From: Shinella sp. SUS2
GTDB lineage: Bacteria > Pseudomonadota > Alphaproteobacteria > Rhizobiales > Rhizobiaceae
Length of the DNA stretch: 64,000 bases
Direction of reading: 5' to 3'
Assembly (NCBI RefSeq): GCF_001262505.1
Contig: NZ_KQ410740.1
Span: forward strand, 62,001-126,000
This document shows positions 1-64,000 of the stretch, piece after piece (positions within the stretch are counted from its first letter, which is position 1; every line of letters begins with the position of its first letter). A program made the position numbers and the translations under genes. The notes under the pieces are model-generated. The model saw only the letters and a program-made list of their open reading frames with translations, was not told where the DNA came from and searched no databases.

Positions 1-514
1 GGACGGCGTGGGCCGGAACCTTGCAAATCCGTGTCATCGTCCCTGTCGTGATAGTGCCGATATCGTAGAGAACAGCCAGATCGATCAGCCCCTCGCCCAG
101 CCAGGTTTGCAGCTGCACCTGGTCCACTTCGAGAAGGTCGATTTCGACATCGCCGACATTGTCGATGTACATGCGCAGCATTTCCGGCATGAACAGGGCA
201 CCGAACGGTTCGAAACAGCCGATGCGCAAGACCTTCGGCACACGGTCGGCGAGGTCGCCGATTGCCCTGTCGAACTCCGTCGCAGCCGAAAGCATGATCC
301 GGGCCGCGCTGATGAAGCGCTCGCCGGCCGGCGTGACCTGCACTCCGCGTGCCGGCCGCCGCTCGAAGATGCGTGCACCCATCTCCCCTTCGGCGAGTGT
401 GATCGCCGCAAGAATGGAGGATTGCGAGATATGCAGGACCTTTGACGCAGCCTGTACACTGCCAAGGCTTGCGACTTCGCAGACATAGCGCAGCTGCCGG
501 ATCGTCAGGTTCAT
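1..514 (-). CDS. LysR-family transcriptional regulator (partial, cut by window start)
   Basis: The leftward frame from ATG at 514 runs off the window edge, leaving about 171 residues. The first 60 residues form a LysR winged-helix DNA-binding domain (starts MNLTIRQLRYVCEVASLGS; recognition region around SQSSILAAITLAE). The start of a periplasmic-binding-like effector domain follows from about residue 90 (VLRIGCFEPFG). It lies head to head with the amidase at 653, so it probably controls the amidase/Liv operon and itself. A 9-bp inverted repeat sits in the shared 138-bp promoter. The inducer is unknown. The family assignment is firm; the target is inferred from divergence. Confidence 0.9.
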   Translation of the reverse strand, partial: MNLTIRQLRYVCEVASLGSVQAASKVLHISQSSILAAITLAEGEMGARIFERRPARGVQVTPAGERFISAARIMLSAATEFDRAIGDLADRVPKVLRIGCFEPFGALFMPEMLRMYIDNVGDVEIDLLEVDQVQLQTWLGEGLIDLAVLYDIGTITTGTMTRICKVPAHAV

Positions 515-531
515 CGAACCGAATGCTCCAG

Positions 532-565
532 AAAATGTATGAAGTTATGCGAAAGAATACATTTT
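532..565. promoter_or_regulatory. Inverted repeat between lysR and amidase, candidate LysR operator
   Basis: AAAATGTAT (532-540) and ATACATTTT (557-565) are perfect 9-bp inverted arms separated by 16 bp, inside the divergent promoter. LysR proteins usually bind dyads with a T-N11-A core upstream of the divergently transcribed target, and the location fits. Seen directly as a repeat; binding is inferred. Confidence 0.45.
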
Positions 566-652
566 GTGCGTGCGAAGGAAAGGTTCATTCTGCCCTCAAC
601 GAACAAACCTGCCGCAAGATGCAGGGATATACGAAATCAAGGGAACGATAGA

Positions 653-2053
653 ATGCCTTTTCAAAACCCTCTCGAAGGGGCGGCGGAGCTATGCCGTATG
701 GACGCCGCAGCGCTTGCGGCAGCCTATCGCAATCGCACGCTTTCGCCGGTCGAGGTCGCCAGGGCAACCATAGAACGCGCCGAGAACGTGAATGCCAGGC
801 TCAACGCCTTCACATTCATCGATCATGATGGTGCACTTGCAGCCGCCGACGCAGCCGAGAAGCGCTGGGCGAAGGGGGCGCCCCTTTCGGATATCGATGG
901 CATCCCGACAACGCTCAAGGATATCGTGTGGGTCGAAGGCTGGAGTGTGCGCTACGGCAGCACCACGACACCGGCACGCCCCCATGGCGATGACGCGCCG
1001 TCCGTGGCCCGTTTGCGCAAGGCCGGCGCGATCTTCATCGCACAGACCACCACGCCGGAATTCGGTTGGAAAGCCATCACGGACAGCGCACTTTTCGGCG
1101 TGACGCGCAATCCGTGGAACACGGAAAAGACGCCCGGCGGATCATCCGGTGGCGCAGCCGTAGCCGCTGCAGTCGGGGCGGGGGTTTTTCATCTCGGAAC
1201 AGACGGCGGCGGCTCGATCCGCATTCCTGCGTCCTTTACCGGTATCGTGGGCCACAAGCCGACCTTCGGCCGGGTTCCGGCCCATCCGGCAAGCGCCTTC
1301 GGCACCGTCGCCCATGTGGGGCCAATGACGCGAAGCGCCCTCGACGCGGCAGCCATGCTAAGGGCGATGTCCGGCAGGGACATCCGCGACTGGGCTCAGG
1401 GCGTCGGCAAGCTGGCGAGCCTCGAGCCTGGAGAAGCTGCGAGCCTCGCCGGAAAACGCATCGGATACTGGTCGAAACCAGCCAGCGGGACACTCGATCC
1501 CGAGGTCGCCGCGGTGGTCGATGCCGCGGTCTCGAGATTGTCCTCCGCGGGGGCTATCGTGGAGCCGATTGCGCTGCCCGCGGAAGGCCTTCTGGACCTC
1601 TTCCATCATCATTGGTTCACCGGTGCTGCGGCGCGCCTTTCCTCGATCCCCGAGGCGGAACGTGGGTTGATCGATCCAGGCTTTCTCGAAATCGCTCGTG
1701 CCGGCGCGGCGTATAGCTCGACGGAACTGGTTCTCGCACAGGTCCGGCGCGGCGAATACGGCGCAGCGATGGATCGCCTGCTTGCCGAATACGATTTTGT
1801 GGTTTCGCCCGGGACGGCATTGCCTGCCTTCGACGCGGGGCTCGAAGTGCCGGCGGGAAGCGCCTTCAGCCGCTGGACGGAATGGGCCGGTTTCAGCTTT
1901 CCCATCAACCTGAGCCAGCAACCGGCCTGCGTCATACCGTGCGGCTTCACCTCCGCCGGCCTGCCTGTCGGTTTCCAGATCATCGGAGCACGCGGCGAAG
2001 ACGCTGCCGTCCTTTCCGCCGCGGCCGGCCTGGAGGTGATGTTTTCCAGGTAA
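653..2053 (+). CDS. Amidase (amidase-signature family)
   Basis: 466-residue cytoplasmic amide hydrolase of the amidase-signature (GatA-like) family. The Ser-cisSer-Lys triad is visible: Lys89 in LKDIVW, cis-Ser164 in GGSSGG and nucleophile Ser188 in GTDGGGSIRIP. Length is normal for the family. ATG at 653 was chosen because AAGGGAA lies just upstream and because the 38 residues of open frame before it (from 539) overlap the regulator-side inverted repeat and look non-coding. It is first in a run of same-strand genes leading into a Liv-type ABC transporter, so the imported compound probably carries an amide bond. Substrate unknown. It is not part of a GatCAB operon. Confidence 0.88.
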   Translation: MPFQNPLEGAAELCRMDAAALAAAYRNRTLSPVEVARATIERAENVNARLNAFTFIDHDGALAAADAAEKRWAKGAPLSDIDGIPTTLKDIVWVEGWSVRYGSTTTPARPHGDDAPSVARLRKAGAIFIAQTTTPEFGWKAITDSALFGVTRNPWNTEKTPGGSSGGAAVAAAVGAGVFHLGTDGGGSIRIPASFTGIVGHKPTFGRVPAHPASAFGTVAHVGPMTRSALDAAAMLRAMSGRDIRDWAQGVGKLASLEPGEAASLAGKRIGYWSKPASGTLDPEVAAVVDAAVSRLSSAGAIVEPIALPAEGLLDLFHHHWFTGAAARLSSIPEAERGLIDPGFLEIARAGAAYSSTELVLAQVRRGEYGAAMDRLLAEYDFVVSPGTALPAFDAGLEVPAGSAFSRWTEWAGFSFPINLSQQPACVIPCGFTSAGLPVGFQIIGARGEDAAVLSAAAGLEVMFSR

Positions 2054-2103
2054 GCACCGACCACGCATGACGAACACAACCAACTATAAAAGGGGTAACC
2101 GTT

Positions 2104-3402
2104 ATGATGAATAGACGTGCAATGCTTCAGGGAGCCTTGGGAGCCGGTGCGGCCGGCGGCATGCTCCTTGCCGATATGAACAGGTCCGCCCGGGCGCAGG
2201 ATACGTCCCCGATCGCAGTGGGCTCGGCGCTGCCGATGTCCGGCATCGCAGCGGCGGACGGCATCGAGTTCAAGAACGGGCTCGACCTTGCCGCCGAGGA
2301 GATCAACGCCGCCGGCGGCATTCTGGGCCGGCCCGTCGAGATTCACATCGAAGACACCAAGGAGATGGGCGCCGACCTCGTATCCCAATCCATGCAGCGG
2401 CTGGTCGATCGCTTCAACACGCCGGTGATCATCAACGGCTACAACCTCGGCACCAACATGATCGAAATGGACGTCGCAGCCGACAACGACGTCATCATGA
2501 TGCACTACAACACGCTCATTTCGCACAACGAGAAGTTCAAGACCGATCCCGAGCGGTATTACGGTTCCTTCCAGGGTGACCCTCCGGAATTCTGGTATGG
2601 ACCGGGCTGCCTGAACTTCCTGAAGACTCTTTCGGAAGGCGGCAAGTGGACGGCGCCGAACAAGAAGATTGCCATCATTCCCTCGGCCAACGAGTATTCC
2701 ATCGTGATCGCCAATGCGATCCGCGACAAGGCCAAGGACTACGGTTTCGAGGTGAGCCTGTTCGAAACCGTGCCGTTCCCGACCAACCAGTGGGGCCCCA
2801 CGCTGGCAAAGCTGCGGCAGGACCCGCCGGCCGCCATCATCGTGACGCACTTCCTGCCGCAGGATCTTGCGCAGTTCATGGTGCAGTTCCTTTCCCAGCC
2901 CACGAACAGCCTCGTCTACATGCAATACGGCCCGTCGCTTCCCGCCTTTCGCGAGATCGGCGGCGAGAGCATCAACGGCGTCATCTATTCAACGGTCGTC
3001 GGCTGCCTTCCGGACGAATTCTCGAAGCCCTTCCGCGAGTCCTATCGCGCGAAGTTCGGCCCGAGCTCCGCCTACATCACGGGATCGCAGACCTATGACG
3101 GCCTGTGGATGTGGGCGATTGCCGCCGCCATTGCCGGCGGTCCGGGCGAGCCCTTCAACAAGGAGCAAGTGGGCAAGGTGGCGGCCGTCATGCGACGCAA
3201 TGTCTATCGCGGCGTCAACGGGACCTATCGGGCCGATACCGCCGGACAGTCGGCCTACTGCTACCCGACGCAGACGGCCGATCCTTCGCTGGGCATGCCG
3301 CATCAGTTCCTGCAGCATCAGGACCACACGACCGACCCCAAGCTCATCGCGCCGGCGCTCTACGCCACCGATGCGTTCGTCCTGCCACCCTGGATCAAAT
3401 AG
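2104..3402 (+). CDS. ABC transporter periplasmic substrate-binding protein, branched-chain amino acid/amide (LivK/UrtA) type
   Basis: 432 residues with an N-terminal twin-arginine-like signal (MMNRRAMLQGALGAGAAGG, mature start near AQD at about residue 32). A peripla_BP_6 fold follows (PIAVGSALPMSGIAAADG ... GLDLAAEEINAAGG). This is the binding component for the LivG, LivF, LivH and LivM genes that follow directly. Large C-terminal aromatic-rich segments (YGSFQGDPPEFWYG) differ from typical leucine-binding proteins and resemble the amide/urea branch. An AGGGGTAA ribosome-binding site precedes the first of two adjacent ATG codons. The ligand is unknown; an amide or amino-alcohol derivative is suggested by the neighbouring enzymes. 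Confidence 0.85.
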   Translation: MMNRRAMLQGALGAGAAGGMLLADMNRSARAQDTSPIAVGSALPMSGIAAADGIEFKNGLDLAAEEINAAGGILGRPVEIHIEDTKEMGADLVSQSMQRLVDRFNTPVIINGYNLGTNMIEMDVAADNDVIMMHYNTLISHNEKFKTDPERYYGSFQGDPPEFWYGPGCLNFLKTLSEGGKWTAPNKKIAIIPSANEYSIVIANAIRDKAKDYGFEVSLFETVPFPTNQWGPTLAKLRQDPPAAIIVTHFLPQDLAQFMVQFLSQPTNSLVYMQYGPSLPAFREIGGESINGVIYSTVVGCLPDEFSKPFRESYRAKFGPSSAYITGSQTYDGLWMWAIAAAIAGGPGEPFNKEQVGKVAAVMRRNVYRGVNGTYRADTAGQSAYCYPTQTADPSLGMPHQFLQHQDHTTDPKLIAPALYATDAFVLPPWIK

Positions 3403-3478
3403 GCTCCTGCAGGTGCAGCGCTGAATCTGGGTATCGGCCGCGAAAGTGGCCGATACCGATGGCGGAAGGAGCGGGATG

Positions 3479-4279
3479 ATGGAAAGCAGCGGGACAATCT
3501 TGCTGGAATGCGAAAACGTCGTGAAGCGCTACGGTTCGCTTTCGGCGGTGGATGGTATGTCGCTGACCGTCAGCCGTGGCGAGATCGTCGGCATCGGCGG
3601 GCCGAACGGCGCAGGCAAGACCACCTTTTTCGACGTGGTGACAGGCGTAACGCCAGCGACCGAAGGAAGGATGATCTTCGACGGCCACGATATTTCGGGA
3701 CTTGGCGCCGACAGGATATGTCAGCATGGCATTGCGCGCACATTCCAGCTCAACGCGGCATTCGACAGCCTGACGGTACGCGAGAACATCGACGTCGCCG
3801 CCTATTTCGGCCGTAGCCGAAGGACGCTGCCGGGGCTGAGGCTCGGCAGGGACGTACGCGACCAGACGGAAGAAGCACTGGCTTTCGTTGGTCTTGCGGA
3901 CAAGGCAGATGCGACGGTGGCGCAGCTTCCCGTGCTCGACCGCAAACTGCTGATGATTGCCGGTGCGATCGCAACCAGACCCAAATTGCTTTTTCTGGAC
4001 GAGCCGGTCGGCGGGCTCAATACAAGCGAGATCGACCACATCATCCGTTTGGTGGAACGGCTGAAGGCGAACGGCATGACCGTCGTTCTCATCGAACACG
4101 TCATGCGCTTCCTGCTCGCGCTCTCCAGCCGTGTCCTCATCATGCATCATGGCAAGAAAATCTTCGAAGGACCGCCGCAAGCAGTCGCTGAAGACCCGGT
4201 CGTGGTCGAAACCTATCTCGGAGAGGGAACGCGCAAGCGCCTCAAGACCTATTTTTCCGAAGGCGAGGTCCAGCCGTGA
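3479..4279 (+). CDS. ABC transporter ATP-binding protein, LivG type
   Basis: About 266 residues. Walker A is GPNGAGKTT, Walker B LLFLDEPVGGL, and the H-loop His lies in VVLIEHVM, with the LivG-style C-terminal tail. It energises the inner-membrane Liv transporter. ATG 3479 (or the adjacent 3476) is preferred over an upstream in-frame GTG at 3446 because AAGGAG lies at 3466-3471 at proper spacing. The stop overlaps the LivF start by 4 bp (GTGA), indicating translational coupling. The signature motif (VAQLPVLDRKLLMIAGA) departs from the usual LSGGQ core, which is unusual though LivG-like subunits vary here. Confidence 0.87.
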   Translation: MESSGTILLECENVVKRYGSLSAVDGMSLTVSRGEIVGIGGPNGAGKTTFFDVVTGVTPATEGRMIFDGHDISGLGADRICQHGIARTFQLNAAFDSLTVRENIDVAAYFGRSRRTLPGLRLGRDVRDQTEEALAFVGLADKADATVAQLPVLDRKLLMIAGAIATRPKLLFLDEPVGGLNTSEIDHIIRLVERLKANGMTVVLIEHVMRFLLALSSRVLIMHHGKKIFEGPPQAVAEDPVVVETYLGEGTRKRLKTYFSEGEVQP

Positions 4280-5001
4280 GTGCGTTCACGAAACCGCCCG
4301 TCCTCAGTCTTTCCAACGTGGTCTCCGGCTATAGCGGACTGGAGGTGCTGAAGGGCATATCCTTCGATGTCGCCGCCGGCGACTTCGTCACGGTCGTCGG
4401 GCCAAACGGCCACGGCAAATCGACGCTGCTCAAGACCATCTCCGGCCTCGTGCCGCTGACATCGGGCGCGGTCCGCATCAATGGCGCGCCGACGCTTGCC
4501 AAACCGCATGCCATCGCCGCGCTCGGTGTGGCCCACGTTCCACAGGGCGACATGCTGTTTCCTGAAATGAGCGTCCTGGAAAACCTGCTCATGGGGGCCT
4601 ATCTCGCTCCCTCCAAGGCGGAAATCGATCGCCGGCTGGACGAAGTCTATACACTCCTGCCCAAGCTTTCGGACAGGCGCGACCAGATCGCATCGTCCCT
4701 CTCGGGGGGAGAACGGCGCATGGTTGGCATCGGCCGTGGCCTCATGATGGGCGGGCAGATCCTCCTGATCGACGAACCGTCGTTGGGTCTCGCCCCCCTG
4801 ATCATCGAGCAGATCTATGGCGTGATAACGGAACTCTCCAGAGGCGGCCGCACGATCCTGCTCGTGGAGGAGAATCCGGCCCGCGTCGCCGACCTCGCAA
4901 ACCATCTCCACCTTCTGGATGACGGTATGATTGTGTGGTCGGGCCCACCTGCTGAACTGCTTGCCCGCGACGAACTCCTCGCAACGTATCTGGGGGGCTG
5001 A
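4276..5001 (+). CDS. ABC transporter ATP-binding protein, LivF type
   Basis: 241 residues starting with GTG, overlapping LivG by 4 bp. Walker A is GPNGHGKST (His replaces the usual Ala), the signature LSGGERRMVGIGRGL, Walker B LLIDEPSLGL, then LLVEENP at the H-loop position, typical of LivF. It is the partner ATPase to the preceding gene in the heterodimeric motor of the Liv-type importer. Confidence 0.88.
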   Translation: MSAFTKPPVLSLSNVVSGYSGLEVLKGISFDVAAGDFVTVVGPNGHGKSTLLKTISGLVPLTSGAVRINGAPTLAKPHAIAALGVAHVPQGDMLFPEMSVLENLLMGAYLAPSKAEIDRRLDEVYTLLPKLSDRRDQIASSLSGGERRMVGIGRGLMMGGQILLIDEPSLGLAPLIIEQIYGVITELSRGGRTILLVEENPARVADLANHLHLLDDGMIVWSGPPAELLARDELLATYLGG

Positions 5002-5006
5002 CGATC

Positions 5007-5894
5007 ATGCTCGACATCCTGACCGCCATTCTCATCGCAGGCCTTACGACAGGGGCTCTCTATGCGCTTGCAACCGTCGGCCTCTCCCTCGTCTGGGGCT
5101 CCATGGGCATGCTCAACATGGCGCATGCCGCCATGTTGACGCTTGGCGGCTATTCCGCCTTCACGCTCTGCACCGTCCTCGGCCTACCGGTCATCGCCGG
5201 CTTTGCCGGCGCCATTCTTGTCGGCGCCGTCGCAGGCGGATTGCTCTACGTCCTGATCGTGCGCAACCTGCTGAAGAACGACAAGGCGACGTTCGAATCC
5301 AATGTGATGATCGCAACCGTCGGCATCGGCATTGCGCTCGAAAACGCTATTCTTCTGACCTATGGTGGCCAGCCGTTGAAACAGCCGATCTCGGCAACGG
5401 GATCACTCGTGCTCGGTCCAGTGAGCCTTCCCTATCAGAACATGCTCATCGTCTTCGTCGTCATAGCGCTCATGGCCGTCATAGCGCTTCTTCTCGGCAA
5501 GACGCGCATGGGTCGCGCCATCCGTGCGACAGCCCAGAACCGCGAGGCAGCGCAACTCATGGGCGTTGCCGTCAACCGCGTCTACTTCCAGGTCCTCGTC
5601 CTGTCGGGCGCGATCGCCGGCATCTGCGGCGTGATGGTGAGTTCCATGACCCAGCTTTCGCCGCCGCTCGGGAACGACCCCATGCTGAAAGCCTTCATCA
5701 TGTGCGTGGTCGCAGGGCTCGGCAATTTGCCGGGCGCGGTGGCCGCCGCCTTTGGTCTCGCGCTGCTCGAGGCCTTCGTCCAATACGTCGCCGGCGCGCG
5801 CTGGGGTTTTCCAACGCTGCTCTTCGTGGTCATCGCTGTCCTGATATGGCGGCCCGCCGGCCTTTTCGGCCGTGTCCAAATCCGTCGAATGTGA
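5007..5894 (+). CDS. ABC transporter permease, LivH type
   Basis: 295-residue inner-membrane protein with about eight hydrophobic helices, beginning MLDILTAILIAGLTTGALYA. It has the LivH/BPD_transp_2 pattern, including the GRAIRATAQNREAAQLMGV coupling loop near residues 170-188 and NLPGAVAAAFGLALLEAFVQ near the C terminus. It starts 5 bp after LivF and ends 9 bp before LivM. It forms half of the membrane channel for the imported compound. Confidence 0.88.
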   Translation: MLDILTAILIAGLTTGALYALATVGLSLVWGSMGMLNMAHAAMLTLGGYSAFTLCTVLGLPVIAGFAGAILVGAVAGGLLYVLIVRNLLKNDKATFESNVMIATVGIGIALENAILLTYGGQPLKQPISATGSLVLGPVSLPYQNMLIVFVVIALMAVIALLLGKTRMGRAIRATAQNREAAQLMGVAVNRVYFQVLVLSGAIAGICGVMVSSMTQLSPPLGNDPMLKAFIMCVVAGLGNLPGAVAAAFGLALLEAFVQYVAGARWGFPTLLFVVIAVLIWRPAGLFGRVQIRRM

Positions 5895-5903
5895 GGTGAC
5901 GCC

Positions 5904-6974
5904 GTGACCCAGACTTCAAGCTTCAAGGGCATGGCCGGCAGCGCGCGTCTCGACCTTCTCGTCAGCCTGCTGCTCATCGCGGCCGCGATTGCGCTTCCTT
6001 TCATGATCGACAGCCGCTACGTGCTCGGCCAGATCGTGCTGGCCCTGTTCTACGCCACCATTGCCTCGCAGTGGAACCTGCTTTTCGGCTTTGCCGGCGT
6101 CTTCTCGCTGGCACAGATGGCCATGTTCGCCTTCGGTGGCTACGCGACCGCGATGATCTGCTTCTATTTCGGATGGAACGTCTGGACGGCCTTGCTGCCG
6201 GGCGCGCTTTCTGCCGTTGTCTTCTCGCTGATCGTCGGTCTCGCGTGCCTTCGCCTGACCGGCGTCTATGTCGCGCTGCTCACGCTCGCCATCGCCCAGA
6301 CCATGTATCTGCTGATTGTCACGGACACCGAATGCTTCACGATGGTGGGCTCCATCTGCCGGCAGTTCACCGGTGGCGCTGTCGGCTTTGCCCGCTTCGG
6401 CGATCTCGGCACGCGGGCGCTTCTCAAGGGCCAATGGCTCGTCGGCAACTATGCGATCGTCGCAACCCTCTTTGCGATCACGATGATCGTCACATACATC
6501 ATCGTCAAAAGCCCGATAGGGCTTGCGTTTCGCGCGCTGAAGGACAATCCCGGCTATGCGGTGGCGCGCGGTGTCAACCGGTTCCAGGCGCAGCTTCTCG
6601 TGTTCGGTATCTCGGCCTTCTTCACGGGCCTTGCCGGCGGCTTCTACGCCGCGCATTTCCAGGCGATCGGTCCCGGCATCCTCTCCATGTCGCAGCTGAT
6701 GTTCATCATCGCGATCACCGTCGTCGGCGGTGTCGGCACCTTCTGGGGGCCGCTCGTCGGCACGATCGTGCTCGTGGCGGCCGACGAGCTGATGCGCGAG
6801 GCGGGTGAGTTCCGCACGCTCGGCCTCGGCCTCATCATCGCTCTGTCGATCCTGCTCATGCCGAAAGGCCTCGTCGGTCGGCTCGGCGATCTCGTCTTCT
6901 GGCTGCGCCACCGCAACGCCGCGGCCGTCTCCAGCGTCAATTTCCAGGAAAAGCCGGCAACCGCCGGGAAGTGA
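5904..6974 (+). CDS. ABC transporter permease, LivM type
   Basis: 356 residues from GTG at 5904, with a GAGGTGA ribosome-binding site just upstream. About nine to ten transmembrane segments. The LivM coupling loop is GLAFRALKDNPGYAVARGVN, and VVGGVGTFWGPLVGTIVL lies near the C terminus. It is the second membrane subunit of the importer and the last transporter gene before the catabolic enzymes. It ends 9 bp before the GMC oxidoreductase, so transport and oxidation are probably co-transcribed. Confidence 0.88.
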   Translation: MTQTSSFKGMAGSARLDLLVSLLLIAAAIALPFMIDSRYVLGQIVLALFYATIASQWNLLFGFAGVFSLAQMAMFAFGGYATAMICFYFGWNVWTALLPGALSAVVFSLIVGLACLRLTGVYVALLTLAIAQTMYLLIVTDTECFTMVGSICRQFTGGAVGFARFGDLGTRALLKGQWLVGNYAIVATLFAITMIVTYIIVKSPIGLAFRALKDNPGYAVARGVNRFQAQLLVFGISAFFTGLAGGFYAAHFQAIGPGILSMSQLMFIIAITVVGGVGTFWGPLVGTIVLVAADELMREAGEFRTLGLGLIIALSILLMPKGLVGRLGDLVFWLRHRNAAAVSSVNFQEKPATAGK

Positions 6975-6983
6975 GGGGGTCCC

Positions 6984-8567
6984 ATGTACGACACGATCAT
7001 CATCGGCGCAGGTTCGGCCGGCTGCGTGCTTGCAAACCGGCTGAGCGCCGATCCGGACCGCAAGGTCCTCGTCCTCGAGGCCGGACGCGCCGCCCCCCTC
7101 GCCTCCGATATCCCGTCCGACTGGGTGACCATGTTCAACACGGGCGCCGATTGGGGTTACTACACCGAGCCGCAGGCCGGCTGCCGCGGGCGCCGCATCT
7201 TCTGGCCGCGCGGCAAGATGGTGGGCGGCTCCGGTGCGCTCAATGCGATGATCTATATCCGGGGACTGCCTTCGGACTATGATGCCTGGGAAGCGATGGG
7301 CTGCGCCGGCTGGGGCTGGAACAACGTGCTTCCGGTGTTCCTCCATTCCGAGGCCAACGCCGACATCAAGGAGAGCCCCTATCACGGCAACGACGGCCTC
7401 CTGCACATCGGCAATGTGCCCTATGTCGACAAATACGAACGGATCTGGATCGAGGCCGCGGAAGCAGCGGGCTATCCCTACAATCCCGACTACAACGGTG
7501 AAACCCAGGAAGGGGTTGGTCTCTTCCAGTTCACCATCAAGAACGGCGAGCGCTGGGGAACCGGGAAGGCCTACCTGCGGCCCGCGCTCGAGCGGCCCAA
7601 CCTGACGGTGAAGACCGGCGTTCTCGTGACAAAAATCATCATCGAGAATGGCCGCGCCACGGGTGTCAACTACCTGATCGACGGCGTTCCGCACACGGCC
7701 CATGCCGGCAGCGAAGTCGTTCTGTCTTCGGGGGCAGTCGGCTCTTGCCAGCTCCTCATGCTGTCGGGGGTCGGCCCGGCGGACGACCTGAAGGCGGTGG
7801 GTGTCGATCCCATCCACAACCTTCCCGGCGTCGGCAAGGACCTGCAGGACCACCTCAACATCCCGATCACCTTCTACACCAAGGAAGCCCTCGGCATCGG
7901 CGCCTGGACCGACGAGGTGATCGCCGACAGTTTCGAGGAATGGCGCGACCGGCGCACCGGCATCCGCACCTCGCCCTGGGTCGCCTCCGGCGGCCATGTG
8001 TGCAGCAGGCCCGGCGTCGAACCCGACCTCCAGCTCTACGGTGCGATGAGCCCACATCGCGACTACGCCCGCTTCCTCGGCGGACAGTCGGGCATCACCA
8101 CACACTCCACGCTTCAGCGCCCGAACAGCCGCGGCGAAATCAGGCTGCGCTCATCCAATCCGATAGAGCATCCCGCGATCGACCCCAGATACTTTGTGAG
8201 CGACCCGGAAGGCCTCGACCTTGCCACCCTGGTGGAGGGCATCAAGATCAATCGCCATATCATGGAGCAGTCGCCGATCCGCGCGCTTGTCGACTACGAG
8301 ATCAGTCCGAGTGCGGAGTGCAGGACGGACGCCGAAATCGCCAACTATGTCCGCGGCCACATGACGACGCTCTACCACCCCTCCTCTTCCTGCCGCATGG
8401 GCGTCGATGCGATGGCCGTTACCGATCCCGCGACGCTCAAGGTTCGCGGCCTCGAAGGCCTGCGCGTTGCCGACGCATCGGTCATCCCGAAGATGGTTTC
8501 GGGCAATCTCAATGCGCCGACGATCATGATCGCCGAGCGTGCCGCCCAGATGATCCTCGCCGGCTAA
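6984..8567 (+). CDS. GMC-family FAD-dependent alcohol oxidoreductase (choline-dehydrogenase-like)
   Basis: 527 residues. The FAD-binding dinucleotide fold is at the N terminus (IIGAGSAGCVLANRLS), GMC signature 1 follows (GKMVGGSGALNAMIYIRG), then signature 2 (GAVGSCQLLMLSGVG). The active-site His465 lies in LYHPSSSCRMG and the terminal NLNAPTIMIAERAA helix is present. The family oxidises primary alcohols to aldehydes. With an aldehyde dehydrogenase starting 12 bp downstream, the likely sequence is alcohol to aldehyde to acid. It carries no signal peptide, so it is cytoplasmic or peripheral. Choline itself is not implied: typical betA/betB neighbours are absent. Confidence 0.88.
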   Translation: MYDTIIIGAGSAGCVLANRLSADPDRKVLVLEAGRAAPLASDIPSDWVTMFNTGADWGYYTEPQAGCRGRRIFWPRGKMVGGSGALNAMIYIRGLPSDYDAWEAMGCAGWGWNNVLPVFLHSEANADIKESPYHGNDGLLHIGNVPYVDKYERIWIEAAEAAGYPYNPDYNGETQEGVGLFQFTIKNGERWGTGKAYLRPALERPNLTVKTGVLVTKIIIENGRATGVNYLIDGVPHTAHAGSEVVLSSGAVGSCQLLMLSGVGPADDLKAVGVDPIHNLPGVGKDLQDHLNIPITFYTKEALGIGAWTDEVIADSFEEWRDRRTGIRTSPWVASGGHVCSRPGVEPDLQLYGAMSPHRDYARFLGGQSGITTHSTLQRPNSRGEIRLRSSNPIEHPAIDPRYFVSDPEGLDLATLVEGIKINRHIMEQSPIRALVDYEISPSAECRTDAEIANYVRGHMTTLYHPSSSCRMGVDAMAVTDPATLKVRGLEGLRVADASVIPKMVSGNLNAPTIMIAERAAQMILAG

Positions 8568-8579
8568 GGAGACGCATCC

Positions 8580-10085
8580 ATGAACATCGCCCCATCCACG
8601 GGTCGTTGGCACGACAGGGCCGCAAAGCTTTCCTTCGAAGGCAGGCTCTTCATCGACGGCGACTTCCGCGAAGCCGTGTCCGGCTCGAAATTCGAGACGG
8701 TCAATCCGGCCAATGACAGCGTCATCGCGGAGGTATCGCGCGGCGCGGCAGCCGATATCGACCTCGCCGTCTCCTCCGCGCGCAGGGCGTTCCGGTCGGG
8801 CGCTTGGTCGCGCATGGCGCCGCGTGCCCGCATGGCCGTCATGTTGCGGTTTGCCGAGCTTATCGAAAAGCATGCCGAGGAATTCGCGCTGCTCGATACG
8901 CTCGACATGGGCAAGCCGATCCGGGAAATGCTGACGGTCGACATCCCGCTGGCGCTTACCTGCCTGCGGTTTACCGCCGAGTGTATCGACAAGATCGAAG
9001 GCAGCGTCGGTTCGACGTCCAGCGACGTGCTGTCCTACGTCATCCGCCAGCCGCTCGGTGTGGTCGGTTGCATCGTGCCATGGAATTATCCATTGCTGAT
9101 GACGGCGTGGAAGATAGCACCCGCACTTTCTGCCGGCAATTCGGTGGTGCTGAAGCCGGCCGAACAGTCCCCCCTCTCTGCGCTGCTGCTCGCGAGGCTC
9201 TTTGTGGAAGCCGGCGGACCGGCCGGCGTGCTCAATGTGGTCAACGGTTTCGGGGCAGAGGCCGGCAAAGCGCTGGCCTTGCACGACGGCGTCGATAAGA
9301 TCGCCTTCACCGGTTCAGCCGAGGTCGGCAAGTTGATGCTGGTCTATGCCGGCCAATCCAACATGAAGAAAGTCGCCACGGAATGCGGCGGCAAATCTCC
9401 GCACGTCGTTCTTGCGGACGCCGAAAACCTTGAAACGGCTGCCTGGTGGGCTGCCATGGGCATCTTCGGGAACCAGGGCGAAGTGTGCTGTGCGGGCTCA
9501 CGCATCATCGTGGAGAAATCGGCCGTCCCGGACTTCGTCGATGCGCTCACCGTGCAGGCAAGAACCGGCTACATGCCCGGCGATCCGCTGGACGAGGCAA
9601 CGACCATGGGGCCTCTCGTCACCCGCGAGCAGCAGCAGCGCGTGCTGAACTATATCGACATCGGCCGCCGCGGCGGGGCGCAGTGCATTCTCGGCGGCGG
9701 CGCGCCCGACGGGCTGGAGCACGGCGCCTATGTCGCTCCGACCATCTTCACCGGCGTCGACAACACCATGACGATCGCCCGCGAGGAGATCTTCGGCCCG
9801 GTCGCCAGCATCATTCCCGTATCGGGCTACGACGAGGCGGTCACCATCGCCAACGACAGCCCCTTCGGCTTGGCAGCCGGCATCTGGACGAGCGATCTCG
9901 GCAAGGCGCACCGCTTTGCACGCGATGTCGAGGCCGGCATGGTCTACGTCAACAGCTACATGAACGGCGACATGCAGTTGCCCTTCGGCGGCTGGAAGGA
10001 AAGCGGCAACGGACGCGACAAATGCATGGATGCGATCCTCTCCTACACGCAGAGCAAGGGCGTGTGGGTGACGGTCGGCGCATGA
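8580..10085 (+). CDS. Aldehyde dehydrogenase (PuuC/gamma-aminobutyraldehyde-dehydrogenase-like)
   Basis: 501-residue NAD(P)-dependent aldehyde dehydrogenase. General base Glu268 is in ATECGGKSP and nucleophile Cys303 in NQGEVCCAGSR, with IVPWNYPLLM in the cofactor domain and EEIFGPVASII near the C terminus. The family resemblance is to PuuC, which oxidises amino-aldehydes from polyamine breakdown. It lies between the GMC alcohol oxidase and the deacetylase-fold enzyme, so it probably oxidises the aldehyde made by the GMC enzyme. An AAGGAG site precedes the start, and the stop sits at the beginning of the next gene. Confidence 0.88.
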   Translation: MNIAPSTGRWHDRAAKLSFEGRLFIDGDFREAVSGSKFETVNPANDSVIAEVSRGAAADIDLAVSSARRAFRSGAWSRMAPRARMAVMLRFAELIEKHAEEFALLDTLDMGKPIREMLTVDIPLALTCLRFTAECIDKIEGSVGSTSSDVLSYVIRQPLGVVGCIVPWNYPLLMTAWKIAPALSAGNSVVLKPAEQSPLSALLLARLFVEAGGPAGVLNVVNGFGAEAGKALALHDGVDKIAFTGSAEVGKLMLVYAGQSNMKKVATECGGKSPHVVLADAENLETAAWWAAMGIFGNQGEVCCAGSRIIVEKSAVPDFVDALTVQARTGYMPGDPLDEATTMGPLVTREQQQRVLNYIDIGRRGGAQCILGGGAPDGLEHGAYVAPTIFTGVDNTMTIAREEIFGPVASIIPVSGYDEAVTIANDSPFGLAAGIWTSDLGKAHRFARDVEAGMVYVNSYMNGDMQLPFGGWKESGNGRDKCMDAILSYTQSKGVWVTVGA

Positions 10086-10099
10086 ACGGGGAGCAGACA

Positions 10100-11203
10100 A
10101 TGAAGACCGGCTGGAATTTCCACGAACTATATCTCTGGCACGATACGGGCGCGGCCGCACAATTCTTTCCCGCGAGCCTGACCGTCGAACCCGGGGAACA
10201 TGCGGAGAATGCCGAAACGAAGCGGCGCTTCCGGAATCTCATGGAGGTTTCCGGGCTTACCGACCAGCTCGCCAGCGTCAAATCGGTACCGGTCGACGAG
10301 GACGACCTCGCCCTCTTCCACACGCGCGACTACATTCGCCGCATCAAGGCGCTCAGCGACGACCGCGGCGGCGACGCGAGTTATCTCACGCCCTTCGGTC
10401 GCGGCAGCTACGAGATTGCCTGCCTTGCGGCCGGCGGCACGTTTGCGCTGATGGACAAAGTCCTCTCCGGCGAACTCCAAAATGGCTATGCGCTGGTCCG
10501 CCCGCCGGGGCACCATGCCGAAAGCGACAACGGCATGGGCTTCTGCCTGTTCGGCAACGTTCCGGTTGCCATCCTGAAGAGCCGCAAGAAGCACCGGTTC
10601 GAGCGCGTGGCGACGGTGGACTGGGACGTTCACCACGGCAACGGCACGCAGGCGGCGTTCTGGACCGATCCCAACGTGCTGACCATCTCGCTCCACCAAG
10701 AGCGGCTCTATCCCCATGACAGCGGTGACCGGGAAGAACGCGGCGCGGGCGCGGGCTACGGCTACAATCTCAACGTTCCGCTCCCGGCCGGCTGCGGCCA
10801 CGGTGCCTACATCGCCGCCTTTGAACAGGTGGTGCTTCCAGCATTGACGGCCTACAGGCCCGACCTCATCGTCGTGCCGTCGGGATTCGACGCGTCGGGC
10901 GCCGACCCGCTTGGCCGCATGATGCTGCATAGCGACACCTATCGCGCGATGACGCGGATGCTCATGGAGGCCGCCGGAGATTTGTGTGGCGGGCGCCTTG
11001 TCATGTCGCACGAGGGCGGCTACTCCGCCGCCTACGTGCCCTATTGCGGCCTCGCCGTGATGGAGCAGCTCTCGGGCATCAGGACCCACATCGATGACCC
11101 GTTCCTGCCGGTCTTCCTGAACTACCGGGGCCAGGACCTGCGCCCCTGGCAACAGGACGCGATTTCGGCCGCCGCCGAGCTATTGGTGGGAATCCGTCCA
11201 TAA
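10100..11203 (+). CDS. Histone-deacetylase-superfamily amidohydrolase (acetylpolyamine amidohydrolase-like)
   Basis: 367 residues with the arginase/deacetylase fold. The motif RPPGHHAE carries the catalytic His pair. Zinc ligands are Asp176 and His178 (DWDVHHGNGT) and Asp264 (SGFDASGADPLGRM). Bacterial members remove acetyl or short acyl groups from polyamines and related amines. ATG at 10100 follows GGGGAG at ideal spacing; an alternative ATG at 10082 overlaps the aldehyde-dehydrogenase stop and would add six residues. It closes the operon of amidase, Liv transporter, GMC enzyme and ALDH, which suggests that the imported molecule or an intermediate is N-acylated. Confidence 0.82.
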   Translation: MKTGWNFHELYLWHDTGAAAQFFPASLTVEPGEHAENAETKRRFRNLMEVSGLTDQLASVKSVPVDEDDLALFHTRDYIRRIKALSDDRGGDASYLTPFGRGSYEIACLAAGGTFALMDKVLSGELQNGYALVRPPGHHAESDNGMGFCLFGNVPVAILKSRKKHRFERVATVDWDVHHGNGTQAAFWTDPNVLTISLHQERLYPHDSGDREERGAGAGYGYNLNVPLPAGCGHGAYIAAFEQVVLPALTAYRPDLIVVPSGFDASGADPLGRMMLHSDTYRAMTRMLMEAAGDLCGGRLVMSHEGGYSAAYVPYCGLAVMEQLSGIRTHIDDPFLPVFLNYRGQDLRPWQQDAISAAAELLVGIRP

Positions 11204-11434
11204 ATATGCCAGCGGAGGGCGTGGTGACATCAAAAGCCGTCGTGCGATTGGGCGTGGCGATGGCAATAACGCAGAAAACCCTCAGCAGTTTGTTGCGGGC
11301 ATAGGCGCAATGTTTTATCGCAACGTTACATGCCTGAATCTGGATAATGGAAGCATCGAGCTATTCTTTCTGAGCCGACACTCAGGTGTAGTTATTTTTT
11401 AGATATTAATAAAATAAATTGAGAAAGAAAAAAC

Positions 11435-11923
11435 ATGACACTCCCTCCGAACAACGCAGAGGTGACGTTTCGCCGGGTAACGTCTGCGAATGTCTCTGAA
11501 ATTTGTGAGCTGAGCGAAACCCTTTCGGAAGAACAGAGGGATTTTGTCGCGGATAACGGGACCTCGATTGCCGAGGGATTCTGTTCGCAATCGGCCTGGT
11601 TCCGCGGCGTTTATGCGGATGACGTCCTGATCGGTTTCGTCATGGTGCATGATGGATCGGATTGGGATGACGGGATCGACTGCCCTGGCCCGTATCTATG
11701 GCGTTTCATGATCGCCAGGCCTTTTCAAGGCCAGGGCTTTGGGAAGCAGGCAATCTCCAAGATCGCCACGCGCCTTCGGTCACAGGGTGTTCGGGAGCTC
11801 TACACGAGCTACAGCCTTGGGCCTGGCAGCCCGCAGGCATTTTATGAGAAGCTCGGCTTTTCTCCCACTGGCGGGATGTTCGACGAAGAGGTCGAAGTCG
11901 TCCTTCAGCTCGCGGAGCGGTGA
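11435..11923 (+). CDS. GNAT-family N-acetyltransferase
   Basis: 162 residues with a GNAT fold. Acetyl-CoA motif A is at residues 91-103 (FMIARPFQGQGFG, the Q/R-x-x-G-x-G pattern at Gln98 to Gly103), and motif B is near residues 130-145 (SPQAFYEKLGF). Family members acetylate amines, including spermidine, but the substrate here cannot be read. The 231 bp upstream (11204-11434) are AT-rich compared with the surroundings and hold no gene. The Shine-Dalgarno region is weak (GAGAAAGAAAAAAC). The drop in GC and the IS remnants immediately downstream suggest that the gene sits at the edge of transferred DNA. Confidence 0.78.
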   Translation: MTLPPNNAEVTFRRVTSANVSEICELSETLSEEQRDFVADNGTSIAEGFCSQSAWFRGVYADDVLIGFVMVHDGSDWDDGIDCPGPYLWRFMIARPFQGQGFGKQAISKIATRLRSQGVRELYTSYSLGPGSPQAFYEKLGFSPTGGMFDEEVEVVLQLAER

Positions 11924-12079
11924 ACGCGCAGCCGACAGCTTGCATGCCTGATGGCACTCCTCTTCGTGCGCTTTGAGAAAGGCGGTTGGCCCCGGTCAGC
12001 GCGATCGCTTGCGTGATATCAAGGCACCCGCAACGCTGCCGCCCGCATGGTGGGCGGACACCCGGGCTTGCCACGAGCA

Positions 12080-12420
12080 CCGAGGACAAGCTTTGTATCT
12101 TTGCGGGTACCGATCGGACCTGCAAATTCGTCTTCGCGAGATTGGTGCCACGCGCCACCGGCGCCGCAGCCCGGCTATTCCTCGATGAAATCGTCGCCGT
12201 CGTGCCCTACTGCATCCATACATACCTACCGACAATGGCATCGGTTCGCCGATCTGCCGAAGAAGTGCTCCAGTCCGACTGCCAGATGGCGTGGGCATCC
12301 ATACGACCGCAGCTGACAAAGCCCAATCATCCATGGACCAACGACCAGGTCGAACGGATGAACCGAACCATCAAGGAAGCGACCGCGAAGCGGGATCAGT
12401 CTCCACCGCTATCATGAAGC
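12080..12420 (+). pseudogene. IS481-type transposase remnant
   Basis: Degenerate transposase integrase-core fragments. The readable piece in one frame is ending LTKPNHPWTNDQVERMNRTI followed by KEATAKR, the hallmark C-terminal motif of rhizobial IS481-family transposases. Upstream pieces (TDRTCKFVFARL, VPYCIHTYLP then TDNG in another frame) match the catalytic-core spacing but are interrupted. No intact open frame or terminal repeats were seen, so this is a dead fragment. Confidence 0.65.
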
Positions 12421-12511
12421 CCGAAGACAGATCGCCGACCTTTGCAAGGTCCGCTTGCGAGACAAGATCGCCGCGCTAGAGTTGCACAGCGATTCGCCAT
12501 CAGGAGGAAGA

Positions 12512-12715
12512 ATGCGTCAGCAGACAAAACCGTTCACCGTTGAAATCAAGCAATCCCGGAAGCTGAAGCCCAGCAACCAAAAACCGTCGATCTGGGGAAA
12601 ACTGGATTTGAGCATTGCGGAAGACCACGTTGCCTCCGCGGCTCCGATGATCGAGCCAGCCACAGCCGAGAGCAGCGAACGGCTCCAAGCTTCGCAGACG
12701 CACTCAAGCTCTTAA
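12512..12715 (+). CDS. Small hypothetical protein in IS-rich region
   Basis: 67-residue frame beginning MRQQTKPFTVEIKQSRK, basic at the N terminus with acidic/Ser-rich C-terminal half. No family recognised. AGGAGG lies 4 bp before the ATG, so translation is plausible. It sits between two dead transposase fragments. The upstream in-frame extension (to 12455) also reads as plausible protein, so the start could be earlier or the frame could be a fragment of a larger gene. Confidence 0.4.
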   Translation: MRQQTKPFTVEIKQSRKLKPSNQKPSIWGKLDLSIAEDHVASAAPMIEPATAESSERLQASQTHSSS

Positions 12716-12964
12716 CCCCTCAACCATGCTTCGCGCACGCCCACGGCTTCCGGCGGCAGTTCGACAAGAAGTGCCGCTGCGCGCTGCACATGGAAGGTCG
12801 CCCAAAGGCGACTCACATGTTGTCAGCCGCCATTTTGAGCGGGATTGAAGATCGCGGGCATGATCTAACCGTGCTTGAGTTCGTGGCATCTCCGAGACCC
12901 TGGCAACGAAGGCCACTACCGAGCTGCATGCCATAGCTAAGCCATTGAAAGGTTGGAACGTGCG

Positions 12965-13150
12965 CCCATTCGTCGTGGCAGATGGTGACTGAGAGCTTCT
13001 TCAATCCGATGAAGCGGGAGCGGAGAGGCTGAAGGGTCAAGCGCTCAAGGAACGAGGGCAGGCAGGACATGTTCGATTACATCGAGATGTACTACAACCT
13101 AAAACGCAAACACGTCAGAAACGGAATGCTATCATCTGTCGAGTCCGCAA
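12965..13150 (+). pseudogene. IS3-family transposase OrfB C-terminal remnant
   Basis: Fragment reading ESFFNPMKRERRG, a stop, then RQDMFDYIEMYYNLKRKHVRNGMLS. This is the conserved DDE-domain end of IS3-family OrfB (normally ESFF-x2-KRE ... DVFDYIE-x-FYN-x-KR-H). The rest of the transposase and the terminal repeats are missing. 13151-13379 holds no recognisable gene apart from short open stretches. Confidence 0.65.
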
Positions 13151-13379
13151 AGCCCCAAAAGAGTGACGTGGCGATATCTATGGAGCCCCGGGCTATTCAG
13201 TTTGCAACCAATCGCGCCCATGGAAAATGTTGAGGGGCTTTATCAACGCCACAACGACGCATTGGAATATCGAAGATGGCTGAAGCCAACAGTGAATGCG
13301 CACGGTATTCAGGGCTCTCGACGTTGGACGGCAGCCAGCGTTGACGCATAAATCAGACACATCAAGGAAACCGTGCCGC

Positions 13380-14336
13380 ATGAACGAAGACTGGGGACAT
13401 TTCGATGAGGAACTGGAGCGCGCGCGCGTCGCCTGGCTCTATTTCATCGGCGGGCAAACCCAGCAGGAAATCGCCCAGCGCATGAACATCACGCGGCTGA
13501 AGGTCAACAAGATCATCGGCCAGGTGCGTGAATCCGGCAGCGTGCAGGTCAATGTCAGCCTGTCTTTGACCGACTGTATCGAACTCGCCGAAAAGGTCTC
13601 CGCCCGCTACGGCCTGGTCGATGCGCTGGTGGTGCCGGATCTCGACGATTATCTGGAGCAGAAGCGGGTCATCGGCGAGGCGGCCGGTTCGCTGGCGAGC
13701 GAACTGATCGAGGGGCGCGGCATGGGGGTCGGCATCGGCTCCGGGCGCACGCTGAGCTTTGCCGTGCGCAGCCTGCGCGCCCGGCCGAAATCCGAAAGCT
13801 GGGTCGTCGGGCTCACCGGCGGCGTCACCAGCGGCTCGGCCACCAACACGTTCGAGGTCGCGACGGCCTTTGCCCGCGCGCTCGGCGTCGAATGTCACTA
13901 CCTGACGGCGCCGATCTACTGCGCCAATCCCGAAAGCCGCAATGCGCTGCTGCTCAACGACGAATTGACGGACGTGCTGGCGCGCACCGAGATCGCCGAT
14001 ATCGGCATCGTCTCCTGCGGGGCCTTGGCGCAGGATACGTCACTCACCCAGATCCGTGTCGTGAAGGACAATCTCGATACGGTGCTGAAGCGCGGCGCCG
14101 TCGGCGAGTTCATGGGCTGGTTCCTCGATGCGCGCGGCCAAGCGATCGATCATTTCCTCAACGACTCGATCATCGCGCTGCCGCCGGACAAGCTGAAGCT
14201 CAAGCCCATTTCCGTGCTGGTGTCCGGTGGTATCCGCAAGATCCCGATCATCCGGGCGATCCTGCGCGCCGGTTACGTCAACCGGCTCGTCACCAATGAG
14301 GGTGTTGCGCGGGCCTTGCTGCAAGGCCCGCGCTGA
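13380..14336 (+). CDS. SorC/DeoR-like sugar-binding transcriptional regulator
   Basis: 318 residues. An N-terminal helix-turn-helix (VAWLYFIGGQTQQEIAQRM then NITRLKVNKIIGQ, residues 17-48) is followed by a SorC sugar-phosphate effector domain (GIGSGRTL, VVGLTGGVTSG, SCGALAQD, VSGGIRKIPIIRAILRAG). Family members repress sugar operons and are released by phosphorylated sugars. ATG at 13380 fits family N termini. It converges on the DhaK-DhaL kinase gene with only 10 bp between stop codons, and probably controls that kinase and its ABC transporter. EryD, the erythritol regulator, belongs to this family, which makes a tetrose or triose ligand plausible. Confidence 0.85.
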   Translation: MNEDWGHFDEELERARVAWLYFIGGQTQQEIAQRMNITRLKVNKIIGQVRESGSVQVNVSLSLTDCIELAEKVSARYGLVDALVVPDLDDYLEQKRVIGEAAGSLASELIEGRGMGVGIGSGRTLSFAVRSLRARPKSESWVVGLTGGVTSGSATNTFEVATAFARALGVECHYLTAPIYCANPESRNALLLNDELTDVLARTEIADIGIVSCGALAQDTSLTQIRVVKDNLDTVLKRGAVGEFMGWFLDARGQAIDHFLNDSIIALPPDKLKLKPISVLVSGGIRKIPIIRAILRAGYVNRLVTNEGVARALLQGPR

Positions 14337-14346
14337 TTGTCCTGGA

Positions 14347-16113
14347 TCAGGCGAGCGCCTTCTGGAGCGCGGCCGCCATGGCGCGCAGCGTCACGTAGGT
14401 CGAGGCGGCACCGGGGTCGATATGGCCGACGGAGCGTTCGCCGAGTTTCGCCGAGCGGCCGCGCCGGGATTCGAGCGCCGCCGTCGCCTTCATGCCGGCC
14501 TCGCCGCCGTCACGCGCGGCAACCAGCACGTTCAGCGTGGAGCCGCCGTCCTTGGCAACACGAAAGCCCGCCTCGACCGCCGGCACCCAGGCGTCGATCA
14601 TCGTCTTGTCGCCCTGTTCGGCGCGGCCGCGGTCGCGAATACCCTGGCAGGCGGCGCTCAGCCACTCCGCCATGCCCGCGCCGTCGAGGTTGAGACGGTG
14701 GCTGACCGCCGTGCCGGCACGCAGGAACGCGGTGGCGTAGAGCGGGCCGGAGGAGGCGCCGACGGCATCGAGGAAGGCCTTGGCCATGCGCTTGCAGATG
14801 CCTTCGATCGTCTCGTCGTCCTGCGTATCCTCCAGCGCGCGCTGCACCGCCTTCCAGCCGATTTCCATCGTCACGCCATGGTCGCCGTCGCCGATCACGC
14901 CGTCGAGTTCGGAAAGCCAGTTCTTCTCCGCGATGATCTCGTCGCCGACGGCATGCATCATCGTCTTGAAGATCGCCGGCGTCACGTCGCCCTCGGTCAG
15001 CAGTTCGCGGGGCTTTTCCTGCACGGCGGCGCCGCTTTCGGCAAGCTTCACCGCCTTGCGGCTGCGGATCGCGATGTCGTCGGTCTTCTCGAAGGCGCCG
15101 ACAACGAGGGCCGGCGTGCGGCAGGGATGGTCGAGCAGCGCCTGCAAGGTATCGTCGAGCTTCATCAGCGTCACCGAGGCGCCGGCCATTTCCAGCGAGG
15201 TGGCATATTCACCGACCCACGAGGCGTGGATCTCGATGCCAAGAGCATCGAGCCGCTGCTTGACGCGGCGGAAGATGAGGTAGAGCTCGATCTGCGACGT
15301 GGCGCCCAGGCCGTTGACGAGAACAGCGACGCGCTCGCCCGCTTTGAGTTCCAGCTCCTTCAGCACCGCCTCGACGAGTTCGTCGCTCACCTCATCCACC
15401 GGCGCGAGCTTCTGGCGGCGGATGCCGGGCTCGCCATGCAGGCCCATGCCGATTTCCATCTCGTCGTCGCCGATGGTGAAGTTCGGCTTGCCGGTCTGCG
15501 GCAGCGAGCAGGGGCTGAGCGCCACGCCCATCGAGCGGGTCGCGTCATTGGCGGCCTGCGCCAGCGCCTCGACGCGCGCCAGCGGCTCGCCGAGATCGGC
15601 GGCGGCACCGGCCACCTTGAAGACGAAGAAGTCGCCGGCAATGCCGCGGCGCTCGGATTTGCGCTCGATCGGGGCGGAGGCGACATCGTCGGCGACCGCG
15701 ACATGGCGCACGGCGATGCCGGCCTGTTCCAGCTCCTCCGCCGCCATGGTGAAGTTCAGCACGTCGCCCGTATAGTTGCCGTAGAGCATGACGACGCCGA
15801 CGCCGCCATCCACGGCACGCGCCGCCTCGACGATGTGCGATGGCGAGGGAGACGCGAAGATGTTGCCGACGGCGGCCGCATCGGCAAGGCCGCGCCCGAC
15901 ATAGCCGGCAAAGGCCGGCTCATGGCCCGAGCCGCCGCCCACGACGATGCCCACCTTGCCATCGCGCGGGCCATCGACGGCGACGACCGCCCGCCCCGTC
16001 GCACCCTCGACGCGCAACATGTCCGGATGCGCGCCGACCATGCCTTCAATCATCTCCGCGATGATGTTTTCCGGCGCGTTGATCAGCTTCTTCGTTTTGA
16101 CTTCCTGGTTCAT
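14347..16113 (-). CDS. Dihydroxyacetone-kinase-family protein (DhaK-DhaL fusion)
   Basis: 588 residues. The DhaK domain (about 1-340) keeps GGGSGHEP with His64, Asp117 in YTGDVLNF and the substrate-binding His226 in GMGLHGEPG. The DhaL nucleotide domain (about 380-588) keeps the Mg-binding Asp404, Asp409 and Asp411 in LDGVIGDGDHG. The fusion marks the ATP-dependent type rather than the PTS type. Known relatives phosphorylate dihydroxyacetone or tetruloses (L- or D-erythrulose). ATG at 16113 is used; the open frame upstream to 16296 belongs to the permease region. It is last in the operon behind a ribose-type importer. Confidence 0.88.
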   Translation of the reverse strand: MNQEVKTKKLINAPENIIAEMIEGMVGAHPDMLRVEGATGRAVVAVDGPRDGKVGIVVGGGSGHEPAFAGYVGRGLADAAAVGNIFASPSPSHIVEAARAVDGGVGVVMLYGNYTGDVLNFTMAAEELEQAGIAVRHVAVADDVASAPIERKSERRGIAGDFFVFKVAGAAADLGEPLARVEALAQAANDATRSMGVALSPCSLPQTGKPNFTIGDDEMEIGMGLHGEPGIRRQKLAPVDEVSDELVEAVLKELELKAGERVAVLVNGLGATSQIELYLIFRRVKQRLDALGIEIHASWVGEYATSLEMAGASVTLMKLDDTLQALLDHPCRTPALVVGAFEKTDDIAIRSRKAVKLAESGAAVQEKPRELLTEGDVTPAIFKTMMHAVGDEIIAEKNWLSELDGVIGDGDHGVTMEIGWKAVQRALEDTQDDETIEGICKRMAKAFLDAVGASSGPLYATAFLRAGTAVSHRLNLDGAGMAEWLSAACQGIRDRGRAEQGDKTMIDAWVPAVEAGFRVAKDGGSTLNVLVAARDGGEAGMKATAALESRRGRSAKLGERSVGHIDPGAASTYVTLRAMAAALQKALA

Positions 16114-16150
16114 TCTGCTTTCTTTCGTCAGATCGATGCGGCCGTCGGCT

Positions 16151-17143
16151 TCAAGCGTCACGGCGGAGATAGCGGCGGGAAACGGCGTCGAAGGAAATGG
16201 CGAGCACGACGATCGCACCCGAGACGATGCCCTGCCAATAGGGCGAGACGCCGAAGAGCACGATGATGTTCTCGATGATGGCGATGATGCCCGCACCGAA
16301 GATCGCCCCGATCGGGCTGCCGATGCCGCCGGTGGTGGCGACGCCGCCGATGACGGAGGCGGCGATCGGCGCCAGGACCCAGGTCTCGCCGATCGACGGC
16401 TGGGCAGTGCCGAGGCGGGCGACCATCAGCACGCCGGCAAGGGCTGCAATGGCGCCGGCGGCGGTGAAGACGAGAAGGCGCACCTTGTCGACCTTGATGC
16501 CGAGCATGCGGGCACCGGCCTGGTTGTTGCCGATCGCATACATGTAGCGGCCGAAGGGCGTCTTCAACATGACGAAGGTGGCGACAGCCAAAGCCACGAG
16601 CATGATGATGAAGGGCACGGGAACGCCGAGAAGGTCGCCGCGGCCGAGATAGTGCACGTCCTTCGGAATGCCGGTGATCGCGACGCCGCGCGTCAAAACC
16701 AGATTGGCGCCGCCGAAAATGCCGGCCGTGCCGATGGTGAGCACCAGCGAATGCAGCCGCAGCACCGTCACCAGCAAGCCGTTGATGAGGCCGAGGCAGG
16801 CCCCGAGAAGGATCGCCAGCAGCATGGCCGAATAGGGCTCGAAGCCGAGCCGCACCATGAGGATGCCGGAGATGACGCCGCAAAGCCCGCCGACCACGCC
16901 GAGCGACAGGTCGAGCTCCCCCAGCACCATCAGCATGGATTGCGCAATGGTGATCAGGCCGACGAAGGCGAGCCCGCGCGCGATGACCGAAAGGTTGTAG
17001 GGCGTGAGGAAATAGGGCGAGATCAGCGCGGAAAGCGTGAAGATCACGGCGAGCGCGACGAAGACGCCGGCAAGCGGGCTGCGCGACAGGATCGCCCAAG
17101 GCCTGGCCTGAATGGGCCTGGTTTGCGTGGAACTAGTTTGCAT
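16151..17143 (-). CDS. ABC sugar transporter permease (RbsC type)
   Basis: 330-residue inner-membrane permease with about nine to ten helices. It has the RbsC-family pattern, for example GGANLVLTRGVAITGIP, AIGNNQAGARMLGIKVDKVR (coupling loop) and VIGGVATTGGIGSPIGAIFG near the C terminus. It overlaps the upstream ATPase by 11 bp and precedes the kinase by 37 bp, so it belongs to one leftward operon of binding protein, ATPase, permease and kinase. Confidence 0.88.
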   Translation of the reverse strand: MQTSSTQTRPIQARPWAILSRSPLAGVFVALAVIFTLSALISPYFLTPYNLSVIARGLAFVGLITIAQSMLMVLGELDLSLGVVGGLCGVISGILMVRLGFEPYSAMLLAILLGACLGLINGLLVTVLRLHSLVLTIGTAGIFGGANLVLTRGVAITGIPKDVHYLGRGDLLGVPVPFIIMLVALAVATFVMLKTPFGRYMYAIGNNQAGARMLGIKVDKVRLLVFTAAGAIAALAGVLMVARLGTAQPSIGETWVLAPIAASVIGGVATTGGIGSPIGAIFGAGIIAIIENIIVLFGVSPYWQGIVSGAIVVLAISFDAVSRRYLRRDA

Positions 17144-18632
17144 GGACTTTCGCCTCCGTGCCGAAGATGGCGCCTACGAGGGTTTCGTTGCTGGTGTTGG
17201 TGGTGTCGAACGCGCCGGTGATGCGGCCGTGATGCATGGTCACGATGCGGCTTGCGCATTTCTTGAGTTCGTCGAGTTCGGATGAGACGAGGATGACGCC
17301 GACGCCCTCCTCCGCCAGACCCTTCATGATTTTGTAGATCTCGGTCTTGGTGCGGATGTCGATGCCCTTGGTGGGTTCGTCGAAGATCAGCACGCGCGGC
17401 CGCGTCGCCATCGCCCGGCCGATGATGGCCTTCTGCTGGTTGCCGCCGGAAAGCTGCGAGATGCGCTTGCCCATGCCGGATGTGCGGATGCCGTAGTCGT
17501 CGATGATCTTCTGCACCGCCTCGCGCTCGCGCCCGCCGCTGATACCGAAGGCACCTTTCGTCAGCGAGAGGATGGAGATGCCGATGTTTTCGCGCAGCGA
17601 CAGCAGCGGGAAGATGCCGTGGTGCTTGCGCTCTTCCGAGAGGTAGAGCATGCCGCCGTCGACCGAGGCGGAGGTGTCGTTGAGCGTCCACGGCTTGCCG
17701 TCGACCGTCACGCTGCCGGCCTTGGCCTTCAGAAAGCCGAAGATCGTCTGCATGACTTCCGAGCGGCCGGCGCCGACAAGCCCGGCAAAGCCGAGGATCT
17801 CGCCGCGCCGCAATTCGAAATCGACATCGTGGAAGCGTGCGCCGGAAAGGCCGCGCACCTGCATGATCGTGTCGGTGACCGGCCCTTTCGGGCGGAAATG
17901 TTCGTCGAAGGAAAGGTCCCGGCCGGACATGGCGCGGATCAGGTCCGCCTCGGCAATGTCGGCAATCCGGCCGCTTTCGATCTTCTCGCCGTTGCGCAGC
18001 ACCGTGTAGTCGTCGCCGATGGCGAAGACCTCGTCCATCTTGTGGCTGATGAAGACGATGGCGTGGTCGCGGTCGAGCAGGCCGCGGATGACCTTGAAGA
18101 CGCGGTCCACCTCGACGCGCGTCAGCGACGACGTCGGTTCGTCGAGGATAAGCACCTTCATGGCGGCATTGGTGCAGGCGCGGGCGATCTGCAAGAGCTG
18201 CTGGTCGGAGACGGAAATATTGGCGACCAGGTCGCGCGGATCGGCCTCGATGCCGAAGCGTTCGAGATAGGTCCTGGCTTCCTCGACGAGCGCATTGCGA
18301 TTGACGAGAAGGCCGCCATGCCCCGTCCTGTCGAACGGCATGAAGAGGTTTTCCGCAACGCTCATCTGCGGGAAGAGATTGAGCTCCTGCGGCACATAGG
18401 CGACGTTCTTGTAGAGGCTCGCATCCTCTGCCGGATCGCGGCCATCGATCAGCACCTGGCCACGGGACGGCCGGTCGGTGCCGGTGAGGATCTTCACGAG
18501 GGTGGATTTGCCCGCACCGTTCTCGCCGGCGAGAATATGCGTGCGGCCGAGTTCGATCGTCAGATCGACCCCGTCGAGGGCGGTCACGCCGGGAAAGTCC
18601 CGGCCAAGGCCGCGGGTTTCGAGATAAGCCAT
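17133..18632 (-). CDS. ABC sugar transporter ATP-binding protein (RbsA/MglA type, two ABC domains)
   Basis: 499 residues with two fused nucleotide-binding domains. The first has Walker [10 protein letters not shown] and Walker B LILDEPTSSL. The second has the degenerate Walker A GLVGAGRSEV, then the signature [19 protein letters not shown] and Walker B LIFDEPTKGID. This arrangement is standard for the CUT2 (ribose/galactose) class. It energises the permease that overlaps its 3' end. Confidence 0.9.
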   Translation of the reverse strand: MAYLETRGLGRDFPGVTALDGVDLTIELGRTHILAGENGAGKSTLVKILTGTDRPSRGQVLIDGRDPAEDASLYKNVAYVPQELNLFPQMSVAENLFMPFDRTGHGGLLVNRNALVEEARTYLERFGIEADPRDLVANISVSDQQLLQIARACTNAAMKVLILDEPTSSLTRVEVDRVFKVIRGLLDRDHAIVFISHKMDEVFAIGDDYTVLRNGEKIESGRIADIAEADLIRAMSGRDLSFDEHFRPKGPVTDTIMQVRGLSGARFHDVDFELRRGEILGFAGLVGAGRSEVMQTIFGFLKAKAGSVTVDGKPWTLNDTSASVDGGMLYLSEERKHHGIFPLLSLRENIGISILSLTKGAFGISGGREREAVQKIIDDYGIRTSGMGKRISQLSGGNQQKAIIGRAMATRPRVLIFDEPTKGIDIRTKTEIYKIMKGLAEEGVGVILVSSELDELKKCASRIVTMHHGRITGAFDTTNTSNETLVGAIFGTEAKVHAN

Positions 18633-18712
18633 GGGGCACCTGCGTACAGGAATGAGATGGAAAAGGCGCGGGGGAAGTGCCCCGCGCCTCGCGTCAGTCC
18701 GGTCGCGCCGGA

Positions 18713-19660
18713 TCAGCCGCCCACATTTTCCTTGGTAAGGAAGGCGTTGCCGGTGTCGAGGTAACCCGGCACCTTGGCGCCCGTCGCCTGCGCCCAGAGC
18801 AGCATGACCGACCAGTAGCCCTGGAGCTCCGGCTGCGAGGCGGACGAGCTGTCGGCCACGCCGTCGCGGATCATGTCGAGCATTTCCGGCAGGTTGTCGA
18901 GGCCGACGAGGGTGACCTGGCCCTGCTTGCCGGCTTCGACGATCGCCTGGCCGATGCCGATCGGGCCGGCGGCGTCGGATGCGACCCAGCCCTTGAGGTT
19001 CGGGTTCGCCTGCATGATGGCGGCCGCCTGCTGCTGCGCCGTCTCGATGCTGTCATTGTCGATGCCTTCGGCAACGACCTTGATGCCCGGATGTTCGGCG
19101 AAGACCTGGCGGTGGCATTCGGCGCGGATCGAGTGGTTCGGCGCGGTCGGCACGCCCTGCATGATGGCGACTTCGCCTTCGCCGCCGAGAACCTCGACCA
19201 GGCGGCGGGCCGCGATCTTGGCCTGCTCACAGAAATCGGAGCCGATATAGGGGATGGCCATGCCTTCCGGCGGGATCGAATCGAAGATCACCAGCGGGAT
19301 CTTCTGGTTCTGCGCTTCTTCGAGCGAGGCGCGGTTGCCGGACGGATCGAGCAGGTCGAGCGCCAGGCCATCGGGCTGGGTCGCAAGCGCGCTGTCGATG
19401 ATTTGGTTCTGCTGCACGACGTCAGCGGACTGCGGCGCCGAGTAGATGACCTCGACGTTGGAACCGGTCTGCGCCTTGATCGCGGCCGCGGCGGCCTGCG
19501 CGCCCTCGTTCACCTTGTCGAACCACGGATGCACGACCTTCGGCACGACGACGAAGCGGTAGCTGTCCTTCTTGACGGTTCCGGCGGCATCCTGCGCCGA
19601 GGCCGCGACGGGCAAGGCAAATGCGGCGGCGCACGCCAGCAGCATGGCAAGTTTTTTCAT
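18713..19660 (-). CDS. ABC sugar transporter periplasmic substrate-binding protein (RbsB-like)
   Basis: 315 residues with a Sec signal peptide (MKKLAMLLACAAAFALPVAA, cleavage near ASAQD). A peripla_BP_4 fold follows. A GGAGGT site at ideal spacing fixes the ATG at 19660. It is first in the leftward CUT2 operon with the DhaK-DhaL kinase at the end. The residues DFCEQAKIAARRLVEVLGGEG and VGLDNLPEMLDMIRDG are characteristic of sugar or polyol binding proteins. The ligand is unknown; the kinase suggests a short ketose or polyol (C3-C4). Confidence 0.86.
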   Translation of the reverse strand: MKKLAMLLACAAAFALPVAASAQDAAGTVKKDSYRFVVVPKVVHPWFDKVNEGAQAAAAAIKAQTGSNVEVIYSAPQSADVVQQNQIIDSALATQPDGLALDLLDPSGNRASLEEAQNQKIPLVIFDSIPPEGMAIPYIGSDFCEQAKIAARRLVEVLGGEGEVAIMQGVPTAPNHSIRAECHRQVFAEHPGIKVVAEGIDNDSIETAQQQAAAIMQANPNLKGWVASDAAGPIGIGQAIVEAGKQGQVTLVGLDNLPEMLDMIRDGVADSSSASQPELQGYWSVMLLWAQATGAKVPGYLDTGNAFLTKENVGG

Positions 19661-19754
19661 AGTGACCTCCCTTGGAGCGGGCGCAACTTCCTCCCGCCGA
19701 ATGATGGAACATGGGCTTCGTATCGAGGCTTGCTCCCAAAGCCCATGCCGAGAC

Positions 19755-19768
19755 CAATACACATGTAT
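19755..19768. promoter_or_regulatory. Dyad AATACA-N2-TGTATT upstream of the sugar ABC operon
   Basis: Perfect 6-bp inverted arms with a 2-bp centre, in an AT-rich patch about 95 bp upstream of the binding-protein start. The placement suits an operator for the SorC regulator at 13380, though no second copy was found near that gene. Confidence 0.3.
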
Positions 19769-19937
19769 TTTTTAATTTACAAGAGTTTCATCACCGCTGC
19801 GACGCCAGAAACAGGGCCCATTCATTTACGCTCGCCGACAAAGGTTGACTGCGGAACCCGGCTTTGGTTCCTCTGCGCCGACCATCCTGTCCGCCCGGCA
19901 CACCAGTTCCAGACCCAGATGCCATCGGAAAACAAAC

Positions 19938-20150
19938 ATGAAGGCGCTCGCATTGCGCGTTCCGCCCGCTGCAGTCATCGTCAGCTTGCTATCCGGGCGG
20001 GATAGGGCATGCATCTGGTGGCAACGATCGCTGCGGCCGCCATCCATTTCAAACCGCGCACATTCATCATTGGCACAGGCCCGAGGGCGACGCTTGGTCT
20101 TCTCGCTGTTGGTCTGACCTCCAATGCGCGGGTCGCTTCTGCCCGGATCG
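19938..20150 (+). pseudogene. Remnant of an isoprenylcysteine carboxyl methyltransferase-like membrane protein
   Basis: ATG at 19938 opens MKALALRVPPAAVIVSLL, the typical N terminus of bacterial ICMT-family proteins. A frameshift follows, then a second frame that resembles the next membrane segment (HLVATIAAAAIHF ... ATLGLLAVGLTSNA). The methyltransferase core is missing. The fragment leads straight into a HxlR regulator remnant, so this stretch holds decayed genes. Confidence 0.4.
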
Positions 20151-20212
20151 GCCTGTCCGACATCGGCGGCAGCTACCTTTCACCGGCGACCCTTGAGACA
20201 ATCGAGGTATGA

Positions 20213-20380
20213 CTACCGGACAAGTGGAAACATCCGGCCATCGGCACCATCTCGCAACGCATGCTCACGCTGACGCTGAAAGGCATGGAACGCGACGGGC
20301 TCAGTCGCTTGGCGATTGAAAAAGAAGCAGAAATCACCCGGGCACAGGAAGCCTTCGACCACTTGCCGGACGATTCCTGA
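20213..20380 (+). pseudogene. Remnant of a HxlR-family transcriptional regulator
   Basis: The frame beginning LPDKWKHPAIGTISQRMLTL matches the HxlR core (normally GDKW ... ISQRMLTQTLRELERDGLV), followed by KGMERDGLSR and a helix ending QEAFDHLPDDS at a TGA (20378-20380). The segment between DKWK and GTISQ is deleted and the wing (RVEYSLT) is absent. No start codon is in frame, so it is not functional. Confidence 0.5.
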
Positions 20381-20413
20381 CGGCATCTTCCGGCAGAAGG
20401 ACGTTCAACGGGC

Positions 20414-21334
20414 CTAGCTCTCCTGCTCGGCCTTGACCAGGGCCGCATATTCGCCCGCGAGATAGTCCATCAAGGCCCGCACGGAGGGGAGCAATCCACG
20501 GCGGGAGGGGAAGGCGGCGTGGATGATGCCGCTGCGCGGCGCCCATTGCGGCAGGATGTCGATGAGCCGGCCGGCCGCCAGGTCCTCCTGCACGACCATG
20601 GTCGGGAACTGGCACACGCCGATGCCGGACAGCGCGGACTGGCGGAGCGCCACCATGTCTTCCGTCACCAGGCGCGGATCGTGCGGCACGGTCGCTGTTG
20701 CGCCTTGTGGCCCTTCCAGTCGCCACTCGTGTCCGCCGGTGGAAGGTCCCCAGGATAGGCTCGGCATGGTCGTAAGATCCGCCGGAACCAGCGGCCGGGA
20801 GAAACACCCCTCCACGAGGCTGGGACTTGCGACAAGCCGCTGGGTGCTCTCGGCGAGCTTGCGGACCACGAGATCGCTGTCGCCGAGGGGCGGGAAACGC
20901 ACGCGAATGGCGATGTCGAACCCCTCCTTGATGACATCCACACGCCGGTTGGTACTTTCAAGATGCACATGGACCTGAGGGTGCCTGGCCATGAAGCGGG
21001 CGATCATCTCACCCACCTGGAAATAGATGACCGAGGACGGGCAGCTGACCTTCACCGTGCCGCGCGGTTCGGCACGCATGCGCTCGATCACCTCCTGGGC
21101 GGCCTCCGCCTCGACGACCATCGCCAAGCAATGACGATAGAACTCCTGGCCGATCTCGGTCACCACGAACTGCCGCGTGGAGCGCTGCACGAGGCGGACG
21201 CCGAGGCTTTCCTCCAGAAGGCCGATGCGGCGGCTAAGCCGTGAACGCGGCATGCCAAGCTTGCGGGCAGCGGCGGAAAAGCCGTTCTGCTCGACCACGT
21301 CAACGAAAAAACGGAAGTCGTTGAGATCTTGCAT
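20414..21334 (-). CDS. LysR-family transcriptional regulator
   Basis: 306 residues. The N-terminal LysR winged helix (DLNDFRFFVDVVEQNGFSAA then ARKLGMPRSRLSRRIGLLE) is of the AaeR/DhcR-like subgroup, followed by the effector domain (GTVKVSCPSSVIYFQVGEMI). GGAG lies just before ATG at 21334. It is divergent from the pirin operon and very likely regulates it. An 18-bp perfect palindrome lies 12 bp upstream of its start codon. Similar LysR-pirin-isochorismatase-DoxX sets respond to electrophile or redox stress in other proteobacteria. Confidence 0.88.
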   Translation of the reverse strand: MQDLNDFRFFVDVVEQNGFSAAARKLGMPRSRLSRRIGLLEESLGVRLVQRSTRQFVVTEIGQEFYRHCLAMVVEAEAAQEVIERMRAEPRGTVKVSCPSSVIYFQVGEMIARFMARHPQVHVHLESTNRRVDVIKEGFDIAIRVRFPPLGDSDLVVRKLAESTQRLVASPSLVEGCFSRPLVPADLTTMPSLSWGPSTGGHEWRLEGPQGATATVPHDPRLVTEDMVALRQSALSGIGVCQFPTMVVQEDLAAGRLIDILPQWAPRSGIIHAAFPSRRGLLPSVRALMDYLAGEYAALVKAEQES

Positions 21335-21345
21335 CTCCGCTCCAT

Positions 21346-21363
21346 TGTCCTGAATTCAGGACA
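21346..21363. promoter_or_regulatory. 18-bp perfect palindrome in the lysR-pirin promoter
   Basis: TGTCCTGAATTCAGGACA reads the same on both strands. It lies between the lysR start (21334) and the pirin start (21460), directly upstream of the lysR ribosome-binding site. This is a strong operator candidate, for the LysR protein or for another dimeric repressor; an HxlR gene that once lay nearby is now decayed. Confidence 0.55.
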
Positions 21364-21459
21364 TACTAGCACGATATTGCCGTCTACTGCCAGATTTGGT
21401 GCAGCCGTATATTGAGCTCAACAGATTGCCCAACGGCAAATCCCAAGGAGCCATATCCC

Positions 21460-22326
21460 ATGAGAAAGATCCTCGGCATCTACAGCAGCCCGGCCCAGCA
21501 CTGGGTCGGTGATGGTTTTCCGGTCCGCTCGATGCTGTCGTATGCAACGCTCGGCGAGCATGTCAGCCCGTTCCTGCATCTCGATCACGCCGGCCCGACC
21601 GCCTTCCCGCCCGCTGACCAGCCGCGTGGCGTCGGGGCCCATCCGCACCGCGGCTTCGAGACCGTGACCATCGTCTATGAGGGCGAGGTCGAACACCGCG
21701 ACTCGACCGGTGCGGGCGGCGTCATCGGACCGGGCGACGTGCAGTGGATGACCGCCGCTGCCGGCATCCTGCACGAGGAATTCCATTCACCCGCCTTCAC
21801 CCGCCAGGGCGGCACGCTCGACATGGTTCAGCTCTGGGTCAACCTGCCAGCGAAGGACAAGGATGCCACGCCCGGCTACCAGTCACTGCTCGATCGCGAC
21901 ATTCCAACCGTCATGCTTGCCGACGAGGCCGGCCGCCTGCGGGTGATCGCCGGTGCCTATCAAGGTCACAAGGGACCGGCCCGCACCTTCTCGCCGATCG
22001 ACCTGTGGGACCTCAGGCTGAACCAGGGCAAGGACGTTTCACTCGACCTGCCCGAGAGCCACACGGCCGGGCTCGTCGTGCTGCGCGGCTCCGTTCTGGT
22101 GAATGGCGCGTCGGTGGCCCGCGGCGGCCAGTTCGTGTTGCTCGACCGCAAGGGCGGCGCCTTCAGCCTCGAGGCCGAAAGCGATGCAACGGTTCTGGTG
22201 CTGAGCGGTGCGCCGCTCGGCGAGCCGGTCGCCATGCGCGGTCCCTTCGTCATGAACACGCCGGAAGAACTGCAGCAGGCTTTCGCAGATTTCCGCGCCG
22301 GCAGGTTCGGCACGATCGCCGCCTGA
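21460..22326 (+). CDS. Pirin-family protein
   Basis: 288-residue bicupin. The iron ligands of the N-terminal cupin are His61 and His63 (GAHPHRGFETVTIV) and His105 and Glu107 (AAGILHEEFHS). The C-terminal pirin_C domain follows (SHTAGLVVLRGSVLVNG). Some bacterial pirins act as quercetinases or redox sensors. AAGGAG at 21445-21450 supports ATG 21460 rather than an in-frame ATG 48 bp upstream. It is first in a run with the isochorismatase-like hydrolase and the amidohydrolase. Confidence 0.9.
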   Translation: MRKILGIYSSPAQHWVGDGFPVRSMLSYATLGEHVSPFLHLDHAGPTAFPPADQPRGVGAHPHRGFETVTIVYEGEVEHRDSTGAGGVIGPGDVQWMTAAAGILHEEFHSPAFTRQGGTLDMVQLWVNLPAKDKDATPGYQSLLDRDIPTVMLADEAGRLRVIAGAYQGHKGPARTFSPIDLWDLRLNQGKDVSLDLPESHTAGLVVLRGSVLVNGASVARGGQFVLLDRKGGAFSLEAESDATVLVLSGAPLGEPVAMRGPFVMNTPEELQQAFADFRAGRFGTIAA

Positions 22327-22422
22327 CCCCAAGCTTGCCCTCGGTGCCCTCGCCCGAGGCAAACCGGGCCGGAGATATCTCCGGTCTCCCTCCACCTGCA
22401 ACCGCAACCAAGGAGAAATGAC

Positions 22423-23103
22423 ATGAGCACTCCCGCAAACTTCAACGGCCAGCGCCCCGTCATCGATGTCGACGACGCCGTCATGCTGCTGATCGACCAC
22501 CAGAGCGGCCTGTTCCAGACCGTCGCCGACATGCCGATGCCGGTCCTGCGCAACCATGCCGCAGCGCTCGCCAAGATGGCGACGCTGTCCAAAATGCCGG
22601 TCATCACCACCGCATCCGTGCCGCAGGGCCCGAACGGCCCGCTGATCCCGGAAATCCACGAGAACGCCCCGCATGCCACGTATGTGGCCCGCAAGGGCGA
22701 GATCAACGCCTGGGACAACCCGGACTTCGTGGCCGCCGTCAAGGCGACCGGCCGAAAGACCCTGATTATCGCCGGCACGATCACCAGCGTCTGCATGGCC
22801 TTCCCTTCGATCAGCGCAGCCTATGACGGCTACAAGGTGTTCGCCGTGGTCGATGCCTCCGGCACCTATTCCAAGATGGCGCAGGAGATCACCCTGGCCC
22901 GCGTCGTGCAAGCCGGCGTCGTGCCGATGGATACGGCCGCTGTCGCCTCGGAGCTACAGAAGACATGGCACCGTGACGACGCCCAGGAATGGGCGAACAT
23001 CTACACCAAGATCTTCCCGGCCTATCAGCTGCTGATCGAGAGCTATCTCAAGGCGCAGGACGTCGAGAAGAACCACGAACAGCTCGACTCTCAGCGCGGC
23101 TGA
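22423..23103 (+). CDS. Isochorismatase-family cysteine hydrolase (YcaC-like)
   Basis: 226 residues with the family's catalytic triad Asp25 ([10 protein letters not shown]), Lys91 ([11 protein letters not shown]) and Cys124 ([11 protein letters not shown]). The cis-peptide segment is just before the Cys. Members hydrolyse small amides or esters; the YcaC group has no agreed substrate. AAGGAG precedes the ATG. Located 97 bp after pirin, probably in the same transcript. Confidence 0.88.
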
Positions 23104-23186
23104 CCTCCAAGGCGGCGGGGAAACCCGCCGCCTTTCCAGCAGCATGCTTGACCGTCCCCCCACGCCATTCATCGAGGATATCGACG

Positions 23187-24884
23187 ATGATGAAATCTAT
23201 GTTCGCAGCCACAACGCTTGCCTCGGTCGGTTCAACCCTGCTTGCCGGCGCGGCTTTTGCAAACGGACCGGATCTCGTTCTCCACAACGCCACCATCCTC
23301 ACGATGGACGCCGAAAGGCCACGGGCCAGCGCGTTGGCGATCACCGGTCAGCGCATCACGGCCATCGGCGGGGAAGAGGCAATCAAGGCCCTGGCCACCG
23401 AGGGGACGCGCGTCATAGACCTTGAGGGAAAGACCGTCATCCCCGGCCTTGTCGATACGCATATCCACGCCATCAGGGGCGGCCAGACCTACACGTTCGA
23501 AACCTACTGGTATGGCGAAACGAGCCTGCCGGCGGCCCTGGAAACGCTGCGGGAAACGGCGCTTGGACGTGGCGAGAATGAATGGGTTGCCGTCGTCGGC
23601 TCCTGGCTTCCTGAGCAATTCGACGAGAAGCGAGCTCCGACCGTCACGGAGCTGACGCAATCTGTTCCGGACCATCCGGTCTACATCCAGTCCCTCTACG
23701 ACTACGCCCTCGTGAATGCCAAGGGCATGGAGGCGCTGAAACTCGACAGCGCCGACCCTGCCGTCCCGCCCGGCATTACCATCGAGCGTGGCCCGGACGG
23801 CAAGGCGACAGGCAAGCTGCTCGGACATATCGGTTCCTACAACGCCCTTTTCGCACAGATTGCGGCGCAGGATGAACCGCGCAGGAAAGCCAGTCTGCAA
23901 GCCTTCTTCACCGCGCTCAACAGCGCCGGCATGACCGGCTTCATCGATCCTTCGGCAGGGCCCGCCTCCAGCTATGAAACGCTCTTCGCTCTGCAGCGCG
24001 AAGGCAAGCTCACCATCCGCGCCGGCTACCGGATCCCAGCCATGAAGCCGGGTGAGGAAGCGCAATGGTTTCGTGACGTCATGGCGTTCCGCCAACCGCA
24101 TTATGAGGCAGGTCTCGTCAGCTTCGTCGGCATCGGCGAATCCATCGTCGCCGCCATGAACGACGGCGTGCAGATGGGGCCGGGCTTTGCCCCGTCGAAG
24201 GAGGCCAGAGATGCGCTCCGGACCGTCGCGGAGTTTGCTGCCGAACGGCATATTCCACTGGAAATACATGCCTATACCGACGATGCCGCAGGCGCGATCC
24301 TCGACGTTTTCGAGGGTGTCGACAAAAACCATCCGCTGAAGGACCTGCGCTGGGCCATAGCCCACCTCAACACCGGCTCGGAGCGTACGCTGGACCGAAT
24401 GAAGGCGCTCGGTCTGTCCTTCACGGTCCAGATGGGACCCTACTTCGAGGGCCCGGCCATCCGGGAGGCGAATGGCGAAGCGGTCGCGGCCAGCTCGCCA
24501 CCGACACGCGGGGCTCTCGATCGGGGCATCCTCGTCGCCGGCGGTACGGATTCAACACGCATCGGCGTCTTCGGCGTCTGGCAGGCCATCGAATATCACG
24601 TGACCGGCCGGTCGCTGGGCGGCGCCATCCAGAAACCGGAGCGCCAGCGTCTCTCGCGGGAGGAGGCCCTGCAGCTCTACACGCGGAACGCGGCCTGGAT
24701 CGGTTTTGCAGAGCAGCAACGGGGCGTGCTTGCCGAGGCAAAGTTGGCAGATCTTGCGGTGCTCGACAAACCGTTCCTCGGCATGCCGGCGGAGGAGATC
24801 GACACCATCCGCTCTCTGCTGACCATCGTCGATGGCGAGGTCGTACACGACCGCCTCGCCGCCTCGCCGGCTAACGCTCGATAA
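23187..24884 (+). CDS. Exported metal-dependent amidohydrolase (YtcJ-like, amidohydrolase_3)
   Basis: 565 residues with a signal peptide (MMKSMFAATTLASVGSTLLA, cleavage near AFANG). The amidohydrolase TIM barrel keeps the DTHIH metal motif (about residue 90), a conserved His in LEIHAYTDDA, and GGTDSTRIGVFGVWQAI near the C terminus. Family members act on formamides, hydantoin-like or other cyclic amides in the periplasm. The substrate is unknown. ATG at 23187 was chosen because it begins the signal peptide; the open frame upstream overlaps the isochorismatase gene. Confidence 0.85.
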   Translation: MMKSMFAATTLASVGSTLLAGAAFANGPDLVLHNATILTMDAERPRASALAITGQRITAIGGEEAIKALATEGTRVIDLEGKTVIPGLVDTHIHAIRGGQTYTFETYWYGETSLPAALETLRETALGRGENEWVAVVGSWLPEQFDEKRAPTVTELTQSVPDHPVYIQSLYDYALVNAKGMEALKLDSADPAVPPGITIERGPDGKATGKLLGHIGSYNALFAQIAAQDEPRRKASLQAFFTALNSAGMTGFIDPSAGPASSYETLFALQREGKLTIRAGYRIPAMKPGEEAQWFRDVMAFRQPHYEAGLVSFVGIGESIVAAMNDGVQMGPGFAPSKEARDALRTVAEFAAERHIPLEIHAYTDDAAGAILDVFEGVDKNHPLKDLRWAIAHLNTGSERTLDRMKALGLSFTVQMGPYFEGPAIREANGEAVAASSPPTRGALDRGILVAGGTDSTRIGVFGVWQAIEYHVTGRSLGGAIQKPERQRLSREEALQLYTRNAAWIGFAEQQRGVLAEAKLADLAVLDKPFLGMPAEEIDTIRSLLTIVDGEVVHDRLAASPANAR

Positions 24885-24966
24885 CTGGAACTGACGAGCG
24901 GCAGATTGGTCGATGGGAACCCTTGTCAAAGTCCTCGGACCTCAATCGAAACACATATGAGAGACC

Positions 24967-25410
24967 ATGCTCGAAGATTCAAAGACTCCGCTGATCATTC
25001 AACCGCTCGCAACGCTTTACCGCAACCTGACGCCGCTCGGCTACACGGTGCTGCGCACGATTGCAGGCGCTATGATTGCCACCTTCGGCGCCTCAAAGCT
25101 ATTCACCGAAGACGGCGCGCAGATGGATATCGACATCATCCGGCAAATCGGCTTCGAGCCAGCTGAGATCTGGGCCTCCTTCGTCATCTGGCTTGAATTT
25201 CTAGGCGGCATTGCGATTGCGATCGGCTTACTGACCCGTCCTTTTGCGGCAATGTTCGTCGGACTGTTTGGCGTGATCCTCATCACCGTCATGATCCCTC
25301 GGGGTGTGAACTATCAGTTGTTCGCCCTGTGGTTTGCCGCCTTTTTCTATATCGCCCTGAGGGGTGGCGGCGGGATGTCACTCGACCGGCTGATAGGCCG
25401 CGAACTCTGA
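24967..25410 (+). CDS. DoxX-family membrane protein
   Basis: 147 residues with four predicted transmembrane helices (TVLRTIAGAMIATFGASKLF, ASFVIWLEFLGGIAIAIGLL, PFAAMFVGLFGVILITVMI, LFALWFAAFFYIALRG), the DoxX/SURF4-type layout. DoxX proteins are often linked to oxidative-stress loci, matching pirin upstream. 25411-25614 downstream, between this gene and the convergent exporter, holds nothing recognisable. Confidence 0.82.
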   Translation: MLEDSKTPLIIQPLATLYRNLTPLGYTVLRTIAGAMIATFGASKLFTEDGAQMDIDIIRQIGFEPAEIWASFVIWLEFLGGIAIAIGLLTRPFAAMFVGLFGVILITVMIPRGVNYQLFALWFAAFFYIALRGGGGMSLDRLIGREL

Positions 25411-25614
25411 CCGCGCGCCATCGACAGCCGGTCGGCTCCCTGGCGATCTGGTCGCGATGGACGCACCCGGTTATCTATAGACACATCCTGCCCATCGGAA
25501 CGACACAGGCCACTGAGCCGACCAGGCATAGAAAATCTTGCTTCATACATCGTCAGGCGCCCGATACGAACTATGGTGGAGGCGACCTGATACTTTCCGT
25601 CTCTATGCGCGGGC

Positions 25615-27369
25615 CTAGGCTGACTGCGCGACATGAAGGTTCCGGTATCGTCCGTTCCTGCGGGCGATGAGGTCCGCATGGCTTCCGCTTTCGACGATGT
25701 GGCCGTCATCGACGACGAGGATGCGGTCGGCATTGGCGATGGTCGCCAGGCGATGCGCGATGACCAGCGTCGTGCGTCCGGCCGAAAGTTCGGCCAGCGA
25801 TTGCTGGATCGCGCGCTCCGTCTGCGTATCCAGCGCCGAAGTCCCCTCGTCGAGGATCAGGATCGGCGGGTTCTTCAGGAAGATGCGAGCGATCGCAAGC
25901 CGCTGCTTCTGCCCGCCGGAGAGCTTGACGCCGCGCTCACCGATGACGGTGTCGAGACCGTCAGGAAGATTGGCGATCACGTCGTCGAGGCGCGCGCGCC
26001 GGGCAGCCTCGATGATCTCCGCCTCGCCCGCTCCCAGCCGGCCATAAGCGATGTTCTCGCGCACCGTGCCGGCGAACAGGAAGACGTCCTGCTGCACGAT
26101 GCCGATGTTCGAGCGTAGCGACTTCAGCGTCATGTCCCTGATGTCGGTGCCGTCGATGCTGACGACCCCGCCGGTCACCTCATAGAAGCGTGGCAGCAGC
26201 GAGCAGATCGTCGTCTTGCCGGCACCCGAAGGACCGACGAAGGCCACCGTCTCGCCCGCCTTCACCGAAAGGTCGAGCCCGGAAAAGAGCGGCCGCCCGG
26301 CAGCATAGCCGAAGCCGACGCCGCGATAGTCGATATCGCCGCGAAGGCGGCTGACCGCCGTCGCGCCGGGCCGATCGGTGATGTCGGGCTCGGTGTCGAG
26401 GAACTGCGTGTAGCGCGTGAAGCCGGCAATGCCCTTCGGATAGGTCTCGATAATCGAATTGATCTTGTCGATCGGCCGGAAGAACACGCCGACCAGCAGC
26501 AGGAAGCCGACGAAGCCGCCGGCCGACAGTTCGCCGCGCGTGACGAACCAGGCGCCCGCCAGCATCACCACCACCTGCACGAAGCGCATGGAAAGATAGG
26601 AGAGCGACAGGGACGCCGCCATCACCTTGTAGGCCTGAAGCTTGGTGACGAGATAGTTGCGATTGCTCTCGGCAAAGAGCTGGCGCTCGTGGTCCTCGTT
26701 GGCGAAGGCCTGCACGACGCGGATGCCGCCGACATTCTCCTCGATGCGGGCGTTGAAGTCGGCGACGCGGCCGTAGAGCGCATGCCAGTTGGCGGTCATG
26801 CGCGCACCGTAATGGGCGGTGACGAAGGCGGTCAGCGGCACGACAACGGCGGTGATGAGGGCGAGCGGCACATGAACCCAGAGCATGAGGGCGAAGGCGC
26901 CGATCAGCGTCATGACCGCGATAAAGAGATCCTCCGGTCCGTGATGGGCGACCTCGCCGATCTCTTCGAGATCCTTCGTCAGCCTTGCCACGAGATGGCC
27001 GGTCTTCTGGTTGTCGAAATAGCCGAAGGAGAGTTTTTGCAGGTGATCGAAAGCCTTGCGGCGCATCTCCGCCTCGATGCGGATACCGAGCATGTGGCCC
27101 CAATAGGTGACGATGACCTGCAGGCCGGCATTGAAGAGATAGATGAGGAAGAGGCCGACGGCGGCGAGCGCGACGAGATCGAGCCGGCCGGTCGGCAGCA
27201 GGCGGTCGATGAACAGCGTCACCGCGACGGGAAAAGCCAGTTCCAGCAGACCCGCCGCCACCGCCGAGGAGAAATCCAACGCGAACAGGCCACGGTGCGG
27301 GCGGTAGTAGGACGCAAAACGCTTCAGGAGATCAGGCATAGGCAGGCGGGCTTTCGTTGTGGTGCTCAT
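25615..27369 (-). CDS. ABC exporter, fused transmembrane and ATP-binding domains (MsbA/lipid A-type)
   Basis: 584 residues. A six-helix ABC_membrane domain (about 15-320) is followed by an ATPase with Walker A GPSGAGKTT, signature KLSGGQKQRLAIARIFLKNP, Walker B LILDEGTSALD and the H-loop VIAHRLAT. It acts as a homodimer exporting hydrophobic compounds or drugs. The catalytic Glu of Walker B is followed by Gly (DEGTSALD) instead of Ala or Pro; this is tolerated. The 180 bp to the next gene are empty. Confidence 0.87.
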   Translation of the reverse strand: MSTTTKARLPMPDLLKRFASYYRPHRGLFALDFSSAVAAGLLELAFPVAVTLFIDRLLPTGRLDLVALAAVGLFLIYLFNAGLQVIVTYWGHMLGIRIEAEMRRKAFDHLQKLSFGYFDNQKTGHLVARLTKDLEEIGEVAHHGPEDLFIAVMTLIGAFALMLWVHVPLALITAVVVPLTAFVTAHYGARMTANWHALYGRVADFNARIEENVGGIRVVQAFANEDHERQLFAESNRNYLVTKLQAYKVMAASLSLSYLSMRFVQVVVMLAGAWFVTRGELSAGGFVGFLLLVGVFFRPIDKINSIIETYPKGIAGFTRYTQFLDTEPDITDRPGATAVSRLRGDIDYRGVGFGYAAGRPLFSGLDLSVKAGETVAFVGPSGAGKTTICSLLPRFYEVTGGVVSIDGTDIRDMTLKSLRSNIGIVQQDVFLFAGTVRENIAYGRLGAGEAEIIEAARRARLDDVIANLPDGLDTVIGERGVKLSGGQKQRLAIARIFLKNPPILILDEGTSALDTQTERAIQQSLAELSAGRTTLVIAHRLATIANADRILVVDDGHIVESGSHADLIARRNGRYRNLHVAQSA

Positions 27370-27549
27370 CGGATAAGACGATCGACGGCGCCGCTTCTAC
27401 CACACAAGCCACTTCTTTTTGTTGGCCGGTCGCCGGCGACACCCCTTTGGCACCACCGTCGACACTCGCCGTAGCGTCCATGCCCGCGCATCGGCGCGCT
27501 GTTTCGCACCCTGCATTGCCGAAGCGCAACAGCGCGCCGTGGCGGCCGT

Positions 27550-28527
27550 TCAATCTCTCCGGCGCCGGACAGCGGCAAGGTTTGCCGGCGTGCGGCGGGA
27601 CCGTATGCCGGCCAGCATGGTCTCGAGCCAGGGATAGGCGCTGACGATGACAATCCCGGCCACGACGCCAGCCGTGCCGATCGCGAATTCTGGCGTCAGC
27701 GGTTCGCCCAGTAGGAGAACGCCCAGCAGGACGCCGAAGACGGGCGTCATGAAGGAAAAGACACCGAGTTGCGAGGCACGATACTGGGTCAGCAGCCAGA
27801 ACCAGGTGAGGAAGCTGAGGAAGGAGACGACGACCGCCTGGAAGGCGATGTTCAAAAGCAGCGGCCCTGACGGCACGATGCCCGCCTCGCCCGCCAGCAC
27901 CGCCGCCCCCGTCAGGGCAAGGAAGGCGGTGGCGAGCTGGTAGAACAGCACGTGGGTGGCCGGCGCCGTGCTCAGCCGCGTCGTCCGGATCAGGACCGTC
28001 GTCAGCCCCCAGGCCGCGCCCGCCAACAGCGCCAGACCGTCGCCCCACAGCATGGCGCCGAGATCGGCGGGGCCCTGCCCGCTGCCCTGCGGCGCGAGGA
28101 AGGCGAAGGCGATACCGGCCGTCGCCACGGCTATGCCGCCCCACTGCACCGCGGAAAGGCGCTCCGAAGGGAGCTTTCCGTGCAGGCCGAGCGCCGCGAA
28201 GATCGGCGCGGTATAGAGGAAGACCACGACATGGGAGGCAGACGTATGCTTCAGCGCTTCCCCGACCAGAAAGAACTCCACCGCGAACAGCAGGCCTGCG
28301 AGAATGCCCAGCCCGGCCGTTCTGCCCCAGAATTCCAGGCGCTGCCGGCGCGCGCAAACAAGCGCAAAGACGAGCATGGCGGCGATCCCCGATCGCAGGC
28401 CGATCTGCAGGACCGGCGCGGCAAAGACGGCCGTGGACTTCAGGCCGATCTGCTGGAAGGCCCAGATGAGGCAGACGGCGACCATGATGCCGACCGCGGT
28501 GACGTCGATAGATTTGCGGCTGTCCAA
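27550..28527 (-). CDS. EamA-family (DMT) transporter, TTG start
   Basis: 325 residues with ten hydrophobic helices in two EamA repeats (first repeat from MVAVCLIWAFQQIGLKS, second from WGDGLALLAGAAWGLTTVLI). Probably exports an amino acid or metabolite. No in-frame ATG lies at the expected place; TTG at 28527 is preceded by CGGAG at proper spacing and gives the right N terminus. It is transcribed divergently from the AraC regulator at 28591 across only 63 bp, a pairing that usually means the regulator controls the exporter. Confidence 0.82.
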   Translation of the reverse strand: MDSRKSIDVTAVGIMVAVCLIWAFQQIGLKSTAVFAAPVLQIGLRSGIAAMLVFALVCARRQRLEFWGRTAGLGILAGLLFAVEFFLVGEALKHTSASHVVVFLYTAPIFAALGLHGKLPSERLSAVQWGGIAVATAGIAFAFLAPQGSGQGPADLGAMLWGDGLALLAGAAWGLTTVLIRTTRLSTAPATHVLFYQLATAFLALTGAAVLAGEAGIVPSGPLLLNIAFQAVVVSFLSFLTWFWLLTQYRASQLGVFSFMTPVFGVLLGVLLLGEPLTPEFAIGTAGVVAGIVIVSAYPWLETMLAGIRSRRTPANLAAVRRRRD

Positions 28528-28590
28528 GATGCGTGCTCCGATGATGCGGCTGAGATAGCATTTGGCAGATATGGCGGATATAATGAGTTT

Positions 28591-29412
28591 ATGACAGTCG
28601 GTATCGAGACCCTGACAGGCAACCGGGCGGACCGCGGTGCACATTTCCGCGACGTGCCCTTTCGCAGTGCCCTGCCCCACCCGCTCTACTTCCGCTCCGC
28701 GCAGATGCCGCAGAATGCCACCTACCCGCAGCACAGCCATCCCTGGGGCGAATTCGTCTATTCCTACAGCGGCATGATGGAGGTGAGCCTGAAGGACGGG
28801 CACTATCTCGCGCCGCCGCAATATGCCGTCTGGCTGCCGCCGGACATCGAGCACCGGGGGCTGAACCGGCATGCCGCGGTGCACTGCTCGCTCTATGTCG
28901 ATCCCTCGCTGTGCGGACGCCTGCCGCAGGAAACCACCGCTCTCGAAGTCAGCCCGCTTCTGAGGGCCATGCTCGAGCATCTGCGCGCCGGCGATGATGC
29001 AGACCCGGGCGCGGCGGAGCACCTGCGCTTTCTCCAGGTCGTCATCGATCTCGTTGCGGCAGCGCCGCGAGTGGGAACCTACCTGCCCTGGTCGACAGAC
29101 CCGGCGCTTGAAGCCGTGCTCGCCCGTCTTCAGGACAACCCCGCCGACAACCGCTCCCTTGCCGAGCATGCGCGGCTGGCAGGACTGGCAGAGCGGACCC
29201 TCATCCGCCGCTGTCTGCGCGATCTCGGCATGCCGTTCACCGAATGGAAGCAGCGTCTGCGGGTGGTGCAGGCCATGTCGATGCTGGAGGCGAACGACAC
29301 CGTCGAGCACATTTCCGCCGCCCTCGGCTACAGCAACGCCTCGTCCTTCATCGCGATGTTCAAGCGCATGACGGGCGTAACGCCGGACGACTACCGCGTC
29401 TCGGCGCGGTGA
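28591..29412 (+). CDS. AraC-family transcriptional regulator with N-terminal cupin
   Basis: 273 residues. The N-terminal cupin sensor (NATYPQHSHPWGEFVYSYSG, residues 37-60) is followed by a C-terminal double helix-turn-helix (SLAEHARLAGLAERTLIRRC and VEHISAALGYSNASSFIAMF). Family members bind small ligands through the cupin. Its ATG lies 63 bp from the divergent EamA start, so it most likely regulates that exporter. Confidence 0.87.
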   Translation: MTVGIETLTGNRADRGAHFRDVPFRSALPHPLYFRSAQMPQNATYPQHSHPWGEFVYSYSGMMEVSLKDGHYLAPPQYAVWLPPDIEHRGLNRHAAVHCSLYVDPSLCGRLPQETTALEVSPLLRAMLEHLRAGDDADPGAAEHLRFLQVVIDLVAAAPRVGTYLPWSTDPALEAVLARLQDNPADNRSLAEHARLAGLAERTLIRRCLRDLGMPFTEWKQRLRVVQAMSMLEANDTVEHISAALGYSNASSFIAMFKRMTGVTPDDYRVSAR

Positions 29413-29437
29413 GGCGGACCGGCATGCTGCACGGCCT

Positions 29438-30307
29438 TCAGGCCGGGGCTTTTATGGTCCTGCGGCCATAGGCGACGAGGCTGAAGCCGGTCGCATACAT
29501 CAAAAGGCCGAACAGGGCGGGCGGCACGGCGATTTCCGGCGAATGCATCATCGTGATCGCAAGGACCATGCCGATCGCCGCATTTCGAATGCTGATGGAA
29601 AGGGTCACCGTGACTGCCTCGGCGGCCGAAAGGCCGAGGGCGCGCGATCCCAGGAGGCCGACTGCGACGGCGCAGATAACGAGGGCGATGACGGCCGGCC
29701 CTGCGCTGACGAGGATCTCCACCCATCGTTGATAGACCGAAATGCCGATACCGACGATCAGGGCCACGAGCACCAGGAGGCCGAATGCGCCGACCAGTTT
29801 TTCGGCACGCGCGGCAAAACCGGGGGCCTTGTGCCGGATGCCCATGCCGACCATCACCGGAAACAGGATGATGGCGATCATCACCCCGATCGTGCGCAAC
29901 ACCGGAAGGTAAACCCGGGCATCGCCCTGGCTGAAGCGCTCGATCGCGAAGTTGGCGAAAAGCGGCAGCGTCGCGATGGCCACCAGGCTGCCGACGGCGC
30001 TCAGGGCAATCGACAGGGCCAGGTCTCCCCTTGCAAGATAGGAGAACAGGCTGGACGTGGTGCCGATCGGGCAGGCGGCGACGACGACGAGGCCGACGGC
30101 GATTTCCGGCGGCAGGCCCATGACCGTGGCGAGAACAAGGGCCACCAGCGGCATCACCAGGAGCGCGGCGACGATACCCCAGACCAGGGCCTTCGGCTGC
30201 GTGGCCACACGCTGGAAATCGACCGGAGCAAGCGTCATGCCGATGCCGGTCATGATGATAAACACGGCGATCGGTAGGCCGATGTCAATGAGGGCGGACT
30301 GTTCCAT
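29438..30307 (-). CDS. Bile acid:sodium symporter (BASS) family transporter
   Basis: 289 residues with about nine to ten transmembrane helices and the BASS core ACPIGTTSSLFSYLARGDLALS (residues about 77-98), which forms the sodium-binding crossover. Bacterial members carry organic acids such as pyruvate, pantoate or bile acids; the substrate here is unknown. It converges on the AraC gene with 25 bp between stops. Confidence 0.84.
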   Translation of the reverse strand: MEQSALIDIGLPIAVFIIMTGIGMTLAPVDFQRVATQPKALVWGIVAALLVMPLVALVLATVMGLPPEIAVGLVVVAACPIGTTSSLFSYLARGDLALSIALSAVGSLVAIATLPLFANFAIERFSQGDARVYLPVLRTIGVMIAIILFPVMVGMGIRHKAPGFAARAEKLVGAFGLLVLVALIVGIGISVYQRWVEILVSAGPAVIALVICAVAVGLLGSRALGLSAAEAVTVTLSISIRNAAIGMVLAITMMHSPEIAVPPALFGLLMYATGFSLVAYGRRTIKAPA

Positions 30308-30418
30308 GCAACGGCTCTTTCCAACAGAGGCGCGGCGGTCCGGCCTGGCCGCCTAGCTTTGCTGCATCCGTCTTCCGAATGCAACCGGCGTGATGGGAAC
30401 CTGCCTTCCTTGCATCCA

Positions 30419-30489
30419 GAGCATTTCCAACCGAAGCGGGATTGCTCGGCATCTGACAATGCGGAAAAACAAAAAGATGGAGCATTTCC
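30419..30489. repeat. Rhizobial intergenic repeat element (two GAGCATTTCC copies)
   Basis: GAGCATTTCC occurs at 30419-30428 and 30480-30489, 61 bp apart. The stretch between contains GAAGCGGGATTGC and GCGGAAAAACAAAAAGAT. This composition matches repeated intergenic sequences I recall from rhizobial chromosomes; a genome-wide search was not possible. Confidence 0.45.
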
Positions 30490-30670
30490 GATCATCTACC
30501 CGGAACATGCCGGGGCGGTTCTTTGGCAAATGCAGCCCTGGCTTATCCGGTGACGATAATAGATTACGTACCGCTGCTCCGTACCGAGAACTCAACTCCG
30601 AAACAAACCCATCCAAACTTCAGAGGAATCTAAATAGGTCCGCCACCCAGAAACAGGTAGAGTTCAGAAA

Positions 30671-30697
30671 TTGTGTGGCGCAGTTTGCGCCACACAA
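30671..30697 (-). terminator. Hairpin terminator after dctP
   Basis: TTGTGTGGCGCA (30671-30682) and TGCGCCACACAA (30686-30697) are perfect 12-bp arms around a 3-nt loop. It lies 13 bp past the dctP stop. Read leftward, the stem is followed by TTTCT, a short U-rich tail. Probably the end of the TRAP operon transcript. Confidence 0.65.
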
Positions 30698-30709
30698 CTT
30701 TATCCACGA

Positions 30710-31825
30710 TCATTTTCCAGCGGCCTGAGCCGCGTAAAGGTAACTGTCATAGCTGTATTCCGCGACGCGGAACCATTCGAAGGACTCGTCCCGGAATTTC
30801 TTCCAGGCCGGATAGATCTTCGCCCAAGCCGGATGCTTCTCGCTGTATTCGGCGTAGAGCTCGAAGGTCGCCTTATAGGCCGCGTCCAACACATCGCGTG
30901 GCATTGGACGCAAATTGACGCCCTTGCCGACCAGCGACCGGATCGCCGCCGTGTTCTTCACGTCGTACAGCGCCTGCATGTTGATGTTGGCGGCTTTGCA
31001 GGCGGTGTCGAGCGCGACCTTGTAGGCTTCCGGCAATGCCTCGTACTGAGCCTTGTTGATGAAGAAGTGGATCGTCAGTCCGCCTTCCCAATAGGCCGGA
31101 TAGTAGTAGTAAGGCGCGATCTGATAGAAGCCCAGGCGTTCGTCGTCATAGGGGCCGACCCATTCGGCAGCATCGATCGTGCCGCGCTCCAGCGCCGGAT
31201 AGATGTCGCCACCGGGAAGTTGCTGCGGCACGACACCGAGGCGCGACATGACTTCGCCAGCGACGCCGGCAATGCGCATCTTGGTCCCCTTGAGGTCGTC
31301 GACCGACTTGATTTCATTGCGGAACCAGCCCCCCATCTGCGCACCGGTGCCACCGCCCGGCTTGCCGACGATGCCGTATTCCGACAGGAACTCGTCGTAC
31401 AGTTCGTTGCCGCCGCCGTGGTAGAGCCAGGCGTTCTGCTGACGAGCGTTGAGGCCGAAGGGGATCGTCGACCCGATCGCGAAGGTCGGATTCTTGCCGG
31501 TGAAGTAGTAGCCGCAGGTGTGGGCGATTTCCACGGTGTTGCTCTGCACCGCGTCGATCGCCTGCGGACCGGGCACCAGTTCACCCGCCTGGAAGACCTG
31601 GATCTGGAATTTGCCCTCGGTCATCTTCGACAGCGCTTCGGCCATGACGACGGCACCGCCGTAAATGGTGTCGAGGTTGTTCGGAAATCCAGAGGTCAGG
31701 CGCCATTTCAGGGTGGGAAGGTCCTGGGCGATTGCGGGCGCAGCAAGTGACGTGCCGGCGACCGCTGCTGCGCCGCCGAGTGCGCCCTTGGTCAGAAAAT
31801 TACGGCGGTTCAAGATATCAGTCAT
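30710..31825 (-). CDS. dctP: TRAP transporter solute-binding protein (DctP family, TakP-like)
   Basis: 371 residues with a twin-arginine signal (NRRNFLTKGALGGAAAVAG, cleavage near AIAQD). DctP-fold features include MAEALSKMTEGKFQIQVF and the Arg-containing ligand loop KMRIAGVAGEVMSRLG. It resembles TakP, which binds 2-oxo acids, with aromatic YYYYPAYWEGG. It is the periplasmic receptor of the TRAP system whose membrane subunits follow upstream on the same strand. Although it is last in transcription order here, the dctQ gene that should head the operon is damaged, so the importer may be inactive. Confidence 0.87.
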   Translation of the reverse strand: MTDILNRRNFLTKGALGGAAAVAGTSLAAPAIAQDLPTLKWRLTSGFPNNLDTIYGGAVVMAEALSKMTEGKFQIQVFQAGELVPGPQAIDAVQSNTVEIAHTCGYYFTGKNPTFAIGSTIPFGLNARQQNAWLYHGGGNELYDEFLSEYGIVGKPGGGTGAQMGGWFRNEIKSVDDLKGTKMRIAGVAGEVMSRLGVVPQQLPGGDIYPALERGTIDAAEWVGPYDDERLGFYQIAPYYYYPAYWEGGLTIHFFINKAQYEALPEAYKVALDTACKAANINMQALYDVKNTAAIRSLVGKGVNLRPMPRDVLDAAYKATFELYAEYSEKHPAWAKIYPAWKKFRDESFEWFRVAEYSYDSYLYAAQAAGK

Positions 31826-31891
31826 CGTTTCCTCCTCAGGTGGCTGCGTGGTCCGGCCGGCACGGATGCGCGTCCGGATTGTTGGTTGGGG

Positions 31892-33463
31892 TCAGTTGGA
31901 CTGTGCGGGTTGGCCGAAGCTGGGCTGCGGCGACCCGAATTCAGGCGTCTCCGTTCCAAAGGACGGCGTCGAACTGTCGCCGGACGTTTCAGGGGCGCCA
32001 AAGGGTTGCGTCGGCGTTCCGAACGGGTTTTCACCCTCTGCACCAGGCATCGGCACGTTCAGCTTGATTGCCGCGGGATCGACCGCCGCCTGGCCGGACT
32101 TGTAGTGGGTGACGAGGCCCGGGAACGCCACAACGATAGCGACCATAAACAGCTGGATCCCGAGGAACGGCAGCGCGCCCATATAGATCTGGCCCGAGGT
32201 CACCGGCTGGATCGTCGCACCAGTCACCCTGTCCTTGTAGGCCCGGTTGGGTGCCACGGAGCGCAGGTAGAACAGCGAGAAGCCGAAGGGCGGGTGCATG
32301 AACGAGGTCTGCATGTTGATCGCCAGCATCACGCCGAACCAGATGAGGTCGATGCCGAGCGCATCGGCGACCGGCGCCAGAAGCGGGATGATGATGAAGG
32401 CCAGCTCGAAATAATCGAGGAAGAAGGCCAGGAAGAAGACCAGCAGGTTGGCGACGATAAGAAAGCCGATTTCCCCGCCAGGGATCGAGGTCATCAGATG
32501 CTCGACCCAGATATGGCCGTCGACGCCATAGAATGTGAGCGAGAAGACGCGTGCGCCGAGCAGGATAAAGATCACGAAGGACGACAGTTTTGCGGTGGCG
32601 TAAAGCGCCGACTTTATCATGGCGAGATCGAGTCGGCGGTTGCTGGCAGCCAGAATGAGCGCGCCGACCGCACCCATGGCGCCGCCTTCGGTGGGCGTCG
32701 CAAGGCCGATGAAAATCGTGCCAAGCACCAGGAAGATCAGCACGAGCGGCGGCACCAGTGATGTGACCACCTTGCGGGCGAGCTTCCATCCGCGCAACGT
32801 ACGGGCCTCCGGCGGCAGCGCCGGGACACTCGAAGGCTGCAGATAGGACATGAAAATGATATAGCCCGCATAGATCGCGACCAGCAGCAAGCCGGGCACC
32901 AGTGCGCCCTTGTACATGTCACCGACCGAGCGGCCGAGCTGATCGGCAAGGATGATCAGCACCAGGCTCGGCGGGATAATTTGCGCCAGGGTCCCGGACG
33001 CCGCGATCGTACCGGCTGCCACGCGCCGGTCGTAGCCGTAACGCAGCATGATCGGCAGCGAGATCAGCCCCATCGAGATGACCGAGGCCGCGACAACGCC
33101 GGTGGTGGCCGCAAGAATGGCGCCAACGAAGATTACCGCGAAGGCAAGCCCGCCACGGATCGGGCCGAACAGCTGCCCGATCGTATCAAGCAGATCCTCC
33201 GCCATGCCGCTTCTCTCCAGGATCAGCCCCATGAAGGTGAAGAAGGGAATGGCCAGCAATGTTTCGTTCGACATCTGGCCGAAGATCCGGTCCGGTATGG
33301 CGCCGAAGAGGTTGATCGGCAAAAGGCCCATTTCGATGCCGATGAAGCCGAAGCCGAAGCCGACGAAGGCCAGTGCAAAGGCGACGGGATAGCCCATCAG
33401 CAGCACGACGATCAGCGACAGGAACATGATGGGCGCGAGATTTTCCGCGAAGAAAGCAAACAT
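31892..33463 (-). CDS. dctM: TRAP transporter large permease (DctM) with FG-rich C-terminal tail
   Basis: 523-residue membrane protein with the DctM core (about 12 helices; MFLSLIVVLLMGYPVAFALA at the start, GTLAQIIPPSLVLIILADQLG in the middle, SFMHPPFGFSLFYLRSVAP toward the end). The core ends near residue 470. The last ~45 residues form a low-complexity tail with repeated PFG or SFG units (NPFGTPTQPFGAPE, TPSFG, PSFGQP) that is not part of the usual fold. It drives sodium-coupled uptake with DctQ and DctP. Confidence 0.86.
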   Translation of the reverse strand: MFAFFAENLAPIMFLSLIVVLLMGYPVAFALAFVGFGFGFIGIEMGLLPINLFGAIPDRIFGQMSNETLLAIPFFTFMGLILERSGMAEDLLDTIGQLFGPIRGGLAFAVIFVGAILAATTGVVAASVISMGLISLPIMLRYGYDRRVAAGTIAASGTLAQIIPPSLVLIILADQLGRSVGDMYKGALVPGLLLVAIYAGYIIFMSYLQPSSVPALPPEARTLRGWKLARKVVTSLVPPLVLIFLVLGTIFIGLATPTEGGAMGAVGALILAASNRRLDLAMIKSALYATAKLSSFVIFILLGARVFSLTFYGVDGHIWVEHLMTSIPGGEIGFLIVANLLVFFLAFFLDYFELAFIIIPLLAPVADALGIDLIWFGVMLAINMQTSFMHPPFGFSLFYLRSVAPNRAYKDRVTGATIQPVTSGQIYMGALPFLGIQLFMVAIVVAFPGLVTHYKSGQAAVDPAAIKLNVPMPGAEGENPFGTPTQPFGAPETSGDSSTPSFGTETPEFGSPQPSFGQPAQSN

Positions 33464-33481
33464 GGATACGGGCTCCTGGCG

Positions 33482-33961
33482 TTAGAGCGTCTGGGCGTCG
33501 GCGTCGGCAAGGGCCGTCGCATCGGGCATGTCGCCCCGCAGGATCGCGATGCGCTTGATCAGCTCTGAGACGCCTTGCAGCGCCAGCAGGCCGAAGCCGA
33601 GGGGGATCAGCGCCCAGACCGGCCAGAGCAGCAGGCCACCGGTGTTGTTCGACACCTCGCCGCTCAGAAACTTCGAGATCACGATCGGCCAGGAGAGGTA
33701 GATGGTGATCAGGCAGAAGGGAAACAGGAAGAAGAGCGTGCCGAGGATCTCGACCCAGAGCTGGACCTTGCGCGGCATATGGCCGTAAACCAGATCGACC
33801 TTGACGTGCTCGCTGCTCAGCAGCGTATAGGCGGCCGCGATCAGGAAGACAGCGGAAAACAGATACCACTGCGCTTCCAACCAGGCGTTGGAACTCAGGT
33901 TGAACAGTTTGCGTGTGACGGCATTGACGGCCGCAAGCCTTGCCGGGCCTGCAGTGCGCAT
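33482..33961 (-). pseudogene. dctQ: TRAP transporter small permease DctQ, 5'-truncated
   Basis: Authentic DctQ sequence is readable only from about AAVNAVTRKLFNLSSNAWLE (near 33945) to the C terminus. Three hydrophobic helices remain (YLFSAVFLIAAAYTLLS, LFFLFPFCLITIYLSW, PVWALIPLGFGLLALQ); intact DctQ has four. The first helix is missing. Upstream, the sequence switches to the ccdAB pair on the other strand. An in-frame ATG at 33961 could restart a 159-residue product, and open frame continues further to 34177, but that extension is unlike any DctQ and lies antisense to ccdA. The subunit is therefore probably non-functional or altered. Confidence 0.7.
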
Positions 33962-33987
33962 ATAAGATGCGCATAACGGAGGACCAC

Positions 33988-34224
33988 ATGCAAGGCCAAT
34001 CCACCACCAAAAAGCCGACCAACCTGACACTCGATCCATCTTTGCTGATGGAAGCAAGATCGTTTGGAATAAACCTGTCGGAAGCGGCGGAGGCCGGTTT
34101 GCGACGCGCCGTCGCGGACGCGAAGGCCCGGGCATGGCAGCGCGAGAACGCCGACGCTCTGGCCAGCTCGAACGCATGGAGCGAGGCGCACGGCTTGCCC
34201 CTGGATCAGTATCGACAGTTCTGA
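33988..34224 (+). CDS. ccdA: Type II antitoxin, CcdA family
   Basis: 78 residues. The N-terminal ribbon-helix-helix (KPTNLTLDPSLLMEARSFGI, residues 9-28) binds DNA. A C-terminal toxin-binding tail (WQRENADALASSNAWSEAHG) with final residues DQYRQF is typical of CcdA. GGAGG lies before ATG 33988. The stop overlaps the toxin start (TGATG), the usual coupled arrangement. The antitoxin should autoregulate the pair. It begins about 30-45 bp from the point where dctQ homology stops. Confidence 0.88.
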   Translation: MQGQSTTKKPTNLTLDPSLLMEARSFGINLSEAAEAGLRRAVADAKARAWQRENADALASSNAWSEAHGLPLDQYRQF

Positions 34225-34523
34225 TGGCCCGCTTTGATGTCTATGCCAATCCGGGCGGAACGGGTTATGTGCTCGATGTTCAGGCGGATGTTCTACACGA
34301 GTTGAACACGCGGATCGTGGTGCCGCTGTTGCCTTCGGCACAGGCGCCGCTGCCAGCCAAACGCCTCAATCCAGTATTTGCTATCGGGGATGAACCCCAC
34401 ACCATGGTCACTCAGTTCATGGCGGCCATTCCCCGTAAATTGTTGCGAAACCCGGTCACCAGCCTTGCGGGGCAGGACGCCGAAATCATGCTTGCCCTCG
34501 ACATGGTGCTCGTCGGGTTTTGA
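34224..34523 (+). CDS. ccdB: Type II toxin, CcdB family (DNA gyrase poison)
   Basis: 99 residues with the CcdB pattern: MARFDVYANPGG, YVLDVQADVLHELNTRIVVP, PLPAKRLNPVF and the C-terminal LALDMVLVGF. Known CcdB proteins bind GyrA and trap cleaved DNA. The start overlaps the ccdA stop by one base. Length is normal, so the pair appears intact. Final residues (VGF) differ from the WGI end of F-plasmid CcdB, which matters for gyrase poisoning; the rhizobial branch varies here. Confidence 0.87.
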   Translation: MARFDVYANPGGTGYVLDVQADVLHELNTRIVVPLLPSAQAPLPAKRLNPVFAIGDEPHTMVTQFMAAIPRKLLRNPVTSLAGQDAEIMLALDMVLVGF

Positions 34524-34543
34524 GGCACCTGCGCCTGTATTAC

Positions 34544-34718
34544 GGGCTTGTCACATCAACCTAGTTTAGCCGGATGAGGCCGCTGCTGTATAATTCAAGC
34601 AATCGTTCCGGTCACAGCCTTCCCGTAGCCATTCACACCTCCTGGTTTCGGGTGTCGCGGCGACCGGTTGAATCTATCTATCCTGCAAGTCCTGACACTT
34701 GGCTTATGTAACAAGCCC
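34544..34718. mobile_element. 175-bp element with terminal inverted repeats (MITE-like or IS remnant)
   Basis: GGGCTTGTCACAT (34544-34556) and ATGTAACAAGCCC (34706-34718) are inverted copies matching at 12 of 13 positions, with weaker similarity continuing inward (17 of 22). The interior has no gene but contains a nested dyad (CCGGTC ... GACCGG). No clear target-site duplication was seen in the flanks. It lies just past ccdB, between two unrelated operons. Confidence 0.5.
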
Positions 34719-34728
34719 CCGCACGGCT

Positions 34729-35571
34729 TCAAATGGCGAAGCGGTCCATCACGAAATCCGGACGCGCGCCGTGGAGGGCGGCAAGGGCGGTGAGATCGGC
34801 CTCGGTGCTTTCGGCGAGGATGCCCGTCCGGACGAGGCAGGAGGCGAGCCCCGCGCCGGCGGCGCCGGCAATGTCGTGTTCCAGGCTGTCGCCGATGCAG
34901 ACGATCCGGTCGGCCGGAAGACCGTCGAGCAGCGCCTGCGCCTGCCGGTAGATTGCCGGATGAGGTTTTCCGAACCAGCGCACCGGCCCACCGAGGTCCT
35001 GGTACGCCAGCGCGATGCTGCCGGCGCCGGGCGCCGTGGTGCCGCCGCTTGCGAGCTTGTGCCGGTCGGGATTGGTGCAGTAGCAGGGCACGCCGCGCCG
35101 GGCGGCGGGGGCGAGGCGGCGGCGGTAGTCCGCCATCGGGACACGATCAGCCTCGCTGCCGGAAACAATCACGATATCGGCCAAGGCCGCATCAACGACG
35201 CTCTTGAAACCGAGACGGTCGGCAAGGTTGCGGTCGCCCCCGCTGGAAATCGTCAGGCATCGCGTCCCGACCGCAGAACCGGCGGTCTCGCCGGCAAGGA
35301 TGTCGTAGGCGACATCGCCGGAGGTGAGGAAACGGTCGAAGCCCGCCCGGTCGAAGCCGAGCTTGACGAGCCGCTCCGCATTGTAGTCGCCGCTGCGGCC
35401 GGAATTGGACAGCACGATGACGGTCTTGCCCAGTGCCTTGAGGCGCAGCAACGCATCATTGGCCCCGGGATAGGCGCCGTCCTCGTCCCGGAGCACGCCG
35501 AACTGATCGACGAGGAAGGCATCGTAGCGGGCGGCCAGCGCCGCAAGGTCGATCTGCGGGGCAAGGCTCAT
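34729..35571 (-). CDS. HAD-superfamily class IIA hydrolase
   Basis: 280 residues. Motif I is VDQFGVLRD with nucleophile Asp22; the second acid of the usual DxD is replaced by Phe24, as in the DxW/F subgroup of class IIA (TIGR01459-like). Motif II VIVLSNSGR and motif IV CIGDSLEHDIAGA are present. Predicted sugar-phosphate phosphatase, though the missing Asp lowers certainty of activity. ATG overlaps the kinase stop by 4 bp (35568-35571), so it is the last gene of the aldolase-kinase-hydrolase operon. Confidence 0.8.
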   Translation of the reverse strand: MSLAPQIDLAALAARYDAFLVDQFGVLRDEDGAYPGANDALLRLKALGKTVIVLSNSGRSGDYNAERLVKLGFDRAGFDRFLTSGDVAYDILAGETAGSAVGTRCLTISSGGDRNLADRLGFKSVVDAALADIVIVSGSEADRVPMADYRRRLAPAARRGVPCYCTNPDRHKLASGGTTAPGAGSIALAYQDLGGPVRWFGKPHPAIYRQAQALLDGLPADRIVCIGDSLEHDIAGAAGAGLASCLVRTGILAESTEADLTALAALHGARPDFVMDRFAI

Positions 35572-36845
35572 GGCCAGCGGTCCTTTCCGGCAAGGACGAG
35601 CGCCGCCGTGCCGACAGCGGCTTCCGCCGAATTCGACGGCAGGAAGGGGACGCCAAGCACCGCCTCCCGCATGCGGGTCCAGGCCGGATTGGTCGCGCCG
35701 CCGCCGACCGAGCGCACCGAGCGTACGCGGGGGCCGCCGAGCGCGCCCAGCCGCGCATAGCCCGACGCCTCGATCCCCGCGATACCCTCGAGGATCGCCT
35801 GGAAGAAAACGACGTCATCGACCGGGCGCGGCTCCAGCTGCGGCACAAGGGCAGGATCGTTGACGGGGAAACGCTCGCCCGGCCGCAGCAAAGGGTAGTA
35901 GGCAAGGCCGGTCGGCCTGTCCGGCCGCAGCAGCGCGGTCATCGCCTTCACCTGCATGTCGTCAAACAGGCTGCGGATGACCGCACCGCCGGAATTCGAG
36001 GCCCCTCCGGCGAGCCAGAAATCGAGGATGCGATGCGAATAGATACCGTAATCCGCCGCATCGATCGGCTCCGCCGAAGCAAGCTTGACGACCAGCGTCG
36101 AACCGAGTGCGGTCACGCCGTCGCCGACGGATGCGGCGCCCGTCGCAAGGAACGAGGCGCAGCCATCCGTCGTACCGGCGTGGTAGCGGCAGCCATCCGG
36201 CAGACCGAGGGCCCGGCCCGCCGCCCCGACGGTCGCCAGCGGCGCACCTGCGCGTTTCACCTTCGGCAAGAGGCCGACATCCATGCCGCAGGCTTCGATC
36301 CAGTCCGGCCAGCGCTCCGCGGCGAGATCGTAGCCCGTCTTCAAGGCGTTGTTCTCGTCGCTTGAAGGCGCGGCCAACCCAAGCTGCAGGAGGACCCAGT
36401 CCGCCTGGTGCACGACGGCGTGGACGCCGGCCTGGCGCGAAAGATGGATGGCCCGTGCGAGCGGCGAGGTCACACCCCGCGCCGGACTGTCCGCCGGCGC
36501 AAAAGCCGCGACCCGATCGAGGATGGCTCGGTCGGGACAGGGATCGTTGTACATCAGTGCGTCGCCAAGCGGCGTGCCGTCGGCATCGATGGCGAGCACC
36601 GTACCGGAGGTGCCGTCGACCGCGACGCCGGTTATGGCGACAAGCGAGCCGCGCGCGGCAAGTTCGCCGAGACACGCGCGGACACCGGCCCGCCATGCGG
36701 TGGGCGAGCGGCCGGCCGCGGCATCCGGGAATGGCGAGGACGCCATGTCGACACGCGTGCCGTCGGCGGCAAGGGCCGCGGCGCGCACGCCGGACGTGCC
36801 GAGATCGATGCCGAGCGCGACGGCGGGTCCGGGCGCCGCGCTCAT
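35568..36845 (-). CDS. FGGY-family kinase, D-ribulokinase-like
   Basis: 425 residues. The N-terminal phosphate loop is LGIDLGTSGVRAAAL, catalytic Asp is in AGTTDGCASFLATGA, and LGSTLVVKLAS plus DFWLAGGASNSGGAVI match the plant/cyanobacterial D-ribulokinase branch (AtXK-1, SePSK) rather than xylulokinase or glycerol kinase. GGGATNPAW near the C terminus binds adenosine. It should phosphorylate a ketopentose at C5. ATG 36845 overlaps the aldolase stop by 4 bp. It pairs with the ketose 3-epimerase and second kinase across the divergent promoter. Confidence 0.82.
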   Translation of the reverse strand: MSAAPGPAVALGIDLGTSGVRAAALAADGTRVDMASSPFPDAAAGRSPTAWRAGVRACLGELAARGSLVAITGVAVDGTSGTVLAIDADGTPLGDALMYNDPCPDRAILDRVAAFAPADSPARGVTSPLARAIHLSRQAGVHAVVHQADWVLLQLGLAAPSSDENNALKTGYDLAAERWPDWIEACGMDVGLLPKVKRAGAPLATVGAAGRALGLPDGCRYHAGTTDGCASFLATGAASVGDGVTALGSTLVVKLASAEPIDAADYGIYSHRILDFWLAGGASNSGGAVIRSLFDDMQVKAMTALLRPDRPTGLAYYPLLRPGERFPVNDPALVPQLEPRPVDDVVFFQAILEGIAGIEASGYARLGALGGPRVRSVRSVGGGATNPAWTRMREAVLGVPFLPSNSAEAAVGTAALVLAGKDRWP

Positions 36846-37924
36846 GCCCGCTGGCTCGCCTTGCGGTCCAGCGCCTGACGGTACTGTTCGGCCTCCCAAT
36901 GGGTCAGTTCATATTCCTGGTCGCTACCAAGATGGACGATAGCTGCCCCATCCGGCACGCGCGACACAACTTCCGCCAGGCAGCGTGCCATGACGCGACC
37001 GCCATCGGTAAGCGCGTCGGCAAGCAGCACACCCCGATCGGGCACAAGCAACATCTTGGGCATATCGAGCCCGCGCGCGCCCCGCGTCCGCGCATAGGCC
37101 GTCACGCTCTCGCCCGCGCCGAGCACACCGATCTCCGTGCCGAGGAAGATGACATGGTCGGGATAGAGCGAACCGCCCGTGGCGACAGCGATGTTGGCGG
37201 GGTGGAGCGCAGTCTTGTGGCTTCCGGCATCCTCGGCGACGTGAAAGGGGGCGCCTTCGATCAAGGTTTGAAGATGCGCGGCGTTCCCCGACACCGTTGC
37301 CCGCTCATCCACCGAGAGGGCCGCGGTCACGCAGGCGATGCGCGTACGCACCTCCTCTACCGTCTCCCCGGCAACGATGATGCCATGGTTGTAGAGGATC
37401 AACACGTCCGGCCGGTTCGCGGCGACGCGATCGATCTCGTAGGCGAGCGGCGTGCCGGGGCGGCGGTAGGGAACGGTCGCCCAGGCAAGATCGGGCAGCG
37501 CGGCCATGCGCTTGGCGAGGATTTGCTCCCGCCCGGCCAGCACGGAAAGAGCGATAGCGTTGACACAGTGATAATGCGCGACGACGGTCTGCGGCAGCAC
37601 CGCATGAAAGCTCGTCTCGATCGACGGGCGCAGGCCCGAAGCGTTGAGCGCCGCTACAACGAAATCCGTCGCCTTTTCCGCGCTCGGGTCCCGCGCCCTG
37701 AGCGCCGCCACCAGCGGCGCAACCTCGACCGGCACCATGATGTCCTGTTCGCCAGCATGGGCAAGCCAGGTACCGGAAGCCTTCACCCACATCACGCCGT
37801 CACACTTGAACGAGGTGTTTCCACCGGCACCCTGTGTTTTCAGGATGTCGCTGCCGATCTCCCTCGAGAGCGCGAGAAATGCTTCGAAGGCCGCCTTGTC
37901 CTCCGCCCGAATGCCCGAAGCCAT
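36842..37924 (-). CDS. Class II aldolase/adducin-family protein
   Basis: 360 residues, longer than L-fuculose-phosphate aldolase (about 215) and closer to the aldolase half of bifunctional rhamnulose-phosphate aldolase/dehydrogenase. The phosphate loop GGNTS (34-38) and Glu103 with zinc ligands His117, His119 (VVAHYHCVNA) and His180 (LYNHGII) are intact. It probably cleaves a ketose-1-phosphate to dihydroxyacetone phosphate and an aldehyde. First gene of the leftward arm, divergent from the DeoR regulator. Confidence 0.82.
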   Translation of the reverse strand: MASGIRAEDKAAFEAFLALSREIGSDILKTQGAGGNTSFKCDGVMWVKASGTWLAHAGEQDIMVPVEVAPLVAALRARDPSAEKATDFVVAALNASGLRPSIETSFHAVLPQTVVAHYHCVNAIALSVLAGREQILAKRMAALPDLAWATVPYRRPGTPLAYEIDRVAANRPDVLILYNHGIIVAGETVEEVRTRIACVTAALSVDERATVSGNAAHLQTLIEGAPFHVAEDAGSHKTALHPANIAVATGGSLYPDHVIFLGTEIGVLGAGESVTAYARTRGARGLDMPKMLLVPDRGVLLADALTDGGRVMARCLAEVVSRVPDGAAIVHLGSDQEYELTHWEAEQYRQALDRKASQRA

Positions 37925-38114
37925 TCAGCCCCTCCTCTAGACAGTCCACCACCCGCTTTCCGGCCCACCGGAATCTGAGCGAACTTTTCTCAAGATCGTA
38001 TTTATGTGATTGCATATCGTCAACAGTGAAGAATTTTCGTCACCATTCTTGATCGACATGCGTTATTGTGATTATCTTTGTTCATCGGCGAGGGAGACGC
38101 CGGGAGGATCAGCC
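37925..38114. promoter_or_regulatory. Divergent promoter between aldolase operon and deoR operon
   Basis: 190 bp, AT-rich toward 38000-38090. TGTGATT occurs twice in the same direction (38005 and 38067, 62 bp apart) in similar AT-rich contexts, a possible DeoR half-site pair. No clear sigma-70 promoter could be assigned. Confidence 0.35.
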
Positions 38115-38894
38115 GTGAACGACACCGAGCGCCACAAGGCCATCATCGATCTTCTGCGCGAGACGCCCTTCGCTTCGGTGCGGGATCTCCAGGAGCATCT
38201 CGGCGTGTCGCCCGCCACCATCCGCCGCGACATCGACAAGCTGCACGAGCTCGGCCGGGCGCGGAAAGTCTATGGCGGGATCTCCGCCAGCGAGGCGGCC
38301 GACAGTGGGCGCCTTTCGGCAAAACCCTATGACGAAAACCGCGACATCGCCGTGGAGGCAAAGCGGGCCATCGCCGCAACGGCGGCCGATCTCGTACGCG
38401 ACGGGGATTCCATCATCGTGCATGCGGGCTCGACCTGCTATCAGCTCGGCATATTGCTCGCGCAGCGCAACCTGCGCATCTGGACCAATTCCATGCCGCT
38501 GGCCGCCCATCTCGGTGAGCACGGCACCTGCCAGCTCTCTCTTGCCGGCGGCGAACTCTATCGCGAACCGGGCATCATCCATGACAGCGCCGCCGGTTCG
38601 CCCGCCTTCTTCGCCTCGCGCTTCTTCCTCGGCACGCAGGGCATCAGCAGCAAGGGGCTGCTGGAATCACATCCGCTGCTGGTCAAGGTGATCGGCGAGC
38701 TGTCGGCCTGCGCCGACGAGATCGTGCTGCTCGCCGACAGCCGCAAGTTCTCCATCCAGCCGCGCAACGTCGCGCTGCCACTCTCGCGCATCGGCACGAT
38801 CATCACCGATGACGGCCTGACGGACACCGCCGCCAGGATGCTGGAGGATGCCGGCGTCACCATCCTGATCGCACGGACGGGAGGGACCAGTTGA
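38115..38894 (+). CDS. DeoR-family sugar-operon repressor (GTG start)
   Basis: 259 residues. The N-terminal DeoR helix-turn-helix (LRETPFASVRDLQEHLGVSP then ATIRRDIDKL, residues 14-43) precedes the sugar-phosphate sensor domain (DGDSIIVHAGSTCYQLGILL, VLLADSRKFSIQ). The start is GTG 38115 with GGAGG at 38103-38107; no in-frame ATG fits as well. Overlaps the kinase start by 4 bp, so it is the first gene of the rightward sugar operon and probably represses both arms. Ligand likely the phosphorylated ketose. Confidence 0.86.
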   Translation: MNDTERHKAIIDLLRETPFASVRDLQEHLGVSPATIRRDIDKLHELGRARKVYGGISASEAADSGRLSAKPYDENRDIAVEAKRAIAATAADLVRDGDSIIVHAGSTCYQLGILLAQRNLRIWTNSMPLAAHLGEHGTCQLSLAGGELYREPGIIHDSAAGSPAFFASRFFLGTQGISSKGLLESHPLLVKVIGELSACADEIVLLADSRKFSIQPRNVALPLSRIGTIITDDGLTDTAARMLEDAGVTILIARTGGTS

Positions 38895-40285
38895 GCATCG
38901 CCCCCATCGCCGTCTTCGATCTCGGCAAGACAAATTCCAAGCTCTTCGTCATTTCCAGCGAAGGAAAGGTCATCGACGAGGCACGTACCCGCCCGGTCTG
39001 GCGGGACGAGGCTGACCTACACGTTCTGGATGATGCGGCGCTTCTTGCCTGGATGAAGGGGGAGCTTGCCCGCATCGTCGCCGGCCATGGTGTCGACCGC
39101 ATCATCTTTTCCGGTCACGGCTGCACCTTCGCGCTGGCCGCCGGCGACGCGCTTGCCCACCCCATCCTCGACTACGAGCAGGAGCCGCCCACCGAAATCG
39201 CCGCCCGCATCGACGCCATGGCGCCGGATTTCCGCGAGACCTTCTCGCCTCCGTTGCCCCTCGGCTTCAACTATGGACGCCACCTCCTCTGGCTGGACGC
39301 GCGTAAACCGGGCCTCCTTGAGAAGGCCGATGCAATCCTCGCCTATCCGCAATTCTGGAGCTGGACGTTTTCCGGCCGGAAGGTCTCGGAAGTCTCCTAT
39401 CTCGGCTGCCATTCCAATCTCTGGGCACCGCTGAAGGACGATTTCAGCAGCCTCGTCGACAAGATGGGCTGGCGTGGCAAGATGCCTGGCTTTGCCCGCG
39501 CCGGCGCCGTGATCGGCACACACGCCGTCACGCTCGGCGACGGCCGCACGGTGGAGGTCGCGGTGCACAACGGCGTGCACGACAGCAATGCGGCACTCTA
39601 TTTCTACCGCTCGCTCGGCTTTACCGATTTCACGCTGGTTTCGACCGGCACCTGGGTGATCGTCTTCAATTCTGCAAGCCCCCTCGAACAGCTCGACCAG
39701 ACGCGCGACATGCTGGCGAATGTCACGGTCGATCGCCAACCGATCGCAACCATCCGCTTCATGGGTGGGCGGGAGTATGACCTGGCGAGCGGCGGCTGGA
39801 CGCGGCCGGTCCGCGAAGAGGCGCTGGCATCCGTCATGGCAAAACGCGCCTTCGCCTTGCCCTCCTTCGCTGCCGGTGGCCCAGTGCCGGGCCACGCCGG
39901 GCACTTTTCCGGACCAACCGTCGAGAGCGAGGAGCGCGCGGCCGCGGCCCTGCTCTATGTCGCGTTGATGACCGATCTTTCGCTCGATCTCATCGGCTCC
40001 GACAATACGATCGTTATCGATGGCGGGCTGGTAAAAACAGGGCTCTATGCTGCCATCCTCGCGGCCCTGCGCCCCGCACAGACCGTGCACATCAGCGCCA
40101 ACCCGGAAGGCAGCGCCTTCGGCGCGGCGGCCCTCGTCTTCGAGGACCGTGGCCACAACCCCTTCGTCAACGATTGCGCGGTCGCCACGCCGGCCGCCCT
40201 TGCCGAACTCGACGCCTACAGACGGGAATGGCGCCGGCAAGTCGAAGCGATGCACGCCGCGCCCCGAAAGGACAAGCGCGCATGA
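38891..40285 (+). CDS. FGGY-family carbohydrate kinase (fuculokinase/rhamnulokinase-like)
   Basis: 464 residues from TTG 38891, overlapping deoR (TTGA). The phosphate-binding loop is [29 protein letters not shown] carries the catalytic Asp region, [10 protein letters not shown] follows, and [14 protein letters not shown] near the C terminus corresponds to the adenosine-binding motif. This is the FucK/RhaK-like branch that phosphorylates ketoses at C1, distinct from the D-ribulokinase at 35568. Having both branches in one locus suggests two phosphorylation routes. The stop overlaps the ATPase start by 4 bp. Confidence 0.82.
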
Positions 40286-41808
40286 CGGAACGGACGAACG
40301 TCCCTGCCCTTCTGGAGATGCGCGACATCAGCAAGACGTTCGGCGCATCGAAGGCCCTGTCACATGTGAGCCTGACCGTGCATGCCGGTGAGGTGCATGC
40401 GCTGATGGGCGAGAACGGCGCGGGCAAGTCGACACTGATGAAGATCCTGTCGGGCGCCTATACGGCCGATCCCGGTGGCGCAGTGCTGATCGGCGGGGAG
40501 CCGGTGACGCTCGGCGATCCGCTGAAGGCCAAGGCCCATGGCATCGCCGTCATCTACCAGGAGCTTTCGCTCGCCCCCAACCTGTCGGTGGCGCAGAACA
40601 TGTTCCTCGGCAACGAGCCTGCGCGCTTCGGCCTTGCCGACCGCGCCGAGATGCGCCGGCGGGCCGAGCCCATCCTGAAACAGCTCGGCATCGGCTTTTC
40701 CCCCGCCCACCGCGTCGGGGAACTCTCGCTCGGCGAGCGGCAGATGGTGGAAATCGCACGGGCGCTGACGACCAGGGCGCGCATCATCGTCATGGATGAG
40801 CCGACGACCTCACTGACGACGCGCGAGACCGACCGGCTGTTCGACGTCATCGCCCGGCTCAAGGCCGATGGCATCGCCATCATCTATATCAGCCACCGCA
40901 TGGAGGAGATCTACCAGCTCTCCGACCGCGTCAGCGTGCTGCGCGACGGGGCCTATGTCGGCACGCTGGAACGGGCCGGCCTTTCCGCGAACACGCTGGT
41001 TTCCATGATGGTCGGCCGCGACCTTTCCTCGTTCTACAAGAAGGAACACCGGCAGGCCGAGGGCGCGCGCCCCGCCGTCCTGTCGGTGGACAATGTCGGC
41101 GACGGTGTGCGCGTGCACGACTGCTCCTTCGAGGTGCGGGCGGGCGAAGTTCTCGGTATCGCCGGCCTCGTCGGTTCGGGCCGTACGGAGCTTGCCCGTC
41201 TTGTCTACGGTGCGGACCACCGGACGACGGGGACGGTGACGCTGAACGGCAAGGCGCTCGCGATCGCCGCGCCGCGCGACGCGCTCGATGCCGGCATCGC
41301 CTATCTTACGGAGGACCGCAAGGCACTGGGCCTCTTCCTCGACATGTCGATCAGCGACAACATCAATATCGGCGTCATCGCTGAGGATGCGAAGGCCGGC
41401 GGCGTCCTGAACTTCGCCAGGGCACGGGACCGGGCGATCGCGGCCGTCAAGGCCCTGTCAATCCGCACCCCCGGCACGCAGATCAATGTCGGCGCCCTAT
41501 CGGGCGGCAACCAGCAGAAGGCGCTTCTAGCACGCCTCCTGGAGACGAAGCCTCGGGCGGTCATTCTCGACGAGCCGACGCGCGGGGTCGATGTCGGCGC
41601 CAAATCGGAAATCTACCGCATCATCGACGCGCTCGCCGAAAACGGCATTGCCGTGGTCGTCATCTCCAGCGACCTGCCGGAGATTCTCGGCATCGCCGAC
41701 CGCGTCCTGGTGATGCGCGAGGGGCGCATCGCCGGCGAAGTGGCACAGCCGATCGAGCAGGAAGCGATCATGGCGCTGGCGACCGGCACAGCCGGCCAAG
41801 CCGCCTGA
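40282..41808 (+). CDS. ABC sugar transporter ATP-binding protein (RbsA/MglA type)
   Basis: 508 residues with two ABC domains. The first has Walker [10 protein letters not shown], signature [15 protein letters not shown] and Walker [11 protein letters not shown]; the second has degenerate [25 protein letters not shown] and [14 protein letters not shown] 40282 overlaps the kinase stop. Motor subunit of the CUT2 importer of the rightward ketose operon. Confidence 0.9.
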
Positions 41809-41843
41809 CGAACGAGGCGAAACGCAAAGAACGGGACGGAACC

Positions 41844-42827
41844 ATGGCTGCAAGCGAAACCGAAGACGCCCGGATGGACAGGCTGAAACTGCGATCGACC
41901 CTCACGGCGCTCGGCATGCTGCCGGTGCTCGTGCTGCTGGCGATCGGCTTTCATCTGCTCTCCGGGCGCTTCCTCTCGGTGGGCAACCTGTCGATCGTCA
42001 TGCAGCAGGCCTCGATCAACACAGTGCTGGCCGCCGGCATGACCTTCGTCATCCTGACCGGCGGCATCGACCTTTCCGTCGGCTCGATCCTTGCCGCCTC
42101 GGCGATGATCGCGGTCATCGTCTCGCTGGTGCCCGACCTCGGCATGCTGGGCATTCCGGCGGCGATCGCTGCGGGCCTTGCCTGCGGCTTCCTCAACGGC
42201 GCCATCATCGCCTGGCTGAAACTGCCGCCATTCATCGTGACGCTTGGCTCGCTAACGGCGATCCGCGGCGTCGCGCGCCTGCTCGGCAGCGACACGACCG
42301 TCTTCAACCCGGACATGCCCTTCGACTTCATCGGCAACGGAACGCTGTTCGGCGTACCGTGGCTTGCCATTATCGCCATCGCGACCATCATCGCCTCCTG
42401 GTTCATCCTCAAGCGCACCGTGCTCGGCACCTGGATCTATGCCGTAGGCGGCAATGCAGAGGCCGCTCGGCTCACCGGCATCAAGGTGCCGCTGGTCCTG
42501 CTCTTCGTCTATTCGATGTCGGGTCTGCTCTCCGGCCTCGGCGGGGCCATGTCGGCCGCCCGGCTCTATGCGGCCAACGGCCTGCAGCTCGGCCAAGCCT
42601 ACGAGCTCGACGCCATCGCGGCGGTCATCCTCGGCGGCACCAGCTTCGTCGGCGGCGTCGGCTCCATCTGGGGCACGCTGATCGGTGCGCTCATTATCGC
42701 CGTGCTCTCCAACGGCCTCATCCTCGTCGGGGTTTCCGACATCTGGCAGTACATCATCAAGGGCCTTGTCATCATCGTCGCCGTCGGCCTCGATCGCTAC
42801 AGGCTCAAGGGCATTAGCCGGACCTGA
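41844..42827 (+). CDS. ABC sugar transporter permease (RbsC type)
   Basis: 327-residue inner-membrane permease with about nine helices. Features include TFVILTGGIDLSVGSILAAS (RbsC hallmark), AVGGNAEAARLTGIKVPLVL (coupling loop) and VILGGTSFVGGVGSIWGTLI. Follows the ATPase by 35 bp and precedes the binding protein by 65 bp. Confidence 0.9.
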   Translation: MAASETEDARMDRLKLRSTLTALGMLPVLVLLAIGFHLLSGRFLSVGNLSIVMQQASINTVLAAGMTFVILTGGIDLSVGSILAASAMIAVIVSLVPDLGMLGIPAAIAAGLACGFLNGAIIAWLKLPPFIVTLGSLTAIRGVARLLGSDTTVFNPDMPFDFIGNGTLFGVPWLAIIAIATIIASWFILKRTVLGTWIYAVGGNAEAARLTGIKVPLVLLFVYSMSGLLSGLGGAMSAARLYAANGLQLGQAYELDAIAAVILGGTSFVGGVGSIWGTLIGALIIAVLSNGLILVGVSDIWQYIIKGLVIIVAVGLDRYRLKGISRT

Positions 42828-42892
42828 GCCCGGCTGAACGAACCGGTCGTCACCGGAAACAACGGCGAAAAACGCCACCAAAGGAGGAAAAC

Positions 42893-43831
42893 ATGCGTCT
42901 TATGCCAAAGTTGCTCGTCGGCACCGCACTGGCCGCCGCGATCGCCATGCCCGCAGCCGCCAAGGACCTCAACAAGATCGGCATCTCGGTCGGCCTGCTC
43001 GGCAACCCGTTCTTCGTCGCCACCATCAAGGGCATCGAGGACCGGGCCAAGGAGATCAACCCGAATGTCGAAGTGATCTCCGTTTCGGCCGACTATGACC
43101 TCAACAAGCAGGTCTCCCAGGTCGACAGCTTCATCGCCGCCGGCGTCGATATCATCATGCTGAACGCTGTCGATGCGAAGGCCATCGCCCCCGCCGTAAA
43201 GAAGGCGCAGGCCGCCGGCGTCGTCGTCGCCGCCTTCGACGTGTCGGCGCCCGGCGCCGACGTCACCGTCATGACCAACAACGTCAAGGCGGGTGAAGAG
43301 GCCTGCAACTACATCGCCGACAAGCTCGGCGGCAAGGGCGACGTGGTCATCATCAACGGCCCGGCCTCTTCCTCGATCCTCGAGCGTGTTGAGGGCTGCA
43401 AGGGCGCGCTCGGCAAGCATGCCGACATCAAGATCCTGTCCGACGACCAGAACGGCCAGGGCTCGCGTGACGGCGGCCTTGCAGTGATGCAGGGGCTGCT
43501 GACCCGCTTCGACAAGATCGACGCCGTCTTCGCCATCAACGACCCGACCGCGATCGGCGCCGAGCTCGCCGCCAAGCAGCTGAACCGCAGCGAATTCTTC
43601 TTCACCGCGGTCGACGGCGCGCCCGACATCGAGACCTCGCTTGCCAGCGGCAATTCCATGATCAAGGCCTCCGCCTCGCAGGATCCCTATGTCATGGCTG
43701 GCCAGGCGCTGCAGCTCGGCGTTGAGGTGCTGAAGGGCAACAAGCCGGCCGAACCCGTCGTGCTGCTCGACCCGCAGCTCATCACGGCCGACAACATCAA
43801 GGACTACAAGGGCTGGACCGCAGCTCGCTAA
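42893..43831 (+). CDS. ABC sugar transporter periplasmic binding protein
   Basis: 312 residues with a Sec signal (MRLMPKLLVGTALAAAIAMP, cleavage near AAAKD). The peripla_BP_4 fold is seen in ISVGLLGNPFFVATIKGIED, AGVDIIMLNAVDAKAIAPAV and VFAINDPTAIGAELAAKQ. AAGGAGG precedes the ATG. Binds the sugar imported by the two preceding subunits; the 3-epimerase downstream suggests a ketose such as ribulose, xylulose, psicose or tagatose. Confidence 0.88.
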   Translation: MRLMPKLLVGTALAAAIAMPAAAKDLNKIGISVGLLGNPFFVATIKGIEDRAKEINPNVEVISVSADYDLNKQVSQVDSFIAAGVDIIMLNAVDAKAIAPAVKKAQAAGVVVAAFDVSAPGADVTVMTNNVKAGEEACNYIADKLGGKGDVVIINGPASSSILERVEGCKGALGKHADIKILSDDQNGQGSRDGGLAVMQGLLTRFDKIDAVFAINDPTAIGAELAAKQLNRSEFFFTAVDGAPDIETSLASGNSMIKASASQDPYVMAGQALQLGVEVLKGNKPAEPVVLLDPQLITADNIKDYKGWTAAR

Positions 43832-43916
43832 ACACACCTCCCAGAGGCCGGGCGCATTCGCGCAAGCGGTGTGCCCGGCCGCCCCTTGCTTCATTCCTTT
43901 CAGAGAGCGGCCCGTT

Positions 43917-44813
43917 ATGTCGAAAATTGGTGTCCATTCCTTCGTCTGGAGCGCTGGCTCTTCGCAGGGCGAGCTTGAGAAAGCGCTCGAGAACACCCAT
44001 CAGCTCGGCTACAAGCTCATCGAGTTCTCCTATCTGAACCCTCGCCAGGTCGACGTGAAATGGCTGTCCCGCCGGCTTGAGGAACTCGGTCTCGACGTCG
44101 CGATCAGCATGGGCCTGCCGCCGGAGGGCGACATTTCGAGCGCCGATCCGGCAATCGTCACCCATGGCGTCGATATCCTCGACCGGGCCGTTGCGCTGGT
44201 GCGCGACCTCGGCGGCACGAAACTCGCCGGCATCCTCAGCTCCGCCCACGGCAAGCAGGAGCACAGCCTATCGAGAAAGGGCTGGGACACGAGCGTTGCC
44301 GCGCTCTCCAAGGTAGCGGAGCGGGCCAAGGCAGCCGGCGTCACGCTCAATCTCGAAATCGTCAACCGCTTCGAGAGCAACATGCTGAACACCGCCGCAC
44401 AGGGCATGGCCTACATCCGCGATACCGGCGCCTCGAATGTCCTTCTGCACCTCGACACGTTCCACATGAACATCGAGGAAGCCGATGTGGGCCTTGCCAT
44501 CCGCCACGCGGCGGACAAGATCGGCTACCTGCATATCGGCGAGAGCCATCGCGGCTATCTCGGCACCGGCACGATCGACTTCACGGCGATCTTCGATGCG
44601 CTCACCGCCATCGGCTGGGACGACTCCGTTACCTTCGAATCCTTCTCCACGACGATCGTCGACAAGGACCTTTCGCTGAAGACGGCGATCTGGCGCAATC
44701 TGTGGGACGACAATGTCGCCCTCGCCCGCCATGCACACCGCTTCATCGAGCTCGGCCTGGAGACCGCGCGGCTCAAGCAGGCGCTCGTCCAAGAGGCGCA
44801 TCTGCCCGGTTAG
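43917..44813 (+). CDS. Ketose 3-epimerase (L-ribulose/D-tagatose 3-epimerase family)
   Basis: 298-residue TIM-barrel sugar epimerase. Mn ligands Glu147 (LNLEIVNRFESN), Asp180 (LLHLDTFHMN), His206 (YLHIGESHRG) and Glu241 (TFESFS) are spaced 33, 26 and 35 residues apart, exactly as in Pseudomonas cichorii D-tagatose 3-epimerase. The whole protein closely resembles the Mesorhizobium loti L-ribulose 3-epimerase. Start at ATG 43917. It inverts C3 of free ketoses and ends the rightward sugar operon, converging on the Pot operon 5 bp away. Confidence 0.9.
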   Translation: MSKIGVHSFVWSAGSSQGELEKALENTHQLGYKLIEFSYLNPRQVDVKWLSRRLEELGLDVAISMGLPPEGDISSADPAIVTHGVDILDRAVALVRDLGGTKLAGILSSAHGKQEHSLSRKGWDTSVAALSKVAERAKAAGVTLNLEIVNRFESNMLNTAAQGMAYIRDTGASNVLLHLDTFHMNIEEADVGLAIRHAADKIGYLHIGESHRGYLGTGTIDFTAIFDALTAIGWDDSVTFESFSTTIVDKDLSLKTAIWRNLWDDNVALARHAHRFIELGLETARLKQALVQEAHLPG

Positions 44814-44818
44814 GCGGA

Positions 44819-45676
44819 TCACGCCTTGCCGCGCTGCACCACGACGCTCAGCAGCGCCAGCGCCCCCGACCCCACCATCAGGAAGAACGAGACGGCGTTC
44901 AGCACCGGCGTCGAACCGACCTTCACCATGCGGTCGTACATGGTGATGGTCAGCGGCGCATCGGAGCCGACCAGCATCAGCGTCGTGTTGAAATTCTCGA
45001 AGGAGACGAGGAAGGCGACGACGAAGGCGGAGAACAGCGCGGGCATCAGATAGGGCAGCGTCACCGTCATCAGCACGCGCAGCCGCGTCGCGCCGAGATT
45101 GAGCGCGGCTTCCTCCAGCGAGATGTCGAATTTTCGAAGGCGCGCGGCGATGACCAGCGAGGTGATGGTCGTCAGGAACGAGAACTGGCCGAGGATGACG
45201 AGGAACAGGCCGGGGCGCAGAAAATCCCACTCGATGCCAAAGGTTTCTTCGAGGCCGTTGGCGATCATGCTGGCGAAGACGAGGATCGAGATGCCGAGGA
45301 TGACGCCGGGAATGACCAGGGGCACGATCATCAGGATGTAGAAGAAATTCTTGGCCGGAAACTGCTTTCTCTCGAAGAGGAAGGCGTTGCAGGTGCCGGC
45401 GGCGACGGCGAGCGCGGAGACGATCACGCCGATATAGAGCGAGTTTTCGAGACCGCGCAAAAGGCGCCGGTCGTGGAAAATGCCGATCTTCGGCTCGGTG
45501 CTGCTGAAGAACCAGTCGAGCGTGAAACCGTTCCAGGGCAATGCTGGGAACATAGAATCGTTGAAGGCGAACATGCCGGCGGCAAAGAGCGGCGCGGCGA
45601 GGTAGGCGAGGAACGCCAGCATGTAGCCGCGATAGAGCCATTGCAGCAGGGGCGATTGCGGGGCCGCGACGTTCAT
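44819..45676 (-). CDS. ABC transporter permease, PotC type
   Basis: 285 residues with six helices (LLQWLYRGYMLAFLAYLAAP at the N terminus) and the coupling loop EEAALNLGATRLRVLMTVTL. Belongs to the spermidine/putrescine-type ABC class. ATG 45676 starts 2 bp after the PotB stop. Last gene of the leftward operon of binding protein, ATPase and two permeases. Confidence 0.88.
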   Translation of the reverse strand: MNVAAPQSPLLQWLYRGYMLAFLAYLAAPLFAAGMFAFNDSMFPALPWNGFTLDWFFSSTEPKIGIFHDRRLLRGLENSLYIGVIVSALAVAAGTCNAFLFERKQFPAKNFFYILMIVPLVIPGVILGISILVFASMIANGLEETFGIEWDFLRPGLFLVILGQFSFLTTITSLVIAARLRKFDISLEEAALNLGATRLRVLMTVTLPYLMPALFSAFVVAFLVSFENFNTTLMLVGSDAPLTITMYDRMVKVGSTPVLNAVSFFLMVGSGALALLSVVVQRGKA

Positions 45677-45678
45677 GG

Positions 45679-46548
45679 TCAGTCCTTTGCGACGGTGGAG
45701 GCGAGGCTCTGGCCCGTCAGCCGCAGGCCGAACCAGACGACGAACGAGGTGAAGACGAGCAGCAGCACGCCGAAGGTCGCGCCGGATTCCCAGTTGTAGC
45801 GCGTCACGAACTGTTCGTAGATCTGCTCGGTGAACCACATGCTGTTCTTGCCGCCGAGCAGGATGGGCGTGAGATAGCTGCCCGCCGTCAGCATGAAGAC
45901 GATGATGCAGCCGGCGACGATGCCCGGCATGGCATAGGGCACGACGATGCGGCGGAAGACGGTGAAGCGGCTGCCGCCGAGATTGTAGCCCGCCTCGATC
46001 AGCGAATTGTCCATGCCGTCGAGCGTCGAGACGAGCGGCACGATCATGAAGAGCACGACCGTATACACGAGGCCCATGACGACGGTGGCGTCGTTGTAGA
46101 GCAGTTCCACCGGGCCGCTGACGAGGCCGATCTTCTGCAGGAAGCTGGAGACAAGGCCGGTCTCGCGCAGGATGACGATCCAGCCGAAGGCGCGCACGAG
46201 GTCGCTCACCCAAAGCGGGATGAGGCACATCAGGAAGAGTGCGGCGCGCGAGCGGCGCTGGGCGATTTTTGCGATGTAATAGGCGACGGGAAAACCGACG
46301 GCGAGCGCCATGGCGGTGACGAGGATCGACATCCAGGCCGTGCGCAGCAGCGTGTTCCAGTAGATCGGCTCCGAGAGGAAGGCGATGTAGTTCGCAAAGC
46401 CGAACGTGTATTCGCCAGGCCCCACCTTTTCACGCAGCGAGATATAGCCGATGCCGAGCTGCGGCAGGATGATCAAAAGCGCGATCCACAGCGCGAAGGG
46501 GGCAAAGAGCAGGATGAAGGAGAGTTTTCCGATGTCCGTGCGTGCCAT
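45679..46548 (-). CDS. ABC transporter permease, PotB type
   Basis: 289 residues with six helices and the PotB-type loop IEAGYNLGGSRFTVFRRIVV. ATG at 46548 is preceded by GAGGTGAG at good spacing; a GTG at 46557 in the same frame overlaps the ATPase stop and is less likely. Partner of the PotC-type permease that follows. Confidence 0.88.
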   Translation of the reverse strand: MARTDIGKLSFILLFAPFALWIALLIILPQLGIGYISLREKVGPGEYTFGFANYIAFLSEPIYWNTLLRTAWMSILVTAMALAVGFPVAYYIAKIAQRRSRAALFLMCLIPLWVSDLVRAFGWIVILRETGLVSSFLQKIGLVSGPVELLYNDATVVMGLVYTVVLFMIVPLVSTLDGMDNSLIEAGYNLGGSRFTVFRRIVVPYAMPGIVAGCIIVFMLTAGSYLTPILLGGKNSMWFTEQIYEQFVTRYNWESGATFGVLLLVFTSFVVWFGLRLTGQSLASTVAKD

Positions 46549-46553
46549 TGCTC

Positions 46554-47627
46554 TCACCTCGCAACGGAAAAGGCGCGGCCGTGGTTCTGGCTCCAGCCGA
46601 TCCCGACCGTTTCGCCCGGCGCGACCTTGACCGAGCCGTCCATCACCGCCTGGCCGACCTCGACCAGATGGCCGTTCGCCATGCGCACGAGGATGCGGCT
46701 GCTTGCACCGTTGAAGAGCAGGCTTTCGACGGTGCCTTGAAGCGTGTTCTCGCTGCCCGCGCCGATCGAAATCACCTCCGGGCGCACGAAAAGCTCGACC
46801 GGGCTTCCGGCCGCAATGCGCGCGTCACCGGCAAAGGCGATCGCCTCGCCGCCACCGTCGATCGCCACGCGCACCTTGCCGTCGGCGAGCGAAAGCGCGC
46901 GGCCGGGCCAGCGGTTGCTGTCGCCGACAAAGCCCGCAACGAAGCCGCTCTTCGGGTTGTTGTAGAGTTCCTGCGGCGCACCGATCTGCTCGAACTGGCC
47001 GGCGTTCATGACGGCGACGTTGTCGGACATCAAAAGCGCTTCCGACTGGTCGTGGGTGATGTAGAGGAAGGTCGTCTCGAACTGGTGCTGGAGCTGTTTC
47101 AGCTCTATCTTCATGCGCTCGCGCAGTTTCAGGTCGAGCGCGCCGAGCGGTTCGTCGAGCAGCAGCACATCCGGCTCCAGCACCATGCAGCGGGCAATCG
47201 CGATGCGCTGCTTCTGGCCGCCGGAGAGCTGGGAGACCTGCTTTTCCGCCGTGCCGGGCAGACCGACGCGATCGAGCACCGCCGCCACCTTGCGGGTAAT
47301 ATCGGCCTTGTTCTCGCCGCGGCAGCGCAGGCCGTAGGCGATGTTCTCGCCGACATTCATCATCGGGAAGAGCGCGAGATGCTGGAACACCATCTTGACG
47401 GGCCGCTTGTTCGGCGGCGTCGAAAGCACGGACTGCCCCTTGATGCGGATATCGCCGCTCGTCGGCGTCTCGAAGCCGGCGATCATGCGCATCAGCGTGG
47501 TCTTGCCGCAGCCCGACGGGCCGAGGATCGAGAAGAAGGATCCGCGCGGGACGTTGAAGGACACGCTGTTGACGGCGGTATAGGCGCCGAAGCGCTTCAC
47601 CAGGCTTTCGCATTGAAGATCGTGCAT
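46554..47627 (-). CDS. ABC transporter ATP-binding protein, PotA type
   Basis: 357 residues. Walker A GPSGCGKTT, signature QLSGGQKQRIAIARCMVLEP, Walker B LLLDEPLGALD and H-loop YITHDQSEAL are intact, followed by the C-terminal TOBE domain (about 280-357; ALSLADGKVRVAIDGGG). Motor of the Pot-type importer. Confidence 0.9.
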   Translation of the reverse strand: MHDLQCESLVKRFGAYTAVNSVSFNVPRGSFFSILGPSGCGKTTLMRMIAGFETPTSGDIRIKGQSVLSTPPNKRPVKMVFQHLALFPMMNVGENIAYGLRCRGENKADITRKVAAVLDRVGLPGTAEKQVSQLSGGQKQRIAIARCMVLEPDVLLLDEPLGALDLKLRERMKIELKQLQHQFETTFLYITHDQSEALLMSDNVAVMNAGQFEQIGAPQELYNNPKSGFVAGFVGDSNRWPGRALSLADGKVRVAIDGGGEAIAFAGDARIAAGSPVELFVRPEVISIGAGSENTLQGTVESLLFNGASSRILVRMANGHLVEVGQAVMDGSVKVAPGETVGIGWSQNHGRAFSVAR

Positions 47628-47721
47628 GGAGGGCTCGTTGCTCGCCGCGCGCGTGCGCGGGCATCTGGAAAGCAGCCGGCCAAGGACATCCCCGGCCGGC
47701 CAGACTTGCCTTGGGAGGCGA

Positions 47722-48795
47722 TCAGTTGGACGTCGCGGCCTTGATGCGCTCCAGCGCCTTGCCTTCCATGTCCTCGAGCCCCGCCGGGATATTGGCGAAG
47801 AACTTGAGGTTGGCGAGGTCCTTCTCGTCGAAGGCGGCGTTGACGGCGGCCTTCTTGTCGTCGGGCAGGAGATCGATGCCGTTGCTGACGGCGGCGATGG
47901 CGCCCGTTGAATCCGACATCAGCTTGACGATCTCGGGCTTCATGACGAAGTTGATCCACTTGTAGGCGGCATCGTCAGCCTCGCCCTTGCGCGGGATGAC
48001 GAAGGTGTCGATCCAGGCGAGCGCGCCGGTTTCCGGCGGCACGTAGACGAGGTTCTTGTTCTGGCCGAAGAGCTTGAAGGCCGTGGAATCCCAGGCTTCC
48101 GAGACGACGACTTCGCCCGAGAGAAGCAGCGTCGACAGGTCGTCGCCGCCGTTCCAGTAAGTCTTGACGTTGTCCTTGCAGGCGATCAGCTTTTCCGTCA
48201 CCTCGTCGAGCATCGTCTGGTAGGCGGCCTTGTCGGCATAGAGCGCGAACGGATCCTTGCCGAGCGAGAAGGCCGTGCCAAGCAGGATCGTGCGGCGTAG
48301 GCGCATCGAGGTGCGGCCCTTGTATTCGGGATTGCAGAGGTCGCCCCAGCCCTTGACACCAGGCGCCTTGGAAACGTCCGCAACGATGCCGGACGTGCCC
48401 CACTGGTGCGGCACGGCATAGAGCTGGCCGTCGATGGTGGCATTGGCCTTCACGCCTTCAAGAAGGTTGGGCGCAAGGTTTGCCGTCTCGATCTTCGAGA
48501 GGTCGAGCGGCTTGTAGATGTTGTACTCCTGCTGGGCCGCGAAGATGCGGTCATGGCTCGGCTGGGCAAGGTCGTAACCGGCGCCGCCGGTCGCCCGGAG
48601 CTTTGCGATCATCTCCTCGTTGTTGGAGAGCGTCACCTCGACCGTGATGTCGGGGTTCGCCTCCTCGAAGAGCTTGATGACGTTGTCGGGTGCATAACCG
48701 CCCCAGGTGAGCAGGCGCAGGGTTTCGGCCTGTGCGGTGCCTGCCATGAACAGGGCGAGCGCCGTCGTCGCGGCGAGCGCGAATGTCGATTTCAT
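47722..48795 (-). CDS. ABC transporter periplasmic binding protein, PotD-like
   Basis: 357 residues with a Sec signal (MKSTFALAATTALALFMAGT, cleavage near AQAET). The PotD fold appears in LRLLTWGGYAPDNVIKLFEE, YAVPHQWGTSGIVADV and IDTFVIPRKGEADDAAYKWI. GAGGAGA lies before ATG 48795. The ligand need not be a polyamine: this family also carries amino acids, sugar acids and betaines. A MocR-type direct repeat lies 147-177 bp upstream, linking uptake to the enolase/ALDH genes. Confidence 0.85.
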   Translation of the reverse strand: MKSTFALAATTALALFMAGTAQAETLRLLTWGGYAPDNVIKLFEEANPDITVEVTLSNNEEMIAKLRATGGAGYDLAQPSHDRIFAAQQEYNIYKPLDLSKIETANLAPNLLEGVKANATIDGQLYAVPHQWGTSGIVADVSKAPGVKGWGDLCNPEYKGRTSMRLRRTILLGTAFSLGKDPFALYADKAAYQTMLDEVTEKLIACKDNVKTYWNGGDDLSTLLLSGEVVVSEAWDSTAFKLFGQNKNLVYVPPETGALAWIDTFVIPRKGEADDAAYKWINFVMKPEIVKLMSDSTGAIAAVSNGIDLLPDDKKAAVNAAFDEKDLANLKFFANIPAGLEDMEGKALERIKAATSN

Positions 48796-48941
48796 GCTGT
48801 TCTCCTCTTCCGTTTGGCTGTTGAAAATCGCCTTTTTCCGGCGTTCTTTTCTGCTGAGGGCCATCTCACTCCCGGCGATGACGCTCTCATTCCCGATTTC
48901 GAGCCGCTGGCATCAAAGGACGAGATTGGCTTGCCCGAAAG

Positions 48942-48972
48942 GTCCATTATCTCCTTGCCGTAAGACCATTAT
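48942..48972. promoter_or_regulatory. Direct repeat upstream of the Pot operon, putative MocR operator
   Basis: GTCCATTAT (48942-48950) and GACCATTAT (48964-48972) are same-direction copies 22 bp apart (13-bp gap), in the 182-bp gap upstream of the PotD-like gene. The same architecture recurs at 51671-51701 beside the mocR gene. MocR proteins are known to bind direct repeats. Confidence 0.6.
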
Positions 48973-48977
48973 GACGC

Positions 48978-50465
48978 TCAGCTTATCTTCGCCGTCAGGC
49001 TTTTCGTGCGCGTGTAGCTGCGCAACGCGGCAAAGCCCTTCTCTCGGCCGAAACCGGAGAGTTTGTTGCCGCCGAAGGGCACCTCGATGCCGCCGGCGAA
49101 ATATTCGTTGATGTAGACCTGGCCAGCGTCGATATCGCGCGCCATGCGGTGGGCGCGGCCGAAATCGCGTGTGTAGATGCCAGCGACGAGGCCGAAATCC
49201 GTGCCGTTCGCTACAGCGACAGCTTCCTCCTCGCTTTCAACCACCTGTACCGAGAGCACCGGTCCGAAAATCTCTTCCTGGATGACGGGATCGTCCGACT
49301 GCACCGCATCGAGGATCGTCGGTTTGAAGAACCAGCCGGAGCCGCTTTCCGGGTCCGTCGTCCGCTCGCCGCCGGCGGCGATGGTGACGCCGCGGTCGCG
49401 CGCGCCCTCGACATAGCCGGCAACCTTGTCGAGATGGGCAAGCGAGCTGAGTGCTCCGACCTGCGGGCGGCGAAGGCCATGGCCGAGCTTGAGACCGGTC
49501 GCGCGCCTGGCGAGGCGTTCGACGAGTTCCGCATGCACCCCGCGCTCGACGACGAGGCGCGAACCCGCCGAGCAGATCTGCCCAGCATTCTCGTAGATCG
49601 CGCCGAGCACGCCTTCCACGGCAGCGTCCATGTCCGCATCGGCCATGACGATGACCGGCGACTTGCCACCGAGTTCGAGCACGACGCTCGTGACGTTCGC
49701 GGCGGCCGACTGCATCACGCGGATGCCCGTCGGCACGGAGCCGGTGAAGGTGACGTGGCGCACATCCGGATGCGACACCAGCGGCCCGCCGGCCTCCGCA
49801 CCGGTGCCGGTAACGACGTTGCAGACACCGGCCGGAAGCCCGGCGCGGGAGAGAATATCGGCGAGCATCAGCGCCGTCAGCGGCGTCTGTTCGGCCGGCT
49901 TGGCGACGACAGTGCAGCCGGCGGCGAGCGCCGGGGCGATGCTGCGGGCGGCCGTCGAGAGCGGGTAGTTCCAGGGGATGATATGGCCGGTGACGCCGAC
50001 CGGCTCCTCGATGGAATAGCCGATATAGTCGGTGCCGAGCGGAAAGGTGTCGCCCTGGATCTTGTCGGCCGCGCCGGCATAATATTCGAAGCAGCGCGCC
50101 GCACCCGAGACGTCGCCTTCCGCCTCCTGCAGCGCCTTGCCGCTGTCGAGGCTTTCCACCACGGCAAGCCGCGCGGCCTCCGCCCGGATGAGTTCGGCAG
50201 CGCGCAGCAGGATCGCGCCGCGGGCGCTCGCCTTGGTGCGGCCCCAGGCGCGCTGGGCGCGGCGGGCGGCGGCGACGGCGCGGTCCACGTCGCTGCCGTC
50301 ACCGGCGGCGAAGGCATGGTAGGCGCGGGCGGAGCCGGGATCGAACGTCTCCATCGTGCGCCCGCCGGAGGCGGCGACGAAGGCGCCGTCGATGAAATGG
50401 CCTTTGGGCAGGCCGGCAAGCGTGCCGTTCGCAAAATATTCGCCGACGAGGGTGTTCGTGCTCAT
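48978..50465 (-). CDS. Aldehyde dehydrogenase
   Basis: 495-residue NAD(P)-dependent enzyme. Base Glu is in VLELGGKSPVIV and nucleophile Cys in NAGQICSAGSR, with IIPWNYPLSTAARS in the cofactor domain and QEEIFGPVLSVQVV. Resembles betaine/amino-aldehyde dehydrogenases. Starts 1 bp after the enolase-superfamily stop, so the two enzymes are translationally linked. Probably oxidises an aldehyde formed downstream of the enolase-type step. Confidence 0.88.
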   Translation of the reverse strand: MSTNTLVGEYFANGTLAGLPKGHFIDGAFVAASGGRTMETFDPGSARAYHAFAAGDGSDVDRAVAAARRAQRAWGRTKASARGAILLRAAELIRAEAARLAVVESLDSGKALQEAEGDVSGAARCFEYYAGAADKIQGDTFPLGTDYIGYSIEEPVGVTGHIIPWNYPLSTAARSIAPALAAGCTVVAKPAEQTPLTALMLADILSRAGLPAGVCNVVTGTGAEAGGPLVSHPDVRHVTFTGSVPTGIRVMQSAAANVTSVVLELGGKSPVIVMADADMDAAVEGVLGAIYENAGQICSAGSRLVVERGVHAELVERLARRATGLKLGHGLRRPQVGALSSLAHLDKVAGYVEGARDRGVTIAAGGERTTDPESGSGWFFKPTILDAVQSDDPVIQEEIFGPVLSVQVVESEEEAVAVANGTDFGLVAGIYTRDFGRAHRMARDIDAGQVYINEYFAGGIEVPFGGNKLSGFGREKGFAALRSYTRTKSLTAKIS

Positions 50466-50466
50466 C

Positions 50467-51570
50467 TCAATTCGCCTCGCTCATCTGGTAGCCGGCGCGC
50501 GCCAGCCACTCCGGATCGATTTCGACGCCCCAGCCGGGCTCTTCCGTCACCGTCGCCTTGCCGTCGACGATGGCATAGGGCGATTTGCGGAAGAGGCCGT
50601 CCTGCCAGGGGTAATAGTCTTCGCCCTCGATGGAGAATTCGAGATATTTGCCGGCATTCGGGATGGCGCGCAGCAGGTGCATAGTGAAGAGCGTCACCAT
50701 GGAAAGGTTGGCGGCGTGCGGCGTCACCGGAATTCCGGCGGCCTCGGCCATGCGCACCACGCGCAGCGTCCGGCTGATGCCGCCGAGATAGCAGATATCC
50801 GGCTGCACGATGTCGACGGCGCGCATCTCGATCATGCGGCGCCAGGTCGGCAGGTCGCAATCCTGCTCGCCGCCGGTGACGTCGATGTCGAGCGCCTCGC
50901 TGACCTGCCTGGTCTGTTCGAGCTCCCAATAGGGGCAGGGCTCCTCGTAATGCACGAGGCCGTTGTCCTGCATGATCCTGCCGACCTCGATGGCACGGGC
51001 GGGCGAATAGCAGGAATTGGCGTCGGCGAGCAGATCGGCTCCTTCGCCGACGGCCTTGGCGATCGTCGGGATGATCTCCTCCGTCCGGCCCGGCCATTCG
51101 TCTTCGTTGCGGCCGCACTCTGCGCCGACGCGGAACTTGAAGGCGTCAAAACCGTATTCGCCGCGCAGGCGCTTGAAGCGTTCGGCCTCGTCGGCCGGCG
51201 TGATGTCGCGCTTCATCGAGGAAGCGTAGGCGCGCAGCGGGCCGGCCGACCCGCCGAGCAGTGCCGCGACCGGCTTGCCAGCCTTTTTGCCGCGCAGGTC
51301 CCAGATCGCCGTGTCGAGACCGCACATGGCGCGGCAGAGATAGGAACCCGGAAACTTGTGCTCACGCTCGAAAATGCGGTCGAGATGATCGTCGAGATCG
51401 ACGATCTCGGTGCCGAGCGAATAGGGCGCGACCTGGCGGTGCAGCACCTCTGACGTGATGTCGGCATTGTAGGTCGAGACCTGGCCCCAGCCGGTCGCGC
51501 CGGTCTCGTCGGTGATGCGGACAAAGCCGACATAGCGGTTTGAGAAGGTCTCGATGCGTTTGATCTTCAT
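50467..51570 (-). CDS. Enolase-superfamily enzyme, mandelate-racemase type (racemase/dehydratase)
   Basis: 367 residues. Metal ligands are Asp183 (LLADANSCY), Glu209 (HYEEPCPYWE) and Glu235 (TGGEQD). The general-acid/base dyad is Asp258-His285 (QPDICYLGG, VTPHAANLS). The usual KxK base motif on strand two is Lys145-Phe-Arg147 (FKFRVG), so the second Lys is Arg. This combination could support epimerisation or dehydration of an alpha-hydroxy or alpha-amino acid; no known substrate group is recognised with confidence. ATG 51570 fits. First gene of an operon with the ALDH. Confidence 0.82.
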   Translation of the reverse strand: MKIKRIETFSNRYVGFVRITDETGATGWGQVSTYNADITSEVLHRQVAPYSLGTEIVDLDDHLDRIFEREHKFPGSYLCRAMCGLDTAIWDLRGKKAGKPVAALLGGSAGPLRAYASSMKRDITPADEAERFKRLRGEYGFDAFKFRVGAECGRNEDEWPGRTEEIIPTIAKAVGEGADLLADANSCYSPARAIEVGRIMQDNGLVHYEEPCPYWELEQTRQVSEALDIDVTGGEQDCDLPTWRRMIEMRAVDIVQPDICYLGGISRTLRVVRMAEAAGIPVTPHAANLSMVTLFTMHLLRAIPNAGKYLEFSIEGEDYYPWQDGLFRKSPYAIVDGKATVTEEPGWGVEIDPEWLARAGYQMSEAN

Positions 51571-51670
51571 GGCGGTCCGGTCTGCTGTTGGGCGAAAGCG
51601 TCTTGCAAGCGATGGGCTCTTGACGCCGCGAACTGGTCCGACAATCATCGGAAAAACTTCGGGCGAGAAG

Positions 51671-51701
51671 GTCCACTTTGCTTTTCGTAGCGGACCATTA
51701 T
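51671..51701. promoter_or_regulatory. Direct repeat between enolase gene and mocR, putative MocR operator
   Basis: GTCCACTTT (51671-51679) and GACCATTAT (51693-51701) lie 22 bp apart in the same orientation with a 13-bp gap, 31 bp before the mocR start and 101 bp before the enolase start. Same spacing and orientation as at 48942-48972, indicating one regulator. Confidence 0.62.
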
Positions 51702-51731
51702 TGCGGTGACACGACAGACCGGGAGGGCGAG

Positions 51732-53252
51732 ATGGTAAAATATCCGGGCGGCGCGCTGCTGCCCACGCTGCAATTCGACCGCACCTCCCGAACGCCGATC
51801 AGTGCCCAGCTCTGCACGGCACTACGCGAGATGATTCTCTCGGGCGAACTCCAGCCCGGCGAACGCCTGCCCTCCAGCCGCACGCTGGCGAAAGATCACG
51901 GCGTTTCCCGCACCACGGCGATCAGCGTCTACGAACAGCTTGCTGCGGAAGGGCTGATCCGGTCGAGCATCGGTGCCGGGGCCTATGTCGCCGAAACGTT
52001 GCGCGACGGCCGGCCCGCCGCCACCGCGGCAAGCCCGGCCGGAGACGAGATCCGCAGCCCGCCGCGCCTCGCGCAGCTCAGCGCGGACGCCTCCGAACAC
52101 TACTTTCCCCGCCTCGCGCACCCTGAAAACCCACGGCCCTTCATCACCGGCATTCCGGCCTTCGACGAGTTCCCGATGGCGCTCTGGGCGAGCATGGTGG
52201 CACGTTACTGGCGCCAGCCGCGCAACCTCCTGCTCGGCTACCCACCGGCCGAAGGGCTGATGGAATTGCGCCGGGCCGTCGCGATGCATCTGCGCGCCAA
52301 CCGCGGCATCACCTGCGAACCCGAACAGGTTTTCATCTTCAACGGCGCGCAGGACGCCTTCAACCGCATCGGTAATACCCTGCTCGATCCCGGCGATACG
52401 GTCTGGATCGAGAATCCCGGCGCGATCGGCGCGCGCAACAGCCTGATTTCCTCGGGTGCGCGGCTGGTGCCGCTCAGCATCGACGAGGAGGGCATCAATG
52501 TCGCCGAGGGGCTGGAGGTCGCGCCGGATTTCCGCCTCGCCTTCGTGACGCCCGCCCACCAGCACCCGCTCGGCGTGACGATGAGCCTGCAACGCCGCTT
52601 CGAATTGTTGCGCGCGGCCGAAAGGGCAGGTGCCTGGATCATCGAGGACGACTATGTCGGCGAGTTCCACTATGCCGGCCATCCGCCGCCGACGCTGAAG
52701 AGCGTCGATACGTCGGGCCGCGTCATCTATGTCGGCAGCTTTTCGAAAACGCTGTTCGCAGCCCTCCGCCTCGGCTACGTCGTCGCGCCGCCCGGTCTGG
52801 TCGATGTCTTTTGCCGCATCGCCGGAGCGACATTGCAAGGCTCGGCCGCCAGCCTGCAATCCGTCGTCGCAAGCTTTATCGAGTGTGGCCATTTCGCCAG
52901 CCATATCAGGCGCATGCGGCGGGTTTATGCCGAACGGCTCCAGGCTCTGCTCGACGGTGCGGCGACGCATATGCAGGGTGTTCTGGAAGTCGCGCCCACC
53001 GAAACCGGCTTTCACACCGTCGGGCGTCTTGCCGAGGATTTCGATGAACGCGCCGTCGCGCGCCGGGCGGCCGAGCGCAACATCCTCGTCTCGCCGATCG
53101 GCCGCTTCGCCATCACGCCCGTCCGCCAGCGCGGCCTCATCCTCGGCTTCAGCTCCGCCCCGCCGCGCATGATCGCAAGCGCGGCGGAAACGCTCGGCGC
53201 GGTCTTGAAGGACATGCGCAAGGCAGATGGCCCGAACCGTATCAGTGCGTGA
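51732..53252 (+). CDS. MocR-family regulator (GntR DNA-binding domain fused to PLP aminotransferase-like domain)
   Basis: 506 residues. The GntR winged helix (TPISAQLCTALREMILSGEL, LPSSRTLAKDHGVSRTTAIS) covers about 18-88. A fold-type I aminotransferase domain (about 120-500) follows, with the PLP lysine Lys339 in VGSFSKTLFAALRLGY. MocR proteins sense amino compounds or PLP itself and bind direct repeats. ATG 51732 follows GGGAGG. Divergent from the enolase/ALDH operon; the shared repeats indicate that it also controls the Pot operon. Confidence 0.9.
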   Translation: MVKYPGGALLPTLQFDRTSRTPISAQLCTALREMILSGELQPGERLPSSRTLAKDHGVSRTTAISVYEQLAAEGLIRSSIGAGAYVAETLRDGRPAATAASPAGDEIRSPPRLAQLSADASEHYFPRLAHPENPRPFITGIPAFDEFPMALWASMVARYWRQPRNLLLGYPPAEGLMELRRAVAMHLRANRGITCEPEQVFIFNGAQDAFNRIGNTLLDPGDTVWIENPGAIGARNSLISSGARLVPLSIDEEGINVAEGLEVAPDFRLAFVTPAHQHPLGVTMSLQRRFELLRAAERAGAWIIEDDYVGEFHYAGHPPPTLKSVDTSGRVIYVGSFSKTLFAALRLGYVVAPPGLVDVFCRIAGATLQGSAASLQSVVASFIECGHFASHIRRMRRVYAERLQALLDGAATHMQGVLEVAPTETGFHTVGRLAEDFDERAVARRAAERNILVSPIGRFAITPVRQRGLILGFSSAPPRMIASAAETLGAVLKDMRKADGPNRISA

Positions 53253-53267
53253 GACGCGCCTGGCGGC

Positions 53268-54884
53268 TCAGCACGCGTCGGCGAGGATAAGGTCAGACCC
53301 TTTTTCGCCCACCATGATGGTCGGTGCATTGAGGTTTCCCGAGGTGATGCGCGGGAACACCGAGGCGTCGACGATACGCAGCGCCTCCAGGCCATGGACG
53401 CGCAGGCGCGGATCGACAACGGACGTCGGCGCATCCGGCCCCATGGCGCAGGTGCCGCAAGGATGGAACACCGAACCGGAGCGCGCGCGGATGTCGGCAA
53501 TCAGGCCCCCATCATCCAGGATCCCGGCACCCGGGCGGATCTCCTGTTCGATGATCTCCCGCATCGGGCCGGTCCGTGAAAGGCGCCGCAGGAAATGCGC
53601 GGCCTCCAGCAGCTCCTGCACATCCTCTTCCGTCGAAAGATAGTTCGGCTGGATTTCCGGCGCGGCGAAGGGGTCAGCGGAACGGATGGCGAGTTGGCCA
53701 CGACTTGTCGGGTGGCAGTTCGACACGCCGACGAGGAAGCCGGGGAAAGGATCGGGGCTCATCAATGCGCGCCGACCGGGAATGGCACGGGTATAGCTGA
53801 CGGGCGAGAAATAGAGCTGCATGTTGGGGCGCGCGCGCTCCGGGCTTGTGCGAAAGAACCCGCCGCCCTGGTTCACGCTGAGCGAGAGCGGGCCGCTGCG
53901 CGTCAGCACGTAGCGCAGCCCCACCCGCAGCCGTCCCCACCACGGCCGCAGCACATCGTTGAGCGTCGGCTGCCGGCTCCTGTAGAGATGGTCGAAGCCG
54001 ATATGGTCTTGCAGGTTCCGCCCCACGGCGGGCGCCGCGTGAACGACATCGATGCCGTGACGCTTCAAGAGGGCCGGCTCGCCGACGCCGGAAAGCTGGA
54101 GCAGCTGAGGCGTGTTGACCGCACCGGCCGACAGGATGACCTCGCGCCGCGCGCGAACCTGCCGAACCACCCCACCCTGCCGGTATTCCACACCGACCGC
54201 CCGCTTTCCCTCAAAAAGCACACGGGTCGCATGCGCAGCCTTGATCACCCGCAGGTTCGACCGCCTGCGGGCGGGAGCGAGATAAGCCGTCGCCGTCGAG
54301 CAGCGAAAACCGTCACGCGTCGTGATCTGGTAGATGCCGACGCCCTCCTGGGTCGCGCCGTTGAAATCCAAATTGCGCGACAGGCCGGCCTCGACGCCGC
54401 CGGCAAGATAGTTCCGGCAGAGCGGATGCACGACCCCCTCTATGTTGGTAACGGTCAGCGGCCCGTCCTTGCCGCGCCACGTGTCGGCACCCGCAAGATT
54501 GTCCTCCATGCGCCGGAAGAGTGGCAGGACATCCGCATAGCCCCATCCCGGATTGCCAAGCGCGCGCCAGCCGTCGAAATCTTCGGCCTGCCCGCGGATG
54601 AACACCATCGCGTTGATCGAGCTGGACCCGCCGATGACCTTGCCCCGCGGCCAGTAGGACTGGCGGCCGTCGAAACCGGGCACCGGCTCCGTCAGATACT
54701 TCCAGTTCAGCGTCTTGTGATAGAAGGCCTTGCCGTAGCCGATCGGCATGCGCACCCAGAAATTCAGATCGCTGCCGCCAGCCTCCAGCAGTGCCACGCG
54801 ATAGCGCCCACCGTCGGAAAGGCGGTTCGCCAGCACGCAGCCCGCCGAGCCCGCACCGACGATCACATAATCGAACTCATCCAT
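53268..54884 (-). CDS. GMC-family FAD-dependent alcohol oxidoreductase
   Basis: 538 residues. FAD fold DYVIVGAGSAGCVLANRLSD at the N terminus, signature 1 GKVIGGSSSINAMVFIRGQ, signature 2 GAVNTPQLLQLSGVG, and active-site His in VFHPCGTCAMG. Oxidises an alcohol to an aldehyde. ATG 54884 preferred; TTG 54911 would add nine residues. Converges on mocR with 15 bp between stops, so whether it belongs to the MocR pathway is uncertain. No MocR-type repeat was seen upstream of it. Confidence 0.86.
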   Translation of the reverse strand: MDEFDYVIVGAGSAGCVLANRLSDGGRYRVALLEAGGSDLNFWVRMPIGYGKAFYHKTLNWKYLTEPVPGFDGRQSYWPRGKVIGGSSSINAMVFIRGQAEDFDGWRALGNPGWGYADVLPLFRRMEDNLAGADTWRGKDGPLTVTNIEGVVHPLCRNYLAGGVEAGLSRNLDFNGATQEGVGIYQITTRDGFRCSTATAYLAPARRRSNLRVIKAAHATRVLFEGKRAVGVEYRQGGVVRQVRARREVILSAGAVNTPQLLQLSGVGEPALLKRHGIDVVHAAPAVGRNLQDHIGFDHLYRSRQPTLNDVLRPWWGRLRVGLRYVLTRSGPLSLSVNQGGGFFRTSPERARPNMQLYFSPVSYTRAIPGRRALMSPDPFPGFLVGVSNCHPTSRGQLAIRSADPFAAPEIQPNYLSTEEDVQELLEAAHFLRRLSRTGPMREIIEQEIRPGAGILDDGGLIADIRARSGSVFHPCGTCAMGPDAPTSVVDPRLRVHGLEALRIVDASVFPRITSGNLNAPTIMVGEKGSDLILADAC

Positions 54885-54952
54885 CTGCCGCTTCACTCCC
54901 GGACCCTTCAAGGCTCCCCGTGCCTTGAAACCCCTTCCTATCGTGAACCGGA

Positions 54953-55240
54953 TTGCAGGGCAGTGTCCATTTCGATCCGATTGACATACCAGTCCGCACC
55001 CCCGGCCCGGCCAGATCGAAGATCAGCACGCGAACGGCAAATGGATGGATGCAGGCCAAAGGGTCCCATGCCGGCGAGACCGAAGAATTCGCCATCGTCG
55101 TTTCCGGCCTTTTCGAACTGGTCATGGAAGGCATGACGCGCGCCTGCAATCCCGGTGACCACCTTGTCGTGGAAGCCGGCGTCGAGCACGCCATCCGCGT
55201 CATCGAACCGGGTCGGCTCGTGCTGATCGGCAGGACGTAA
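54953..55240 (+). CDS. Small cupin-domain protein, start uncertain
   Basis: Up to 95 residues. The C-terminal two-thirds read as a single cupin barrel (SHAGETEEFAIVVSGLFELV, NPGDHLVVEAGVEHAIRV). The first 30 residues carry no signal and begin with a weak TTG at 54953; a shorter protein is possible. The lone metal-binding His in VEHAIRV is present; the first motif lacks the usual HxH pair. Function unknown. Lies divergently between the GMC gene and bioB. Confidence 0.55.
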   Translation: MQGSVHFDPIDIPVRTPGPARSKISTRTANGWMQAKGSHAGETEEFAIVVSGLFELVMEGMTRACNPGDHLVVEAGVEHAIRVIEPGRLVLIGRT

Positions 55241-55367
55241 AACCTCATAACCCAGACGCGGACAGGTTTCTGAAACGCTCACGCAACCAGTCGCGGGCAA
55301 GCCCTTTTCATGGGCAAGGCGCTCGCCGGAACGGCGTGCACCTTGCCCCGAAGCTGGTTAGGCAAGT

Positions 55368-56357
55368 TTATTCTCCCGCGAGCAGAGAAGCGGGCCTCAC
55401 GGCCGGGGCCACATGCATGCCCAGCCGCGCCAGCAGATCCCGATCCTTCCAGGCCGCCGGATTACCGGTTGTCAGCAGCTGATCGCCGACGAAAATGGAG
55501 TTCGCCCCCGCGAGGAAGCACAATGCCTGCAATTCGTCGCTCATTCCTGTGCGGCCGGCCGACAGGCGGACCACCGAAGCTGGCATAAGCACGCGCGCCA
55601 AGGCCACGAGGCGGACAAGTGCAAACGGGTCGACCGGCCTTGCCGTGCGCTGCACCGGCACGCCCTCGATCTCATTCCACAGGTTGATCGGCACGCTATC
55701 GGGGTGGGCCGGCAGGGTGGCCAGTGTAACCAGCATGGCGATGCGATCTTCTTCCGTCTCGCCCATGCCGAGGATCCCGCCACAACAGACCTTGATCCCG
55801 CCCTTCCGGACATGCTCGACGGTCTCCAGACGGTCTTCCATCGTCCGTGTCGTGGCGATCTGCCGGTAATAGTCCGGCGACGTGTCGATGTTGTGGTTGT
55901 AGAAATCCAGCCCCGCCACCTTCAGGCGTGTAACCTGCTCGGGACTGAGCATCCCGAGCGTCATGCAGGTCTCCAGCCCCAGTTTCGAGACGCCACGCAC
56001 CATGTCGCAGAGCTTGTCCATGTCGCGGTCCTTGGGGCTGCGCCAGGCCGCACCCATGCAGAAGCGTTGTGCACCGGCGGCCTTGGCGCGCCCGGCGGCC
56101 GCCAGGACCGCATCCACGTCCATCAGCTTCGTTGCCTTCACGCCGGTCTGGTGGTGGGCGGATTGCGAGCAGTAGCCGCAATCCTCAGGGCAGCCACCGG
56201 TCTTGATGCTGAGCAGACTGGCCGTCTCGATCGCCGTTGAATCGAAATACAGTCGGTGGAGACCCTGTGCCCGGTACAGCAGATCCGGAAGCGGCAGCGC
56301 GTGGATCGTTCGTGCCTCCTCCACGGTCCAGTTGGACCTGACCTTGGAGCAGCTCAT
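55368..56357 (-). CDS. bioB: Biotin synthase (radical SAM)
   Basis: 329 residues. The 4Fe-4S radical-SAM motif is Cys56, Cys60, Cys63 ([10 protein letters not shown]), and the 2Fe-2S ligands lie in [17 protein letters not shown] and similar positions, with IDTSPDYY. It inserts sulfur into dethiobiotin. Starts with ATG 56357 in a one-base overlap with the bioY stop (TGATG). No bioF, bioD or bioA in this window, so it may scavenge imported dethiobiotin through BioY or be completed by genes elsewhere. Confidence 0.93.
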
Positions 56358-56911
56358 CACATCCGCCCCTTCAGCCGGCTCAGGCCCGTCACGCACGCTG
56401 TTGCCAACGCACTCTTGATCAGGTCTCCAAGGATGAAGGGCGCAAAACCGGCCGCGATCAATCCGGATGCTGGCACGAAGATCGCCAGCCAGAGAAGACC
56501 GGCAACATAGACCACGGAAAGGCCCGCGAGCATTGCCAGAGCCTGTCCCATCCAGCCCCGTCCCTGTGCCAATCGCCCGATCACCACGGTCGAAGCCAGA
56601 TAGCCGACCAGGTAGCCACCGGTTGGACCAGCCATATAGGCCAATCCGATCCCACGTTCCGGCGAGCCCGAAAAGACGGGCAGGCCCGTCGCCCCAGCGG
56701 CCAGATAGGTGGCCATGGCCAGGAAGCCGAGCCTTGGGCCGAGGGCCGCGGCCAGGAAGAACACTGCAAGGGTATGCAGCGTCATCGGGACAGGCCAAAA
56801 TGGGAACTGTATCTTGGCGCCGAGTGTGATGATCGCCGCACCGCAAAGGGCGATTGCCGCCTCGCGCCAAAGCGATACCGAGCGTTCTAACGAGGGGTTG
56901 AACAATGCCAT
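56357..56911 (-). CDS. bioY: Biotin transporter, BioY
   Basis: 184 residues with about six helices and the BioY signature ([31 protein letters not shown]). GGAGG at 56920-56924 precedes ATG 56911. BioY is the S-component of biotin ECF transporters and can work without its own ATPase. Two BioR-type boxes lie 31-40 and 74-83 bp upstream of the start, so it is probably repressed by BioR when biotin is ample. Confidence 0.92.
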
Positions 56912-56941
56912 CGAGGCGTCCTCCAAGGATAGGTTTCGAAT

Positions 56942-56951
56942 CTATCTATAA
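56942..56951. promoter_or_regulatory. BioR box 1 upstream of bioY
   Basis: CTATCTATAA matches the published rhizobial BioR consensus TTATMKATAA at 9 of 10 positions. Lies 31-40 bp before the bioY start. Confidence 0.6.
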
Positions 56952-56984
56952 TCTTGGGGAAGGGCGATGGGTGAGCAATCAGGA

Positions 56985-56994
56985 TTATAGATAA
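56985..56994. promoter_or_regulatory. BioR box 2 upstream of bioY
   Basis: TTATAGATAA is an exact match to the BioR consensus. It lies immediately after the bioR stop and 74-83 bp before the bioY start, 43 bp from box 1. Confidence 0.75.
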
Positions 56995-57663
56995 TTATCC
57001 TGGAATCTCGTAAGTCTCTCTGGGATCAGCATTTTTTACAGACGGCTTCCGCTTGCCGATCCAGCCGACATGGCGCGCCAATGTCGAGCAAGCGAAATCA
57101 ATCCGCCCTTCCCGCAGAGCATTCAAAATCGCACGATGGTCATGATCGGTGCGAGCTTCCCAGTCCCGACGCCAGGCGGCAAACAGAAACCGCGCGCTGG
57201 CCGCCTGCAGGTCATCGATCGTTCGAAGCAAGCGCGGCATACGGCAGGGCGCTAGGATAAGATGGTGGAACCGACGGTTTGCAAGCTCCCAGTCCCGCAC
57301 ATTCGTTGCACAATCCCCGAGCCGGTTAACCTCTTCTGCTTCCTCGATAATAAAGCGCGTCAAGTTGGGTGCGGCGTGGCGCAGCGCCAATATCTCCAGG
57401 CTCGCCCGCATCTCGGCAACCTCGCGCAATTCGGCGACGTCGAAATCCGTGACACGAAACCCCCGCCAGGGCTCATTCTCCGCCAACCCCTGCGTTTGCA
57501 ATGCCCGGAAAGCCTCGCGCACCGGCACATGACTGGCCCCGAATTCGGCGGCGATATGGTCCTGCCGCAGCCGCGCGCCCGGGGGAATCTCGCCCGTGAT
57601 GATCCGGCCGGCAAGAATACGGGCAATGCGTTCGGAAAGAGTTTCGTCTGCAGTGGTTGACAT
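56995..57663 (-). CDS. bioR: Biotin repressor BioR (GntR family)
   Basis: 222 residues. The N-terminal GntR winged helix (LSERIARILAGRIITGEIPP, RLRQDHIAAEFGASHVPVRE) is followed by an FCD-type alpha-helical domain (residues about 80-210). The adjacent bioY-bioB genes and three TTATAGATAA-type boxes identify it as BioR, the alphaproteobacterial biotin regulator. The third box, 4 bp before its start, indicates autoregulation. Confidence 0.88.
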   Translation of the reverse strand: MSTTADETLSERIARILAGRIITGEIPPGARLRQDHIAAEFGASHVPVREAFRALQTQGLAENEPWRGFRVTDFDVAELREVAEMRASLEILALRHAAPNLTRFIIEEAEEVNRLGDCATNVRDWELANRRFHHLILAPCRMPRLLRTIDDLQAASARFLFAAWRRDWEARTDHDHRAILNALREGRIDFACSTLARHVGWIGKRKPSVKNADPRETYEIPG

Positions 57664-57666
57664 GAA

Positions 57667-57676
57667 TCATAGATAA
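57667..57676. promoter_or_regulatory. BioR box upstream of bioR
   Basis: TCATAGATAA differs from the BioR consensus at one base and lies 4 bp before the bioR start codon, suited to repression of its own gene. Confidence 0.55.
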
Positions 57677-57793
57677 TCCGAGACGCCAGGCCTGTCGATC
57701 CCTTCGCACAGGCGCGTTGCGCTGCCTCAGTCTTAGAATTCAACGGCAAAGGCCTACCTCAAAAAAGCGGTTTGTGGCCTGACTGCTTGCCGC

Positions 57794-58579
57794 TCACAGA
57801 GCCTGCCCCTGGCATCTCTCCAACACCGCGAACCTTTTCCATTTGGCCAACAGGCCGAAATGCGGCCGTGCCAGGCGCCTTGTGTTGCCGTCCGCAATGT
57901 TCCGACCTCCGGCGAACGCCACATAGTTCGACGTGGAACCCGACGACCAGCAGCAGTCCGCGCTGTTGGTATGTGCCTCCACCAGGACGGAAGGGCTGGA
58001 CGCGCGATCGGCGACCAGCGCTTCGATGCGATCCATGCGCTCGTCATAGAATCGGGTGAAGGCGCCCGCGCGGTCCGCTTTGCCGAACATCTCGCCGAGG
58101 GTGCGCATCGAGCCGGTGATCTCTCGTCGCCCGCGGCTGACCGTATCGGAGGCCGCGCCGATGAACACGACCGCGACACCCGCTTTTTCGAGCTGGCGGA
58201 CGACGTTGTCGTCGGCGTATAGCCTGGACCAAGCACCGCGACGTCCGGTTCCAGAGCAAGCGCCGCCTCCACGGAGAAGCCACCGGCATTGGGATCGCCG
58301 AGGCTCGCTATGCGGTCGAGCTCGGGAAAACGCCGGCGGTCCAGAGGAAGGAGGCTTGCGGCGATGCGGTCGGCCCCCCGCCCAGCCGACGATCGGCGCG
58401 ACCGGATCGTCGAGCAGCAGCGAGAGAAAGATGAAATCGAGGCTGTCCCCCAGCACCACTCTTTGCGGCGGGCCGGCAAGGTCGATGGAACGCCCCAGGA
58501 TATCGGTGATGCGCTCCGCCGCCGAAGCGCCGGCAAAGAGCTGCAGAAAGACAGCAAGCATCAATGCCAGAAGCCGCAT
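57794..58579 (-). pseudogene. Iron-siderophore/hemin ABC binding protein (FecB-like), frameshifted and C-terminally truncated
   Basis: Signal peptide (MRLLALMLAVFLQLFAGASA) from ATG 58579, then DILGRSIDLAGPPQRVVLGD and DSLDFIFLSLLLDDPVAPIV. The frame breaks in a C6 run at 58374-58379; ADRIAASLLPLDRRRFPELD and EAALALEPDVAVLGPG continue in a second frame, then the first frame resumes near 58220 (ADDNVVRQLEKAGVAVVFIG, NSADCCWSSGS). It stops after about 261 residues without the C-terminal lobe. Overlaps the oligopeptidase remnant stop by one base (TGATG). Confidence 0.65.
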
Positions 58580-59580
58580 CAGCCAAGCGCCCATTCCGCG
58601 AAGGCGTAGACATGCGCCATATGCCGGAACTCTGAAAGGCGCCGGGAGGCACCGCCATGGCCGCCGCATTCCATCAGTGTCTCAAGGAGGAAAGGAGAGG
58701 TGCCCGTCGAACGGGTGTGCAGGCGCGCGATCCATTTTGCCGCCTCCGAGTAGGGAACCCGTCCGTCCGAAATGCCGGTCGTCGCCAGAACGGGCGGATA
58801 GGGTTTTGCACCAATGGTCTCGTAAGGCGCATAAGCAGCGATGACGGCATGGTCCGCTGGGACGTTTTTCGGGTCACCCCATTCGGCGCACTCGGGTTGG
58901 GTGAGCGGCAACGTATAGTCGCTCTGGCTGTTGAGAACATCGACGAAGGGAACTTCCGCTATGACACCGCCAAACAACCCCGGAGCCAAGTCGAGTGCCG
59001 CCCCAACCAAGAGCCCGCCCGCAGAAGCGCCCTGGGCCACAATGCGGCCTGCAGCGGTGTATCCTTCCTGAACAAGGCCGTTCGCACAGGCAGCGAAATC
59101 GGAGAAGCTGTTCGGTTTCGAACGCCCCCTGCCCGCCTCATGCCAGCCTCGCCCGTTTTCCCCACCGCCGCGCACATGCGCGATGGCATAGACCCAGCCG
59201 CGATCGACAAGGGACAGGACTGCCGGATCAAAGGATGGTTCGCAGCAATGGCCGTACGCGCCGTAGCCGTAGAGCAGCAGCGGCGCGGACCCGTTGCAAG
59301 GCGTCGCGCGCAACTTGAGGAGGGAAATCGGCACACGGACGCCATCCGAGGCCTCGGCATAGGATATCAACGTGTCGTAGCGACTTGCTTCAAAACCGGC
59401 GCCCGGCTGCTCCCACAGTTGCTCGACGCTCGCCGTTGCCGGGTCATGGGCGTTCAGCCGCGCCGTTGCTGCTCTGTGGCAAATCGGAGGCTGGCTTGTC
59501 GGCACCGCTATCAGCGGATCGGATCCTACCTTGAGACCGCTGCCCGAACTCGAAATGGGAGCGGCGCAAGTTTGCGCCAA
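58579..59580 (-). pseudogene. ptrB: Oligopeptidase B (S9A) C-terminal fragment, N-terminal propeller lost
   Basis: About 333 residues corresponding only to the C-terminal alpha/beta-hydrolase half of a roughly 700-residue enzyme. The catalytic Ser (QGASAGGLLVG), Asp (GISDGRVPYSEAAKW) and His (CGGHGGASRR) are all present. The N-terminal beta-propeller that gates the active site is missing; recognisable similarity begins near TARLNAHDPATASVEQLWEQ. It ends at the junction with the glutamate-synthase promoter region, where a 16-bp inverted repeat sits. Likely non-functional. Confidence 0.65.
59563..59578. repeat. Short inverted repeat at the ptrB breakpoint
   Basis: GGCGCAA (59563-59569) and TTGCGCC (59572-59578) are perfect 7-bp arms with a 2-bp centre. 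Its core resembles the hairpin centre at 30671-30697 (GGCGCA ... TGCGCC). Confidence 0.4.
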
Positions 59581-59646
59581 ACTCGGCTCTCATTTGATCA
59601 GAAAATTACGCGTTGATCACACCATGCGAATTTTTCGAACAAAAAC

Positions 59647-59674
59647 TTGACTCGATAACTCCTGTTAATATAGG
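59647..59674 (+). promoter_or_regulatory. Candidate sigma-70 promoter for the glutamate-synthase-like gene
   Basis: TTGACT (59647-59652) and TATAGG (59669-59674) are 16 bp apart, 38 bp before the start codon. Confidence 0.4.
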
Positions 59675-59711
59675 TCAGCATGACTGACGCATCTTGACAG
59701 GAGGACGCACG

Positions 59712-62700
59712 TTGGATCATCGCGAAGAAACCTTCGGCCTTTACGATCACGCTCATGAGAAGAGCAGCTGCGGCGTTGGTTTCATCACGCGAAAAGACGG
59801 CAAACAGACATATGACGTCCTGAAAAAAGGCCACGAAGCGCTCTGCGCCGTGCCCCATCGCGGCGGCATGTCGGCAGAGGGCGTCGGTGACGGCGCCGGG
59901 GTTTCGGTCGATATCTCGCTTGGCTTCTTTCGCAAGCTGACCGGCCGGGACGATCTTGAGGCGCGCCGATTCGGCGTCGGCAATTTCTTCCTGCCGAACG
60001 ATCCGGCCTTCCGGCTGGAGGCCGAAAGCATCATCGAGGGCGCGCTCGCCGAACAGGGTTTCTCCCTGCTTCTGACGCGCGACGTGCCTGTCGATGACAG
60101 CGCGATCCGCCCGGCGGCGATCCGCCACCAGCTCCCGATCCGCCAGTGGGTCTTTGCATGCCATGACGAGAAGGCCCGCCAGGCGGAGTTCGATGTCCGC
60201 ATTCACAAGGCGCTGCTGGCGATCGAGGCGCGCGCCTATACCGAGCCGCAGCTAGCGGGTCTTTATCCGCTCTCGCTGAGCGCGCGGACGCAGGTGCTGA
60301 AGGGCCGGCTGAACTCCAACGAGGTCATGCCCTATTTCCGCGACCTCGTGAATCCTGACCACACCGTCAACACCATGTATTTCCACACGCGGTTCTCCAC
60401 CAACACCGACCCGCACCCCTCCATGGCCCAGCCCTTCCGGCTGATGGCGCACAACGGCGAACTCAACACCGACCGCAAGAACCGCCTGTCGGAAGCCGCG
60501 ATCGCGCTGGCGAAAAACGCCTCGATCATCCGCCCGAAGGGCCAATCGGACAGTTGCCGGCTCGACCAGACGCTTCAGGCGCGGGTCTTGGAGGACGGTC
60601 TCGACCTCGTCACCGCCGTCGTCTCGATGATGCCGCCGGCCTGGGAGAACGACGACACGCTCTCATCCGACGTCGTGGCGATGCTGGAATATTTCTCGCT
60701 CTACGAGGAGAAGAACGACGGCCCCGCCGCGCTGATCTTCGGTGACGGCGACATTATCGGCGCACGTCTCGATCGCCTGGGGCTGCGGCCGCTGCGCACC
60801 GTCGAGACATCGGATTATCTCTGCGTGATGTCGGAAGCCGGCCAGATCGCCTTTCCGCCGGAAAGCGTGCTGCGGCGTGGGCGCATCGAGGCCGGCGGCA
60901 TGCTCTGCTACGACCACACGGAAAAGCGCGCCTTCGGCACCAACGAGGCGCTGGAAATGCTGGCCGCGCGCCGCCCCTATCGTGATCTTCTCGCCGAGGC
61001 GCGCGTCAATCTCGCCGACCTGCCGGAAATCCCGGCCGAGGCGCAGGGCTCGCCGCTGCGCTACAACGGCGATCTCGAACGCAATCAACGGTATGTTGCC
61101 TACTCCTTCAACCAGGAAAGCTTCAAGTTCCTGATGGACCCGATGCTGGCGACCGGGGCGGAAAAGATCTCCGCCATGGGCTACGGCAACGCCATCAACG
61201 CGCTCTCAGACCAGGAAGGCGGCGTCGCGAAGTATTTCTCGCAGCGCTTCGCGCAGGTCACGAACCCGCCGCTCGATTCCATCCGTGAGGCTGATGGCAT
61301 GACCCTGCGCGTGGCGCTCGGCGCCAAGCCGAACATCGGCGCGAAGGCGGCCCGCCAGATCGTCGTGCCCTCGCCGATCCTCACCCACCTCGACATGCTG
61401 CGCATCCGCGAACAGCAGGAAACGCCGGTCAAGCGCTTCGAGATGCTCTATACGCCCGACCTTGCGGACGCCGGCGCGAACGAAATCGCGCTGGAAAAGG
61501 CGATCGACGATCTCTGCGACGCCATCGCCGCCTTCGCGCGCGCCGACGGCGGCATTGCCGTCGTCACCGACCGGCATGTCGCCCGCACCCGCGCCGCCCT
61601 GCCGATGATCCTCGTCGTCTCCGCCGTCAACCAGAAGCTCATCGAGGAGGGCCTGCGTCTGCGGCTGTCTCTGGTGGTCGAGAGCGGGCAGATCGCCTCG
61701 TCGCACCATGTCGCGGCCGTGCTCGGCTTCGGCGCGTCGGCGGTCTATCCGCTCGGCGTGCAGTTCCGCGCCGAGGAAAAGTTCGGCGGCGAGGCCGACA
61801 AAGCCTTCAAGCGTTTTGCCAAGGCGGCCGAAAAGTCGTTGATGAAGACCATGGGCAAGGTCGGCCTGTGCACCGCCGAAAGCTATATCGGCGGCGAGTT
61901 CTTCGAGCCGAACTTCCTCGACACCAACGACCGGGTGCTGAAGCGCTACTTCCCGAACGTCAAGACGCCCGTCGGCGGCGTGAATTTCCAGGTGATCGCC
62001 GCGGCTGTCGCCGACTGGCACGCCAAGGCGCTGACGGTGCAGCGGGAGGACGACATTCCTCTGCTCGGCCTCTTCAAGGAGCGTGCGGAGGGCGCCGGCC
62101 ACTCCTTCGGCACCGCCGCCGTGCGCGGCTTCGTCGACATGACCGAGGAGAAGATCGGCTTTGACAAGCCGGAGGAGGACGATCCGTTCCTGCGCCTGCT
62201 GACACTCAACCGTCTGGACGACGCCTTCGGCCTCGATGACGCCGCCTATCGCAACAATGGCTACGAGAAGCTGGCGCCGGAAACGATCGACAGCTTCGCC
62301 ATCACCCCTGGCTACCGCGCCTTCATCCGCCAGATGACGGACGAGCGCGCGCGCCGCCCCGCCGCGCTGCGCGACGTCCTCGCGCTCCCGGCCGATGTCA
62401 CCTACCTCTCCTCGGCGGAGGATTTCCGCAAGGAAATGGGCCGCTTCTCGCGCAAGGGCAACAACAGCTTCATGGTGCGCGGCCTTGGCTGTGACAGCAT
62501 CGGTCAGGATACGTTCCGCCTCACCCTCACGGATGGCGAACTGGCCCGGCTTGCCGCGCTCGGCCAGTCGCTCGTCATGCGCTTCGGCGGCGATATCCTG
62601 GGCCACTGGCTGGAGGGCGGCGCGCTGATGGTGCAGGCGGCCGGCGAGGCGCTGGACTACCTCTCGCTCATCCGCACGGCGCCGGAGAGCATTCCGCTCG

Positions 62701-64000
62701 AAACGGTGCAGAAGGCGAGCGAGATCACCCCGCTTCTCGCCTCCGGCGCGATGAGCCACGGCGCGCTGGTGGCGAACGCCCATGAGGCGGTCGCGCACGG
62801 CACCAACATGGTCGGCGGCATGTCGAATTCCGGCGAGGGCGGCGAACATATCTCGCGCTACGACACCATCCGCGCCTCGCGCATCAAGCAGTTCGCCTCC
62901 GGCCGCTTCGGCATCTGGGCCGGCTATCTCGCCGATCCCATGCTGGAGGAACTGGAGATCAAGATCGGCCAGGGCGCAAAACCCGGCGAAGGCGGCCAGT
63001 TGCCCGCCCAGAAGGTGACGGTCGAGATCGCCGCCGCCCGCGGCGGCACGCCCGGCGTCGAGCTCGTCTCCCCCCCGCCGCACCACGACACCTATTCGAT
63101 CGAGGACCTCGCCCAACTCATCCACGACTGCAAGGCGGCACGCGTGCGCGTCATCGTCAAGCTGGTCTCCTCGGAGGGCATCGGCACCATCGCCGTCGGC
63201 GTCGCCAAGGCAGGCGCCGACGTCATCAACGTTGCCGGCAATACCGGGGGCACCGGGGCAGCGGCTGTCACCAGCCTTAAATATACCAGCCGCGCCGCCG
63301 AGATCGGCATCGCCGAAGTGCACCAGGCGCTCTGCGCCAACGGCCTGCGCCTGAAGGTGCTGCTACGTTGCTCCGGCGCCCATCAGACGGCGAGCGACGT
63401 CGTCAAGTCGGCGCTGCTCGGCGGCGACAGTTTCGAGTTCGGCACGACCGCGCTGATGATGCTGAAATGCGTGATGGCGAAGAACTGCAACATCAAGTGC
63501 CCCGCCGGCCTCACCACCAATCCGGAAGTCTTCGACGGCGATCCGCGGGCGCTGGCGCAATATCTCCTCAACATCGCGCACGAGACGCGGGAAATCCTCG
63601 CCGCCCTCGGCCTCTCCTCGCTCAGGGAAGCGCGTGGGCGCAGCGATCTGCTGCACCTTCTCGATCATCCCGCAAGCGTCGGCCAGCTTGACCTTCGCGC
63701 CATGCTCGCTGTCGTAGCGGAGGTGACGATTGTCGACCCGGTCTACATGGAGAAGGATTTTGCCGTCGACGACAGCTTCATCGAGCTTGTGCGCTCCGCC
63801 CTCATCGACGGCCGGCGCATGGACGTGGAGCTTGGCGGCAACCGTCCTCTCAACAATTGCAACAAGACGGTCGGCGGCCAGCTCGCCGTCGATATCGAGC
63901 GCGTTCTCAACTATGAACTGATGGAGGACCAGGTGCGCGCCCTCCCCGCCGTCCGCCAGGACGACCGCGGCCGCCGCTTCCTCGACGCCGGCAGTGTACG
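59712..64000 (+). CDS. Glutamate synthase large-subunit-like protein (partial, continues past window)
   Basis: At least 1429 residues from TTG 59712 (AGGAGG at 59699-59704, no better ATG). The N-terminal class II glutamine amidotransferase has nucleophile Cys20 (KSSCGVGF) behind a 19-residue propeptide. The central domain and FMN synthase domain follow (KPGEGGQLPAQKV, SPPPHHDTYSIEDLAQLI, NTGGTGAAAV). The iron-sulfur cysteines are Cys1253, Cys1259 and Cys1263 (LKCVMAKNCNIKCPAG), spaced x5 and x3; canonical GltB has x5 and x4. The usual DGG-R stretch in the FMN site is replaced by CSGAHQTASDV. It is a divergent paralogue, not the main gltB. The C-terminal part and any gltD lie outside. Confidence 0.8.
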   Translation, partial: MDHREETFGLYDHAHEKSSCGVGFITRKDGKQTYDVLKKGHEALCAVPHRGGMSAEGVGDGAGVSVDISLGFFRKLTGRDDLEARRFGVGNFFLPNDPAFRLEAESIIEGALAEQGFSLLLTRDVPVDDSAIRPAAIRHQLPIRQWVFACHDEKARQAEFDVRIHKALLAIEARAYTEPQLAGLYPLSLSARTQVLKGRLNSNEVMPYFRDLVNPDHTVNTMYFHTRFSTNTDPHPSMAQPFRLMAHNGELNTDRKNRLSEAAIALAKNASIIRPKGQSDSCRLDQTLQARVLEDGLDLVTAVVSMMPPAWENDDTLSSDVVAMLEYFSLYEEKNDGPAALIFGDGDIIGARLDRLGLRPLRTVETSDYLCVMSEAGQIAFPPESVLRRGRIEAGGMLCYDHTEKRAFGTNEALEMLAARRPYRDLLAEARVNLADLPEIPAEAQGSPLRYNGDLERNQRYVAYSFNQESFKFLMDPMLATGAEKISAMGYGNAINALSDQEGGVAKYFSQRFAQVTNPPLDSIREADGMTLRVALGAKPNIGAKAARQIVVPSPILTHLDMLRIREQQETPVKRFEMLYTPDLADAGANEIALEKAIDDLCDAIAAFARADGGIAVVTDRHVARTRAALPMILVVSAVNQKLIEEGLRLRLSLVVESGQIASSHHVAAVLGFGASAVYPLGVQFRAEEKFGGEADKAFKRFAKAAEKSLMKTMGKVGLCTAESYIGGEFFEPNFLDTNDRVLKRYFPNVKTPVGGVNFQVIAAAVADWHAKALTVQREDDIPLLGLFKERAEGAGHSFGTAAVRGFVDMTEEKIGFDKPEEDDPFLRLLTLNRLDDAFGLDDAAYRNNGYEKLAPETIDSFAITPGYRAFIRQMTDERARRPAALRDVLALPADVTYLSSAEDFRKEMGRFSRKGNNSFMVRGLGCDSIGQDTFRLTLTDGELARLAALGQSLVMRFGGDILGHWLEGGALMVQAAGEALDYLSLIRTAPESIPLETVQKASEITPLLASGAMSHGALVANAHEAVAHGTNMVGGMSNSGEGGEHISRYDTIRASRIKQFASGRFGIWAGYLADPMLEELEIKIGQGAKPGEGGQLPAQKVTVEIAAARGGTPGVELVSPPPHHDTYSIEDLAQLIHDCKAARVRVIVKLVSSEGIGTIAVGVAKAGADVINVAGNTGGTGAAAVTSLKYTSRAAEIGIAEVHQALCANGLRLKVLLRCSGAHQTASDVVKSALLGGDSFEFGTTALMMLKCVMAKNCNIKCPAGLTTNPEVFDGDPRALAQYLLNIAHETREILAALGLSSLREARGRSDLLHLLDHPASVGQLDLRAMLAVVAEVTIVDPVYMEKDFAVDDSFIELVRSALIDGRRMDVELGGNRPLNNCNKTVGGQLAVDIERVLNYELMEDQVRALPAVRQDDRGRRFLDAGSV

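Follow-up and report, generated by a model that had tools for sequence, protein, structure and literature searches.

The closest described relatives of the locus reported here are regulators of the MocR family. In the table of operator layouts of a family survey, two direct boxes followed by an inverted one (-> -> <-) are the commonest arrangement, with 103 regulogs and 245 regulons. Among the rows for two-box and three-box direct-type layouts, the next most frequent is a pair of direct boxes without a third, with 70 regulogs and 186 regulons (PMC5320631). In the rhizopine system of Sinorhizobium and Rhizobium, MocR is described as the likely reader of two direct moc-boxes (PMC10107442). These are AAAGYGGYTCT-like sequences in target promoters, and the regulator gene is divergent from its target, as in our locus. 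TauR, listed in the survey as an activator, is paired with direct repeats CTGGACYTAA (PMC5320631). GabR and EnuR have the same domain architecture as the regulator studied here, and an amine effector is described as forming an external aldimine in them (PMC8739950).

The regulator is encoded at 51732..53252 (+) in the window, the 64,000-nucleotide stretch of Shinella sp. SUS2 DNA that was analysed. It has 506 residues and the architecture of a MocR protein, a GntR winged helix-turn-helix domain and an aminotransferase-like domain. The Pfam models GntR (residues 26-86) and Aminotran_1_2 (167-461) both score above gathering score. The lysine in its SFSKT motif, K339, aligns with the lysine in TFSKS of GabR, a position common to both proteins, and is invariant in six orthologues. 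Judged by this alignment, K339 is the predicted PLP-type lysine expected of a MocR protein. The best-scoring NCBIfam model is that of the rhizopine MocR (NF052281), although its 449.7 bits fall below the cut-off of 650. The scores for GabR (NF052285; 254.6 bits, cut-off 600) and EhuR/EnuR (158.9 bits, cut-off 480) are also below their cut-offs. The PdxR model (NF052282) gives 377.4 bits, above its cut-off of 320. We rejected this assignment all the same, as the surrounding genes do not fit. None of the seven other scanned regulon proteins is a named PLP-synthesis enzyme; remote targets are possible.

The genes around mocR encode an importer and several enzymes. An enolase-superfamily (MR/MLE) enzyme lies at 50467..51570 (-; Pfam MR_MLE_N and MR_MLE_C), and an aldehyde dehydrogenase (ALDH; 48978..50465, -; Pfam Aldedh) begins right behind it. 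The ALDH is betaine-aldehyde-dehydrogenase-like and scores under every equivalog cut-off shown. Family models further identify a PotD/PotF-like substrate-binding protein (47722..48795, -), a PotA-like ATPase (46554..47627, -), a PotB/PotH-like permease (45679..46557, -) and a PotC/PotI-like permease (44819..45676, -, with its start codon at 45676). On the other side of mocR, they identify a choline-dehydrogenase-like GMC oxidoreductase (53268..54884, -). These targets differ from those of the rhizopine MocR (PMC10107442) and of GabR and EnuR. None of the eight scanned regulon proteins resembles the named taurine genes, and the transporter and enzymes come from other families than those of the TauR regulon. 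The content is not among the regulons described in the sections of the survey that the analysis covered (PMC5320631). The nearest solved chains to the enolase-superfamily enzyme are 3u4f, 3tcs, 3t8q and 3t9p, all deposited under family names only.

Literature searches gave no paper linking this gene set with a MocR regulator; the survey's supplementary tables and RegPrecise were outside their scope, and earlier cataloguing is possible. A search for MocR with mandelate racemase found none, and one combining enolase superfamily, polyamine and MocR gave nothing on this system, as judged by title and listing. Searches on the four solved chains and on the host species of the enolase relatives gave, by title, unrelated papers only.

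Two direct repeats lie upstream of these genes. The first-pass annotation had claimed that they match in order, orientation and 22-bp period, and this is borne out, with both on the - strand. The transporter-side repeat is ATAATGGTC-N13-ATAATGGAC (48942-48972), and the mocR-side repeat is ATAATGGTC-N13-AAAGTGGAC (51671-51701). The pattern AWARTGGWC-N13-AWARTGGWC has two matches in the window and none in any of 100 dinucleotide shuffles. The same annotation had proposed a genome search for AWARTGGWC with a 22-bp period. In the 7,005,767-base genome, this search returned just the same two matches, and a backwards control pattern returned none. The pattern was derived from the two sites themselves, so independent evidence was built. 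A matrix from orthologous sites is the fairer test, and we trained one on 31 orthologous mocR/enolase sites with the window's genus left out. It scores 33.4 at the potD site (48923-48972), 20.5 at the mocR site (51652-51701) and 9.6 at a third site (54946-54995). The next score in the window is -1.6, and the top score in 25 simulated windows is 7.2.

Orthologous loci were collected by a protein search with the MocR, from which 80 loci were fetched, and by a family search, which gave 15 genomes at E up to 1e-150. Besides the window, 33 loci were retained (L003-L023, L099-L106 and L108-L111); L098 and L107 were left out before counting, being judged duplicates of L004 and L013. The nearest named one is L004 from Shinella curvata. 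Nearly all 33 have mocR divergently oriented to an enolase-superfamily gene belonging to the same group, and genes for an ALDH, a transporter and a GMC oxidoreductase lie close by. Another 59 loci (L024-L082, at most 45% identity) were scanned with strict and loose patterns only, which gave no match, and do not enter the matrix or panel counts. The literal 9-mer pattern occurs in one of the 80 fetched MocR loci, L004, and was set aside as the conserved unit, whereas a looser and longer operator is kept.

For the panel scan, each of the 33 loci was scored by a matrix that left that locus out, with a threshold of 6. The 632,385 bp contain 74 distinct matches above it, against one in the reversed-sequence control. 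Sites at mocR/enolase account for 33, present in every locus. By script, the transporter is preceded by a site in 27 loci, or 28 with one assigned by hand: the site at 14895 in L101 scores 47.5, coincides in part with the annotated start of an OppA-like ORF and was taken as the operator of that ORF. The remaining matches comprise seven before GMC genes, one before a second MR/MLE gene in L006, and six elsewhere. These six include the L101 site and another at 13539 in L105, which precedes a split GMC gene. In L012, a site scoring 16.7 lies before an ORF without assigned identity. Five of the 33 loci have no assignable transporter site above 6 (L010, L012, L020, L021, L108 or L111, depending on how L012 is read). 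Loci of the L010-L023 type differ in their transporter, and not all of these could be assigned.

Three kinds of transporter follow the operator: a close Pot type, a diverged Pot-like type, whose PotA and PotB are 28-41% identical, and an OppA type, assigned from sequence rather than by family search. The predicted operator is therefore retained when the transporter is exchanged.

Alignment of the sites indicated a longer operator than the direct repeat of the first-pass annotation. Its consensus is AATTGGyCT, 22 bp on aaaRTGGACCTTA, then gACCAaT. The core is TGGyN, 22 bp on aaaRTGGACCTTA, and an inverted NNCCA at +17. We examined the spacing in 33 divergent intergenic regions anchored on box 2, the best conserved box. 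This set includes the window and leaves out L019, where the enolase-superfamily gene is not divergent; L019 is included in the panel and in the CCA offset counts. At -22, TGG is present in 25 of the 33 anchored sites and YGGY in 30, compared with means of 0.26 and 0.43 at other offsets. The inverted CCA is found at +17 in 22 sites, with a mean of 0.71 elsewhere. It is also found at +17 in 20 of 28 transporter sites.

These counts bear on whether the repeats are a chance likeness in AT-rich intergenic DNA, or are kept merely by shared ancestry. The related loci are not independent, and the literal pattern is found in just one of 80, as such an origin would allow. However, spacings other than 22 bp are not equally frequent in the anchored sites, and the reversed control gives a single match against the 74 of the panel. 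The same motif also precedes different genes of one genome, non-orthologous transporters and remote orphan potD genes. We regard this explanation as extremely improbable. The predicted operator is a pair of direct boxes spaced at a 22-bp period, in most cases joined by an inverted box at +17, and accompanies this MocR and gene set across genomes.

The resulting layout, a direct pair of TGG boxes spaced by about two helical turns plus an inverted box, places the operator in the -> -> <- class of MocR operators. The layout is identical to that of the published class, which is likewise described with spacings of whole helical turns and with TGT or TGG in most motifs (PMC5320631). Box 2 (RTGGACCTTA) resembles the TauR repeat. 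The rhizopine moc-boxes as described are 11 bp long and 13 bp apart, which gives a nominal period of 24 bp, unlike the 22 bp in the window (PMC10107442). EnuR also differs, its operator being described as an inverted repeat (PMC8739950).

In the window, the full three-box layout is present at potD only. All of its operators lie on the - strand. The transporter operator has box 1 (ATAATGGTC) at 48964..48972 and box 2 (ATAATGGAC, then CTT) at 48942..48950, both defined by the repeat pattern and the matrix. Its inverted box 3 (AGCCAAT, +17) is at 48925..48931. The mocR/enolase operator has box 1 (ATAATGGTC) at 51693..51701, assigned by the repeat pattern and the conservation of TGG and YGGY at -22, and box 2 (AAAGTGGAC, then CTT) at 51671..51679, assigned by the repeat pattern and the matrix. 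Its box 3 (GAAGT, 51656-51660) is degenerate. The inverted box is missing from the earlier description, as are two further elements, a fourth box at mocR and the third site scored by the matrix.

The fourth box is an inverted GACCA at 51634..51638, at +39 (17 + 22) in the mocR/enolase operator. Its ACCA is kept in all seven congeners that have the locus, and box 3 is degenerate there throughout the genus. CCA at +39 occurs in nine of 34 mocR/enolase sites (the window, L003-L008, L100 and L106), which are related loci and do not represent nine independent events, and in two of 28 transporter sites. Within the genus, the divergent operator carries a fourth box, giving -> -> <- <-. This layout is absent from the ten in the table of the MocR survey (PMC5320631).

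The third operator (54946..54995, -) lies before the GMC oxidoreductase gene. It consists of TGGTA (54987-54991) and, 22 bp on, TGGAC (54965-54969), with a degenerate box 3. In the seven congeners with the locus, the DNA upstream of the GMC gene cannot be aligned except for this block, a CTGGTA-like sequence and, 22 bp on, ATGGA. Model R1, which was built from 33 sites of other genera, misses the site when run on the window's genome with E up to 10, although it reports its counterparts in G299, G301 and G308 at E of 0.25-0.72. In the panel, only seven of the 28 loci that have a GMC gene score above 6 there. We regard the third operator as genuine but weak.

We also compared the distribution of the motif with that of the MocR. 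The genus set comprises 21 genomes. This MocR is encoded in seven of them (E up to 1e-100), and all seven have at least two R1 matches at the locus at E up to 1. The 14 non-carriers give four scattered single matches, the best at E 0.39. Among 297 genomes of the family, the MocR is present in 24 (E up to 1e-105). R1 matches at E up to 0.05 are found in 22 of these 24, a partly circular count since several carriers supplied training sites. They are found in 17 of the 273 non-carriers, a count that is not circular; the E-value by itself, a rough guide for R1, predicts about 14. Two carriers, G001 and G161, whose MocR proteins are 41% and 49% identical, have no match at E 0.05. Among the non-carriers, two matches are below 1e-3. 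The one in G065 (4.5e-4) is beside a 36%-identical MocR, and no MocR was found within 15 kb of the one in G118 (7.3e-4). The predicted motif tracks this MocR across genomes.

Two strong matches far from mocR are each followed, after about 150 bp, by an isolated potD homologue. One is at G046:C1:944418 (E 2.8e-7), before a homologue 62% identical to that of the window; the other is at G258:C39:105052 (E 2.6e-4), before one 65% identical. The search was not steered to potD; these matches are the nearest thing to a passed prediction.

The locus genes co-occur, and co-occurrence alone does not single out the MocR. The operators could be genuine and yet be recognised by a different regulator, for instance a second MocR paralogue, with the local MocR merely nearby. 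The genome does encode a second MocR-type protein (39% identity, on C22), and genes that travel together cannot fully separate the candidate regulators. However, most strong matches in the MocR-carrying genomes of the family directly flank mocR, also where the gene order is different, with mocR adjoining potD in L109, L110 and L123-L128. In addition, the 14 congeners without this MocR are also without sites at E below 0.39. A different regulator is therefore improbable.

In all likelihood, the repeats are operators of the adjacent MocR, and this one regulator governs four units: mocR itself, enolase-ALDH, the Pot importer and the GMC oxidoreductase. The first-pass annotation had proposed one MocR for the importer, the enolase-superfamily enzyme, the ALDH and itself. 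This proposal is supported by the operator being kept at mocR/enolase in 33 of 33 loci and at the transporter in 27, and by the motif being present in 22 of 24 carriers versus 17 of 273 non-carriers. The operators very probably form one switch for use of a nutrient. Binding by the protein, its effector and the sign of regulation are inferred.

A head-to-tail MocR dimer would contact both direct boxes from the same side of the helix, and the inverted box would add a contact. An amine effector, either the imported compound or a product of it, would form an external aldimine with PLP held by K339, the signal expected from accounts of related systems (PMC8739950, PMC10107442). The effector would change DNA binding and so turn on the uptake and oxidation genes. 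Boxes 1 and 2 sit 31-60 bp before the mocR start codon, and MocR therefore probably limits its own synthesis. The rhizopine-system mocR is described as constitutively expressed (PMC10107442), which speaks against assuming autorepression here. A scan for the sigma-70 consensus placed no promoter on the boxes; its single match, at 51620-51648 (+), is at chance level. A first reading had put -10 and -35 elements of mocR in the GC-rich stretch that separates box 2 from mocR, with a conserved GCAATA by box 1. It is unproven, and the case does not depend on it.

Alternatively, MocR could run the same regulon as a plain repressor whose action the effector relieves, the mode described for EnuR. EnuR operators are reported to overlap the core promoter (PMC8739950). 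Only 18 bp separate the operator from the enolase-superfamily start in L010 and L011, where it must therefore overlap the promoter. In the window, however, the distances from operator end to gene start are 128 bp for potD, 82 bp for the enolase-superfamily gene and 62 bp for GMC, enough for activation from upstream. A deletion of at least 42 bp that takes in a proposed moc-box is reported to abolish mocB promoter activity in the nearest relative studied (PMC10107442). Plain repression is a substantial possibility, though the less probable one. Because loss of the distal box region abolishes promoter activity in the relative and the operators end 62-128 bp before the structural genes, our analysis somewhat favours activation of the structural operons over simple derepression.

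The partner genes, namely the Pot or Opp importer, GMC oxidoreductase, ALDH and, in 23 of the 33 orthologous loci, a DAO-family flavin oxidase, are consistent with an amine or amino alcohol as substrate. The oxidase is nearest to pipecolate-oxidase and aminophosphonate-oxidoreductase models, under their cut-offs. A close copy is absent from the window's genome, where the best protein has 31% identity, and the pathway therefore differs in detail there. The enzymes of the proposed module are the GMC oxidoreductase, ALDH, MR/MLE enzyme and often the DAO-family oxidase. We tentatively suggest a wider reading, which may well prove wrong. MocR would define an undescribed catabolic module that acts on an amine-bearing alcohol, with the operator preserved through two or more replacements of the importer. 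In some Rhizobiaceae and others, the divergent promoter has two head-to-tail pairs facing each other (-> -> <- <-, 22-17-22 bp); two dimers sitting on opposite sides of this one operator could set both promoters.

The regulon is very probably real and of a known kind. The repeat pair has led to a defined regulon that is open to testing, and its motif is sharp enough to pick out remote members, the two orphan potD genes. It gives a handle on the substrate of the enolase-superfamily group near 3u4f, 3tcs, 3t8q and 3t9p. The divergent operator with its four boxes is relevant to how MocR dimers in head-to-tail arrangement serve two promoters at once. Retention of the operator despite exchange of the transporter behind it is a clear case of regulation that follows function.

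Besides the MocR-type regulator of the window, the same genome encodes a further MocR-type protein (39% identical; contig C22, 44625-46064). Two genes at 42893-44813, one for an RbsB-like binding protein and one of psicose-epimerase-like TIM-barrel type, are convergent with the Pot importer operon. No operator was found before either in the operator-matrix scan of the 64-kb window.

A GntR-type gene (56995-57663) is flanked on both sides by palindromes of the type TTATAGATAA, present in one exact and two one-mismatch copies (56985-56994, 56942-56951 and 57667-57676). This palindrome resembles the BioR box. The neighboring genes appear bioY-like and bioB-like, and together with the GntR-type gene, all of them named from their sequences, they may form a self-regulated biotin cluster.

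In the loci fetched from other genomes, several reading frames match in two pieces or only partially: those of the GMC oxidoreductase in L103 and L105, the enolase-superfamily enzyme in L019 and mocR in L023 and L134. This suggests decay or sequencing errors.

Another locus, L006, contains a second MR/MLE enzyme beside mocR (11567-12823). It has its own putative operator (12840-12889, score 31.1), so two enolase-superfamily enzymes are possible in one regulon. Putative operators are also located about 150 bp upstream of orphan potD homologues in L122 (9919-9968, plus strand) and L132 (10052-10101, minus strand), both distant from mocR. Judged from these predicted sites, the regulon would include scattered binding proteins.
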